Of a DNA stretch of 42,527 nucleotides, positions 1 to 42,527 are shown piece by piece (the stretch's first letter is position 1; each line of letters opens with the position of its first letter). Position numbers and translations under genes: made by a program. The stretch is taken from the NCBI GenBank assembly GCA_015488735.1, contig WFNG01000062.1, positions 1-42,527 on the forward strand, written 5' to 3'. The notes below the pieces were generated by a model. It was given only the letters and a program-made list of their open reading frames with translations, was not told the origin of the DNA and ran no database searches. Source of the DNA: Bacteroidales bacterium (GTDB lineage Bacteria > Bacteroidota > Bacteroidia > Bacteroidales > F082).

Positions 1-41
1 ATCTTTTCAAACATTTCTTTTTGTGTTTGAGGATTTTTCAT
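1..41 (-). CDS. N-terminal start of an unidentified gene, cut by window edge
   Basis: On the minus strand an ATG at 41-39 opens a frame reading MKNPQTQKEMFEK that runs off the left edge. It begins 10 bases after the stop codon of the kinase-like gene, so it would be the next gene of the same transcript. Only 13 residues are visible and I do not recognise them. The call rests on position and an open frame only. Confidence 0.4.
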   Translation of the reverse strand, partial: MKNPQTQKEMFEK

Positions 42-51
42 GGTCAATTAT

Positions 52-948
52 TTATAAGTGTTCGGTTCTTTCCAGCAATTCCCGTACCCGTTTTTCCTGC
101 CGGGCATTCGGTTGACACAACAGGTGATAACGCAAATGCCACGATACCATCCCCAGTGCAGTCCAGCGTATGTAATGCGGTAACAACTCTTTTTCAGCAG
201 CTTCCAATGGACGTTTTTGCTCATAAGCTTGCAGAAAAACTTCCGGCAAATAATCATCAAGCCGGTTGTCCACAAAACAAAAACCGTTGATACACATGGC
301 CACATCAAAAAGCAGCTGGTCTGTGCAAAATTGCTCAAAATCAATGATGGCTTTCAGTTTGTTGCCTTCAAAAAGCGTGTTATCAGGAAACAGGTCAGCA
401 TGAATCAACCCGACAGGCAGCTTATGATACAGAAAAGGTTCCACTCGTTCCCATTGTTTTGTAAACCGATCAAGAATATCCTGAATAGGATGACCGGTGG
501 TAGGAAATCTTTTCATCAGGTTCACCACTTTCTCCGGTCGGATGCCGTTTCGTTTTTGAGGGATGGCGGACACATCGACGGAATGCAATAACGCTAAAGC
601 AGAAGCAACTTCGGCCACCGTCCCTGCATTTAGTACCGGTGTTTCCCCTGGTATAAAATCATAAAGCAGAACAGGCAAGCCATCGATTAACTGAACAGTT
701 TTTCCCGCTTTGTCCGGCACAGGAAAAGCTGCCGGAAAGCCGATAATTTTCAACACGCGGAGCATGTGATGCTCTTTTTCAATATCATCAACCGATTGTT
801 GCCGCTGTATCCTGAACAGGAAAGCGCCTTTTTCAGTAACAATCTTGTAATTCTCGTTGGCAAAACCCTGGCTTAAAGCTTCAAACGACTTAAGCTTGCC
901 CAAAGAATAATCTTGTAATACCCTTGTAATCAGTTTCTCAGGATTCAT
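52..948 (-). CDS. APH-fold phosphotransferase, homoserine kinase type II-like
   Basis: This 298-residue protein has the aminoglycoside phosphotransferase / choline kinase fold. The catalytic loop is GLIHADLFPDNTLF (HxDxxxxN) and the metal-binding Asp lies in AIIDFEQ. The start LQDYSLGKLKSFEALSQGF and the block after the catalytic loop, with a Cys-rich AMCINGFCF stretch, resemble ThrB type II homoserine kinases, which phosphorylate homoserine with ATP in the cytosol. Bacteroidota usually carry a GHMP-type homoserine kinase in thrABC, and no threonine gene is visible here, so the substrate is uncertain and I give no symbol. The length fits the family. It reads in the same direction as citF but is separated from it by a palindromic repeat cluster. 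Confidence 0.8.
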   Translation of the reverse strand: MNPEKLITRVLQDYSLGKLKSFEALSQGFANENYKIVTEKGAFLFRIQRQQSVDDIEKEHHMLRVLKIIGFPAAFPVPDKAGKTVQLIDGLPVLLYDFIPGETPVLNAGTVAEVASALALLHSVDVSAIPQKRNGIRPEKVVNLMKRFPTTGHPIQDILDRFTKQWERVEPFLYHKLPVGLIHADLFPDNTLFEGNKLKAIIDFEQFCTDQLLFDVAMCINGFCFVDNRLDDYLPEVFLQAYEQKRPLEAAEKELLPHYIRWTALGMVSWHLRYHLLCQPNARQEKRVRELLERTEHL

Positions 949-1027
949 CTTAAGGTATCTCTATCTTTAATTACCAATTTATCTTACCCATGTACTCCAT
1001 GCCCCGGACGAGCAGCGTTTTTTAACA

Positions 1028-1106
1028 CTGGTACAAGCGGACGCTTGCACCAGTTATAGCGGACGCTTGCACCAGGTTAGCGGATATAAATGGTGCAAGC
1101 GTCTGC
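1028..1106. repeat. GCGGACGC-core palindromic repeat cluster (REP-like)
   Basis: Two hairpin-forming elements sit downstream of citF. The first (1028-1053) is CTGGTACAAGCG-GA-CGCTTGCACCAG, a 12-bp stem with one mismatch and a two-base GA turn. The second pairs GCGGACGCTTGCACC (1059-1073) with GGTGCAAGCGTCTGC (1092-1106). The same GCG-GA-CGC core recurs at 5138-5200 with different outer arms. Copies in intergenic DNA with a conserved core and variable arms fit repetitive extragenic palindromes. They may also protect or end the citF mRNA, although no clear T-run follows. Confidence 0.7.
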
Positions 1107-1114
1107 TCGTACCT

Positions 1115-2683
1115 TTATCCCAACACTTTATACACCGAATCCAACACGGTACCATCCACCCATTTTATGACGGCCACTATTTCATCACTCAACTTCGGTT
1201 TATCCGGTACGCCGCAAATGGCTTCCGCTTCTTCTTTCAGTTCCTGTATTGTTTTGATGGGCAATCCGCTGTTTTTGGCTTTCTCAATGAGATCTTTTCG
1301 CAGCGGGTTGATGGCAATTCCCCTTTCGGAGACAATGACATCGATCATCTCGCCCGGGGCACACAGCGTGGTAACCTCATCACGGATAACCGGGATACGA
1401 TCGCGGAACAACGGAATAGGCAGGATGGTAGTCTTTCCGAAAAGTGTATTCTGCCAGCCGCCAATACCATGCAGCAGATAGCCATCGGAATGGCTGACCA
1501 CGTTGGCATTGAAATTGACATCCACTTCGGTGGCACCAAGGACAACCACATCCACCATGGAAGCAAAATTCCCTTTGCCGTGGTAGTTGTAGGAGGTAAA
1601 AGGCGAAGTCCACACGTGGTTGGCATTTTCACGCATGGAACGAATTCCCTCCAGGTCAAAAGTCTGCCCATCGAGGATGTATTCTACCACGCCTTCTTCC
1701 AGCATCTCCACCGGATATTTATTACTTCCGGCCCGGATAAAACGTGCTTTCCAGTTATTTTTCCTCAAAATATCACCAAAATAATTTCCGATGGAAAGTG
1801 CCGTTCCACCGGCACCTGCCTGGTATGAAAAGCCATCGTAAATTAATCCGGTAGCCTCACAAAATTGCGCTGTCATCTCTGCAATCAGCAGACGATCAGG
1901 ACTTTTGGTAATTTTGGTGGTTCCGGAGATAATCTTCTCAGCAATCCCAACCTGATCCACTTTCACCACGTAATCCACGTAGTTTCCCTGAATCTGCCAC
2001 GGTACGGCCGGAAACGGAACCAGGTTGTCCGTAACAACAATCACTTTGTCAGCATACTGCGAATCGGCAAGGGCAAAGCCGAGCAATCCACAAGCTGCGC
2101 TGCCATTTACACCGTTGGCATTCCCGAAAGGATCGGCAGTGGGAGCCGCAATCACGGCAATATCAATTTGCACTTCGCCATCCTGTACAGCCTGATAACG
2201 GCCACCATGAGAGCGCAAAATGCCCAGTCCGGCCATTTTACCTTCGGAACAGAATTTGCCGAGAGCACCGTTCATGCTGCCTTCCACACGGTTGATGGTA
2301 CCGTCTTCGAGATAAGGAATCAAGTGTTCGTGGCACGGGAAACTGGCCGATGGAAACCATCGCAGGTTTTTAATCCCCAGTTCATGGGCAATGTCAAAAA
2401 TCTGGTTGGCAATCAAATCACCGTTACGAAAATGATGGTGTGTGGAAATGGTCATACCATCGCGCAGGCCGGCTTTGATGAGTGCTTCTTTCAGATTGGG
2501 AACCACTTTGTTACCGTCATCGGGGTAATCGGCACAACTGGCGATACGCGGTGCATACTTCCGCCCGGCGGGTTTGTGTTTTCCCACCCCCATAAAAGGA
2601 AGATGTTCTTCGCCGTTGATGACAGTCGGGACTTCGCGGCCTACGGCATTTTTGACTATTTTATCGTATTTTTTCATGGTCAA
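1115..2683 (-). CDS. citF: Citrate lyase alpha subunit (citrate CoA-transferase)
   Basis: This 522-residue protein matches CitF along its length. In the citrate lyase complex the alpha subunit moves the acyl carrier protein from acetyl to citryl, and the beta subunit then cleaves citryl-ACP to oxaloacetate and acetyl-ACP. Recognisable CitF blocks are KAGLRDGMTISTHHHFRNGD near residue 80, AAPTADPFGNANG, FQAGAGG-type (here YQAGAGGTALS), and the C-terminal VIVSERGIAINPLRKDL. E. coli CitF is close to 510 residues, so it looks complete. The gene follows the citD-citE fusion on the same strand, but 276 bases of repeats separate them. citC (acetyl-ACP ligase) and citX/citG (prosthetic group) are not in the window, so they must be elsewhere if the enzyme is active. 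Confidence 0.93.
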   Translation of the reverse strand: MTMKKYDKIVKNAVGREVPTVINGEEHLPFMGVGKHKPAGRKYAPRIASCADYPDDGNKVVPNLKEALIKAGLRDGMTISTHHHFRNGDLIANQIFDIAHELGIKNLRWFPSASFPCHEHLIPYLEDGTINRVEGSMNGALGKFCSEGKMAGLGILRSHGGRYQAVQDGEVQIDIAVIAAPTADPFGNANGVNGSAACGLLGFALADSQYADKVIVVTDNLVPFPAVPWQIQGNYVDYVVKVDQVGIAEKIISGTTKITKSPDRLLIAEMTAQFCEATGLIYDGFSYQAGAGGTALSIGNYFGDILRKNNWKARFIRAGSNKYPVEMLEEGVVEYILDGQTFDLEGIRSMRENANHVWTSPFTSYNYHGKGNFASMVDVVVLGATEVDVNFNANVVSHSDGYLLHGIGGWQNTLFGKTTILPIPLFRDRIPVIRDEVTTLCAPGEMIDVIVSERGIAINPLRKDLIEKAKNSGLPIKTIQELKEEAEAICGVPDKPKLSDEIVAVIKWVDGTVLDSVYKVLG

Positions 2684-2722
2684 TAGCTATTCATTTTTTC
2701 GTTGTTTAAGTATCCTGTGGCT

Positions 2723-2806
2723 CTTTCGGGTTTGCAACCCGAAAGTTAGTGGATTGGGGATTTTAAATCCCCCTGTCCCATAACCTCCGGATTGCAAATC
2801 CAGAGG
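2723..2806. repeat. Cluster of three short perfect or near-perfect palindromes
   Basis: Three hairpins follow one another in the citF/citDE gap: CTTTCGGGTT-TGC-AACCCGAAAG (2723-2745, 10-bp perfect stem), GGGGATTT-T-AAATCCCC (2756-2772) and CCTC-C-GGATT-GCA-AATCC-A-GAGG (2784-2806). The GGATT/AATCC core of the last two also appears at 5255-5267 and 5291-5306. I read them as a second REP-like family. None is followed by a run of T, so simple intrinsic terminators are unlikely. Confidence 0.65.
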
Positions 2807-2825
2807 AGCGTGAAAAGGTTGTAGA

Positions 2826-2891
2826 CGGTGGCCAAACAATTGTCAAACGGTTGTCAGACGATGGTCAACCGGTTGTCAAACAATGGTCAAA
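2826..2891. repeat. Six exact-length 11-bp tandem units
   Basis: Reading forward the units are CGGTGGCCAAA, CAATTGTCAAA, CGGTTGTCAGA, CGATGGTCAAC, CGGTTGTCAAA and CAATGGTCAAA, with no base between units. The minus-strand consensus is about TTTGACMAYYG. The unit length is close to one helical turn, so each TTTGAC lies on the same face of DNA. The array lies upstream of citF in the sense of transcription. It may be a regulator-binding array or only a slippage-born minisatellite. Confidence 0.8.
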
Positions 2892-2959
2892 CAGGCACTT
2901 ACTTCAACAATCTATTTTTACCTTCTACTTTTTACTTTTATCTTTTAACTTTTACCTTT

Positions 2960-4174
2960 TTACTTTTCTCTTTCCAGCCAATGAATATTTAATTTTCCTG
3001 TATTTACAGCCAATTCAATGGTCGTAACCGCTCTTTTCACCACCGGAGGATCAATCATTTTGGAGCCAAGAGAGACCACACCCAGCCCTTTGGCTTCGGC
3101 TTCTTTGAAAGCAAGATAAATCTTTTTGGCTTTTTCGATGTCCGCTTCATCCGGGGCAAAATTCTCGTGGATAACTTTAATCTGCCGTGGATGAATGCAG
3201 CCCATTCCGTCAAAACCCAGCGCTTTGGAACGCTTTACATTTTCAGCCAATGCTTCCATATCCGACACATCGGAAAAAACGGAATCGATGGGCTGAATAC
3301 CGGCAGCACGGCAGGCATTTACTACCATGGAACGGGCGAAAAACGATTCTGTTCCCTCGTTAGTACGGCGTGTTCCCAAATCAGCCGTATAGTCTTCCAG
3401 CCCAATGGCCATGGCAGCTATCTTCGGACTGGCCACAGCAATTTTATAGGCATTCATCACCCCTTTGGCACTTTCGATAATGGGCATAAACCACACGGGA
3501 TGATTCATCTCATGTTGTTCGAGCAATTCATTTGTTTTCTCAACAACACGTTGTACATCAGTCGCTTCTTCGCATTTCGGAATGAGAATCAGGTTGGCGT
3601 AATGCGGAATGACATATTCCAAATCTTCCAATCCACGGGCGCCCTGGTTGACACGCACCATCCGCTCGGCACCATAAAAATGCAAATTACGCAAGGCATT
3701 GCGCACGAGATAGCGGGCTTCTGTTTTTTTGGCAGACGCCACAGCATCTTCCAAATCCAATATCAGGCCATTGGGATTATGGACACCCGCGTTAAGCATG
3801 AGTTTGGGTGAATTTCCCGGAAGATACAACCGCGAAAACCGAAAATCATCCTTCTTCGTAGCCATTTTATTTTCTTCCAGAAAAGGCAGCAGAAATTCTT
3901 TATCAGTATCTATCACCTGCTTTATAGCTGCTTCGAGACGTGCCGCCAGCACAAAATCCACAGCACCGGCATCTTCTATGGAAACCTGTACATTTTCCAG
4001 TCCAAAAAAATGCATTACTTTTTCGGTAAGCGCTTCTATCTGCCTGCCAAAAAGCGCTTTCACCTTGCTTTTGACTTCTACCTGTACGCCTCCGCTTTGC
4101 GTTTGAGTTACAGCTACCCACACATCCGAGCGGATGCCAGAACCTTTGTTTCCGGCTGTTCCTGTTTTGTCCAT
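2960..4174 (-). CDS. citE: Citrate lyase gamma-beta fusion (CitD acyl carrier joined to CitE lyase)
   Basis: One open frame carries an acyl-carrier domain (about residues 1-95, with LEVD-like QVEVKSKVKALFG and the CitD signature EDAGAVDFVLAARLEAAI) followed by a citryl-ACP lyase domain from about residue 104 (FRFSRLYLPGNSPKLM, the GLILDLEDAV metal motif, RVN arginine, MPIIES, AIGLEDYTADLG). CitD and CitE are usually separate neighbouring genes. The prosthetic-group serine is probably Ser12 or Ser16 in NKGSGIRSDV; spacing differs from the classical AGTLESSD. The ORF track starts at 4231, but a TACCTTTG promoter element (4194-4201) lies in that extension, so I start at the Met of MDKTG. An in-frame Met at residue 104 (MATKKDD) could allow a separate CitE product. 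Confidence 0.9.
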   Translation of the reverse strand: MDKTGTAGNKGSGIRSDVWVAVTQTQSGGVQVEVKSKVKALFGRQIEALTEKVMHFFGLENVQVSIEDAGAVDFVLAARLEAAIKQVIDTDKEFLLPFLEENKMATKKDDFRFSRLYLPGNSPKLMLNAGVHNPNGLILDLEDAVASAKKTEARYLVRNALRNLHFYGAERMVRVNQGARGLEDLEYVIPHYANLILIPKCEEATDVQRVVEKTNELLEQHEMNHPVWFMPIIESAKGVMNAYKIAVASPKIAAMAIGLEDYTADLGTRRTNEGTESFFARSMVVNACRAAGIQPIDSVFSDVSDMEALAENVKRSKALGFDGMGCIHPRQIKVIHENFAPDEADIEKAKKIYLAFKEAEAKGLGVVSLGSKMIDPPVVKRAVTTIELAVNTGKLNIHWLEREK

Positions 4175-4193
4175 TGAATGATTTTTTAAAGTA

Positions 4194-4201
4194 CAAAGGT
4201 A
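4194..4201 (-). promoter_or_regulatory. Bacteroidota -7 element for citDE
   Basis: The minus strand reads TACCTTTG, matching TAnnTTTG, 20 bases before the chosen ATG. No TTTG lies at the ideal -33 distance; the closest is 27 bases upstream. The site decides the citDE start against the longer ORF. Confidence 0.5.
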
Positions 4202-4404
4202 CATTCTGTTTTCGGAATAGCCATATATCAAAAATGGTTTATTTTGGCATATGTTGAAAAAAGGTTCCTTGGTACTGTTTCTGTTTATCCGGCCATGGTT
4301 TCTTTTTCACCAAAATAAGCTACATAAATCAACACAGAACCATTGAACTGAGTTGTGAAATATTACAACGCAGGTTCAAATATGTTTGGCACTTACAACC
4401 ATAC

Positions 4405-4434
4405 GAATATTGCTTATGTTCAGCTGCAATATTC
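4405..4434. promoter_or_regulatory. 9-bp inverted repeat, candidate operator
   Basis: GAATATTGC (4405-4413) and GCAATATTC (4426-4434) are perfect inverted repeats with a 12-base spacer, so the half-site centres are 21 bp apart, two helical turns. The right arm ends 12 bases before a TACCTTCG element (4447-4454), which resembles the -7 box for the regulator gene at 4477. The roughly 300-base gap between citDE and this gene holds no other clear feature. Confidence 0.5.
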
Positions 4435-4476
4435 AAATACTTTTTTTACCTTCGCAGGCAGAAAAATGATGGTTTC

Positions 4477-5133
4477 ATGATTTACGTTGCCCTTATCAAT
4501 CCTTTTCCGGTTATTTCTGATGCTTTGGAGGCATTGTTAAAAGACTCCGATGATATTAAAATAAGCAGAGTTTATGATACCTTGGAAGACCTTATCAAGG
4601 ATCCTCCGCAAAATCCTGTTCATGTGGCTTTGACAATGGTTTATTCTGTATCAGAGAAAATAATTGATGACATAAAATTATTTTTGCAACATTTCCCCAA
4701 AGCCAAAATGCTGGTTCTTTCCATGTTTAATGATGAGAAGTTTATTTTACGTACCATTAAGGCCGGCGCCAAAGGCCATCTTGGCAGTGATGCCAACCGG
4801 GCAGAAGTGATGGAGGCTATTTACACCCTTCGTAACGGCTATGAGTATTATGCAAAAAGTATTACGGATATTTTGCTTCACAGCTATCTTTCTGATCAGA
4901 AAATCGGACCGGTTGAAAAAGAAAACAAGCTAAAACACTTGTCGCCAAGAGAACTTGAGGTTTTTAAGTTGTTTGCCGAAGGTATGTCAAACCGACATAT
5001 TGCCGAAAAGTTGTTTATCAGTGTGAGAACGGTGGAGACACACAAAAACAATATTATGAAAAAGATAGAAATAAAAACCACTGTAGATTTGGTGAAGTTT
5101 GCCATTAAAAATAATATTATTCAAATAGACTAA
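4477..5133 (+). CDS. NarL/LuxR-type regulator with a degenerate receiver domain
   Basis: The 218-residue protein has a receiver-like domain (1-120) and a GerE/LuxR helix-turn-helix (about 150-210; LSPRELEVFKLFAEGMSNRHIAEKLF then VRTVETHKNNI). Its receiver lacks the chemistry of the family: the acidic pair is Asn8-Pro9, the phospho-acceptor Asp position holds Thr53, and the conserved Lys near 104 is Ser. The switch Ser82 (LSM) is kept. It should therefore bind DNA without aspartyl phosphorylation, perhaps responding to a ligand or partner. No histidine kinase is adjacent. It is divergent from citDE, so control of citrate lyase is a reasonable inference. GCGGACGC-type repeats begin five bases after its stop codon. 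Confidence 0.88.
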   Translation: MIYVALINPFPVISDALEALLKDSDDIKISRVYDTLEDLIKDPPQNPVHVALTMVYSVSEKIIDDIKLFLQHFPKAKMLVLSMFNDEKFILRTIKAGAKGHLGSDANRAEVMEAIYTLRNGYEYYAKSITDILLHSYLSDQKIGPVEKENKLKHLSPRELEVFKLFAEGMSNRHIAEKLFISVRTVETHKNNIMKKIEIKTTVDLVKFAIKNNIIQID

Positions 5134-5137
5134 TAGT

Positions 5138-5200
5138 CCCAGCGGACGCTGGAACTATTTTGGGGGGACGCTGGAACTATTTTGGGCGGACGACAGAACC
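5138..5200. repeat. GCGGACGC-core direct and palindromic repeats
   Basis: CCAGCG-GA-CGCTGG at 5140-5153 is a perfect short palindrome with the same GCG-GA-CGC core as the cluster at 1028-1106. The segment GGACGCTGGAACTATTTTGGG is present twice in tandem, and a third, degraded copy reads GCGGACGACAGAACCATTT. It sits directly behind the regulator stop codon, between convergent genes, where it could serve as a transcript end. Confidence 0.65.
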
Positions 5201-5216
5201 ATTTAGTTTTCAGTAT

Positions 5217-5306
5217 CTTTCGGATTTACAAATGAGTAGTATTATTGGAATAAAGGATTTCAAATCCGCTCTTTTCAAAAACTTCAACTTCCGGATGACA
5301 AATCCC
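5217..5306. repeat. GGATT/AATCC palindromes
   Basis: GGATTT-C-AAATCC (5255-5267) is a perfect palindrome, CGGAT-GACA-AATCCCG (5291-5306) is near-perfect, and CGGATTTACAAAT (5221-5233) is a weaker relative. They share their core with the elements at 2756-2806. They fill the gap between the regulator and gapA, which converge here. Confidence 0.5.
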
Positions 5307-5331
5307 GCAGGGCTAATACGTCAGTCAAGAT

Positions 5332-6345
5332 TTAAGCAAACTTCTCAATAAGCTCCACCAACCGGCTGGAGTATCCCATTTCGTTGTCGTACCAGGCCAC
5401 TACTTTCACCAGCTTGTTTTTGTCGCCCAACACAGCGGTCAGGTTGGCATCGAATACGGCGGAGTATGTGTTTCCAATTATATCAGCCGAAACAATGGGG
5501 TCTTCGGTATATTGCAAAATACCTTTTAACCGGCCTTCGGCAGCTTGTTTAAAAGCAGTATTTATTTCTTCCACGCTGGTAGATTTGCGCAAAGTACAGG
5601 TAAGGTCGGTTAATGATCCATCGGGAACGGGAACCCGAATTCCGGCACCTCCCAGATTATTTTCCAAATGGGGGAATATTCTGGTAGCAGCTTTGGCTGC
5701 ACCGGTGGTTGTAGGAACAATAGAATAAGCGGCTGCCCTCCCACGGCGCCAGTCTTGATGAGGACCGTCCACAATATTCTGATCTTTGGTGTAGGAGTGC
5801 ACGGTAGTCATAAAGGCTTTGTCGATACCCCAAAGTTCATCAAGAATCATAATCAGCGGAGCCACATTGTTGGTGGTGCAGGAAGCGTTGGAGATAATGA
5901 CATCGTTTTTGTCAATGATTTCATCGTTAACACCAAGAACAACATATTTGACATTATCCTGTTCGCCTTTTGCCGGTGCAGAGATGATAACTTTACGGGC
6001 ACCTGATTTTTCCACATGTTGAATGGCCTGTTCGCGTTCCACAAACTGACCTGTGGATTCGATGACAACATCGATATTCAACGCTTTCCAGGGAAGTTTT
6101 GCCGGATTAGGCTCGTTGAACACACTTAATTTCTTATTGTTTACATAGATGTGTCCACCGTTGTGTTCAACAGTTCCTTCAAACTGTCTATGCACGGAGT
6201 CATATTTTAACAGATGGGCAAGGTTGGCGGCATCGGTAAGATCGTTGATGGCAACGACTTCCATATTCTCTTTATTCTGAATGTTTCGGAAAGTGATACG
6301 CCCGATGCGGCCGAATCCATTGATGGCAATACGTATTTTTGACAT
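5332..6345 (-). CDS. gapA: Glyceraldehyde-3-phosphate dehydrogenase, phosphorylating
   Basis: This 337-residue cytosolic enzyme converts glyceraldehyde-3-phosphate, NAD and phosphate to 1,3-bisphosphoglycerate in glycolysis. The Rossmann start is KIRIAINGFGRIGR, the catalytic Cys156 lies in SNASCTTN, and the base His183 lies in TTVHSYT. Asp35 in INDL suggests NAD rather than NADP. The C-terminal WYDNEMGYSSR block is intact. The ORF track starts at 6399, but the TAAATTTG promoter element (6370-6377) lies inside that extension and the family start is MSKIRIAING, so I use 6345. It is a single-gene unit facing the degenerate regulator. Confidence 0.97.
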   Translation of the reverse strand: MSKIRIAINGFGRIGRITFRNIQNKENMEVVAINDLTDAANLAHLLKYDSVHRQFEGTVEHNGGHIYVNNKKLSVFNEPNPAKLPWKALNIDVVIESTGQFVEREQAIQHVEKSGARKVIISAPAKGEQDNVKYVVLGVNDEIIDKNDVIISNASCTTNNVAPLIMILDELWGIDKAFMTTVHSYTKDQNIVDGPHQDWRRGRAAAYSIVPTTTGAAKAATRIFPHLENNLGGAGIRVPVPDGSLTDLTCTLRKSTSVEEINTAFKQAAEGRLKGILQYTEDPIVSADIIGNTYSAVFDANLTAVLGDKNKLVKVVAWYDNEMGYSSRLVELIEKFA

Positions 6346-6369
6346 GTTATTAGCTGTAATTGTAAATGG

Positions 6370-6377
6370 CAAATTTA
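6370..6377 (-). promoter_or_regulatory. Promoter -7 element for gapA
   Basis: Minus strand TAAATTTG fits TAnnTTTG and lies 24 bases before the chosen ATG. No TTTG at the ideal upstream spacing was found. It excludes the longer ORF-track start. Confidence 0.5.
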
Positions 6378-6578
6378 TTAAACTGTGGAAATCGTACACT
6401 GTGAAAACCGGATAGATTTCTTAAAAATAGAGCTTCCTGATTAAGCGTATCAGAAACAGGTAGTTTTTATTGTTGAAACTAAATAAGCCGGATCTGTTTT
6501 TGTCTGTGGAAGCTGGTGAGGCGAGGCGTCAGTTTTCAGAAAACTCTCCGTTGCATACGCTAAGAATCAGGGCTCGAT

Positions 6579-7511
6579 CTAATGCAGGTCCAATCCGTTC
6601 ATCATGTAGAGAGAATGTTCGACAGTAGGTAAAATTTCTTCGAGATATTCTTTTACTGCTTTGGTACTTCCCGGTAGTGTATAAATTAAGGTTTCATTTA
6701 TTGTGCCGGCAACAGCTCTGCTAATCAGCGCGTTGGGTTTTTTCATCCCGTATTTTACCCGAATAAGTTCCATGATTCCTGTAATTTCCTTATCCAGCAT
6801 TGGTTTCACAACATCCGGAGTAATGTCTCTTTTGCCTATTCCTGTTCCGCCGGTAGTTATAATTATATCAAATTTTTCATCTACAGAATGCTGTATCAGG
6901 CGTTGCAGCTCATGAGCATTGTCAGCCATTATTTCTGACCTGAATTCGAAGTGACGGTTTCGTGATTTCAGATACTCTTCCGTTATCTGTTTTACCAAAG
7001 GGCCGCTTTTGTCCTGATAAACGCCTTTGCTGGCACGATCGCTGAGGGTTACAATTAATATCTTCAAAATACGGGGTTGGTATTCAAATTTTATTCCGGG
7101 CGATAGTTTCCCACCTTTTATAACTTTTACAAAAATCCCTTCTTTGGGCATAACACAATTTCCTACTTCCCTGAAAATAGCGCAGTTATCGCCATGACAT
7201 TTCTTCCCAATCTGGGTAACCATTAGCTCCAGGTTATCCGAAACAAACCTGTCGAGAGGGGCCGTTTTGTATAGCTCCATCCCTTTTGTTGTAATATTTT
7301 CGGCAAACTCTCCCGGTGTTATCTCCCTGTTTGCCTGTTGGGCGAACTTGCTGATGCTTTCTTCTCCAAGCATGCTTACCTGGCGGTGCCAACTTCCCGA
7401 ATGGGCATCATCAGGAATACCGATGTCTGTAAGAATGACGGTGCCGACAGGCTTTTTAATGGTCCCTTTTTTCTCGGACACATTGATAGATATTGTTTCA
7501 AAACTTGCCAT
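6579..7511 (-). CDS. mog: MOSC domain fused to Mog/MoaB-type molybdopterin adenylyltransferase
   Basis: The 310-residue protein joins two domains. Residues 1-145 form a MOSC domain (DDAHSGSWHRQVSML, GEFAENITTKG, and the Cys-rich GKKCHGDNCAIF), a fold that handles sulfur or Moco. Residues 148-310 form a MogA/MoaB domain with IVTLSDRASKGVYQDKSGP, IITTGGTGIGKRDITPD and TLPGSTKAVKE. Mog adenylylates molybdopterin before MoeA inserts molybdate. It is last in the Mo-cofactor operon, 11 bases after moaC. MOSC-Mog fusions occur in other anaerobes, to my knowledge. A MOSC partner suggests that late steps such as Moco sulfuration or carriage are coupled here; this is inference. Confidence 0.9.
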   Translation of the reverse strand: MASFETISINVSEKKGTIKKPVGTVILTDIGIPDDAHSGSWHRQVSMLGEESISKFAQQANREITPGEFAENITTKGMELYKTAPLDRFVSDNLELMVTQIGKKCHGDNCAIFREVGNCVMPKEGIFVKVIKGGKLSPGIKFEYQPRILKILIVTLSDRASKGVYQDKSGPLVKQITEEYLKSRNRHFEFRSEIMADNAHELQRLIQHSVDEKFDIIITTGGTGIGKRDITPDVVKPMLDKEITGIMELIRVKYGMKKPNALISRAVAGTINETLIYTLPGSTKAVKEYLEEILPTVEHSLYMMNGLDLH

Positions 7512-7522
7512 ATTTTTTTTCG

Positions 7523-7975
7523 TTATAAGTCTGATTTTGTTTTACTGATGAGATGAATCTTATCCATAACCATGGTTTTGTCAACGGCTTTGCACATATC
7601 GTAAACGTTGAGCAACCCGACCTGAACTGCTGTTAATGCCTCCATTTCCACACCAGTTTGTCCGATACTTTTTACCGATGCAGTAATCAGAACACCCTCA
7701 TCCGTTAAAGAGGCTGTAACCGCTATTTTTACAATATTGAGGGGATGGCACAAGGGGATTAAATCACTTGTACGCTTTGCCGCCTGAATTCCGGCTATTT
7801 CCGATACAGTAAGCACATCTCCTTTTTTAATAATATTTTCAGTAATAAGCCTGACTGTTTCTTTTTGAAGTTTTATAAAGCCTTCAGCTTTTGCTACTCT
7901 CTGCTGGGTGGGTTTGTAGCCTACATCTACCATGTTGGCTTTTCCCTGTCTATCTAAATGTGTTAATTCTGACAT
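7523..7975 (-). CDS. moaC: Cyclic pyranopterin monophosphate synthase
   Basis: MoaC works after MoaA to turn 3',8-cyclo-GTP into cyclic pyranopterin monophosphate, the first stable Moco intermediate. The 150-residue length is normal. The family motifs are present: KGDVLTVSEIAGIQAAKRT, LIPLCHPLNI, GVEMEALTAVQVGLLNVYDMCK, and the catalytic Asp and Lys in VMDKIHL. It lies between moaA and the MOSC-Mog gene on the minus strand. A 12-bp tandem repeat fills the 50-base gap in front of it. Confidence 0.96.
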   Translation of the reverse strand: MSELTHLDRQGKANMVDVGYKPTQQRVAKAEGFIKLQKETVRLITENIIKKGDVLTVSEIAGIQAAKRTSDLIPLCHPLNIVKIAVTASLTDEGVLITASVKSIGQTGVEMEALTAVQVGLLNVYDMCKAVDKTMVMDKIHLISKTKSDL

Positions 7976-7982
7976 ATCGCAA

Positions 7983-8027
7983 TTATTTTTTAGTTTATTT
8001 TTTAGTTTATTTTTTAGTTTATTTTTT
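7983..8027. repeat. 12-bp AT-rich tandem repeat between moaA and moaC
   Basis: ATTTTTTAGTTT is present about 3.5 times in a row, ending at the moaA stop codon. On the message it reads as A-rich ATAAACTAAAAA units. A-rich leaders can raise translation in Bacteroidota, so copy-number change could tune moaC; this is inference. Confidence 0.7.
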
Positions 8028-8826
8028 ATCCACCTATTCCATAAAAAGCGCCCGAAAGACTTTTTGTACCGGCTTTGGGTTTATTTTTGAGTGCCAGCTG
8101 GTAGGCTTTGCCAATTCCGGTTACTTTTGTTTGATAGGAAAGGTCGTTAAACAAGCAGGGCCGTATCTCTCCACTTGCTGTGAGGCGTAACCGGTTACAG
8201 TTTTTACAATCACCGCCTTCACCTCCATCAACCACTGAGAAATCTCCTGTTTTGAGGTTCATTTGATGAATAAAGCGGATTTGCAGATCGTTTTCTCTAC
8301 AAAAGCGAGCCACGTTCTGTGCATCTTTCTCATCTTTATTTTTAAAGACTACACAGTTAATCTTAACCGGAGTTAAGCCTGCTTTTTTTGCTGCTTCAAT
8401 TCCACGAAATACAGCATTGATATCACCGCCACGTGTAATTTCTGTATATCGGGCAGCCGACAGAGTGTCCAGACTAATATTAACACGATTCAATCCGGCT
8501 TTTGCCAAATCCATGGCGTAAGTTTCCAATAAAATACCATTTGTGGTCATAGCCAGTTCTTCCACGCCGGGAATACCCGCAATCATCCTGGTCAAATCGA
8601 CAATTCCCTTTCGCACCAAAGGTTCGCCCCCTGTTAATCTTACTTTGTTGATGCCATTATGAACGCCTTCTGTTACGATTTTATAGATTTCCCCGAAAGA
8701 AATAATCTGGTTGTCCGGAATCAGCTGAATGCCTGACGCCGGCATACAATAAGTACATCGCAGGTTGCATCGGTCTGTCACCGAAATACGCAGGTAATTA
8801 ATTTTTCGTTTATATTGGTCTAACAT
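8026..8826 (-). CDS. moaA: GTP 3',8-cyclase, compact form
   Basis: This radical SAM enzyme starts molybdenum cofactor synthesis from GTP. The N-terminal cluster motif is CNLRCTYC (CxxxCxxC), followed by TGGEPLVRKG. The second cluster motif, CKNCNRLRLTASGEIRPC (CxxC-13-C), and the C-terminal GIGG are also intact. At 266 residues it is about 60 shorter than typical MoaA: the block between RFIHQMNLKTG and CKNC is nearly gone. All functional motifs survive and the frame is open, so I read it as a compact variant rather than a broken gene. Its start overlaps the end of moeA by 17 bases, so translation is probably coupled. Confidence 0.93.
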   Translation of the reverse strand: MLDQYKRKINYLRISVTDRCNLRCTYCMPASGIQLIPDNQIISFGEIYKIVTEGVHNGINKVRLTGGEPLVRKGIVDLTRMIAGIPGVEELAMTTNGILLETYAMDLAKAGLNRVNISLDTLSAARYTEITRGGDINAVFRGIEAAKKAGLTPVKINCVVFKNKDEKDAQNVARFCRENDLQIRFIHQMNLKTGDFSVVDGGEGGDCKNCNRLRLTASGEIRPCLFNDLSYQTKVTGIGKAYQLALKNKPKAGTKSLSGAFYGIGG

Positions 8827-9985
8827 CTGCCAATTCTCCTTTTTTAATTGTGGTAACTCCCGGTTCTATAACCATAAAAGCCTGTGCATAAGACAAGGAA
8901 TGAATATGGGCAGAGCCATGATATTCCACCTGTTTAACTTTACCATCTTCTGTAAAAACAACTGGTTCAAAGGCTTTACGGATGGCTTTTTTTCTGTGGT
9001 AATCATCGTTTAAAGGCATTCTGTAAACCGGTGTTTGATAACCAGTACCCATAATTTTATAAATAAGCGGTTTGACCAACATTTCAAACTGAACAAAGGT
9101 AGAAACAGGGTTTCCGGGCAAGCCTATAAACCATTGGTTTGCACTTATTCCGAAAATGGTTCTTTTGCCTGGTTTGGTCTGTACTCCATGAAACAATACA
9201 TTTATCTTCATCTCTTTTAAGACGAGAGGTATAAAATCAAAATCCCCCATCGAAACAGCTCCTGACAGAATGATTATATCTGCTTTCCGGCATGCTTCAA
9301 CTAAGATCTTGCGGGTATCTTCCATAGTGTCTTTTGCGATGCCCATATACTCTGCTTCCAGTCCGAGTTGCCGGGCCTGGGATATCAATTGATAGGCATT
9401 GCTGTTTCTTATTTGGGAAGATTCAGGCTTAAAACGAGGTTCTACTAATTCGTTGCCGGTTGAAATAATGGCAACTTTTGGACTTTTATAAACCAATACT
9501 TCCGTAGCTCCAACGGAAGCAAGAACAGGAATATGCCTGGGTTGTAAGAGTGTTCCTTTTTTCAAAACAACATCTCCTTTTTTGATGTCTTCTGCCAGCT
9601 TACAAACATTGGAAGCAGAGCTATCTCCAAGATAAATTATTTTGTTCTCGGAAAGTTTGCGGGTATGCTCTACCATAATAACCGTATCAGCACCTTTTGG
9701 AACCGGAGCACCGGTCATAATTTTAGCACATTCGTTTTTCTTTACCTGCTTTTTTGGAAAGTATCCGGCTGCTATTGTCTCAATCACCGTCAATTTATTG
9801 CCTGTATCCTGATGACGACAGGCATATCCATCCATGGCCGATTTGTCGAAAGGCGGCATGTTTATGTCTGATTGTATATCCTCTGCCAGCACTTTTCCAA
9901 CAGAACTCATAAAATCAATTTTTTCAATCCCCAGCGTTTTACCGGTTTGTAACGCCATTTTCAAAGCATTTTCAAATAATATCAT
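8810..9985 (-). CDS. moeA: Molybdopterin molybdotransferase
   Basis: MoeA inserts molybdate into adenylylated molybdopterin, releasing AMP. The 391-residue protein shows PPFDKSAMDGYA, the TGAPVPKGADTVIMVE domain, VAIISTGNEL, SGAVSMGDFDF (usually SGGVS) and FGLPGNPVS-like IGLPGNPVSTF. Length and domain order are normal. It starts one base after the tauE-like gene stops and overlaps moaA, so it sits in a tight operon. MoaD, MoaE and MoeB, needed for dithiolene formation, are absent from the window. Confidence 0.95.
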   Translation of the reverse strand: MILFENALKMALQTGKTLGIEKIDFMSSVGKVLAEDIQSDINMPPFDKSAMDGYACRHQDTGNKLTVIETIAAGYFPKKQVKKNECAKIMTGAPVPKGADTVIMVEHTRKLSENKIIYLGDSSASNVCKLAEDIKKGDVVLKKGTLLQPRHIPVLASVGATEVLVYKSPKVAIISTGNELVEPRFKPESSQIRNSNAYQLISQARQLGLEAEYMGIAKDTMEDTRKILVEACRKADIIILSGAVSMGDFDFIPLVLKEMKINVLFHGVQTKPGKRTIFGISANQWFIGLPGNPVSTFVQFEMLVKPLIYKIMGTGYQTPVYRMPLNDDYHRKKAIRKAFEPVVFTEDGKVKQVEYHGSAHIHSLSYAQAFMVIEPGVTTIKKGELADVRPI

Positions 9986-9986
9986 T

Positions 9987-10715
9987 TTAAAAAATTATTA
10001 GTTTAAACCCGGCAACAAGTAGTACTGTTGCCAAAAGATATTTTAATTTTATGTGTGACAGCTTATTGCTGCTTATGAAACCACCGGCTGTCCCTCCTGC
10101 CAAGCCGATAACAACCCATAACAAAATATGGGTATTAGGGGAAAAACTGTTGTTGAAATATAGGCCGGTAAGTCCTGCCAGCGAATTCAAAAAAATAAAA
10201 ATGGCAGATATTCCGGCAGTTTCCTTTACATTAGACCAGTGAAGCAACAGTAGCAGCGGACTTAATATTATACCTCCGCCAATACCAATCATTCCCGAGA
10301 AAAAACCGATAACACCACCAATAATAATGGCTAACCAAAAAACAGGAATTTTGGTATCCTTAAAATCTTCTCTCGGACGGAAGAAAAACCGGGTAACAGC
10401 AATCAATAAAAACACACCCAATATTGTCTTGTAAATTCCCGAGTCAATATTTATACGGGCTCCGAGAAAGGCCATCGGGATGGAACCTATAATAAACGGA
10501 AACAAGACGTTAAGCCTGAAATATCCGTTTTTGTAAAACGAATAGAAAGAGATGGCAGAGACAAAAAGGTTTAATGTCAGTGCTGTTGACTTCATAGTGT
10601 ATTGTTCAAACCCGAAAAGGGCCATTAAGGCGAGGTAACCGCTTGCGCCTCCATGTCCTACAGAGGCATATAACGCAGCAACAACAAACAACAACACCAA
10701 AAATAAAATGTCCAT
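9987..10715 (-). CDS. TauE/SafE-family membrane transporter
   Basis: The 242-residue protein is strongly hydrophobic with about 7-8 predicted membrane segments. The repeated TauE signatures are visible: ASVGHGGASGYLALMAL near the N terminus and GMIGIGGGIILSPLLLLL in the second half. The family is linked to export of sulfite, sulfoacetate or other anions, and to uptake of some. It is the first gene of the Moco operon, one base from moeA. A role in moving sulfite, molybdate or another oxyanion is possible from this context, but the sequence does not say which. Confidence 0.9.
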   Translation of the reverse strand: MDILFLVLLFVVAALYASVGHGGASGYLALMALFGFEQYTMKSTALTLNLFVSAISFYSFYKNGYFRLNVLFPFIIGSIPMAFLGARINIDSGIYKTILGVFLLIAVTRFFFRPREDFKDTKIPVFWLAIIIGGVIGFFSGMIGIGGGIILSPLLLLLHWSNVKETAGISAIFIFLNSLAGLTGLYFNNSFSPNTHILLWVVIGLAGGTAGGFISSNKLSHIKLKYLLATVLLVAGFKLIIF

Positions 10716-10725
10716 AACAACAAAA

Positions 10726-10920
10726 CTTCTTTCAGTTTACATTACGCGGAAAGAAGCATATTCTGTTACTACGAACATTCTCATCCAACCCTAACACGGG
10801 ATGGATACAGCAAAATATGAAGTCTCCTTTCCAATTCATCCCTATAAAAGCAGGGAATCGGGAGGCCCGGACATTTCTATTCAAACCCATTGGTTCAGAA
10901 ACCATAGCAATACCTTAGGT
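10726..10920 (-). promoter_or_regulatory. Candidate structured leader of the Mo-cofactor operon
   Basis: The minus-strand RNA just upstream of the tauE-like gene can form several hairpins: CTTCTTTC/GAAAGAAG (10726-10756, 8 bp perfect, 10 bases before the start codon), ATCCATCCC/GGGTTGGAT (10783-10806, one mismatch), and a nested stem near 10829-10865 pairing CTCC with GGAG and CCCT with AGGG. GC content is higher than in nearby gaps. Moco riboswitches precede Moco operons in other bacteria, but I cannot align this to that motif by eye. Confidence 0.35.
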
Positions 10921-11131
10921 TAGTGAACTCGGATAGTGCAATATTACATAAAATATCTATTAATCGAACTAACTATTTCCTTTAATTTATTGGAATAATT
11001 ATAAACATCAGCTGTGTGGCCTTTAGTTTGCCAGGTAGGACGAATGAATATATTTTTGTATTATCTGATTATAAATCAGCTATTTAACAGGACTAAAGAG
11101 TTCCGGAGTAATACCAAATTAATCTAAAAGT
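10921..11131. other. AT-rich gap without recognised genes
   Basis: This part of the 416-base gap between the Moco operon and the acyl-CoA ligase holds no convincing gene. A weak hairpin, CTGATT-ATA-AATCAG (11065-11079), lies downstream of the ligase but lacks a T-run. TAATATTG on the minus strand (10940-10947) is one base off the -7 consensus and could start the Moco transcript. Confidence 0.4.
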
Positions 11132-12979
11132 TTAATCTTTCTTTTTCTCTTTGGCATTGAGATTATTTCCACTTTTTTCTGCGAGTCCTAAATCCCCATA
11201 ATCATTTGTATAGCCGTAAAGTCTGTCCAGTTTGGTTTTATAAACTTTTTTTAACTGGTTTCTTTTCAACTTCAGCGTGGGGGATAATTCACCGGTTTCT
11301 GTGGACCATTCGCGACAGGTCAGTTCGAATTTTTTTATCTGGCGATGGCGTCCCAACGTTTTGTTAATGCGGTCTATCTCTTCCTGGTAGCGACTTCTGA
11401 CCTTTTCATGATGAACCAAGTCCAGATTATCACGGAACTTCACATTATTCTTAAAACACCAGCCATGGAGATAATGAAAGTTCGGGCTGATAATGGCCGC
11501 AGCAAATTTTTCACCTTCACCAACCACCAGAATTTGTTCAATAAGCGGTGATTCTTTAAATCGGTTCTCCACAATCTGCGGAGCTACATATTTCCCGGTT
11601 GAAAGTTTAAAAATTTCTTTTTTCCGGTCGGTAATCCAGAGTGCAGTGTTTTCGATTTTCCCGATGTCGCCGGTATGGAAAAAGCCTTCTTCATCAATAA
11701 CCTCTTTCGTTTTCTCCGGATCTTTGTAATAGCCAACCATCAGGCTGGGACCACGCATAAGAATTTCGCCATCTTCGGCCATTTTTACTTCTATATTGTC
11801 CAACACCGGCCCAACGCTACCCGCTTGCATGGTGGGGTAATCGCCATAGTTAACAGAAATAACGGGAGAAGTTTCGGTGAGTCCGTATCCCTGGGCTATT
11901 TTAATACCAACAGCACTAAATAACCTTGCCAGTCTGGGTTGCAGAGCAGCACCTCCAGAAATAATCACTTTCAGTTCGCCACCGAGTGCCTCTTTCCATT
12001 TGCTGAATATTAGTTTTTGGGCAATACCTAATTTTCTATTATACATTTTACTGCGTTTTGCCGGGTCGTCTTCGTATTTTACGCCAACTTCAACAGCCCA
12101 GTCAAACAACCAACGTTTAACACCTGTCAACTCTTTGCCTTTGAGCATTATTTTGTCGAAAAGCTTTTCCAGTACACGGGGAACAGTAGTAAAACCATGG
12201 GGATGTACTTCGTTCAGGTTTTCTCCAATGGTATCAATGCTTTCTACATAATAAACGCCTAATCCTTTGGCCTGGACAAGATAATTTACCATTCGTTCCA
12301 GTACATGACACATGGGTAGAAAGCTGAGCCAGCGATCACCGGCATCCACATCCAGCAGGTTGCGGGTAGCTGTAACATTGCTCATGAAATTATTGTGCGT
12401 CAACACAACTCCTTTAGAGCGGCCCGTAGTGCCAGAGGTATAAATGATAGAAAGTATATCGTCTTTAGAAATACTCTTCTTTATTTTTAGAAGTTCTTTT
12501 TCAAATTTGGCTTTACTTTTTTTACCCAACTCTAATATTTCGTTCCAATTTGGCACATCATTAATGTTGTCGTAGGTATAAATTTTTTCAATTTTTGGAA
12601 CTTCATCAGCGAGGGGCTTAATTTTATCATAATACTCTTTGGACGACAAGATGGCAAGGCGCGCATCGGAATGTTCTAAGATATAACGATGTTCGGCAGG
12701 TCCAATATTGGGATAAACTGGTACGTGTATCACTCCGATTTGTCCCATTCCCATATCAGCAAAATTCCATTCGGGCCGGTTGTTGGAAATGGTTAGAATT
12801 TTGTCTCCTTTTTTAAATCCCAACGCCAACAATCCGTAGCTGAAGTTGTCAACTGTTTCTTTGTACTCATCGGTACTGAAATTTTCCCATTGTCCGTTTC
12901 TTTTGATGGAGAGGGCTACTTTTTGGTTGTACTCATTGACGTTTTGGTCTAGGATATCAAAATTTCTTTCAAGCTTCAT
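11132..12979 (-). CDS. Long-chain fatty acid-CoA ligase (copy 1)
   Basis: The 615-residue AMP-forming ligase activates fatty acids with ATP and CoA. The P-loop motif IIYTSGTTGRSKGVVLTH, the A5 motif AQGYGLTETSPV, the A7 segment FFHTGDIGKI and the A8 hinge TDRKKEIFKLSTGKYVAP are complete. The short C-terminal lid and YGYTND tail resemble eukaryote-like long-chain synthetases (FAA type) common in Bacteroidota. It is the last gene of the fad cluster. The preceding gene is a close paralog, near identical over long stretches such as HRQIKKFELTCR, with divergence concentrated around residues 150-270 and the C terminus. Confidence 0.95.
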   Translation of the reverse strand: MKLERNFDILDQNVNEYNQKVALSIKRNGQWENFSTDEYKETVDNFSYGLLALGFKKGDKILTISNNRPEWNFADMGMGQIGVIHVPVYPNIGPAEHRYILEHSDARLAILSSKEYYDKIKPLADEVPKIEKIYTYDNINDVPNWNEILELGKKSKAKFEKELLKIKKSISKDDILSIIYTSGTTGRSKGVVLTHNNFMSNVTATRNLLDVDAGDRWLSFLPMCHVLERMVNYLVQAKGLGVYYVESIDTIGENLNEVHPHGFTTVPRVLEKLFDKIMLKGKELTGVKRWLFDWAVEVGVKYEDDPAKRSKMYNRKLGIAQKLIFSKWKEALGGELKVIISGGAALQPRLARLFSAVGIKIAQGYGLTETSPVISVNYGDYPTMQAGSVGPVLDNIEVKMAEDGEILMRGPSLMVGYYKDPEKTKEVIDEEGFFHTGDIGKIENTALWITDRKKEIFKLSTGKYVAPQIVENRFKESPLIEQILVVGEGEKFAAAIISPNFHYLHGWCFKNNVKFRDNLDLVHHEKVRSRYQEEIDRINKTLGRHRQIKKFELTCREWSTETGELSPTLKLKRNQLKKVYKTKLDRLYGYTNDYGDLGLAEKSGNNLNAKEKKKD

Positions 12980-13043
12980 GACTTATTTTGTGGAGGTTAA
13001 TGATAAAAACTTAATCTATATATTGTAAAACAAAAATGTATAA

Positions 13044-14876
13044 TCACTTTGAACCGGTCTGCGTTTCCTTCCCATTGTTTAATCCCAAATCACCAAAGTC
13101 TTTCGTATAGCCGTAAATATGGTCCAGCTTTACTTTATAAAGTTTTTTCAGATAAACCCGCTTTAATTTTAAAGTGGGCGACAGCTCACCGGTTTCTGTA
13201 GTCCAATCGCGGCAGGTCAGTTCAAATTTCTTAATCTGACGATGGCGCCCCAGCGTTTTGTTAATCCTGTCCACTTCTTCCTGATAACGTGCCAATACTT
13301 TAGGATGGCGGACAAGGTCGGTGTTGTCCCTAAATTTCACACCATTTTTAAAGCACCATCCGTGCAGATAATGGAAATTGGGGCTGATAATGGCGGCAGC
13401 AAATTTCTCTCCTTCGCCAACCACCAGAATTTGTTCAATAAGCGGTGATTCTTTAAAACGGTTTTCTACAATTTGCGGAGCCACATACTTTCCGGTTGAG
13501 AGTTTAAAGATTTCTTTTTTCCGGTCGGTAATCCAAAGCACACCATTTTCCATTTTACCAATATCTCCGGTATGAAAAAACCCTTCTTTATCGATGGCCT
13601 CTTTTGTCTTTTCAGGGTCTTTGTAATAACCCACCATCCGGCTGGGCCCACGCATAAGGATTTCGCCATCTTCAGCCATTTTTACTTCAATATTGCCCAG
13701 TATTGTACCGACACTACCAGCCTGCATTGTGGGGTAATTACCATGATTCACAGAAATTACAGGAGAAGTTTCCGTTAGTCCGTATCCCTGTGCCACACTG
13801 ATGCCTGCGGCACTAAATACACGTGCCAGCCTGGGTTGCAGGGCGGCGCCACCTGAAATAACCACTTTCAGCTCTCCGCCTAAACCTTCTATCCATTTGC
13901 TGAAAATCAATTTCCGGGCAATGGATAGTTTAAAATCGTATAATGGTTTCCTTTTAGCAGGATCATCTTCGTAAGCCATTCCCAATTCAACAGCCCAGTC
14001 GAACAATCTTCTTTTTATTCCGGTAAGGCTTTTGCCATTAAGAATTATTTTATCAAATAGCTTTTCCAGTACCCTTGGTACGGCAGTAAAACCATGAATA
14101 TGGATTTCATTTAAATTTTCGCCAATGGTATCAATACTTTCGGCATAATATACTTCTAAGCCCAGTGCCTGAACCGAATAGTTAACCATGCGTTCGAGCA
14201 CATGGCATAAAGGGAGAAAGCTAAGCCATCTTTCCCCTGCCTCAACAGGTTGCAGAGGAGCGGCAGCCATCACGTTACTCATAAAATTATAATGGGTAAG
14301 CATGACACCTTTTGCACGTCCGGTTGTGCCTGACGTGTATATGATAGAGAGCAAATCGTCTTTAGAAATGCTTTCTTTAATCTGAGGAAGTTTTTTTTCG
14401 AACTTTTCTTTATTTTTTTTACCCAGTTCCACAATTTCACTCCAATGTGGAACACCCGAAATCTTATCGTAAGAATAGATATTCTCAATTTTTGGCACTT
14501 CAGCTGCCAATGGTTTTATTTTATCGTAAAACTCTTTGGAAGAAACAATTACCATTCTTGCTTCGGAATGTTCCAGAACATAACGATGTTCGCGGGGACC
14601 AATATTGGGATAAACAGGAACATGTACTACTCCGATTTGTCCCATTCCCATATCAGCAAAATTCCATTCGGGCCGGTTATTGGAGATGGTCAGAATTTTA
14701 TCTCCTTTTTTAAATCCCAACGCCATCAACCCGTAGCTAAAATTGTCAGCGGCTTCTTTATATTCGTCTGTACTAAAATTTTCCCAACGACCATTTCTTT
14801 TTATGGAAAGAGCTATTTTCTGGTTATGTTCTTTGACAATCTGGTCTAGAATGTCAAAATTTCTTTCGAGTTTCAT
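13044..14876 (-). CDS. Long-chain fatty acid-CoA ligase (copy 2)
   Basis: The 610-residue tandem paralog of the previous ligase keeps the same motifs (IIYTSGTTGRAKGVMLTH, AQGYGLTETSPV, FFHTGDIGKM, TDRKKEIFKLSTGKYVAP). Differences in the substrate-tunnel half, for example AAPLQPVEAGERW against TRNLLDVDAGDRW, may reflect different chain-length preference. It lies 64 bases upstream of copy 1 and 71 bases downstream of the thioesterase gene, all on the minus strand. Local duplication followed by divergence is the simplest explanation. Confidence 0.95.
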   Translation of the reverse strand: MKLERNFDILDQIVKEHNQKIALSIKRNGRWENFSTDEYKEAADNFSYGLMALGFKKGDKILTISNNRPEWNFADMGMGQIGVVHVPVYPNIGPREHRYVLEHSEARMVIVSSKEFYDKIKPLAAEVPKIENIYSYDKISGVPHWSEIVELGKKNKEKFEKKLPQIKESISKDDLLSIIYTSGTTGRAKGVMLTHYNFMSNVMAAAPLQPVEAGERWLSFLPLCHVLERMVNYSVQALGLEVYYAESIDTIGENLNEIHIHGFTAVPRVLEKLFDKIILNGKSLTGIKRRLFDWAVELGMAYEDDPAKRKPLYDFKLSIARKLIFSKWIEGLGGELKVVISGGAALQPRLARVFSAAGISVAQGYGLTETSPVISVNHGNYPTMQAGSVGTILGNIEVKMAEDGEILMRGPSRMVGYYKDPEKTKEAIDKEGFFHTGDIGKMENGVLWITDRKKEIFKLSTGKYVAPQIVENRFKESPLIEQILVVGEGEKFAAAIISPNFHYLHGWCFKNGVKFRDNTDLVRHPKVLARYQEEVDRINKTLGRHRQIKKFELTCRDWTTETGELSPTLKLKRVYLKKLYKVKLDHIYGYTKDFGDLGLNNGKETQTGSK

Positions 14877-14947
14877 GGCAATGGTGTTAGGTTAATAATA
14901 TTGTAAATAAATATCTATACGCGCATGTTTAAACAGTTGATATTGAA

Positions 14948-15427
14948 TTATTTTGCTTTAAATGTCCAGGTAAAATGAAATTCAGAAACCTGATTTCCCT
15001 GCGCATCAATGCCGATAGAGGTAATGGTAACTGTCCGGCCTTCCCCCGTTTTCAAGGTTTCTTTCACTGCCTGGCTGATGGCTTCCCCATCGTTACAGGT
15101 AAATACCACCTTACTTTGTGCTTTTTTGGTAAATTTTGCCTGGGTATCAAAAACCAACATGGATACCGGCCGTGATGCTGCTTTAACTTCGGCAATAGCC
15201 ATTGCTCCTGAAGAAAGTTCCGCAGCCATGGACTGCACGGCAAAATACAATGACCGGAAAGGATTCTTTGTCAGGTAATTGTATGGCACAGAAACGCTGG
15301 CATGTTTTTCGTCAAGTTCTACAATACGAAGACCATTCAACAGTCCCATGGGCATGTGCCTGATAAAAAACATCTTTAGCCGAAAGGGATTATTGGCCAG
15401 TTTCCTGAAATCTGTGGTTTTTGCCAT
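14948..15427 (-). CDS. DUF4442/PaaI-like hotdog thioesterase
   Basis: The 159-residue protein fits the single-domain hotdog fold: a short N-terminal helix, HASVSVPYNYLTKNPFRSLYFAVQSMAAELSSGAMA as the central helix region, and beta strands to the end. The NPF-RSLYFAVQ stretch is typical of DUF4442 proteins. Acyl-CoA hydrolysis is the likely activity by family and by its place between acyl-CoA dehydrogenase and acyl-CoA ligases; substrate is unknown. It may release fatty acids or free CoA when intermediates accumulate. A strong hairpin precedes it (15447-15480). Confidence 0.82.
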   Translation of the reverse strand: MAKTTDFRKLANNPFRLKMFFIRHMPMGLLNGLRIVELDEKHASVSVPYNYLTKNPFRSLYFAVQSMAAELSSGAMAIAEVKAASRPVSMLVFDTQAKFTKKAQSKVVFTCNDGEAISQAVKETLKTGEGRTVTITSIGIDAQGNQVSEFHFTWTFKAK

Positions 15428-15446
15428 AATTTTTCTAACTTTTTAA

Positions 15447-15480
15447 AAATGGGGGACAGACTGCAACAATCTGTCCCCAA
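15447..15480 (-). terminator. Hairpin between fadE and the thioesterase gene
   Basis: The minus strand reads TTGGGGACAGA-TTGTTGCAG-TCTGTCCCC followed by CATTTTTAAAAAG. The 9-bp GC-rich stem with a T-rich tail looks like a partial intrinsic terminator. Since downstream genes continue on the same strand, it may act as an attenuator or mRNA-end protector. Confidence 0.6.
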
Positions 15481-15492
15481 AATAATAGTTAA

Positions 15493-17277
15493 CTAAAAAT
15501 TATATTTATTAGCATCAATCAGTTGAGCTGCTATTTTTCTGCGGGCTTCTTTTACGTTCACAGGATTAACTTTGGTAAAGCGTTTCATTCCCATGAGCAT
15601 GCCTGCCTGTTCGTCACCTTCGGCAAAAGAGTTAACGGCATCAACACCGATTTTATTCATTTTTGCAGCCGTGTCATACAAGAATACATCGAGAATATCT
15701 TTGTAAATCTCCAGCTTTTTCTCATCGTACATGCCGGCCAGTTTTTCCACGCGCAACAGTGTCGATTCAGCAGCATAAGTGTGCATGAGCATGTCGGCAA
15801 TGTTTAACATAATCTCCTGCTCATTTTGAAATGTTGTGGTATATTTCTGCAAAGCAGCGCCGGCAACCATAAGGATAGCCTTTTTGAAATTCAAAATGGT
15901 TTTATGTTTGGCTTCGAAATAATCCATAGAAGTACTTCCGAAATCGGGAATTCCCATCAATTCTTTGGCGACGGCTTTTGCAGGATTCAATAAATCTATT
16001 TCCCCTTTCATCCCTCTTTTCAACAATTCGCCAACAGCTACCATACGGTTGATTTCGTTGGTACCTTCGAAAATACGGTTGATTCTGGAGTCGCGGTAAG
16101 CACGTTCCACAACGGTTTCAGCCGAATAGCCCATACCACCAAATATCTGAACGCCTTCATCTACCACAAAATCGAGTGCTTCAGAGCCAAACACTTTGGC
16201 AATAGAAGCCTCAATTGCAAACTGGCGAATACCTTCAATACCGGCACGACCTTTGTCCATACCTTCTGCAATTAAAGATTCGATGGCATCGTCAATATTT
16301 TGGCTGGCACGATAGGTGAGTGATTCGGTGGCAAAGGTACGGATGACCATTTCGGCTAATTTGGTTTTGATGGCACCAAAGTTGGCAATGGCCATCCCAA
16401 ATTGTTTTCTTTCAGTGGCATACTGTACACTGGCATCGATGGTAGCTTTTGAAGCTCCTGTTGTGGCTGCAGCCAGTTTAATACGACCGAGGTTTAGTAT
16501 ATACAAAGCAATTTTAAATCCTCCATTACGATCACCGAGAAGGTTTTCTACCGGAATTTCGGCATTATCAAAGAAAATCTGGATAGTGGAAGAGCCACGG
16601 ATTCCCATTTTGTCTTCTTCAGCACCGAAAGTAAACCCGGGAGTATTGCGTTCTACGATAAAAGCGCTCAGGTTTTTGTCGTCTTCAATTTTTGCATAAA
16701 CGATGAATAAGTCGGCAACACCACCATTGGTAATCCACATTTTACTACCATTCAGGATATAGTGTTTTCCATCTTTACTCAATGTGGCTTTTGTTTTGCC
16801 ATTGTTTGGATCGGAGCCGGCATCTGGTTCTGTAAGGGCATAAGCGCCTATGTATTCGCCCGAAGCCAGTTTGGGAAGGTATTTCTTTTTTTGTTCTTCA
16901 TTTCCGAAATAAAGGATAGGAAGTGTTCCAATTCCTGTATGGGCTGAATAGGCAACAGCAAAACTGTATCCTTTTCCCATTTCTTCTACGGTAAGCATGG
17001 AGGTAACAAAGTTCTGGCCGAAACCTTCGTATTCTTCCGGTACGGATATTCCCAGCAATCCCAGTTCCCCGGCATCCTTCATTAATTTTATAAGTAACTC
17101 GTTGTCATGATGTTCCAGTTTATCAATATTTGGAATAGCCTGCGTTTCTGTAAAATCGCGGCAGGTTTGGGCCATCATTTGCTGTTCTTCATTAAACTCT
17201 TCCGGAATAAAAATATCGGCGGCTTTTGTTTCCCTGATAAGAAATTCGCCTCCTTTTATTGCTTTATTGTCTGACAT
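15493..17277 (-). CDS. fadE: Acyl-CoA dehydrogenase, FadE (B. subtilis) type
   Basis: The 594-residue FAD enzyme makes the trans-2 double bond in the first beta-oxidation step. YALTEPDAGSDPN and MWITNGGVADLFIVYAK bind FAD and substrate; the catalytic Glu is in NRIFEGTNEINRM. About 170 residues extend beyond the standard 380-residue core, as in VLCAD-like enzymes. From MSDNK the length equals that of Bacillus FadE, which supports starting at 17277 rather than 17340. It follows fadA after a hairpin. The electron-transfer flavoprotein it needs is not in the window. Confidence 0.94.
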   Translation of the reverse strand: MSDNKAIKGGEFLIRETKAADIFIPEEFNEEQQMMAQTCRDFTETQAIPNIDKLEHHDNELLIKLMKDAGELGLLGISVPEEYEGFGQNFVTSMLTVEEMGKGYSFAVAYSAHTGIGTLPILYFGNEEQKKKYLPKLASGEYIGAYALTEPDAGSDPNNGKTKATLSKDGKHYILNGSKMWITNGGVADLFIVYAKIEDDKNLSAFIVERNTPGFTFGAEEDKMGIRGSSTIQIFFDNAEIPVENLLGDRNGGFKIALYILNLGRIKLAAATTGASKATIDASVQYATERKQFGMAIANFGAIKTKLAEMVIRTFATESLTYRASQNIDDAIESLIAEGMDKGRAGIEGIRQFAIEASIAKVFGSEALDFVVDEGVQIFGGMGYSAETVVERAYRDSRINRIFEGTNEINRMVAVGELLKRGMKGEIDLLNPAKAVAKELMGIPDFGSTSMDYFEAKHKTILNFKKAILMVAGAALQKYTTTFQNEQEIMLNIADMLMHTYAAESTLLRVEKLAGMYDEKKLEIYKDILDVFLYDTAAKMNKIGVDAVNSFAEGDEQAGMLMGMKRFTKVNPVNVKEARRKIAAQLIDANKYNF

Positions 17278-17310
17278 AATTTTATAATTTGATAGATGAA
17301 TAATTCGGTT

Positions 17311-17354
17311 TAAAAAAATGCACAGTGACACATGGGCCACTGTGCATAAAAAAT
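17311..17354 (-). terminator. Terminator-like hairpin between fadA and fadE
   Basis: ATGCACAGTG (17318-17327) pairs perfectly with CACTGTGCAT (17338-17347). On the minus strand the stem is followed by TTTTTTT. It has the form of a good intrinsic terminator and, with A-rich DNA on both sides, could work in both directions. It sits inside the fad gene series, so fadE and later genes may be read at lower level. Confidence 0.75.
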
Positions 17355-18527
17355 TTATAACATTTCATAAATACCGGCTGCTCCCTGGCCTGTACCGATA
17401 CACATGGTTACCATACCGTATTTTTTATTACGGCGTTTCAGCTCATTCAACATTTGAACTGTCAGTTTTGCTCCTGTACATCCCAATGGGTGTCCCAAAG
17501 CGATAGCACCACCGTTTACATTAAGAATATCAGTGTTGATACCGAGTTCTTTCACAACTACCATCGATTGTGTTGCAAAAGCTTCATTGAGTTCAATCAA
17601 ATCTATGTCGTCCAGTTTCATTCCGGAGTGTTTCAGTACTTTCGGAATGGCTTTCATTGGGCCGACTCCCATTTTGTACGGTTCTACACCGGATACCTGA
17701 TAGTCCACCAGACGGGCAATAGGTTTCAGGTTATAACGTTTCAAGGCTTTCTCGGATACCACAAGAACAAAAGCGGCTCCATCAGACATCTGAGAAGAGT
17801 TACCTGCAGTAGAAACGCCATCAGGAGCAAAGGCAGGTCTCAATTTCGACAATGTTTCAACGGTTGTCCCTCTTCTGGGACCTTCATCTGTATCAAAGAT
17901 TTTATCACGGGTTTTCATTACCCCGTTTTCATAATAATTTTCTTTGACAGTGAAAGGTACAATTTGGTCTTTAAAATAGCCTTTATCAATGGCATTCAAT
18001 GCTTTTGCATAAGAATTAGCTGCAAATTCATCCAAATCAGCACGTTTCAAATTGTATTCGCGGGCTACCATTTCGGAGGTTAATCCCATACTCAGCCACC
18101 AGTTTGGATTGGTTTTGGAATAGTCGGGGTTAGGAACCATACGCCAGCCCCCCATGTTGATCATCGACATGGTTTCTGCGCCACCGGCAAGAATCACATC
18201 GGCAATCCCGGCACTAATTTTTGCAGAAGCAATGGCAATAGATTCGATTCCGGATGAGCAGAAACGATTAACGGTAGAACCGGGAACATCGACGGTGTCC
18301 AATGCCATGAGCGAAAGTAAACGCCCCATATTCATACCTGTTTCTGCTTCAGGAAAAGCATTTCCGACGACCACGTCGTCAATTTCTGATTTTTCAATTT
18401 GTGGAAAGTCATTCAACAAATGTCTGATGACCGTTACAGCAATGTCATCGGGACGCGTAAAACGCAGTGTGCCCCGCGGGGCTTTGCCAATTGCCGAACG
18501 ATATCCACCTACTATATATGCATTCAT
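17355..18527 (-). CDS. fadA: Acetyl-CoA acyltransferase (3-ketoacyl-CoA thiolase)
   Basis: The 390-residue thiolase cleaves 3-ketoacyl-CoA with CoA in the last beta-oxidation step. Nucleophile Cys90 is in NRFCSSGIES, the active-site His is in GGAIALGHPLGCTGAK, and the second Cys is in MCIGTGQGAAG. Length and motif order are complete. Starting 35 bases after fadN, it forms the fadNA pair known from Firmicutes (FadA, about 391 residues). Confidence 0.94.
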   Translation of the reverse strand: MNAYIVGGYRSAIGKAPRGTLRFTRPDDIAVTVIRHLLNDFPQIEKSEIDDVVVGNAFPEAETGMNMGRLLSLMALDTVDVPGSTVNRFCSSGIESIAIASAKISAGIADVILAGGAETMSMINMGGWRMVPNPDYSKTNPNWWLSMGLTSEMVAREYNLKRADLDEFAANSYAKALNAIDKGYFKDQIVPFTVKENYYENGVMKTRDKIFDTDEGPRRGTTVETLSKLRPAFAPDGVSTAGNSSQMSDGAAFVLVVSEKALKRYNLKPIARLVDYQVSGVEPYKMGVGPMKAIPKVLKHSGMKLDDIDLIELNEAFATQSMVVVKELGINTDILNVNGGAIALGHPLGCTGAKLTVQMLNELKRRNKKYGMVTMCIGTGQGAAGIYEML

Positions 18528-18562
18528 GATTTTATATTTTTCTGATTAAAAAATGATTTATT

Positions 18563-20965
18563 TTAGTTTCTGAGGATTTTACCTTTGGTAATCAGGCTAT
18601 TGATACGTTCCAACGTTTTGCGCTGCATACAAAGCTCCATAAAGGCTTTTCGTTCCAGGTCGAGCAAATACTGTTCGGAAACTTGTGTAAGTGGTTGCGA
18701 TATTTCGCCACCTGCTATAACATGCCCTAATTTTTCAGCGATTAGGCCATCGTGTTCTGACATATAATGCCCTGTTTTAAAACCGTCAACACCAACGTTA
18801 ACCATTCCAAGGGCTTCTTTACCCAGCACTTTAATGTTGTTTCTTGGAGCCGGTTGTGAATATCCTTTGTCGGCCATTTCAATAGCAACCTTTTTGGCGT
18901 AAGCCAACTGATGTGCGCGGCTGACAATAATTTCGTCAATACCAGGGCGAAGATAACCCAGGTCAAAAGCTTCGTAACCTGAAGTAGAGACTTTAGCCTG
19001 TCCGATGCTCAGGTAACGGTTCAGGAACTGGTTTGTACGGATATCCCCCGGGTGAAGTTCATCACCAAGACGAAGGGCAAATTCTTTGGTACCGCCGCCA
19101 CCAGGAATCAATCCAACACCAAATTCAACTAATCCCATATATGTTTCAGCATGAGCAATCACTTTGTCGCTGTGCATACATACTTCACAGCCACCACCCA
19201 GGGCCATTCCGTGAGGAGCAGCAACTACCGGGATGGAAGAATAACGCAAACGCATGGTGGTTTTCTGGAACCACTGAACGGCCATGTTCAAATCTTCCCA
19301 TTCCTGTTCAATGGCCAACATGTAAATCATGCCTACGTTGGCACCGGCAGAGAAGTTGTCGCCTTCGTTTGAAATAACCAGTGCTTTGTAATCGGCTTCA
19401 GCCATGTCAACAGCCTTGTTCAGACCTTCCAGTGTTCCCTGACCAATAGTATTCATTTTAGAGTGGAATTCGACGTTCAGAACGCCATCGCCAAGGTCGA
19501 AAATGCTGACATCGTTGTTTTCCCAAACTACGTTGGTATCGCGAAGTAAAGCCAGTGAAAGTTTGTTTTCCTGACCGGGAACTTCTTTGTAGGCTTTTGT
19601 TTTTAAATCATAATAATATTTTCGTCCTTCTTTAACGGTAAAGAAAGAAGGGCATCCGGCATCGAGCATATCGTAAACCCATTGTGCAGGTTTGTTACCG
19701 GCTTCTTCCATGGCTTTAACCGTTTCGGCAACGCCAAGAGAATCCCAGGTTTCAAAAGGCCCGATTTTCCAACCAAATCCGGCATTCATGGCATCGTCTG
19801 CCTTGTAGATGTCTTCGGTTATTTCCGGGATACGGTTAGAGGTAAACTGGAACAGGCTATAGAAAGAAGCACGGTAGAAATCGCCGGCTTTACCTTTGTC
19901 TGCCAATAAAACGGGAAAACGTTTGTGCAAATCATCAATCCCCTTTGTTTTTTCCAAAACAGAAAATTTCGGACGGGGATCTTCTTTATATTCCAGTGTT
20001 TCAAAGTCGAGTGTAAGGAATTTTTTCTTTCCGTCTTCAACTACCTTTTTAAAGAATCCTTGTTTTGTTTTCGATCCCAGCCATTTGTTATCCAGCATTT
20101 TTTGCAGATAATCAGGAATTTTAAAAGCTTCGTTGGATTCGTCATGGGTAGATTCGCGGATATAATCTGCTACATGTACCAGCGTGTCAAGGCCTACTAC
20201 ATCGGCAGTTCTGAATGTCGCAGACTTGGCACGGCCAATCACCGGACCTGTAAGTTTGTCAATTTCAGGAATGGTAAGTCCATATTCTTTCACTTTGTTG
20301 AAAAGCTCCATGATGGAGAAAGTCCCAATACGGTTTGCGATAAAGGCAGGCGTGTCTTTGGCGAGGACAGCTGTTTTGCCAAGATAGCGTCCTGCATAAT
20401 CCTCCAGAAAAGCAAGCACTTCCGGATCGGTGTATTTGGAAGGGGTAATCTCAAAAAGCTGTAGATAACGTGGAGGATTGAAGAAGTGAGTCCCGCAAAA
20501 ATGTTTCTGGAAGTCTTCACTTTTTCCTTCGGCCATATCGTTAATGGAGATACCTGAGGTATTGGATGTTACAAGTGTGCCGGGTTTCCTCAACTTGTCC
20601 ACTTTTTCAAATACCTGTTGTTTGATATCCAACCGCTCAATAACCACTTCGATTACCCAGTCACAATCTTTGATTTTGGGTAAATCATCGTCAAAGTTAC
20701 CGGTGGTAATACGTTTAGCAAACGACTTTTTGTAAATGGGCGAGGGTTTGGATTTCAGGGCAGCATTCAATGAATTGTTAACAATCCTGTTTCTGACTGC
20801 CTTACTTTCCAGTGTCAGCCCTTTTGCTTTTTCAGCATCTGTCAGTTCACGTGGCACAATATCGATGAGCAAAACCTCAAGACCGATATTGGCAAAATGA
20901 CAAGCAATGCCGGAGCCCATGACACCGGATCCCAACACTGCAACTTTTTTGATTCTACGTACCAT
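18563..20965 (-). CDS. fadN: 3-hydroxyacyl-CoA dehydrogenase / enoyl-CoA hydratase, FadN type
   Basis: The 800-residue bifunctional enzyme carries the dehydrogenase first: Rossmann VAVLGSGVMGSGIACHF near residue 8, the catalytic His in FCGTHFFNPPRY and a C-terminal dehydrogenase domain near 200-400. The enoyl-CoA hydratase domain follows at about 480-700 (FSAGANVGM oxyanion hole, GMALGGGCEV, MGLVEFGVGLIPGGGG). This order is opposite to E. coli FadB and matches Bacillus FadN (about 789 residues). It hydrates and then oxidises enoyl-CoA. It lies 24 bases after the MarR gene, so both share the regulated promoter. Confidence 0.94.
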   Translation of the reverse strand: MVRRIKKVAVLGSGVMGSGIACHFANIGLEVLLIDIVPRELTDAEKAKGLTLESKAVRNRIVNNSLNAALKSKPSPIYKKSFAKRITTGNFDDDLPKIKDCDWVIEVVIERLDIKQQVFEKVDKLRKPGTLVTSNTSGISINDMAEGKSEDFQKHFCGTHFFNPPRYLQLFEITPSKYTDPEVLAFLEDYAGRYLGKTAVLAKDTPAFIANRIGTFSIMELFNKVKEYGLTIPEIDKLTGPVIGRAKSATFRTADVVGLDTLVHVADYIRESTHDESNEAFKIPDYLQKMLDNKWLGSKTKQGFFKKVVEDGKKKFLTLDFETLEYKEDPRPKFSVLEKTKGIDDLHKRFPVLLADKGKAGDFYRASFYSLFQFTSNRIPEITEDIYKADDAMNAGFGWKIGPFETWDSLGVAETVKAMEEAGNKPAQWVYDMLDAGCPSFFTVKEGRKYYYDLKTKAYKEVPGQENKLSLALLRDTNVVWENNDVSIFDLGDGVLNVEFHSKMNTIGQGTLEGLNKAVDMAEADYKALVISNEGDNFSAGANVGMIYMLAIEQEWEDLNMAVQWFQKTTMRLRYSSIPVVAAPHGMALGGGCEVCMHSDKVIAHAETYMGLVEFGVGLIPGGGGTKEFALRLGDELHPGDIRTNQFLNRYLSIGQAKVSTSGYEAFDLGYLRPGIDEIIVSRAHQLAYAKKVAIEMADKGYSQPAPRNNIKVLGKEALGMVNVGVDGFKTGHYMSEHDGLIAEKLGHVIAGGEISQPLTQVSEQYLLDLERKAFMELCMQRKTLERINSLITKGKILRN

Positions 20966-20989
20966 AATATTTAGATTAGGTTTATTAAT

Positions 20990-21478
20990 TTAATGAACAA
21001 CATGCTCACTGTTAATTTGTTTTTCAGTTTTCTGCTTTGGTTTTGGTGCTTCTCCCAGTTCAGTGTTTACCTGTTCTTTAATAATGTCAAACACCTTTAA
21101 AAAAATGGCCATCTCTTTTTCATCAACCTTACTAAGAAGTCTTTCGTTGAAATCAAGTACCGATTTTTTAGCAATTTTTCTTCTTTCTACTCCTTTTTTC
21201 GTCAGAAATATTTTAACAACACGTTTGTCTTCAGGAGAAGTTTTGCGATATATACAGCCATCTTTTTCCATTTTTTTCAATAAACGGGTAAGACTGGAAT
21301 TTTTCATTCCCAACTGCTGTGCAAGCCGTGTGGAAGGCGTGCCCTGCCGTTCTACATAGGTCAGCAGATAACCTATTGTTTGGGTAATTCCATACTTGGC
21401 TGCTATGGAATTATACATTCTCGACAATGCAAGAGAAGTTGTTCTGATGTAAAACTCTATGGTTTCATTTAACTTCAT
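20990..21478 (-). CDS. MarR-family transcriptional regulator of the fad cluster
   Basis: The 162-residue protein has the MarR winged helix: SLALSRMYNSIAAKYGITQT, then recognition helix TRLAQQLGMKNSSLTRLLKKMEKDG and wing IYRKTSPEDKRVVKIFLTKKG. The tail is charged and low in complexity (PKPKQKTEKQ). MarR proteins bind palindromes as dimers and often release DNA on ligand binding. As first gene of the fad series it is probably autoregulated, with acyl-CoA or fatty acid as a plausible effector. The two GCATGC palindromes upstream of it are the obvious operator candidates. Confidence 0.92.
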   Translation of the reverse strand: MKLNETIEFYIRTTSLALSRMYNSIAAKYGITQTIGYLLTYVERQGTPSTRLAQQLGMKNSSLTRLLKKMEKDGCIYRKTSPEDKRVVKIFLTKKGVERRKIAKKSVLDFNERLLSKVDEKEMAIFLKVFDIIKEQVNTELGEAPKPKQKTEKQINSEHVVH

Positions 21479-21495
21479 CTCATTTTCTGTTTATT

Positions 21496-21505
21496 ACGCA
21501 TGCGT
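21496..21505. promoter_or_regulatory. ACGCATGCGT palindrome near the fad transcription start
   Basis: A perfect 10-bp palindrome covers the expected start site of the fad promoter. Its centre is 32 bp, about three helical turns, from the second GCATGC palindrome. A bound MarR dimer here would block transcription. Confidence 0.6.
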
Positions 21506-21506
21506 A

Positions 21507-21538
21507 CAAAAATAAACCAAAAATAGTTCGCATGCAAA
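21507..21538 (-). promoter_or_regulatory. Promoter of the marR-fad operon
   Basis: On the minus strand TTTG (21538-21535), a 20-base spacer and TATTTTTG (21514-21507) match the Bacteroidota -33/-7 consensus. The predicted start is close to 21500, leaving a leader of about 22 bases before the MarR ATG at 21478. A second TATTTTTG lies within the spacer, but lacks a well-placed upstream TTTG. Confidence 0.75.
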
Positions 21539-21541
21539 CTA
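21524..21541. promoter_or_regulatory. TAGTTnGCATGCnAACTA palindrome over the -33 box
   Basis: TAGTT-C-GCATGC-A-AACTA is an 18-bp palindrome, broken only at the two n positions. It overlaps the TTTG -33 element. Together with ACGCATGCGT it brackets the promoter, as expected for a MarR operator pair. Confidence 0.65.
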
Positions 21542-21685
21542 TTTTTTGAAAAATTAACATTTAGATTTATTCTAAACGGCTTTATTCAAACGTTTGCACA
21601 CGAAAACCTGCGTTTTATGGCGAAACCGGTTTTCTTTCGACTGTTTATAAATAACAATTGTTTTACTTTCAAACTTTTTACCGGG

Positions 21686-21717
21686 TTTGATAAGAGCTAC
21701 TTCTCTGCATATCTTTG
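21686..21717 (+). promoter_or_regulatory. Promoter of the O-methyltransferase gene
   Basis: TTTG (21686-21689), 20 bases and TATCTTTG (21710-21717) match the consensus fully. The start would be near 21724. Since the ORF-track Met at 21715 lies inside the -7 box, translation must begin at 21772. Confidence 0.75.
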
Positions 21718-21771
21718 CAAGCAGTTTGCCTGAACAGGTTATTATATATTAATAAGGTAAAAATATTTATT

Positions 21772-22413
21772 ATGAACATGATAGACGAAACTATTTCTGC
21801 ATACGCTGCAGAACATTCTTCTGATGAAGGGCCGATATTATACACGCTGAACCGTGAAACACATTTAAAGACATTTTATCCCAACATGCTTTCGGGAAAA
21901 ATACAGGGAAAGTTTTTGGAAATGATAGTATATATGCTAAAGCCCAAAAGAATTTTAGAGATTGGGACTTTTACGGGATATTCCGCACTTGCCATGGCCA
22001 AAGCATTGCCGGAAGATGGCATCCTTTATACCCTGGATAACAACGAAGAGATTGAAACTTTTGCCCGCCGTTTTTTTGAAAAAGTACCTTACGGGACAAA
22101 AATCCGTTTTGTCCTGGGCGATGCGCTGCAGACTATCCACACACTAAACGAAACTTTTGATTTCATTTTTATTGATGCGGATAAAATGCATTATCCCGAT
22201 TACTATGAGGTTTCTTTGAAAAAGCTGAGAAAAGGTGGCTTCATCATGGCCGACAATGTGTTATGGGGAGGAAAAGTGGTTGAGGAAAACAAACATCCCG
22301 ACAAGGAGACCCGTGGGATTATAGCATTTAACACACTGGTGAAAAACGACAAAAGGGTGGAACAGGTAATGCTTTCCATCAGGGATGGGCTGATGCTTAT
22401 TCGGAAATTATAG
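21772..22413 (+). CDS. Class I SAM-dependent O-methyltransferase (caffeoyl-CoA type)
   Basis: The 213-residue protein has the YrrM/CCoAOMT-type methyltransferase fold. SAM-binding motif I is RILEIGTFTGYSALAMA; the metal-binding Asp is in FIFIDADKMHYPDYY and in MADNVLWGGKV. These enzymes move a methyl group from SAM to catechol-like hydroxyls, but bacterial substrates are mostly unknown. Divergent from the marR-fad operon, it has its own promoter, 155 bases from the other, so the regulator could affect both. Start 21772 (MNMIDE) is set by that promoter. Confidence 0.9.
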   Translation: MNMIDETISAYAAEHSSDEGPILYTLNRETHLKTFYPNMLSGKIQGKFLEMIVYMLKPKRILEIGTFTGYSALAMAKALPEDGILYTLDNNEEIETFARRFFEKVPYGTKIRFVLGDALQTIHTLNETFDFIFIDADKMHYPDYYEVSLKKLRKGGFIMADNVLWGGKVVEENKHPDKETRGIIAFNTLVKNDKRVEQVMLSIRDGLMLIRKL

Positions 22414-22554
22414 TGGAAAAAGGGATTCCTGATTTGGCAAAACAATTACTGTTTTCAAATAGTTCCGGATATAGACAGTACACAGGATAATCCAAATCTT
22501 GTTTCATTTGCATCGGGATATGAAGCTAAAAAGTTTTTCTTACCGATTTATTTT

Positions 22555-22562
22555 TAAATTTG
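22555..22562 (+). promoter_or_regulatory. Promoter -7 element before the T9SS-type secreted protein
   Basis: TAAATTTG matches TAnnTTTG, 37 bases before the chosen start codon. A TTTT at 17-base spacing is the only candidate upstream box. Confidence 0.45.
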
Positions 22563-22599
22563 TCCTCTCATTAAATATTCGGGAAACGGAATGTATTTC

Positions 22600-23790
22600 A
22601 TGAAAAAAAAATCCTGGTTTTCTTTGTCGGCATTGTCAATATTGGTTGCCGGGCTGATGTTTTGGCCGTTCCAGTCTGCCTTGAGCCAGCTTCCCTGCAC
22701 CATCACTTCCAGCACAACATCGCCCGTGTGCTACGATGCCCCGTTTACTTTATCGGTACAGGCGCAAAACGGACTAAAATACAAATGGTCCACAGGAGAC
22801 ACAACGGCCTCAATAACAGTACGTCTGACTGCTCCTGCCAATTTTACGGTAACAGTTTCAGATCCTGCCCTGGGAACTGTTTGTACCAGCCAGCCGTTTC
22901 GCATGGATGTACGGCAAAAAATTAATATTAGTTTCAGGCAGCTGCAACTTACCTGTACCGATGCCAGCCAGGATATTGGAAATACAGCTCAGGTAAAAGC
23001 TACAGCATCCGGTGGCTATTCAGCCAAGGAATACAAATATTTTTGGGATGTAAAGCCCATCCAGATCTCTCCCGGAGATCCTTCGGTGGCAGTAGGGTTG
23101 AGTGCACATCAAAATTATTCTATCCGTGTTGTCGATCCCAATGGATGTGTTGCACAGGAAACTTTTTATACAAAGGCTTATCCCAATCCTGTAATAAAAA
23201 TCAAAACTTCCTCTGATACGGCTTACATCCAAAACCCACACATCACCTTCTCTTTCGAAAATCTCTCAAAGGATACTATTCAGATATCGAACAGTTATTG
23301 GGAATTTGATGGAGATCAGAATTCCTATTCCCAGACTCAGGTTATCCATACCTTTAACAAGGTGGGTACTTATAAGGCTTATCTCACAGTTTTCAATCAA
23401 CAGGGATGCGATACGTTATATACACATGTGGTGGATATTTTTCCGGTACAGTTGTTTATCCCTAATGTGTTTACACCCAATGGCGATGGTATCAACGATT
23501 ATTTCGTCATAAAAGCGAAAGATGCCTCCCAGACCGGGACAAAAAGCACACTTAAGTTTAATGGTGCTCAGCAAGATTATAAACCACTCAATACCTATTA
23601 CGAGAAAACACATTTGGTTATTTTTAACCGGCTCGGCCGAAAAGTTTTTGAATCGAATAATTATAAAAACAACTGGAATGGAGGCGGCTTGCCGGATGGA
23701 ACTTATTTTTATGTATTGAAATGTCAGGGATTTAAAGATAAAAATGTAGTCTATAAAGGTTCTGTTACTATCTTTGCAACGAAAAAATAA
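22600..23790 (+). CDS. Secreted PKD-domain protein with T9SS type B sorting domain
   Basis: The 396-residue protein opens with a signal peptide (MKKKSWFSLSALSILVAGLMFW...ALSQ), then Ig-like segments and a PKD-like domain with YWEFDGDQ and VIHTFNKVGTYKAYLTVFNQQGC. The C terminus carries the gliding motility-associated (CHU_C) domain: FIPNVFTPNGDGINDYF, then VIFNRLGRKVFES and WNGGGLPDGTYFYVL. That domain directs export by the type IX system and attachment at the cell surface. Binding target and function are unknown. The ORF extends three codons upstream to a Met at 22591; MKKK gives the standard signal start. The DUF1573 gene follows after five bases. Confidence 0.92.
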   Translation: MKKKSWFSLSALSILVAGLMFWPFQSALSQLPCTITSSTTSPVCYDAPFTLSVQAQNGLKYKWSTGDTTASITVRLTAPANFTVTVSDPALGTVCTSQPFRMDVRQKINISFRQLQLTCTDASQDIGNTAQVKATASGGYSAKEYKYFWDVKPIQISPGDPSVAVGLSAHQNYSIRVVDPNGCVAQETFYTKAYPNPVIKIKTSSDTAYIQNPHITFSFENLSKDTIQISNSYWEFDGDQNSYSQTQVIHTFNKVGTYKAYLTVFNQQGCDTLYTHVVDIFPVQLFIPNVFTPNGDGINDYFVIKAKDASQTGTKSTLKFNGAQQDYKPLNTYYEKTHLVIFNRLGRKVFESNNYKNNWNGGGLPDGTYFYVLKCQGFKDKNVVYKGSVTIFATKK

Positions 23791-23795
23791 TAACA

Positions 23796-24248
23796 ATGTC
23801 GGTAATAAAAAAAATAGTATTCCTTTTTGCTTTTGCCGGATTGCTGACTTTCAGCGCCTGCCAGAATCAAAACACAAAAAAGAAACCTGAAAAACAAAAT
23901 GTATTCACCCGGGCAAATCAGAATGCACCGGTGATGACTTTTACCACAACAGTTCATGATTTTGGGAAAATGGACCAGGGAGAAATTGGTAAATACAATT
24001 TTCATTTTAAAAATACAGGCAAAACCGACTTAAGAATAGCCAGCGTAAGCACGAGTTGCGGATGTACTGTGGGAGAATATCCTCACAAGCCTGTAAAACC
24101 CGGAGAAGAAGGCAATGTTGAGGTAACTTTTAACAGTGCACACAAAATGGGGTATCAGAACAAAAGTGTTATGCTGCTAGCCAATACCAAGCCTGCGCGA
24201 ACAGTGTTGCGTATTAAAGCTGATGTTAGAATTCCAAATGATAAATGA
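23796..24248 (+). CDS. DUF1573 lipoprotein
   Basis: The 150-residue protein has a signal with lipobox-like LTFSAC, so the Cys at about 22 is likely lipidated. The remainder is a DUF1573 Ig-like domain: TTTVHDFGKMDQGEIGKYNFHFKNTGKTDLRI, then STSCGCTVGEYPHKPVKPGEEG and a conserved VTFNSAHKMGYQNKSV. The family is very common in Bacteroidota, with unknown function, and is thought to act in the periplasm or at the envelope. The short gap after the T9SS protein suggests cotranscription. Confidence 0.9.
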   Translation: MSVIKKIVFLFAFAGLLTFSACQNQNTKKKPEKQNVFTRANQNAPVMTFTTTVHDFGKMDQGEIGKYNFHFKNTGKTDLRIASVSTSCGCTVGEYPHKPVKPGEEGNVEVTFNSAHKMGYQNKSVMLLANTKPARTVLRIKADVRIPNDK

Positions 24249-24307
24249 CACGGTCTTCTAATAAAAAAGAAAAATTTTAATCAATCATAAACAATTAATT
24301 TACAAAA

Positions 24308-24622
24308 ATGAACACATTATTTATTTTATTGCAAGCTGGAAAAGAAGGAAGCTCATGGATGCAGTTATTACCTTTATTGCTAATCCTGGTAGTCTTTTAT
24401 TTCTTTTTTATCATGCCGCAAACCAAGAAAAACAAGGCCCAGAAAAAATTCAGGGAAAATCTTAAAAAAGGAGATAAAGTGGTAACTATTGGCGGTATCC
24501 ACGGTAAACTTACCGAAGTTAAAGAAAAAACCGTTGTGCTCGAAGTGGGTACAGGTGGTATGAAAATGACTGTTGAAAAATCTGCCGTTGCCATGGACAA
24601 CGAAACCATAGTGCAGAAATAG
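24308..24622 (+). CDS. yajC: Sec translocon accessory subunit YajC
   Basis: The 104-residue protein has one membrane helix ([21 protein letters not shown]) and then the family core [31 protein letters not shown]. YajC associates with SecDF-YidC and aids protein export, though it is dispensable in E. coli. The typical GxxGxV-like beta barrel follows up to the C terminus. A strong terminator lies 28 bases downstream. Confidence 0.95.
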
Positions 24623-24649
24623 CAGAACTGTTTCTATTCTTATCAAAGG

Positions 24650-24690
24650 CCTTCCCTTTCCCTTTTTATGGGGATGGGAAGGTTTTTTTT
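24650..24690 (+). terminator. Intrinsic terminator after yajC
   Basis: CCTTCCC-TTTCCC pairs with GGGGAT-GGGAAGG and TTTTTTTT follows. The stem is GC-rich with a perfect T-run. Confidence 0.9.
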
Positions 24691-24844
24691 GTGGGCGATT
24701 TACAGCAATTTTTGGAAAATTGATAATTGTTTTTGTTTGTTTGTCGTCAGGAAAATACGTTTCGTCTGATAATTCCCCCTGCATGTATAATATATTTTTT
24801 AAGTCTTCGGAAAACCAGGACTTTTGTAGTTAAAAACAGGGAAG

Positions 24845-25666
24845 ATGAAGAAAATAATTATCACGGTACTTACCCTATTTATTTTGAGTGCATTTACTGT
24901 ACCCAAAAACAAGCCGGAGGTTGTATGCCTGCATCAGTCAACAAAATTTATGGTGGATGGTAAAACCACAGACTGGAAATCAGATTCATTGAAATTTGAT
25001 AACAAAACCGGGTTTGCCTACGCTTTTAGCAACAATAACAGAATGTTGTTTGTTCAGCTTAAGATGTTAAATGTAAATGTGCAACGAAAAGCATTGATTA
25101 CCGGATTAACTTTGTGGATTGATCCCCGCGGGAAAGGAAAACACGTGTTGGGCATTGAATATCCGCAAGGCAGGATACATCAGCAAAACGCACGTACATT
25201 TGAGAGAAAGCCTTCAGGACAGCAACACCGTAGAACAAACCACAAAATGAATCAATTGCAATTGCACCTGTTTAACGAACGTTATCAATCAGAAAAACCA
25301 ACCCTTAAGGGATTTGTGAAAGCCGGGATAGCACATGCTTCTGTCGGAGATGGCGGCATCAAAGTGCTGCTGCAAATGGATACGCTCGGGCATGTGGTTT
25401 ATGAAGCACAAATTCCACTGAAGATGATTTTTGTTCAGACTGATGAATATTTATCAAAACACAAGCCGTTTTCTGTCATTTTTGAAACCGGTTACTTTCA
25501 TATGGATATGTCGCAGATGCACGGAGGTGGCGGAATGGGTGGAGGCCGTGGCCAGAGAATGGGTAACGGGCAGCGTCCCAATCCATCACGAATGGCATTT
25601 ATGCAAAACATGACAGAGCCCAGCCGTTTAAAAATTAAAACAATTTATTTATTTCAGGAAAAATAA
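24845..25666 (+). CDS. Secreted protein with CBM9-like segment and Met/His/Gly-rich tail, function unknown
   Basis: The 273-residue protein has a signal peptide (KKIIITVLTLFILSAFTV). Residues 38-75 (MVDGKTTDWKSDSLKFDN and AYAFSNNNRMLFVQLKM) resemble the start of a CBM9-like sandwich, often seen in Bacteroidota surface proteins. Near the C terminus comes a low-complexity stretch, HMDMSQMHGGGGMGGGRGQRM, rich in Met, His, Gly and Arg. I do not recognise a catalytic site. Its stop is three bases from the ATG of the outer-membrane barrel gene, so the two products probably act together. Before it, GACTTTTG (one mismatch to the -7 box) may be the promoter. Confidence 0.8.
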   Translation: MKKIIITVLTLFILSAFTVPKNKPEVVCLHQSTKFMVDGKTTDWKSDSLKFDNKTGFAYAFSNNNRMLFVQLKMLNVNVQRKALITGLTLWIDPRGKGKHVLGIEYPQGRIHQQNARTFERKPSGQQHRRTNHKMNQLQLHLFNERYQSEKPTLKGFVKAGIAHASVGDGGIKVLLQMDTLGHVVYEAQIPLKMIFVQTDEYLSKHKPFSVIFETGYFHMDMSQMHGGGGMGGGRGQRMGNGQRPNPSRMAFMQNMTEPSRLKIKTIYLFQEK

Positions 25667-25669
25667 CTT

Positions 25670-28150
25670 ATGAAAATGATAAAAACAGTTCGGTTTACAG
25701 CCGTTTTTTTACTCAGTATTTTTATGGTTTCTGTTGGGTTTGCCCAGCGGCCATCCAATGGGATTCCAACATCATCGTCTGCTCCCGGAGGTGTTATTAC
25801 CGGGAAAGTAAAGGACAAAGGTGAGAGGACGCCCATGGAATACACCAATGTTGTGCTTTATCGCCTGCCCGATTCTACTATGGTTAACGGTGTTATTACA
25901 GGCAAAGACGGTGGCTTTAAATTTTCGGGATTAAAGAACGGACGATATTTTTTAAAGGCACATTTTATCGGCTTTAATATCAAAACAGTTAAGAATATTA
26001 AAATTGCCGGTACACAACGCCAAATAAAATTACCTGTAATTTACCTTGAGCCCATGGCCTCTACTTTAAAAGGAGTGGAGGTGAAAGCCAGCAGATCCAG
26101 AATTTCTTATCAGGTGGACAAGCAAGTGGTAAACGTTAGCAAGGATTTGATGGCATCCGCAGGTTCCGCTATCGATGTGTTGGAAAATGTCCCCTCTGTT
26201 GATGTAGATTTAAACGGAGATGTCACCTTGCGGGGATCTTCCAGTTTCACTGTACTCATAAATGGTCATCCCAGTGTTTTGAAAGGAAATGATGCTTTGC
26301 AACAGATTCCGGCTTCTTCCATTCAGCGTATAGAAATTATCACCAATCCTTCGGCAAAATATGATCCCGAAGGAGTAGGCGGTATTTTAAATATCATTTT
26401 GAAAAAGGATAAAAACCTTGGTATCAATGGCGTGATAAATGCGTCTGTAGGAAACCAAAAAAGATACAGAGGGAATGCATTGGTTGGCTATCGCACCAAA
26501 AAAGTTAATGTTTTTGTCTCAACCAATGGCAGTTACAGAGATATGAATATGCGTATGAACTCGCAAGATCTGACGTTTTTAGGCGACACCACCAATTACC
26601 GGAATACAAACATTGAAGGCATCAGAAACCGTAAAGGTTTTGGACTGACGGGAGGTCTTGATTATTACCTCACAAAAAAATCCACACTTTCTCTCTCCGG
26701 AGAATATGGCGGTTATGGGTTTGGAATGGACAATAACAGCAGACGTAATATTTACACTATTCCTGTAACAACAGATACTTATTCAAAATCTATCAGTCAT
26801 TCTAATCGCTGGGGACATTATTACACGTTGCAAGCCGATTTTCTACACAAATTTAATCATTCCGGACATCAAATAGAAGCTTATGCCTATTACTCGGGTA
26901 AAAACAGCAACGACCTGGAGACCCAATCAGACTACCAAACCGATTCGCTGTGGAACGACCTGGACATGAGCCCTTCCAACTTGCGAACCAACACGATAGA
27001 CACCTCTTCCAATTTGCGCATAAAACTGGACTATAGTCTTCCAATTGGTAAAAAAGGAAAATTTGAGGCCGGTTATCAAAGTCGTTTTTTTAATGAAGAC
27101 GGTCAATATACTTACGAATCTTTAGATACGCTGACTAATACGTGGGCTTCGCATGGCAACTATAACAACATAGTCAATTTCACAAGAAATATTCATTCGG
27201 CTTATGTCAGTTTTAAGGATATTTACAAGAGTTTTGGCTACGAACTTGGTTTCCGGACGGAATATACCGACCGGAGCGTCACCAACAGCAATGGCAAAGC
27301 GCCATTTAAAATTAACAGGTTCGACTATTTCCCAACCGTACACCTATCTTATCAGTTACCACACAACTATCAGGTTTACAGTAGCTACAGCAGGCGAATC
27401 AACCGCCCCGGGCAATGGAATCTGAACCCTTTTCCCATGATTATTGACCCGTATAATATCCGGATTGGAAATCCGGAGCTACAACCAGAGTATATCGACT
27501 CGTATGAGCTGGGGCTGCAAAAAGCATTCTCCAAGTCATTCCTCTCATTTCAGGTTTATTACCGAAAAACCACCAACAAAATTACACGAATCAGAATGGT
27601 AGATACTGCCGGAATAATGATACATACCAGCCAGAATATAAACAAAGATTTTGCAGCAGGAGCAGAATTAATGGCGAACCTGAAGCCTGTAAAATGGTTT
27701 GGCCTATTTGCCAGTTTAACACTTTATCATTATCGTCTGGAAGGTAATTTGCAGGGTGCGGATGTGGCAGCCAATTCTACAAACTGGTCCGGAAGAATGA
27801 CGGCTTCGTTTAATCTGAAACACAATTTCAGAATTCAGCTGATGGGAATATACCGCAGCCCGTCAGTAACCGTACAAGGCACGCGCAAAGGATTCTTCTA
27901 TTCCAATTTAGCAGTTCGAAAAGATTTTTTCAAACGCAAGCTGAGTTTAACGCTGACAGCCCGCGATCTGTTTGGTACAGCACATTACGAATCCACCGCA
28001 TCCGGTGCCGGCTTTTATTCCCACTCAATATTCAGGAGAGAATGGCCTATGGTTTCCCTGAACCTTTCTTATATCATTAATAATTACAAGAAAAAGCGAC
28101 AAAAGAACATGAACAATCAAGAGGCTCCACCAGCAGATGTTGGTTTCTAA
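25670..28150 (+). CDS. Outer-membrane beta-barrel receptor (TonB-dependent-like, OMP_b-brl family)
   Basis: The 826-residue protein starts with a signal (MKMIKTVRFTAVFLLSIFMVSVGFAQ), then a carboxypeptidase-regulatory-like domain (about 45-120: GVITGKVKDKGERTPMEYTNVVL, GFKFSGLKNGRYFL). A plug region (about 150-260) has YQVDKQVVNVSKD, VLENVPSVDVDLNGDVTLRGSSS and RIEIITNPSAKYDPEG; the rest is beta barrel ending in LNLSYIINNY plus a short polar tail. The last residue is Phe, as common for barrel assembly. This group is abundant in Bacteroidota, its transport substrates largely unknown. Pairing with the preceding secreted protein may hint at a substrate. Confidence 0.9.
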   Translation: MKMIKTVRFTAVFLLSIFMVSVGFAQRPSNGIPTSSSAPGGVITGKVKDKGERTPMEYTNVVLYRLPDSTMVNGVITGKDGGFKFSGLKNGRYFLKAHFIGFNIKTVKNIKIAGTQRQIKLPVIYLEPMASTLKGVEVKASRSRISYQVDKQVVNVSKDLMASAGSAIDVLENVPSVDVDLNGDVTLRGSSSFTVLINGHPSVLKGNDALQQIPASSIQRIEIITNPSAKYDPEGVGGILNIILKKDKNLGINGVINASVGNQKRYRGNALVGYRTKKVNVFVSTNGSYRDMNMRMNSQDLTFLGDTTNYRNTNIEGIRNRKGFGLTGGLDYYLTKKSTLSLSGEYGGYGFGMDNNSRRNIYTIPVTTDTYSKSISHSNRWGHYYTLQADFLHKFNHSGHQIEAYAYYSGKNSNDLETQSDYQTDSLWNDLDMSPSNLRTNTIDTSSNLRIKLDYSLPIGKKGKFEAGYQSRFFNEDGQYTYESLDTLTNTWASHGNYNNIVNFTRNIHSAYVSFKDIYKSFGYELGFRTEYTDRSVTNSNGKAPFKINRFDYFPTVHLSYQLPHNYQVYSSYSRRINRPGQWNLNPFPMIIDPYNIRIGNPELQPEYIDSYELGLQKAFSKSFLSFQVYYRKTTNKITRIRMVDTAGIMIHTSQNINKDFAAGAELMANLKPVKWFGLFASLTLYHYRLEGNLQGADVAANSTNWSGRMTASFNLKHNFRIQLMGIYRSPSVTVQGTRKGFFYSNLAVRKDFFKRKLSLTLTARDLFGTAHYESTASGAGFYSHSIFRREWPMVSLNLSYIINNYKKKRQKNMNNQEAPPADVGF

Positions 28151-28224
28151 TATATTACAGGCCAAATAGTTCAAAGTCATTTTTAGAAAAGAGAATTTTT
28201 CAACAGCACCAAAAAATTTTTGTT

Positions 28225-28232
28225 TAAATTTG
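28225..28232 (+). promoter_or_regulatory. Promoter -7 element before the OsmC gene
   Basis: TAAATTTG fits TAnnTTTG, 24 bases before the ATG at 28257. The -33 box is weak. Confidence 0.45.
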
Positions 28233-28256
28233 CGCAAATTTTAAATAGATAAAACT

Positions 28257-28676
28257 ATGGCAGAAAAAGTTCATACAACATGGAAAGGTAAAATGGCATT
28301 TGAAGCCAAAGTAGGTGGCTTTAACTTTATGATTGATGCAACGGAAGCCGTGGGAGGTGAACATCGCGGACCTCAACCCAAACCGTTATCGTTAGTTTCC
28401 CTCGCTGGTTGTACAGCCATGGATGTAATCTCTATTCTTGGAAAAATGCGCGTGGAACCAGATTTTTTTGATGTGGAAGTCGATGGCGAGCTGACAGATG
28501 TTCATCCCAAATATTATCACACCATTAATATCAAATATATCTTTAAGGGCGATAATCTCCCTATGGACAAATTAGAGAAGGCCATTCAGCTTTCGCAGGA
28601 TCGCTACTGCGGTGTTACTGAAATGTTACGAAGAGCGGCGAAAATTAACCATGAGATTGTTATTCTTGATAAATAA
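28257..28676 (+). CDS. OsmC/Ohr-family protein
   Basis: The 139-residue protein has the OsmC fold with both redox cysteines: Cys52 in SLAGCTAMDV and Cys118 in QDRYCGVTEML. The family reduces organic or fatty-acid hydroperoxides using these thiols in the cytosol. The conserved Arg near 37 (GEHRGPQPKPL) is present. The gene stands alone between terminators. I cannot tell OsmC from YhfA-like relatives by eye. Confidence 0.9.
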   Translation: MAEKVHTTWKGKMAFEAKVGGFNFMIDATEAVGGEHRGPQPKPLSLVSLAGCTAMDVISILGKMRVEPDFFDVEVDGELTDVHPKYYHTINIKYIFKGDNLPMDKLEKAIQLSQDRYCGVTEMLRRAAKINHEIVILDK

Positions 28677-28698
28677 GAACCTTTCTCATTTAAAATTT

Positions 28699-28731
28699 AA
28701 GCCCGGAGCAGTTCTGTTTTCGGGCTTTTTT
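28699..28731 (+). terminator. Intrinsic terminator after the OsmC gene
   Basis: AAGCCCG (28699-28705) pairs with CGGGCTT (28721-28727), loop about 15 bases, followed by TTTT. The stem is short but GC-rich. Confidence 0.8.
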
Positions 28732-28900
28732 GTTGAATGCAACCATTAGTAAAAGATGTTTTTTATTAATTCTTACAACATGGATTCGGCATAAAACTCA
28801 TCTTTATAATTACTTAAGAAACGATACCCGAAAACTGTAGCTTGCTATGGGCAGTCTGATCCAAAAACTCAGTTCAAATAATATTTTATACCGGGGAGCC

Positions 28901-29680
28901 TTATTCCAACACACGTTTGATAAAACGCAGCTTATGAGAATATTTTTTCACAGATTCATTAAAAATCCCTACATGGTCTATTGTGTCGATACGTACCTGT
29001 CCCGAGGAGTGGATTATCTGGTGGTTGTTAAGCATGATACCCACATGAACAATAGTACCTTCTTCATTTTCGAAAAAGGCGAGATCAGCAGCTTTTGCTT
29101 CTTCAACAAAACTAATGAGCTTTCCTTGTTCGGCTTGCTGTGAAGCATCGCGATGCAGTTTGTGTCCGCAAATTCGGTAAACAATCTGTGTAAACCCTGA
29201 ACAATCATTACCAAAACAGGAACGCCCACCCCAAAGATACGGGCTTCCAAGGTATTTTTTTGCCATATTAATTATGGTTTCCGGAGGTCTCTTCCCAAGC
29301 AAGACCGAAGTCTCATTGGCTATTTTATATTCAGATTCGTTTATATGAAAAGTGTATCCGTCAAACTTCGGTAAACGACTTCCCATTGTCAGAGAGAGTT
29401 TATTTCCGTTTTCCGCAAAAGCTTCCACATATTTTCCGGTTAAAAAAACAGGTTCTTCTGATTCTATTTGTTCAACAAAAGAAGAAGGGGGAAAGCTGAT
29501 TTGTTTTTCATCGACCCATCCTGCATAACCATCGTGGAAAGTCACTGTAAAAAGCCAGTTTTTATAACGGTCTTTTATTTGCACAATATCGCCAAAAAGG
29601 AGTTGGTTAATCATTTGACTTTTGTCCGAAGGCCTTTCGCGAACGGGAATCATGGGAAGAATACAAATACCTTTGTCCAT
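28901..29680 (-). CDS. SH3-domain NlpC/P60 cell-wall peptidase
   Basis: The 259-residue protein has two SH3-like domains (about 1-65 and 75-125; ERPSDKSQMINQLLFGD with KNWLFTV) followed by an NlpC/P60 cysteine peptidase. Catalytic residues are Cys160 in GNDCSGF, His212 in TIVHVGI and His224 in HQIIHSS. This layout matches bacterial dipeptidyl-peptidase VI-type enzymes that cut gamma-D-Glu-linked peptides from murein. No signal peptide is clear, so a cytoplasmic recycling role is possible, as for YkfC-like enzymes. It is divergent from the PgpH-like gene, 64 bases away. Confidence 0.9.
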   Translation of the reverse strand: MDKGICILPMIPVRERPSDKSQMINQLLFGDIVQIKDRYKNWLFTVTFHDGYAGWVDEKQISFPPSSFVEQIESEEPVFLTGKYVEAFAENGNKLSLTMGSRLPKFDGYTFHINESEYKIANETSVLLGKRPPETIINMAKKYLGSPYLWGGRSCFGNDCSGFTQIVYRICGHKLHRDASQQAEQGKLISFVEEAKAADLAFFENEEGTIVHVGIMLNNHQIIHSSGQVRIDTIDHVGIFNESVKKYSHKLRFIKRVLE

Positions 29681-29719
29681 AATATACAGGATAATGAATG
29701 ATAGAACTTCAGGTTTTTA

Positions 29720-29727
29720 TATCTTTG
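29720..29727 (+). promoter_or_regulatory. Promoter -7 element for the 7TM-HD gene
   Basis: TATCTTTG matches TAnnTTTG and lies 17 bases before the ATG at 29745, giving a very short leader. No TTTG lies at the upstream distance. Confidence 0.5.
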
Positions 29728-29744
29728 TAGCAAGATAAAATACT

Positions 29745-31820
29745 ATGAAGTCTCTTTTTCCAAAATTACAACAATATTCATACGACCTGCTCAAAATTTT
29801 AACTTTTGTAGTCGCTGTTGTTATAGTGGTGGCTGTGAGTCCCCGGGAACGGATTTTCAAGTATGAGTTTAGCCTTGGTAAACCATGGAAACACAAGGAT
29901 TTATATGCTCCTTTTGACTTTTCCGTTCTGAAAACGCAAAAGCAGCTATCCAAAGAGCGGCAAGAGGTACTGAAAAATCTTAAGCCTTATTTTGAGTACG
30001 ATGAACAGGCTACAAAAACGGGCCGGGCACAACTGATAAAAAATTTTGGTGAAAACTGGCATTTCCTCAGTCTCAAAATGGATTCTGTTGTAAGCCACCA
30101 GGATTCCATTACGTATCTGGATGCTTTGCTGGCAGTATATGACCAGGTAGAACATGGTATCATCCGGCTTAATCCCGTTTTAGAGGGGAAAAGTAAAACC
30201 TTTCAGATTAATCTTATCAGGAATAACGAGGTGAAAGAATATAATCTTTCACAGCTATATACGGTTAAAGAAGCAGATAATTATGCGATCAACTATCTCG
30301 GCCAGTTAAACAGTCCGGATAGCTTAATGTTGTTTAAACTTATTGATAATGCATTGGTACAGAACGTGATATTTGCTCCGAAAAAAACTGATATGATACG
30401 TCAGGAGCTCATCTCAAAAATCTCTCCAACTGTAGGACTCGTACAAAAAGGAGAACTGATTGTTTCGCAGGGTGAGTTAGTAACAATGACAAAATACCAA
30501 CAGCTTATTTCGCTGAAGCGAGAATATGAACAGGAGATTGGCAATTCCAAGGCGTGGAAATTTGTCTATACCGGCAGGATAATCTTGATTTCGTTGTTGT
30601 TTTTTATAGAAATGATGTTCCTGATGGTTTTTATGCCAAGTATTTATAAGGAGCTTAAGAAGCTGCATCTTTTGCTGGGAACACAAGTGGCATTGTTGAT
30701 GGTCTCTTTTTACATTTTTTCCTATCATCCCTCCTGGAGTTATCTGATACCCTATACTATCCTACCGGTTATTGGCGCCGTTTTTCTTGACCGCCGTGGT
30801 GCCCTGGTGGTTTACCTGATAACACTTATGCTTTTGGGATTTTATGCTCCTAACAGTTTTGAGTTTTTCTATACCCAGTTTACCGCGGGCTTTGTAGCTG
30901 TATTTGCTGTGGGCCAGCTTTCAAAACGATGGCATCTTGTGCGAATTTCAATTTTAGTATTTATCACTTATATGTTGGTTTATTTTAGTATGCTGCTTGT
31001 ACAGGAAGCCACGTTCGCCAATATTTCCACCCGTTTCATTCTGATGCTGGGTGGCAGCTCATTACTAATTTTACTTGCTTTTCCGCTTATTTTTGTTTAC
31101 GAAAAGTTATTTGGTCTGGTAACACAGCTTACCCTGCTGGAACTTTCCAATACAAACAATCCATTGTTGCGTGAGTTGGCAGAAAAAGCTCCAGGTACTT
31201 TTCAGCATTCCATGCAGGTAGCCAACCTTGCCTCCGAAGTATTATATGTTATAGGCGGAGATGCACTGCTGGTACGGACAGGATCGCTTTATCACGATGT
31301 TGGCAAAATGAAGCATCCTCTCTTTTTTGTAGAAAATCAACCGGAAGGTTACAACCCGCATGATGAACTAAGTTATGAAGAAAGTGCCCGAATTATTGTG
31401 GGACATGTACTTGCAGGAATAGAAATGGCACGAAAAGCGCATCTCCCGGAACAGATCATTGATTTTATCAGAACACATCATGGAACACGGCGGGTAGAAT
31501 ATTTTTATCGGTTAGAGCGAAAACTTAATCCCGGAATGGAAGTAAATGAAACAGAATTTCGTTATCATGGTCCTGTACCTTTTTCAAGAGAAACGGCTGT
31601 GGTGATGATGGCCGACTCGGTGGAGGCTGCCTCCCGTAGTTTAGTTAGTCCTACAGAACAAAAGATAAATGATTTGGTGGAACTTATTGTGAACTCAATG
31701 ATGGAATCAGAGCAGTTTAACAATGCCCCTATCACGCTTAAAGAAATTACTGTTGCCAAAAAGATTCTGAAGAAAAAATTGCTGAATATCCATCACGTCC
31801 GGATCGCCTATCCTGATTAA
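29745..31820 (+). CDS. 7TM-HD membrane phosphodiesterase, PgpH-like
   Basis: The 691-residue protein starts with one membrane helix, then an extracytoplasmic 7TMR-HDED-type domain (about 40-260), seven membrane helices (about 270-465) and a cytoplasmic HD domain. The HD residues are visible: His in GTFQHSMQVANLASEV, the HD pair in SLYHDVGKMKHPLFF, HxxH-like IIVGHVLAG, THHG and the final Asp in MMADSVEAASR. This layout matches PgpH, a c-di-AMP hydrolase of Firmicutes and Bacteroidota; c-di-AMP as substrate is an inference from family. Its stop codon overlaps that of the WbqC-like gene. Confidence 0.92.
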   Translation: MKSLFPKLQQYSYDLLKILTFVVAVVIVVAVSPRERIFKYEFSLGKPWKHKDLYAPFDFSVLKTQKQLSKERQEVLKNLKPYFEYDEQATKTGRAQLIKNFGENWHFLSLKMDSVVSHQDSITYLDALLAVYDQVEHGIIRLNPVLEGKSKTFQINLIRNNEVKEYNLSQLYTVKEADNYAINYLGQLNSPDSLMLFKLIDNALVQNVIFAPKKTDMIRQELISKISPTVGLVQKGELIVSQGELVTMTKYQQLISLKREYEQEIGNSKAWKFVYTGRIILISLLFFIEMMFLMVFMPSIYKELKKLHLLLGTQVALLMVSFYIFSYHPSWSYLIPYTILPVIGAVFLDRRGALVVYLITLMLLGFYAPNSFEFFYTQFTAGFVAVFAVGQLSKRWHLVRISILVFITYMLVYFSMLLVQEATFANISTRFILMLGGSSLLILLAFPLIFVYEKLFGLVTQLTLLELSNTNNPLLRELAEKAPGTFQHSMQVANLASEVLYVIGGDALLVRTGSLYHDVGKMKHPLFFVENQPEGYNPHDELSYEESARIIVGHVLAGIEMARKAHLPEQIIDFIRTHHGTRRVEYFYRLERKLNPGMEVNETEFRYHGPVPFSRETAVVMMADSVEAASRSLVSPTEQKINDLVELIVNSMMESEQFNNAPITLKEITVAKKILKKKLLNIHHVRIAYPD

Positions 31821-32443
31821 AACTTCAGGTCAATTTCAGCGAGATATTTTTTACTTTCGGGCCCCATATTAAAAAGCAGATCGGCTATACTCAGGTCAGG
31901 TAAAAAACCGTGCCGGCTGGAAAACACCTGAATATATGCAGGGAAAGTATGGCTTATTGAATTTTTTGGAGAAATAAAATTACGCAAATCATATGTGTCA
32001 TCCGGATTTTTTTCGAAATGATTTGTAAAACCTAACCGTGGTTTAATTTCCATCAATTCGCAGAGTTTCCACACCATTTGTATATTGAAATCAAGTAAAT
32101 TATTAAAATTACCTGAATAGAAGTTCTGTATCTCATCTTTGTAATAAAGAAAATAAGGAGAAGCTTCATAAGCTGACTGGAAGGCACGCCAGTGATTCAA
32201 ATACCATTTCTCTTCGTTGTAAATCTGAACTTTTGAAATAATAGTATGGTTTCCGTTTGGCTTGTTTACCGGAATAGACAAGGACAACATACCGCGTTCA
32301 GAATATATGATACAACGGTTACGGTAGCTTTGTCTTTGATAATTTTCGTGCTGTTCTATCAGAACAGGATATTTCAATAACAGCGAAAACCAACTTACAG
32401 GTGGCAGGTAAGCTATGGACAACAATATCGGTTTCTCGTTCAT
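31817..32443 (-). CDS. WbqC-like family protein
   Basis: The 208-residue protein shows the family start LLSIAYLPPVSWFSLLLKYPVLIEQHENYQRQSYRNRCIIY followed by the conserved LSIPV segment and WRAFQSAYEASPYFLYY. The WbqC family includes proteins in surface-polysaccharide loci, and its function is unclear. It converges on the PgpH-like gene, sharing four bases at the stop codons (31817-31820). A possible terminator for the thioredoxin genes lies well beyond its start. Confidence 0.85.
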   Translation of the reverse strand: MNEKPILLSIAYLPPVSWFSLLLKYPVLIEQHENYQRQSYRNRCIIYSERGMLSLSIPVNKPNGNHTIISKVQIYNEEKWYLNHWRAFQSAYEASPYFLYYKDEIQNFYSGNFNNLLDFNIQMVWKLCELMEIKPRLGFTNHFEKNPDDTYDLRNFISPKNSISHTFPAYIQVFSSRHGFLPDLSIADLLFNMGPESKKYLAEIDLKF

Positions 32444-32570
32444 TTTACTTTTTTAGAAACTATAAAAAAACTGAATATATATTTCCTGACAAATTATACA
32501 ATTCTATTTCAAAATACCCTGTAAAGTATCTTGAAATTTACAATACCTCACTCAAAAGGCACTTTAAATA

Positions 32571-32608
32571 AAAAAGGCTACAAAACCCTGAGGAATTGTA
32601 GCCTTTTT
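32571..32608. terminator. Bidirectional terminator after the thioredoxin pair
   Basis: AAAAAGGCTACAA (32571-32583) pairs perfectly with TTGTAGCCTTTTT (32596-32608), loop 12 bases. A T-run on either strand allows termination both ways, but only the minus-strand thioredoxin transcript reaches it. Confidence 0.85.
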
Positions 32609-32623
32609 CAAATACCGGAAGGC

Positions 32624-32992
32624 TTATTTTTCTACTTCCTGTTTTTTCAACAGAACATCGTTAATAGCCTGAATAAGTGTTTCTTTTGGCAATGCGCCTA
32701 CTGCCATTTGTGGCTGACCTTCGGAAGGGCAAAACAACATGGAAGGAATACTGCGGATACCAAAAGCAGAAGCTAATTCAACTTCCTGCTCAGTATTGAC
32801 TTTATAAATATCGATTTTGCCATCGAACTCACCGGAGAGTTCTTCGAGAATAGGCGCTACAATTTTACAAGGCTGACACCAGTCTGCATAAAAGTCAATA
32901 ATACAGGGTAATTTGCCTTCAAATTTCCACTCTTTGTTTGCTTCGTAGTTGAATACTTTTTCTAGAAAAGTTTGTTTTGTTAAATGTTCCAT
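32624..32992 (-). CDS. Thioredoxin-like protein, CQPC active site
   Basis: The 122-residue protein has a thioredoxin fold with active site ADWCQPCKIV (Cys39, Cys42), cis-Pro in IRSIPSML and an end matching thioredoxin. The motif CQPC replaces the canonical CGPC, which should change redox potential. No signal peptide is seen, so it is probably cytoplasmic. It follows a lipoprotein thioredoxin with 32 bases between them, and the shared FEGKLPCIIDFYADWC / YEGNEPCVIDFYADWC blocks show a tandem duplication. Confidence 0.93.
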   Translation of the reverse strand: MEHLTKQTFLEKVFNYEANKEWKFEGKLPCIIDFYADWCQPCKIVAPILEELSGEFDGKIDIYKVNTEQEVELASAFGIRSIPSMLFCPSEGQPQMAVGALPKETLIQAINDVLLKKQEVEK

Positions 32993-33024
32993 TTTAATTT
33001 TGATATCTGTTATTTAATGATTTA

Positions 33025-33531
33025 CTATTTTTTTACTTGTGGCTTCTGATGGAGCAACTGTTCGTTTATGATTTGCACGTAAGTGTCATGTGGTAATAAC
33101 CCAACCTGCATCATGGGCTTACCCTTTTTTGGAATAAACAAAACGGCAGGAATACTTCTGATTCTGAAAACAGAAGCCAGCTTATTCTCTTTATCCACAT
33201 TCACCTTATAAATCCTTACTTTCCCATTGTATTTTTTTGCCATTTCGGCCATAATAGGTGCAACCCGCTTACATGGACCACACCAGTCAGCGTAAAAGTC
33301 AATAACACACGGCTCATTCCCTTCGTAAACCCATTGCTGCGGACTCTTTTCAAAATTCCAGACTTTTTTCAAAAAGGAAGCATAAGTAAGATGTTCAGGA
33401 GTAATATTATTTGTTGCACCCTCTGTCTTAGCAATGCTGGTAGTAGAATTCTCCTGATTTCCTTTCATGCTTGTACAACTGTAGGTTGCAAAACTTGCCA
33501 AAATCAGCGCTATTGAAATAATCCTTTTCAT
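33025..33531 (-). CDS. Thioredoxin-fold lipoprotein
   Basis: The 168-residue protein starts with KRIISIALILASFATYSC, a signal with a lipobox-like TYSC, so it is probably anchored in a membrane facing the periplasm. The thioredoxin domain (about 60-165) has DWCGPCKRVAP and RSIPAVLFIP. It likely acts in envelope thiol exchange. The ORF begins 12 codons earlier (33567), but the signal fits best with MKRII at 33531. Upstream of it, toward the tRNA, lies a 14-bp palindrome. Confidence 0.92.
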   Translation of the reverse strand: MKRIISIALILASFATYSCTSMKGNQENSTTSIAKTEGATNNITPEHLTYASFLKKVWNFEKSPQQWVYEGNEPCVIDFYADWCGPCKRVAPIMAEMAKKYNGKVRIYKVNVDKENKLASVFRIRSIPAVLFIPKKGKPMMQVGLLPHDTYVQIINEQLLHQKPQVKK

Positions 33532-33677
33532 ACTATTTATAAAGTGTCTTAATAAAATGCGCTGCAAAGATATAATAAATTAGTAATACCGGGAACAGAT
33601 AAAAAAATATTCTGTGTTAAAAATTGATAATAATTCATGTCTTCTTTAACTCTAAGTCATTGTATGATGGTGATTTT

Positions 33678-33691
33678 AGGTAATATTACCT
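33678..33691. promoter_or_regulatory. 14-bp perfect palindrome AGGTAATATTACCT
   Basis: A perfect palindrome lies in the 250-base gap between the thioredoxin lipoprotein and the tRNA. It is 147 bases upstream of the thioredoxin ATG and about 85 bases upstream of the tRNA promoter. It may be a regulator site; nothing else was recognised in that gap. Confidence 0.35.
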
Positions 33692-33775
33692 TTTTGGAGT
33701 ACATCGCTCGTTTCTTGTTGTTTTGCTGCACAAACAAAATAACAATTAAAAATTAAAATAAAAATGAGCCTATGA

Positions 33776-33805
33776 TTTGCGGATTCCAAAATTATTGTAT
33801 TTTTG
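33776..33805 (+). promoter_or_regulatory. Promoter of tRNA-Arg
   Basis: TTTG (33776-33779), 18 bases and TATTTTTG (33798-33805) resemble the Bacteroidota consensus and end 12 bases before the mature tRNA. Confidence 0.6.
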
Positions 33806-33817
33806 CAGTCTCAAAAA

Positions 33818-33891
33818 GGTCCCGTAGCATAATTGGATAGTGCACCTGACTACGGATCAGGAGGTTGCAGATTCGAATTCTGCCGGGATCA
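33818..33891 (+). tRNA. tRNA-Arg (anticodon ACG)
   Basis: The full cloverleaf can be drawn. Acceptor GGTCCCG pairs with CGGGATC (one G-U), the D arm is GCAT...GTGC, the anticodon stem is CCTGA/TCAGG around loop CTACGGA, and the T arm is GCAGA-TTCGAAT-TCTGC. Anticodon ACG, probably edited to ICG, reads CGU, CGC and CGA. Discriminator A follows; CCA is not encoded. A terminator follows at 33898. Confidence 0.96.
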
Positions 33892-33897
33892 CAAAAT

Positions 33898-33935
33898 AAA
33901 AAAGGTTACAACGGTAAAAGTTGTAGCCTTTTTTT
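33898..33935 (+). terminator. Intrinsic terminator after tRNA-Arg
   Basis: GGTTACAAC pairs with GTTGTAGCC (one G-U), flanked by A-run and TTTTTTT. Its arms closely resemble those of the terminator at 32571, GGCTACAA/TTGTAGCC. Confidence 0.85.
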
Positions 33936-34102
33936 ATTTATCGTTTGGCAGTCAACTTCATAAAGAATATCTTTCGCAGGCAACGAAAGGTATAAATCAT
34001 TCCTCCATTAATGAAAGTAATTAATACGTAAATAAATCTTCCGATTATTGTATTTTCGTAGAGATAAATAAATAAAATAAAGAATTAACTACTTATAATA
34101 AA

Positions 34103-34657
34103 ATGAGAGTATTAGCCATTTACGGAAGCCTGCACAAAGAGGGCAATACAGCCAGGATGATGGATGCTGCGTTATCGGAATTTCCTGAAAATGCAGAGAT
34201 TCAGCGTATATATCTTGGCGATTTGAATTATTCGGGCTGCGGGCCATGTAACGAATGTGAAGTTACCGGCTATTGTGTAATAAAAGATGACATGCAGCAG
34301 GTTTACAAAGCGATGCTATGGGCTGAGGTTATTCTGTTTGGGAGCCCGTCGCAGTTTTCAGATGTGAGCGTTGAGATTAAAAAATTTATGGAACGCACCT
34401 GTTGGATGAAAGGAACGCTGAAAAACAAGATTGGTGGCTCTGTTATTTCAGGTCATCGTTATATAGAAAACACCATGAATACGCTCCATGCTTTTATGCT
34501 CCATCACCGGATGATTCTTGGGGGTAGCGGTGCACTTGGCTTCACATTCACCAAAATGGGAAATATTGACAGGGATCCTTTGGCCATAAAAGATTCGCAC
34601 AGCACCGGGAAACGCCTGGTGGAACTGTATGAGTTTATATACTCCAGCGAATATTAA
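34103..34657 (+). CDS. Flavodoxin-like NAD(P)H-dependent FMN reductase
   Basis: The 184-residue protein has the flavodoxin-like fold: N-terminal FMN loop AIYGSLHKEGNTARMMD and ILFGSPSQFSDVSVEIKKFMERT. A Cys cluster, GCGPCNECEVTGYC, sits at about 45-60; in the related iron-sulfur flavoproteins similar cysteines hold a 4Fe-4S cluster. Quinone, nitro-compound or Fe-S-linked electron transfer is possible. TATTTTCG (34051-34058) is one base off the -7 consensus and may be its promoter. The protoporphyrinogen oxidase-like gene follows with its own promoter. Confidence 0.88.
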   Translation: MRVLAIYGSLHKEGNTARMMDAALSEFPENAEIQRIYLGDLNYSGCGPCNECEVTGYCVIKDDMQQVYKAMLWAEVILFGSPSQFSDVSVEIKKFMERTCWMKGTLKNKIGGSVISGHRYIENTMNTLHAFMLHHRMILGGSGALGFTFTKMGNIDRDPLAIKDSHSTGKRLVELYEFIYSSEY

Positions 34658-34779
34658 ACAGTCATTTTTTAAGTTTCGGAAGTTATTTGCCAATATATCA
34701 ACCCCCTTTATCCTCTCCCAAAAGGAGCTGCATTTGGTTTGGGCATTCAATATAATTGATTATCAAATGGGGGATTTTG

Positions 34780-34787
34780 TACTTTTG
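34780..34787 (+). promoter_or_regulatory. Promoter -7 element for hemY-like gene
   Basis: TACTTTTG matches TAnnTTTG, 43 bases before the ATG at 34831, within the ORF-track N-terminal extension. It supports the shorter start. Confidence 0.5.
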
Positions 34788-34830
34788 TACTTTCGCCTTC
34801 CAGAAATGCGAAGCCAAAACCAGAAAAAGA

Positions 34831-36189
34831 ATGAAAGAGAAGAGGGTAGCTATAATAGGTGCGGGGATTACCGGACTTGTAACAGCTTTTTATTTAAAAA
34901 AAGCCGGTATTGCTTTCAGAATATTCGAAAAATCAATACACATTGGGGGCGTAATTGAAACTTGCCGGCAAGACGGATTTACTTATGAAAAGGGACCCAA
35001 CAGTGGGGTGTTGGCAAATGCGGAAACCATTGAGCTGTTTGAGGATATGGATAACCTTTGCAAGCCTGAGATTGCAGATGCATCTTCGGCAAAACGACTT
35101 ATATGGAAAGGCGAAAAATGGTACCCGCTACCTTCGGGAATTTTAAGTGGCATTACCACTCCCCTTTTCTCTATAAAAGATAAATTTAGATTGTTGGGCG
35201 AGCCTTTTCGCAAAAAGGGAACCGACCCGAACGAAACACTCTCGCGGCTGGTTATCCGCAGAATGGGACAGAGCTTTCTGGATTACGCCATCGACCCTTT
35301 TATTTTGGGAATTTATGCCGGAGATCCGGCTTATATCGTACCAAAATATGCACTTCCCAAACTTTATCAGCTGGAACAGAATTACGGAAGTTTTATAGGC
35401 GGTGCCATCAAAAAGAAAAGAGAGAAAAAAAGTACCCGGGAAATGAAAGTAACCCGTGAGATTTTTTCTGTTGAAGGCGGCTTACAGCGACTTACAGGGG
35501 TACTGGCAGAAATTATCGGATTGGAAAATATTGAATTGGAATGCAAAAACGTTTTTACGGAAAAAACCAACCGGGATTTTCGTGTTCATTTTAAAAACCA
35601 ACAGGAAAATTTTTCTCATATAGTGAGTACCATCAGCAGCAACGGCCTTCCCTCCCTGTTTCCATTTGTAGAAAAAAAACATTGGCAACCGGTTCTTAAC
35701 CTGCAATACGCAAAAGTTACCGAAGTGGCCATTGGTTATAAAAAATGGGAGGGGATTTCTCTGGATGCCTTTGGAGGTTTAATTCCTTTCAAAGAAAAAC
35801 GGGATCTTCTCGGCGTATTGTTTATGTCGAGCCTGTTTAAGAACCGTGCCCCCGAAGGCGGAGCTTTGCTCACAACTTTTGTGGGTGGTATGCGACGGCC
35901 TGAGTTAGCAGAGTTAAAAGAAGAAGAACTTTATAAGCTTGTAAAAAAAGAACTGGAAATAACTATGGGAGTTAAGGATATTGAACCAGATTTGTTTCAA
36001 TATGCAACCCACCGGCAGGCCATTGCCCAGTACGGCACCGATTCGGAAGCACGTTTTCGCGCCATTGCAGCCATCGAATTACAACATAAGGGAGTTTATC
36101 TCGGCGGAAGCATCCGCGATGGTATTGGTATGGCAGACAGAATAAAACAAGCTCATTTTATGGCGGAAGACATTATTCTAAATGAGTAA
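34831..36189 (+). CDS. hemY: Protoporphyrinogen/coproporphyrinogen oxidase, HemY type
   Basis: The 452-residue flavoprotein has the FAD dinucleotide fold VAIIGAGITGLVTAFYLKKAG, a GG-motif GFTYEKGPNSGVLAN, and the C-terminal GVYLGGSIRDGIGMADRI typical of the HemY/HemG-like amine-oxidase superfamily. The family oxidises protoporphyrinogen IX (or coproporphyrinogen III in Gram-positive types) with oxygen in heme synthesis. LPKLYQLEQNYGSFIGGAIKK is also family-typical. Substrate of the two cannot be told from sequence alone. The start MKEKR is chosen because the -7 element precedes it. It converges on mmdB. Confidence 0.9.
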   Translation: MKEKRVAIIGAGITGLVTAFYLKKAGIAFRIFEKSIHIGGVIETCRQDGFTYEKGPNSGVLANAETIELFEDMDNLCKPEIADASSAKRLIWKGEKWYPLPSGILSGITTPLFSIKDKFRLLGEPFRKKGTDPNETLSRLVIRRMGQSFLDYAIDPFILGIYAGDPAYIVPKYALPKLYQLEQNYGSFIGGAIKKKREKKSTREMKVTREIFSVEGGLQRLTGVLAEIIGLENIELECKNVFTEKTNRDFRVHFKNQQENFSHIVSTISSNGLPSLFPFVEKKHWQPVLNLQYAKVTEVAIGYKKWEGISLDAFGGLIPFKEKRDLLGVLFMSSLFKNRAPEGGALLTTFVGGMRRPELAELKEEELYKLVKKELEITMGVKDIEPDLFQYATHRQAIAQYGTDSEARFRAIAAIELQHKGVYLGGSIRDGIGMADRIKQAHFMAEDIILNE

Positions 36190-36262
36190 TAATCTGAATT
36201 TTAACGATATTCCATCGGACGCGGCATTGTAAATTTCAAAATATATTAAAATACAATTGGTA

Positions 36263-37627
36263 CTACATTAAGAAACTCATCATTATCCCGGCTGCTACTG
36301 CAGACCCAATTACACCAGCCACATTAGGGGCCATGGCATGCATAAGCAGATGGTTTGAGCTATCGTAGCGCAAGCCTTCGGTTTGTACTACACGGGCACT
36401 GTCGGGAACAGCTGACACGCCTGCCGCACCAATGAGCGGATTGATTTTGTTCTGAGGCAGGGAAAACAAATTCATAACCCTGGCAAAAATAACACCACCT
36501 GCCGTAGCCACAATAAAGGACAGTGCTCCTAAAACAAAAATCAGAATCGACTCGCTGGTCAAAAACACATCCGCTTGCGTGGAGGCACCCACCGTAAGTC
36601 CGAGAATAATGGTTACTATATCAATTAACGAGGTGCGGGCTGTTGTTGCCAGCCTTGTGGTTACACCGCTTTCTTTCAACAGGTTCCCGAAAAACAACAT
36701 GCCGAGCAAAGGCAAAGCTCCGGGTGAGATGAATGTGGTAAGGATTAAAGCCAACACCGGAAAAATTATCTTTTCCGTTTTACTCACCGCCCGCGGGGGC
36801 TTCATACGGATAAGCCGTTCTTTTTTGGTTGTAAGCAATCTCATAACAGGAGGTTGTATAACCGGTACCAAAGCCATATAAGAGTAGGCAGCTACAGCGA
36901 TGGGCCCAATAAGGTTCATGGTTTTTATGCCATTTACTATGCTTCCATTTGCCAGTTTTGAAGAAAGGAAAATAGCTGTAGGCCCGTCTGCTCCCCCGAT
37001 AATTCCAATGGAACCGGCTTCAGGAAGATTAAATCCCAGCCAAATAGCGCCCAAAAAAGTTAAAAATATTCCCAGCTGTGCAGCTGCGCCCAGCAACATT
37101 AATCTCGGATTGGAGATAAGTGAAGAGAAATCAGTCATGGCACCTATCCCTAAAAAGATAAGCGGGGGGTAAATCCCTTTCATAACACCGAAATACAAGT
37201 AGTTAAGAACACTTCCTTTTTGATAAATCCCAATTTGCAAATTGATACCTCCATCCTGAAAGAAGGGAACATTTCCCAAAATAATACCTGCTCCAATGGG
37301 GATAAGCAGCAAAGGTTCATACTCATAACGGATGGCCAGAAATATGAAAAAGATACCCACAAGAATCATAATAATATTCCCTCCGCTGGCATTGCGAAAT
37401 CCTGTAAATTCAAAAAATTTACCAATTCCTTTTAGTATTTCACTTCCAAAATTGGTTCCGGTGGTTCTGGATAATTGCCCCACCGTTTTACCCATTGCTT
37501 CGGCACCGGTAACATTCCCTGTAAAAACCAGATTGGCAGCTATTAAAAAGAGTAAAAGCCCAAAAATGAGCAAAGCCTTTTTTACCATCGGGCTAACCGG
37601 CTTTTCTATAGAAAACTGATTTTTCAT
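36263..37627 (-). CDS. mmdB: Sodium-translocating decarboxylase beta subunit
   Basis: The 454-residue membrane protein has about 9-11 helices. It performs decarboxylation of carboxybiotin and pumps sodium out in the methylmalonyl-CoA (or oxaloacetate/glutaconyl-CoA) decarboxylase family. The key Asp motif GIIGGADGPTAIF and the closing GVSAVPDSARVVQ and GSAVAAGIMMSFL blocks are intact. Oxaloacetate types carry a different alpha subunit, so methylmalonyl-CoA is favoured. It ends the operon, overlapping the biotin carrier gene by four bases if that gene starts at 38064. Confidence 0.94.
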   Translation of the reverse strand: MKNQFSIEKPVSPMVKKALLIFGLLLFLIAANLVFTGNVTGAEAMGKTVGQLSRTTGTNFGSEILKGIGKFFEFTGFRNASGGNIIMILVGIFFIFLAIRYEYEPLLLIPIGAGIILGNVPFFQDGGINLQIGIYQKGSVLNYLYFGVMKGIYPPLIFLGIGAMTDFSSLISNPRLMLLGAAAQLGIFLTFLGAIWLGFNLPEAGSIGIIGGADGPTAIFLSSKLANGSIVNGIKTMNLIGPIAVAAYSYMALVPVIQPPVMRLLTTKKERLIRMKPPRAVSKTEKIIFPVLALILTTFISPGALPLLGMLFFGNLLKESGVTTRLATTARTSLIDIVTIILGLTVGASTQADVFLTSESILIFVLGALSFIVATAGGVIFARVMNLFSLPQNKINPLIGAAGVSAVPDSARVVQTEGLRYDSSNHLLMHAMAPNVAGVIGSAVAAGIMMSFLM

Positions 37628-38046
37628 TTTAATTCAATTTCAAGTAAAACATCATCCTGTAATACGTTGTCGCCGGCTTTCACCTTTAGTGATTTTACAT
37701 TTCCTGCTGTTTCAGCTTTTAACAGATTTTCCATTTTCATGGCTTCATAAATAAGCAAATCATCATTTTTTGTAATCCTATCGCCTTCTTTTACAAACAC
37801 TTTCATAATATGACCTGGAAGTGGTGCTTTTATTTTTGCTAGTCCTCCGCCTTTTTGCCCACCCGAAGGACTGCCGGTATTGCCAAAAGCATGGCGTTTA
37901 ACAGCAGGTGAAACGGCATCTCTTTCCTTTTGCAGTTCCACATTATATTGGGTACCATTCACCTCGATGGTGGCAATTTGTCCTTCTAGTTTCTGAAGCT
38001 GAGTTTCATATTCGTTACCCCGAATGGTAAATTTAAATCGTTTCAT
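37624..38046 (-). CDS. mmdC: Biotin carrier subunit of the sodium decarboxylase
   Basis: The 140-residue protein has an N-terminal adaptor (KRFKFTIRGNEYETQL), a Gly-rich linker around residues 58-70 and a biotinyl domain from about 72. Biotin is attached at Lys104 in EAMKMEN. It carries the carboxyl group from the carboxyltransferase to the beta subunit. The ORF may start six codons earlier at 38064, where ATG overlaps the stop of the delta gene; MKRFKF fits homologs and is used here. Confidence 0.93.
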   Translation of the reverse strand: MKRFKFTIRGNEYETQLQKLEGQIATIEVNGTQYNVELQKERDAVSPAVKRHAFGNTGSPSGGQKGGGLAKIKAPLPGHIMKVFVKEGDRITKNDDLLIYEAMKMENLLKAETAGNVKSLKVKAGDNVLQDDVLLEIELK

Positions 38047-38060
38047 AATTACAATTTTTA

Positions 38061-38414
38061 TCATTTAAAATGCTGAAGCCCGTAAATTTTTGAGCTCCAG
38101 GGTGAATAACTCCGTGAGGCTTTTTTAATGGTTAAAATATTACTTTCGTCATCGTGTAATTCCTGCTCCAGATATATGGTCATTGCAATAGCCGCTACTA
38201 CCTGTCCGGGAATGTCGAAACTTTGGTTTTCTTCAATCCTGGGCATTTTTCCCAGACGTGTCAGCTTTTTCTTGATGTTATACCGGAGGAGCGTTGATGC
38301 CATCTTAAAAGAATAATACAGGAGCAAAAGTGCAAAGAAGACAATTAAATAACCAGTAACAGATATAATTATTCCTTCTTCTTTTATGGTTGACAATGCT
38401 GTTATAAGTATCAT
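38061..38414 (-). CDS. mmdD: Small OadG-like assembly subunit
   Basis: The 117-residue protein has one membrane helix (YLIVFFALLLLYYSF) and a polar tail ending in IKKASRSYSPWSSKIYGLQHF, a block also found in OadG-family subunits fused or linked to biotin carrier genes. OadG/MmdD proteins hold the peripheral carboxyltransferase against the membrane beta subunit and aid assembly. It lies between mmdA (ten bases) and mmdC. Confidence 0.85.
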   Translation of the reverse strand: MILITALSTIKEEGIIISVTGYLIVFFALLLLYYSFKMASTLLRYNIKKKLTRLGKMPRIEENQSFDIPGQVVAAIAMTIYLEQELHDDESNILTIKKASRSYSPWSSKIYGLQHFK

Positions 38415-38424
38415 ATAAATTAAT

Positions 38425-39981
38425 TTAAAGGGGAATATTTGAATGTTTTTTGGGAGGATTGGTATCTTTTTTAGTAGCGAGTGTTTGTAGTGCTCTTATG
38501 ATACGAAACCGGCTGTTGCGGGGTTCAATTACGTCATCGATAAATCCATATTTGGCAGCTTCATAAGGGTTTGCAAATTTTTCACGATACTCTTTTTCTT
38601 TGGAGGAAAGGTAAGTTTTGCTTTCATCTTCATCCATTTTCCTGATTGCCTTCCCTTCCAGAATTTCAACAGCCCCTGCTGCACCCATTACGGCAATTTC
38701 TGCCGAAGGCCAGGCATAATTAATATCGCCACGCAATTGTTTGGAACCCATTACGTCGTGGGCCCCACCGTAAGATTTACGCAGAGTAATTGTGATTTTT
38801 GGAACTGTAGCCTCGCCATAAGCAAACAGTAATTTGGCACCGTGGATGATAATTCCGCCATATTCCTGGGCGCTTCCCGGTAAAAAACCAGGCACATCAA
38901 CCAGTGTAAGAATAGGGATGTTAAAAGCATCGCAAAAACGGACAAAGCGGGCTGCTTTACGCGAAGCATTAATATCGAGTACCCCGGCCAGATAGTTGGG
39001 CTGATTAGCCACAATACCCACTGACATGCCATTGAACCGTGCAAACCCGGTTACAATGTTTTTGGCAAAATCTTTCTGAACTTCCAATAGCTTATTCTCA
39101 TCAGTAATGGAATAAATAACATCTTTAACATCGTAAGGTTTGTTGGCATTGTCAGGAATAATTTCGTTCAGCACATCTTCCATGCGGTCGATAGGATCTG
39201 TACATTCCTGCAGGGGCGGCTCTTCCAGATTATTCTGAGGTAAATACGAAAGCAATTCGCGGATAAGCAACAAACCGGTCTCTTCATTTTCTACCTGAAA
39301 GTGACTTACTCCCGACTTTTTTCCGTGGACAGCCGCACCACCCAAATCTTCTGTCGTAATCTCTTCACCGGTAACCGTTTTGGCCACTTTCGGACCGGTA
39401 ACAAACATGTAACTATGGTATTCGCTCATAAGGATAAAATCGGTGAGAGCGGGGGAATAAACCGCACCACCTGCACAAGGGCCGAATATTGCAGAAATTT
39501 GAGGGATAACACCTGAAGCCAGAATGTTCTTCTGAAAAATATCAGCATAACCTGCCAAACTTTTCACTCCTTCCTGAATGCGTGCGCCGCCGCTATCGTT
39601 CAGCCCGATAACAGGCACACCAACTTTCATGGCCTGGTCCATAACTTTGCAAATCTTTTTGGCAAATGATTCCGAAAGGGAACCACCGAAAATGCTGAAA
39701 TCCTGTGAAAAAACATAAACAATACGCCCATCAATGGTGCCGTGCCCCGTGATAACACCATCGGTCAGATAATGCTCTTTGTCGAGACCAAATTCGGTAC
39801 TGCGATGGCTGACAAACATGTCGTATTCCTCAAAGCTGCCTCCATCGAGCAGCAAATCAATGCGCTCTCGTGCCGAGAGTTTTCCCTTTTTGTGCTGCGC
39901 ATCTAATCGTTTTTTGCCACCACCCAACCGGGCTTCTTCCCGTTTATCGAGCAAGGCTTGTATATTCTCTTCTATGGTCAT
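38425..39981 (-). CDS. mmdA: Methylmalonyl-CoA decarboxylase/propionyl-CoA carboxylase carboxyltransferase
   Basis: The 518-residue crotonase-type carboxyltransferase moves the carboxyl group between an acyl-CoA and biotin. Domain 1 shows [19 protein letters not shown], then [17 protein letters not shown] and [17 protein letters not shown]; domain 2 has [37 protein letters not shown] and the [12 protein letters not shown]-like [10 protein letters not shown]. The oxyanion Gly-Gly pairs are intact. With the membrane beta subunit in the same operon, decarboxylation coupled to sodium export is the likely direction. It follows the mce remnant and probably shares its promoter. Confidence 0.94.
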
Positions 39982-40072
39982 GGCTATTTTTTATTATTTG
40001 TGAATTATATAACAATATAAATGAATTTTATGAAATATGGTCGTAAATGACTGTAATTATTTAAAGAGGGGG

Positions 40073-40321
40073 CTATTCTTGTACAATTAGATGTGTAAGC
40101 CAAAAGTTGTCAATAGATTTTCCAAAGAGGCCGTTAATATCCAGGCTTCCAAGAAACTCAGGTATGGTTTGTCCAACTTTAAAAAAGGCAGATTTCACTT
40201 TTTGGTCTTTCGCTTCTACTATGTCATAACATTCTAATCCCAATGTGTTTTCATAAAGCGCCATAACTTCCTTAAGGTTCTGAACGGCAATTCCGATATG
40301 TTTTATAGGTGATATCTCCAT
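40073..40321 (-). pseudogene. mce: Truncated methylmalonyl-CoA epimerase (mce remnant)
   Basis: The first 56 codons (IKHIGIAVQNLKEVMALYENTLGL and KVKSAFFKVGQT) match methylmalonyl-CoA epimerase, which is about 135 residues and makes two VOC half-sites. After this the match decays (FLGSLDINGLFGKSIDN), and a stop comes at residue 83, so the second half and the metal-binding Glu are gone. Only 91 bases remain to mmdA, too few for the missing part. A TACTTTTG promoter element (40349-40356) precedes it. It is probably a decayed leader of the mmd operon; a short functional protein cannot be excluded. Confidence 0.85.
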
Positions 40322-40348
40322 CTTGAAATTCTTTTGTTAACAACTTCA

Positions 40349-40356
40349 CAAAAGTA
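40349..40356 (-). promoter_or_regulatory. Promoter -7 element for the mmd operon
   Basis: Minus-strand TACTTTTG matches TAnnTTTG, 27 bases before the mce remnant ATG. A clear -33 TTTG is missing. Confidence 0.45.
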
Positions 40357-40440
40357 TATTATCTTTCAAGATAAAAGCATTAGTGGATTACTGAATATTG
40401 CAAGTTTGTATAATACATATTTAAACCAAATAAACCCAGG

Positions 40441-42527
40441 TTATTTCAAATACTTATCTAACGCTTCAAAGAGGTAAACTTTTCGGGTAGGCTTACTCAA
40501 AAAAGCCGAACATCCGGCATTTTGTGCTTCTTCCTGATTTTCCAGACCGGTATAGGCTGTTTGGGCAATTACTGTTAAGTCAGGGTTATGCTCTTTTATC
40601 AGGCGGGTAGCCTGGAGTCCGCCCATTTCAGGCATTTTAATATCCATAAGTACCAAGCTTATTTCCGGATATTTTTTACAAAAATCAACTGCTTCTTTTC
40701 CATTAATAGCATGAAGAACTTTCATGTCTGGATTGTATTTTTTCAACAGGATTTCCAGGTACTGATAATTTACCTCTTCATCCTCTGTTACCAATACTGT
40801 AACACGCGTACCAGCTGACTCTGCAGCTTTTGCCATTATGGATTGCATCTCCGGATTGACAGGATTATATTTAATTTCCACAAAGAAAGTGGATCCTTTT
40901 CCTTTTTTGGATTCCACACGTATTTTCCCGTTTAGCAAAGCAACATTTCCTTTCACAATAGAAAGTCCCAGCCCCAGCCCACCAGACATGCGGGACAGCC
41001 TTTTGTCCTCCTGCGAAAATTGTTCAAAAATGAGTTCCTGTGCTTCAGAACCAATTCCCATACCGGAATCTTTTACATAAAATTCAAGGTTATCTCCTTT
41101 AAGGGAATACCCCAATTCAACATATCCCTGTTGCGTAAATTTCAAAGCATTTTCCAGCAAATGATCGATTATTTTATGTAGTTTTTCTTCATCTACATAA
41201 ATATTTGCAGCTTCATCAGACAGCCCTTTTTTTACATAAAGGGAAATGTCTTTATTTTTGGCCACGGCATCAAATTCAGAAAAACACTTGATAAGCATCT
41301 CGTTGATGTTCACAATAGAATCTTCTTTTTTGTCCTGATGGGTTTGAAGTTTTGAAACTTCCAGAATTTCATCAATAATGTGCAGCAACTGTCGCGTGCT
41401 GTTTTGGATAATATTCACATAATTTTTTCGCGAATCAGGGCTTATATCTTCATCCTCCAGCAGCGAGGAAAAACCAATAATACCATTCATAGGGGTTCTG
41501 ATTTCATGTGACATATTGGCAAGGAATTCACTTTTTAATTTATTACTTTCTTCTGCTTTCTGTTTTGCCTTCCTTAGTTCAGACTCTATTTCCTTACGAC
41601 CTGTAATATCCTCTTTAACAGCTATATAATGGGTGGTTTTACCGTGTGTGTTTTTTACCGGCGAAATACTCACCAATTCCCAGTAAAGACTCTGGTCTTT
41701 TCTGCGGTTAATCATTTCTCCCTGCCACTCATTACCGGCAGAAATGGTTGCCCACAGTTCGGTGTATAAACTGTCCGGCATCTTTCCTGATTTTAGTATG
41801 CGGGGATTTTGTCCCAAAGCTTCTTGTGCAGTGTATCCACTTACCTCGGTAAATTTTTTATTCACATACTGAATACTTCCCTCCAAATCAGTAATCACGA
41901 TGGAGGCAGGACTTTGTTCAACGCCTAGCGAAAGCTGCCGGATTTTTTCTTCAGATTCTTTTCTTTCGGTAATATCGCGGACAATGCTTAAAACAAATTC
42001 CTCATTACCAATTTTTACAATTCCCGAATTTATTTCCACAGGGAATTCACCGCCATCTTTCCGGACAAATATTGTTTCAAAAACCAGTATCTCTCCAAGT
42101 GTAAAATGATCCCAGTATTCGGTTTTTTGTACTTCGGCAATGGCCTTAGGAACCAGGTCAAAAGCTTTTAGTTTTAACAGTTCATCCTGCGAATAGTTCA
42201 AAATCTTCTCTGCTTTTCCATTGGCATTCACTATATTACCTTCCATGTCAAAAAGAAAAATACTGTCGTTGGCTTCCTCCATCACCGTTTTATAGCGTTG
42301 ATTACTTGCCCTGAGTTTATTCAGGGCATCTTTCCGTTCTATAAAAAGTGCCAGCTGGTTGGAGATAAAGCTCATCAGCTCCTCATCCTTTTTAGAAAAA
42401 GCACTGGGATTGTCCAAATGCATAAGTGCCATGACTCCGATAAAATTATCCTGGCTTACGAGGGGAATCCCCATCCACAATGACTGATAGGGCCCGATTC
42501 TCTGCACCTCTCCTTTTTTTTCAAGAC
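40441..42527 (-). CDS. Hybrid sensor histidine kinase (GAF-PAS-PAS-HisKA-HATPase-REC), partial
   Basis: The frame stays open to the right edge, so the ORF-track GTG start at 42507 is not the true start (residues LEKKGE precede it). In order come a GAF-like domain, two PAS domains (ANDSIFLFDMEGNIVNANGKA and SIVITDLEGSIQYVNKKFTEVSG), HisKA with phospho-His in NMSHEIRTPMNG, an ATPase (NALKFT, DSGMGIGSE, GLGLGLSIVKG) and a receiver with acceptor Asp in LVLMDIKMPEMGG. No membrane segment appears in the visible part. The signal is unknown. It lies upstream of the mmd operon on the same strand but has its own gap. Confidence 0.93.
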   Translation of the reverse strand, partial: LEKKGEVQRIGPYQSLWMGIPLVSQDNFIGVMALMHLDNPSAFSKKDEELMSFISNQLALFIERKDALNKLRASNQRYKTVMEEANDSIFLFDMEGNIVNANGKAEKILNYSQDELLKLKAFDLVPKAIAEVQKTEYWDHFTLGEILVFETIFVRKDGGEFPVEINSGIVKIGNEEFVLSIVRDITERKESEEKIRQLSLGVEQSPASIVITDLEGSIQYVNKKFTEVSGYTAQEALGQNPRILKSGKMPDSLYTELWATISAGNEWQGEMINRRKDQSLYWELVSISPVKNTHGKTTHYIAVKEDITGRKEIESELRKAKQKAEESNKLKSEFLANMSHEIRTPMNGIIGFSSLLEDEDISPDSRKNYVNIIQNSTRQLLHIIDEILEVSKLQTHQDKKEDSIVNINEMLIKCFSEFDAVAKNKDISLYVKKGLSDEAANIYVDEEKLHKIIDHLLENALKFTQQGYVELGYSLKGDNLEFYVKDSGMGIGSEAQELIFEQFSQEDKRLSRMSGGLGLGLSIVKGNVALLNGKIRVESKKGKGSTFFVEIKYNPVNPEMQSIMAKAAESAGTRVTVLVTEDEEVNYQYLEILLKKYNPDMKVLHAINGKEAVDFCKKYPEISLVLMDIKMPEMGGLQATRLIKEHNPDLTVIAQTAYTGLENQEEAQNAGCSAFLSKPTRKVYLFEALDKYLK

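Follow-up and report, generated by a model that had tools for sequence, protein, structure and literature searches.

The window, i.e., the whole stretch of 42,527 nucleotides analysed here, carries a beta-oxidation operon that is complete and has its regulator gene in the first position, where the initial annotation had also placed marR. The genes of the operon and the elements in front of it are as follows.

20990-21478, minus strand: MarR-family winged-helix regulator, 162 aa (Pfam MarR, 1.8e-11)
18563-20965, minus strand: FadB-type 3-hydroxyacyl-CoA dehydrogenase/enoyl-CoA hydratase, 800 aa (Pfam/NCBIfam)
17355-18527, minus strand: acetyl-CoA acyltransferase (thiolase, FadA-like), 390 aa (Pfam/NCBIfam)
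15493-17277, minus strand: FadE-type acyl-CoA dehydrogenase (NCBIfam NF058590, 768 bits against a cut-off of 600)
14948-15427, minus strand: DUF4442 hotdog-type thioesterase-like protein (Pfam PF14539)
13044-14876, minus strand: AMP-binding acyl-CoA synthetase, first copy (Pfam PF00501)
11132-12979, minus strand: AMP-binding acyl-CoA synthetase, second (tandem) copy (Pfam PF00501)
21524-21541: core of putative operator 1 (O1), TAGTTCGCATGCAAACTA, centre 21532.5, covering the -33 box (about -40 to -23)
21519-21546: extended O1, a near-perfect 28-bp palindrome AAAAATAGTTcGCATGCaAACTATTTTT with one mismatched pair
21495-21506: putative operator 2 (O2), TACGCATGCGTA, over the predicted start (about -4 to +8), with a conserved right arm GCATGCGTAATA
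21535-21538, minus strand: -33 box TTTG, inside the promoter-distal half of O1 and 20 bp from the -7 box
21507-21514, minus strand: -7 box TATTTTTG, consensus TAnnTTTG
21502, minus strand: predicted transcription start, from the position rule for the -7 box (PMC9723704)

The acyl-CoA dehydrogenase probably starts at ATG 17277 rather than at GTG 17340. The adjacent and closely similar acyl-CoA synthetase genes (11132-14876) close the operon and resemble a tandem duplication.

Two GCATGC-centred palindromes flank a Bacteroidota-type promoter in front of the marR-fadB-thiolase-acyl-CoA dehydrogenase operon. This agrees, coordinates included, with the initial annotation, which described two such palindromes bracketing a consensus promoter, one over the -33 box and the other over the predicted start, with centres 32 bp apart; the distance between the centres is exactly 32 bp, and the ACGCATGCGT of that annotation (21496-21505, centre 21500.5) lies within TACGCATGCGTA. 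The combination TTTG-N20-TATTTTTG on the minus strand matches the Bacteroidota sigma-A promoter. Because the TAnnTTTG box occupies positions -12 to -5 of the mapped starts in Flavobacterium psychrophilum (PMC9723704), the start is predicted near 21502, within O2, with a leader of about 24 nt up to the marR ATG (21478). The promoter-distal arm of O1 appears to carry the -33 element, and the same arm of O2 to abut the -7 element; the remaining arm, GCATGCRTAnTA, would be common to both operators. A second possible -7 box (TATTTTTG in the right flank of O1) was discarded: it is absent from 8 of the 12 genus genomes, and the downstream box is kept in all of them.

Two more inverted repeats, 21560-21576 (TTTAGATTTATTCTAAA) and 21587-21596 (CAAACGTTTG), lie upstream of O1 and O2, between marR and a divergent O-methyltransferase gene. 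They are recognisable in several genomes of the genus (e.g., catttagaataaatctaaatg; gcaatcgtttgaaa) and may serve another regulator.

An orthologue of this MarR is present in eleven further genomes of the genus, and both sites and the -7 box are kept in all 12. The mean column identity in this set is 0.94 for O1, 0.96 for O2 and 0.97 for the -7 box, compared with 0.76 for the spacer, 0.68 for the leader, 0.67 further upstream and 0.85 for the start of the marR coding region. With MarR identity down to about 42%, the two-site layout with TANNTTTG and a spacing of 31-33 bp was found in 25 of the 28 marR promoters examined, and the -7 box in all 28; the layout also holds in four promoters with leaders of about 90-230 nt (L039, L041, L047, L048). 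In relatives from the same family and order, where MarR is 42-54% identical, O1 becomes TACTTGACATGCATAGTA and O2 becomes TGCAATGCATGCATAATA; within the family O1 is of the nTTGnCATGCATAGTAT type.

The fadB gene lies directly downstream of marR in 25 of 26 relatives from the genus, family and order, and it is also absent from 24 of the 25 MarR-lacking relatives searched, the single match being a fragment at a contig end. An orthologue of MarR was found in 55 of the 297 sampled Bacteroidota genomes; fadB (57-65% identity) follows marR in 28 of 29 non-self loci inspected, with a TATGCATGCATA-like palindrome before most of them. Flavobacteria and cytophagia (class names that we deduced from protein and gene content) keep the core TATGCRTGCATA before marR-fadB. 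The sites are thereby conserved over a large part of the phylum Bacteroidota. The link between the regulator and the operator was probably in place in the common ancestor of Bacteroidales, flavobacteria and cytophagia.

Two departures from this arrangement can be mentioned separately. At the locus L042 (G045:C46), the one exception among the 26 relatives, the MarR orthologue has no adjacent fadB and is divergent from a thioesterase-like gene; this marR still has a degenerate pair of sites, around TATATTTG, in front of it. In Cytophagaceae (L016-L023), MarR is 41-43% identical to the window protein and has no fadB nearby, the palindrome upstream of marR is a different one (AATAGGATGCTTGCATCCTATT), and the recognition helix is altered (LEARSLTRML versus MKNSSLTRLL). 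The latter loci represent a natural test of the co-variation between the operator and the recognition helix.

The initial annotation proposed to define the regulon by searching the genome for the palindrome. As a strict pattern this fails: the 2.88-Mb genome contains one perfect match to TAGTTnGCATGCnAACTA, and looser matches to the 18-bp pattern show no excess over the reversed-pattern control. Within the window, the pattern with at most 3 mismatches has a single match, the perfect one, against 0.21 expected from shuffles. A 2-mismatch match before an rmuC-like gene (G000:C149:686-703) and 3-mismatch matches on C135, C192, C210 and C232 were not distinguishable from chance; the R1 match at C110:6894, within a long coding frame, and the weak match at C86:19928, also within a coding frame, were treated as chance. 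The proposal holds for the degenerate form TAnTAYGCATGCRTAnTA or, in flavobacteria, for TATGCRTGCATA.

A sequence model of the marR sites finds recurring sites elsewhere in the genus genomes; the search scored 150 of about 700-1100 candidates per genome, and the list of targets is accordingly a lower bound. The genus targets read are etfBA, an Fe-S membrane oxidoreductase gene, and a gene similar to 4-hydroxybutyryl-CoA dehydratase/vinylacetyl-CoA isomerase (best PDB matches 1u8v and 6vjr). The oxidoreductase matches the "iron-sulfur-binding reductase" 9ojn (E=1.7e-44), and we take it to be EtfD-like; the mycobacterial EtfD connects beta-oxidation with respiration (PMC8593149). As a held-out test, the 300 bp before etfB and the EtfD-like gene were scanned with a matrix derived solely from marR promoters. 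The matrix finds the operator in 10 of 10 genus etfB promoters, centred at -64 to -79 (about -68), and a strong site in 10 of the 11 complete promoters of the EtfD-like gene, at about -80 to -146, with a degenerate site at the same position in the eleventh. None of 200 shuffles attains these scores, and the top tiles among 709 are the etfB and EtfD-like sites together with the marR operators. Both kinds of sites were seen only in sister genomes, as the draft assembly of the window's organism lacks etfB and the 5' part of the EtfD-like gene. The operator is common to beta-oxidation and ETF genes at separate loci, as in a FadR-like regulon.

Two further sites are present in the window's own genome. 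One, TATTACGCATGCGTAATA (G000:C102:6897-6914, L224), lies 125 bp before an octaheme cytochrome of the tetrathionate-reductase family, and recurs in five sister genomes (L227-L229, L231, L232), i.e., in six genomes in total. The other, TATTACGCATGCGTAACA on C191, adjoins a homologue of butyryl-CoA:acetate CoA-transferase, with a peroxiredoxin gene on the other side; it recurs in G005 and, before the CoA-transferase homologue, in G002.

In ten flavobacterial and cytophagial genomes, TATGCRTGCATA occurs at 39 sites versus 2-3 matches per strand for the reversed control. Of these, 29 adjoin genes of marR-fadB (11), etfB (7), ketoacyl synthase III (6), 4HBT_2 thioesterases (2), or a thiolase, an EtfD-like protein and an acyl-CoA dehydrogenase (a single site each, 3 in total). 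The rest are found at nitronate monooxygenase (3), outer-membrane barrel (3) and TonB-dependent receptor-like (3) genes, and one has no assigned gene. The sites with no obvious role in fatty-acid metabolism (nitronate monooxygenase, outer-membrane barrels, TonB-dependent receptors and the octaheme cytochrome) count against the explanation that we prefer. A gene of the nitronate monooxygenase family (PF03060) is found repeatedly behind the operator (L146, L156, L161, L075), both in flavobacteria and in the window's genus.

The window protein is a MarR-family regulator by its domain (44 bits against the Pfam cut-off of 24.6) and by its predicted fold, a standard winged helix (H-H-H-H-E-E-H-H, mean pLDDT 70). 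A search with the predicted structure returned PDB MarR matches at probability 1.00, the neighbours being MepR, ST1710, SlyA and MftR. The recognition helix and the wing arginine are conserved: S62, L63, R65, D84 and R86 are invariant across 29 homologues.

We consider it highly probable that this MarR is an autoregulated repressor, which would block the polymerase at two phased operators, be relieved by a fatty-acid-derived ligand and thereby switch a fat-degradation regulon. Binding by MarR, repression and the ligand are what we infer from the sites, the promoter fit, the conservation, the regulon sites and the co-occurrence with MarR reported here. The palindromes would be the operators of the MarR encoded just downstream, with one dimer per site; O1 and O2 being three helical turns apart, the two dimers would sit on one face of the DNA. 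With O1 over the -33 box and O2 over the region of the -7 box and the start, RNA polymerase would be excluded, and marR-fadB-fadA-fadE(-thioesterase-fadD-fadD) would be kept low, marR included, which amounts to negative autoregulation. The operon would be induced when a ligand derived from fatty acids, most probably an acyl-CoA, frees the DNA of MarR; an acyl-CoA is the most economical signal because of the targets. The same MarR would act in trans at single sites before etfBA, the gene of the EtfD-like ETF:quinone oxidoreductase and further acyl-CoA genes. Since the site is also found before etfBA and the EtfD-like gene, we propose a joint induction of beta-oxidation and its electron outlet. 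The initial annotation had offered an operator model for the control of fatty acids in Bacteroidota; the comparison supports it well, through the place of marR at the head of a beta-oxidation operon, the conservation of both palindromes and the promoter in a fixed geometry, and the presence of the same site at acyl-CoA and ETF genes.

The nature of the signal is the point at which another reading survives best. MarR may bind the sites and yet respond to a redox, electron-carrier or other metabolite cue instead of an acyl-CoA, which we regard as possible but doubtful. The regulon does hold ETF, the EtfD-like oxidoreductase, the octaheme cytochrome, an NfnA-like protein and a CoA-transferase, and OhrR, a peroxide sensor, is the closest solved MarR by profile. 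However, the core that is invariant across the classes consists of fadB, etf and acyl-CoA enzymes. The sensing cysteine of OhrR sits near the N-terminus, where the window MarR has none; its only cysteine (residue 75) is near the wing and is not conserved in family relatives. In addition, beta-oxidation is responsive to host lipids in one flavobacterium, the fish pathogen F. psychrophilum, fish mucus and plasma being strong inducers of its genes (PMC9723704); this is also independent, if indirect, support for the explanation that we prefer. No MarR regulator is mentioned in that paper's main text.

The palindromes could also serve another regulator (a MarR paralogue or a protein of another family), with marR merely one of its targets; the distribution of the etfB site bears on this. 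The etfB promoters were collected irrespective of the motif and scored with the matrix trained on marR promoters (threshold of at least 10). The site was detected in 10 of 10 genomes of the genus, in 13 of the 28 other MarR-bearing genomes and in 1 of the 29 MarR-lacking ones; the last two counts differ at Fisher p=1.6e-4 (significant also at thresholds 8 and 12), although the genomes are related, the counts are not independent, and the p-value is indicative only. Thus, 28 of 29 genomes without this MarR lack the etfB site as well, among them all 8 from the same family. Outside the genus, no etfB site is detectable in about half of the genomes that have MarR, which counts against our reading. 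The one remaining genome, G325 (a draft of 370 contigs), keeps the etfB site; no MarR orthologue was found in it, only generic MarR paralogues, and its genus-mates have the orthologue, so that either a loss in the assembly or a true loss is conceivable. This genome, and the several MarR paralogues in many genomes, speak for a different regulator. Against it, marR is the first gene behind the site in nearly every member of the family. The usual target of a MarR repressor is a palindrome of 16-20 bp overlapping the promoter of its own gene, and a palindrome of this kind overlaps the marR promoter here, as judged from sequence and conservation. We presume that a different regulator is improbable and retain the MarR encoded at the site.

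A slightly weaker alternative still is a role of MarR as activator or dual regulator, e.g., the activation of the flavobacterial ketoacyl synthase III genes. Sites do occur before these synthesis-type genes, and E. coli FadR is dual (PMC9329746); but at the marR promoter, the only one to which this argument applies, the sites overlap the -33 box and the start in a geometry that would occlude the polymerase. Finally, short GCATGC motifs are common in isolation, but chance palindromes or shared ancestry without function are hardly credible given that the sites are conserved far above the flanks and across classes, keep a fixed spacing and recur at the etfB and EtfD-like promoters.

Beyond the repressor model for the operon itself, we lean, with more reserve, towards a broader reading: a phylum-wide equivalent of FadR, with an ancient TATGCRTGCATA-core operator for beta-oxidation, the ETF/EtfD-like outlet and, in flavobacteria, lipid synthesis of the ketoacyl-synthase-III type, and with a two-operator clamp on its own operon. 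Our survey of open-access papers returned nothing on point for a MarR regulator of beta-oxidation in Bacteroidota, for GCATGC operators or for RegPrecise Bacteroidetes regulons. A fat-degradation regulon with this MarR is apparently undescribed there. The same appears to apply to the control of fatty-acid breakdown in Bacteroidota in general, although the beta-oxidation genes of F. psychrophilum respond to host lipids (PMC9723704). With a defined regulator, operator and list of targets, the question becomes testable in one strain with standard tools; the regulon could be annotated from sequence throughout a very large phylum, and ETF and the EtfD-like membrane oxidoreductase become tied to beta-oxidation in Bacteroidota.

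Among known systems, OhrR, SlyA and MepR share with the window MarR the fold and the classic autoregulation through palindromes over their own promoter; their targets and operators differ. The window protein scores below the NCBIfam cut-offs of OhrR, SlyA, MarR and every named MarR subfamily tested. For the OhrR type (NF052638) it reaches 41 bits against 200 and lacks the N-terminal sensing cysteine. Its best NCBIfam score is with BilQ, the MarR of bilirubin utilisation (NF045593, 58 bits against 125), and no bilirubin reductase gene was identified in the operon. FabT, the streptococcal repressor of fatty-acid synthesis (related PDB chain 6jbx), is likewise a MarR-family winged helix on fatty-acid genes, but it controls synthesis, whereas the window MarR sits on degradation genes; the FabT model (NF050133) gives 37.4 bits against 200, and the FabT operator is different.

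MftR of Mycobacterium is a TetR-family protein, as is FadR of Sulfolobus, and both come from other phyla than the window MarR. Both regulate fatty-acid or related genes in response to acyl-CoA (PMC6449355, PMC8728441). The system that works most alike is E. coli FadR, a beta-oxidation repressor with palindromic sites overlapping the starts, relieved by long-chain acyl-CoA (PMC9329746). It can serve as a model for the window MarR in these respects; FadR, however, belongs to the GntR family, has a different operator and no autoregulation, whereas the window MarR heads its own operon behind two operators.

Follow-up and report, generated by a model that had tools for sequence, protein, structure and literature searches.

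A truncated epimerase gene heads a decarboxylase operon

Within the window, the whole 42,527-nucleotide stretch of DNA that was analyzed, there is a short open reading frame (ORF) related to methylmalonyl-CoA epimerase (mce). It lies directly upstream of mmdA, which is followed on the same strand by oadG, bcc and oadB. The genome (G000) is a draft of 262 contigs with 2.7% contamination, and we searched it both by family and by protein. The elements of the operon are listed below; percentages are identities to G009, a more distant member of the same genus.

40322-40434, reverse strand: upstream region in common with the mce of G009, the presumed operon promoter (blastn match 40165-40434, 78%)
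40073-40321, reverse strand: mce pseudogene, an ORF of 82 amino acids (TIGR03081 match and alignment with the intact mce of G009)
40112-40113, reverse strand: deletion junction (alignment with the mce of G009; exact endpoints ± a few nt)
40074-40109, reverse strand: out-of-frame leftover of the mce 3' end, about 36 nt (local alignment score 37)
38425-39981, reverse strand: mmdA, carboxyltransferase subunit of methylmalonyl-CoA decarboxylase (TIGR01117, 2.9e-234, 778.6 bits; 94%)
38061-38414, reverse strand: oadG-like small subunit (88%, at the same operon place)
37624-38064, reverse strand: bcc, biotin carboxyl carrier subunit (NCBIfam biotin-carrier models, e.g. NF005117, 9.7e-22)
36263-37627, reverse strand: oadB, beta subunit of Na+-translocating decarboxylase (TIGR01109, 463 bits, over the cut-off)

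The alpha, delta (oadG-like), gamma (biotin carrier) and beta subunits of a Na+-translocating methylmalonyl-CoA decarboxylase are thus all found together. The score of mmdA is below the TIGR01117 cut-off of 998.8 bits, and the substrate of the decarboxylase is therefore deduced from the gene context. The oadG-like gene at 38061-38414 gave no match to an NCBIfam model. Gene order and promoter position are the same as in the mce-mmdA-oadG-bcc-oadB operons of other Bacteroidota, from which the present one differs in its broken mce and in lying at another chromosomal site.

A reading made from the sequence alone had held that both the promoter and the place in the operon were kept, and comparison with G009 bears this out. 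The remnant occupies the position that the intact mce has in G009, and 40322-40434 aligns with the DNA upstream of that gene. A motif scan finds the element TAnnTTTG, which we take to be the Bacteroidota -7 element, at 40349-40356, 35 nt before the start codon both here and in G009, and finds no such element between the remnant and mmdA. Since the element is kept in both genomes and has no counterpart closer to mmdA, the retained promoter presumably drives mmdA.

A deletion has removed the core of mce

Residues 6-65 of the ORF correspond to positions 2-61 of TIGR03081, an epimerase model of 129 positions (2.8e-10), a similarity beyond chance that establishes homology. The score of 40.8 bits over 60 of the 129 positions falls short of both full length and the curated cut-off of 114.95 bits. 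Aligned with the whole mce of G009, the remnant exhibits a single internal gap of about 152 nt, placed after codon 69 plus 2 nt. About 69 in-frame mce codons are thus followed by the deletion, a frame-shifted tail and the stop TAG. The unusual C-terminus of the peptide, DNFWLTHLIVQE, arises because the 3' end of mce survives in a shifted frame; the alignment score of this leftover was matched by 3 of 2000 shuffled sequences. The sequence-only reading had described the first half of the gene as clear and the second as absent. The former is correct; the latter holds for the deleted section, while the last 36 nt or so (40109-40074) persist out of frame.

The GIHH and LTE motifs, which we take from general knowledge of the family to carry the later metal ligands of the enzyme, are gone from the remnant, having lain within the deleted and frame-shifted part. 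The earlier reading had noted the loss of the metal-binding Glu. Compared with known epimerases (TIGR03081; structures 3oa4, 6wf6 and 1jc4), the remnant is homologous in its N-terminal half, including the first HIGIA motif, whereas the half bearing GIHH and LTE has gone with the deletion or is read in another frame, and the peptide cannot be expected to form an active site. In G009, G011 and G026 the orthologous operon has an intact mce in this position. Taken together, the alignments confirm 40073-40321 as an mce pseudogene, as judged from sequence. A peptide-pattern search of the genome contigs with the 82-residue remnant found nothing.

The remnant has lost amino acid constraint

Within the remaining half of mce, 21 private amino acid changes have occurred in the remnant, compared with one on the G009 side. 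From ten intact mce copies we defined a set of 39 invariant positions; 11 of these are altered in the remnant, compared with 0-2 in each intact copy. The pairwise dN/dS against G009 is approximately 0.28 for the remnant, 0.06 for the same half of an intact mce on contig C223 of this genome (see below) and 0.02 for mmdA, with values of about 0.02-0.13 for the individual decarboxylase genes. These values indicate that the remnant peptide has lost amino acid constraint, and that purifying selection has maintained the decarboxylase genes. There is no stop in the 69 codons before the junction. Simulated neutral change keeps the frame open with P = 0.16-0.35, so that a stop-free remnant is compatible with chance.

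An intact epimerase is encoded elsewhere

The earlier reading had offered two outcomes for the pathway: an intact epimerase elsewhere, or a pathway running from the S-isomer only. A search of the genome for a full mce supports the former, locating one at 7543-7926 of contig C223 that scores 160 bits, over the TIGR03081 cut-off. It lies between pabC and udk. The same pabC-mce-udk arrangement occurs in G003, G005 and G006, and mce adjoins udk in G001, G004, G007 and G008. A methylmalonyl-CoA mutase gene is present on contig C22, the preceding partner subunit being cut by the contig end. Methylmalonyl-CoA decarboxylases use the S-form of the substrate and the mutase yields the R-form (PMC5512728, PMC11575231). 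An epimerase is therefore expected, and one is present. Judged by its genes, the propionate pathway is intact despite the broken mce.

We considered whether C223 or the window contig could be contaminating DNA, and this is unlikely. The nearest kin of both are in G002-G006, and the single close match to udk in the genome is on C223, so that this contig is no obvious contaminant.

The pabC gene beside the resident mce (locus L009, 7128-7451) encodes 90 amino acids, compared with 196 in G009, and next to it on C223 no match to pabB was found. Part of the pabC/pabB pair may be lost in this genome.

The operon occupies a site that is empty in sister species

The DNA shared with the G009 operon extends over the following segment, enclosed by two flanking genes.

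36257-40434, reverse strand: segment homologous to the G009 operon, the putative imported piece (blastn 36257-40028 and 40165-40434)
34756-36189, forward strand: left flank, gene of the flavin amine oxidoreductase family (PF01593; 71-78% to G002-G006, 59% to G009)
40441-42525, reverse strand: right flank, PAS/histidine-kinase/response-regulator hybrid, cut by the contig end (Pfam; 69-73% to G002, G003, G005 and G006)

Both ends of the segment fall in intergenic DNA. The alignment at the left boundary is weak, and the insertion point would lie somewhere in the 67-nt interval that separates 36189 from 36257. In G002, G003 and G005 a small zinc-ribbon gene is all that separates the oxidoreductase gene from the kinase gene, and in G004 and G006 the zinc-ribbon gene is beside the oxidoreductase. 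It has no match in the window, and is absent from the interval 36190-40440 between the two flanking genes.

In matched stretches of the oxidoreductase gene we observe 1 to 3 in-frame stops in G006 (L089), G003 (L091) and G009 (L096). These copies may be decaying, may contain assembly errors, or the match may overrun the end of the gene.

The operon is closest to that of a distant congener

In G009 the gene order is pabC-mce-mmdA-oadG-bcc-oadB-udk, with a whole mce of 138 amino acids. The mmdA and oadB products of the present genome share 94 and 93% identity with their G009 counterparts, 84 and 79% with those of G007 and 80 and 80% with those of G011; between G009 and G007 the values are 85 and 81%. 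The pccB-like and C155-type carboxyltransferase genes, which are present across the genus, place the genome differently, with 88-89% identity to G009 and 92-96% to G002-G006. Over the operon dS to G009 is 1.0-1.5, compared with 1.7-2.3 or saturation in other gene pairs. The operon is thus more closely related to a distant congener than the rest of the genome is, and it lies at a site that is unoccupied in the sister species.

In the mmdA tree this genome joins G009 (100/98), while a two-gene tree places it within the G002-G006 clade (99/97) with G009 outside. No intact mmdA of this type was found in G001-G006, G008 and G010. As the sister species do not have the gene, the mmdA tree is not in outright conflict with the species tree. 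Transfer is favored by the branch lengths, by synteny at the unoccupied site and by an upstream match that is complete only with G009, and it is from this pattern that we infer both the transfer and its direction. The mce-mmd operon and its promoter most likely came from a G009-like donor.

Origin of the pseudogene

In the explanation that we consider very probable, the mce pseudogene entered the genome at the head of an imported operon, was redundant with the resident copy, and decayed. The recipient would beforehand have had its own mce in the pabC-mce-udk arrangement, and no Na+-pumping decarboxylase operon. A segment comprising promoter, mce, mmdA, oadG, bcc and oadB, as found at the pabC-mce-...-udk site of G009, would have inserted between the oxidoreductase and histidine-kinase genes, where it would now stand in place of the small zinc-ribbon gene. 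The decarboxylase genes would have been new to the recipient, and retained. The imported mce would have been a spare because the recipient already had one; it would have lost constraint and then its core by deletion, the promoter ahead of it being kept, presumably as the driver of mmdA. The earlier view of a decayed mce at the head of the operon is thus right as to the decay, but comparison of the site in relatives indicates that the gene which decayed was not the resident mce; it is better seen as a redundant imported copy. Decay of a redundant gene following horizontal acquisition of an operon is already known as a kind of event, with a second copy resident and only the redundant gene decayed, as here; what is new is this instance of it. 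It illustrates why a single gene decays within an operon that is otherwise retained, namely that the recipient possessed that gene beforehand. It also advises caution, in that a broken mce beside mmdA need not mean a broken propionate pathway.

The operon could instead have been inherited vertically, with an ancestral operon and a duplicated piece of the genome's own mce leaving the udk site and the sister species losing the operon. The mce-mmd-udk order in G009, found also in G026 of another genus, suggests that the ancestral operon was at the udk site, and G010 still has the wreck of an operon behind its mce. Yet the remnant is closer in nucleotide sequence to the mce of G009 (72.5%) than to the resident mce on C223 (65.7%), and the upstream match reaches 40434 only with G009, the C223 locus aligning only to 40343. 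Moreover the operon is too like that of G009 for its neighbors, and we regard such a relocation as improbable. An error of sequencing or assembly in a whole mce might be suspected in a draft genome, but it would have to account for a loss of 152 nt together with many private substitutions across the remaining half, and the adjacent mmdA has no comparable damage; we attach almost no weight to it. Hardly more credible is an altered pathway that uses the S-isomer only. Beyond the broken mce nothing points to it, and with a full-length epimerase and a mutase in the same genome it is not needed.

A further proposal concerns what the remnant now does. It could serve as a translated leader that channels ribosomes into mmdA or acts as a sensor of some kind, which would make it a new small regulatory ORF. 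The promoter and start codon are retained and the first 69 codons are free of stops; the shifted frame closes not far from the former stop, some 90 nt upstream of mmdA, and the promoter element has no counterpart in between. A role for the peptide is disfavored by its loss of constraint, both in dN/dS (0.28 against 0.06 for the intact N-terminal half) and at the invariant positions. Neutral drift alone could leave the frame open, and no relative has the same remnant. We therefore think a leader decidedly improbable, and we would give equally little credence to the corresponding idea that a decayed enzyme gene has turned into a regulatory ORF whose translation determines how the imported decarboxylase operon is expressed. 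A translated leader would be compatible with import of the operon.

The decarboxylase operon across the genus

Among loci fetched by oadB similarity, many have a full mce upstream of mmdA, and some have none or are cut; where mce lies upstream it is full or nearly so, with 128-138 aligned residues among the matches listed. The other epimerase matches in a search of 60 genomes are open frames of at least 132 amino acids, bar one that is cut by a contig end. Over the 60 genomes and these loci, a broken mce was seen only in the present genome.

In G010 (L071, contig C69, 3799-5337) mmdA and oadB survive as remnants interrupted by many stops, beside an intact mce, and the other two decarboxylase subunits are undetectable at this locus. 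By its sequence G010 is the mirror image of the present case, with mce whole and mmdA and oadB wrecked. A second mce match in G010 (contig C55) ends at the contig end, and provides no evidence of decay. G010 and the operon described here together suggest that a single genus has both lost and reacquired the Na+-pumping decarboxylase module while keeping the epimerase.

In G007 (L075, contig C32, 7647-11358) the mmd operon is separated from mce: it follows a transaldolase-like gene and has no mce match ahead of it. From this location, it is probable that the operon has changed place repeatedly within the genus.
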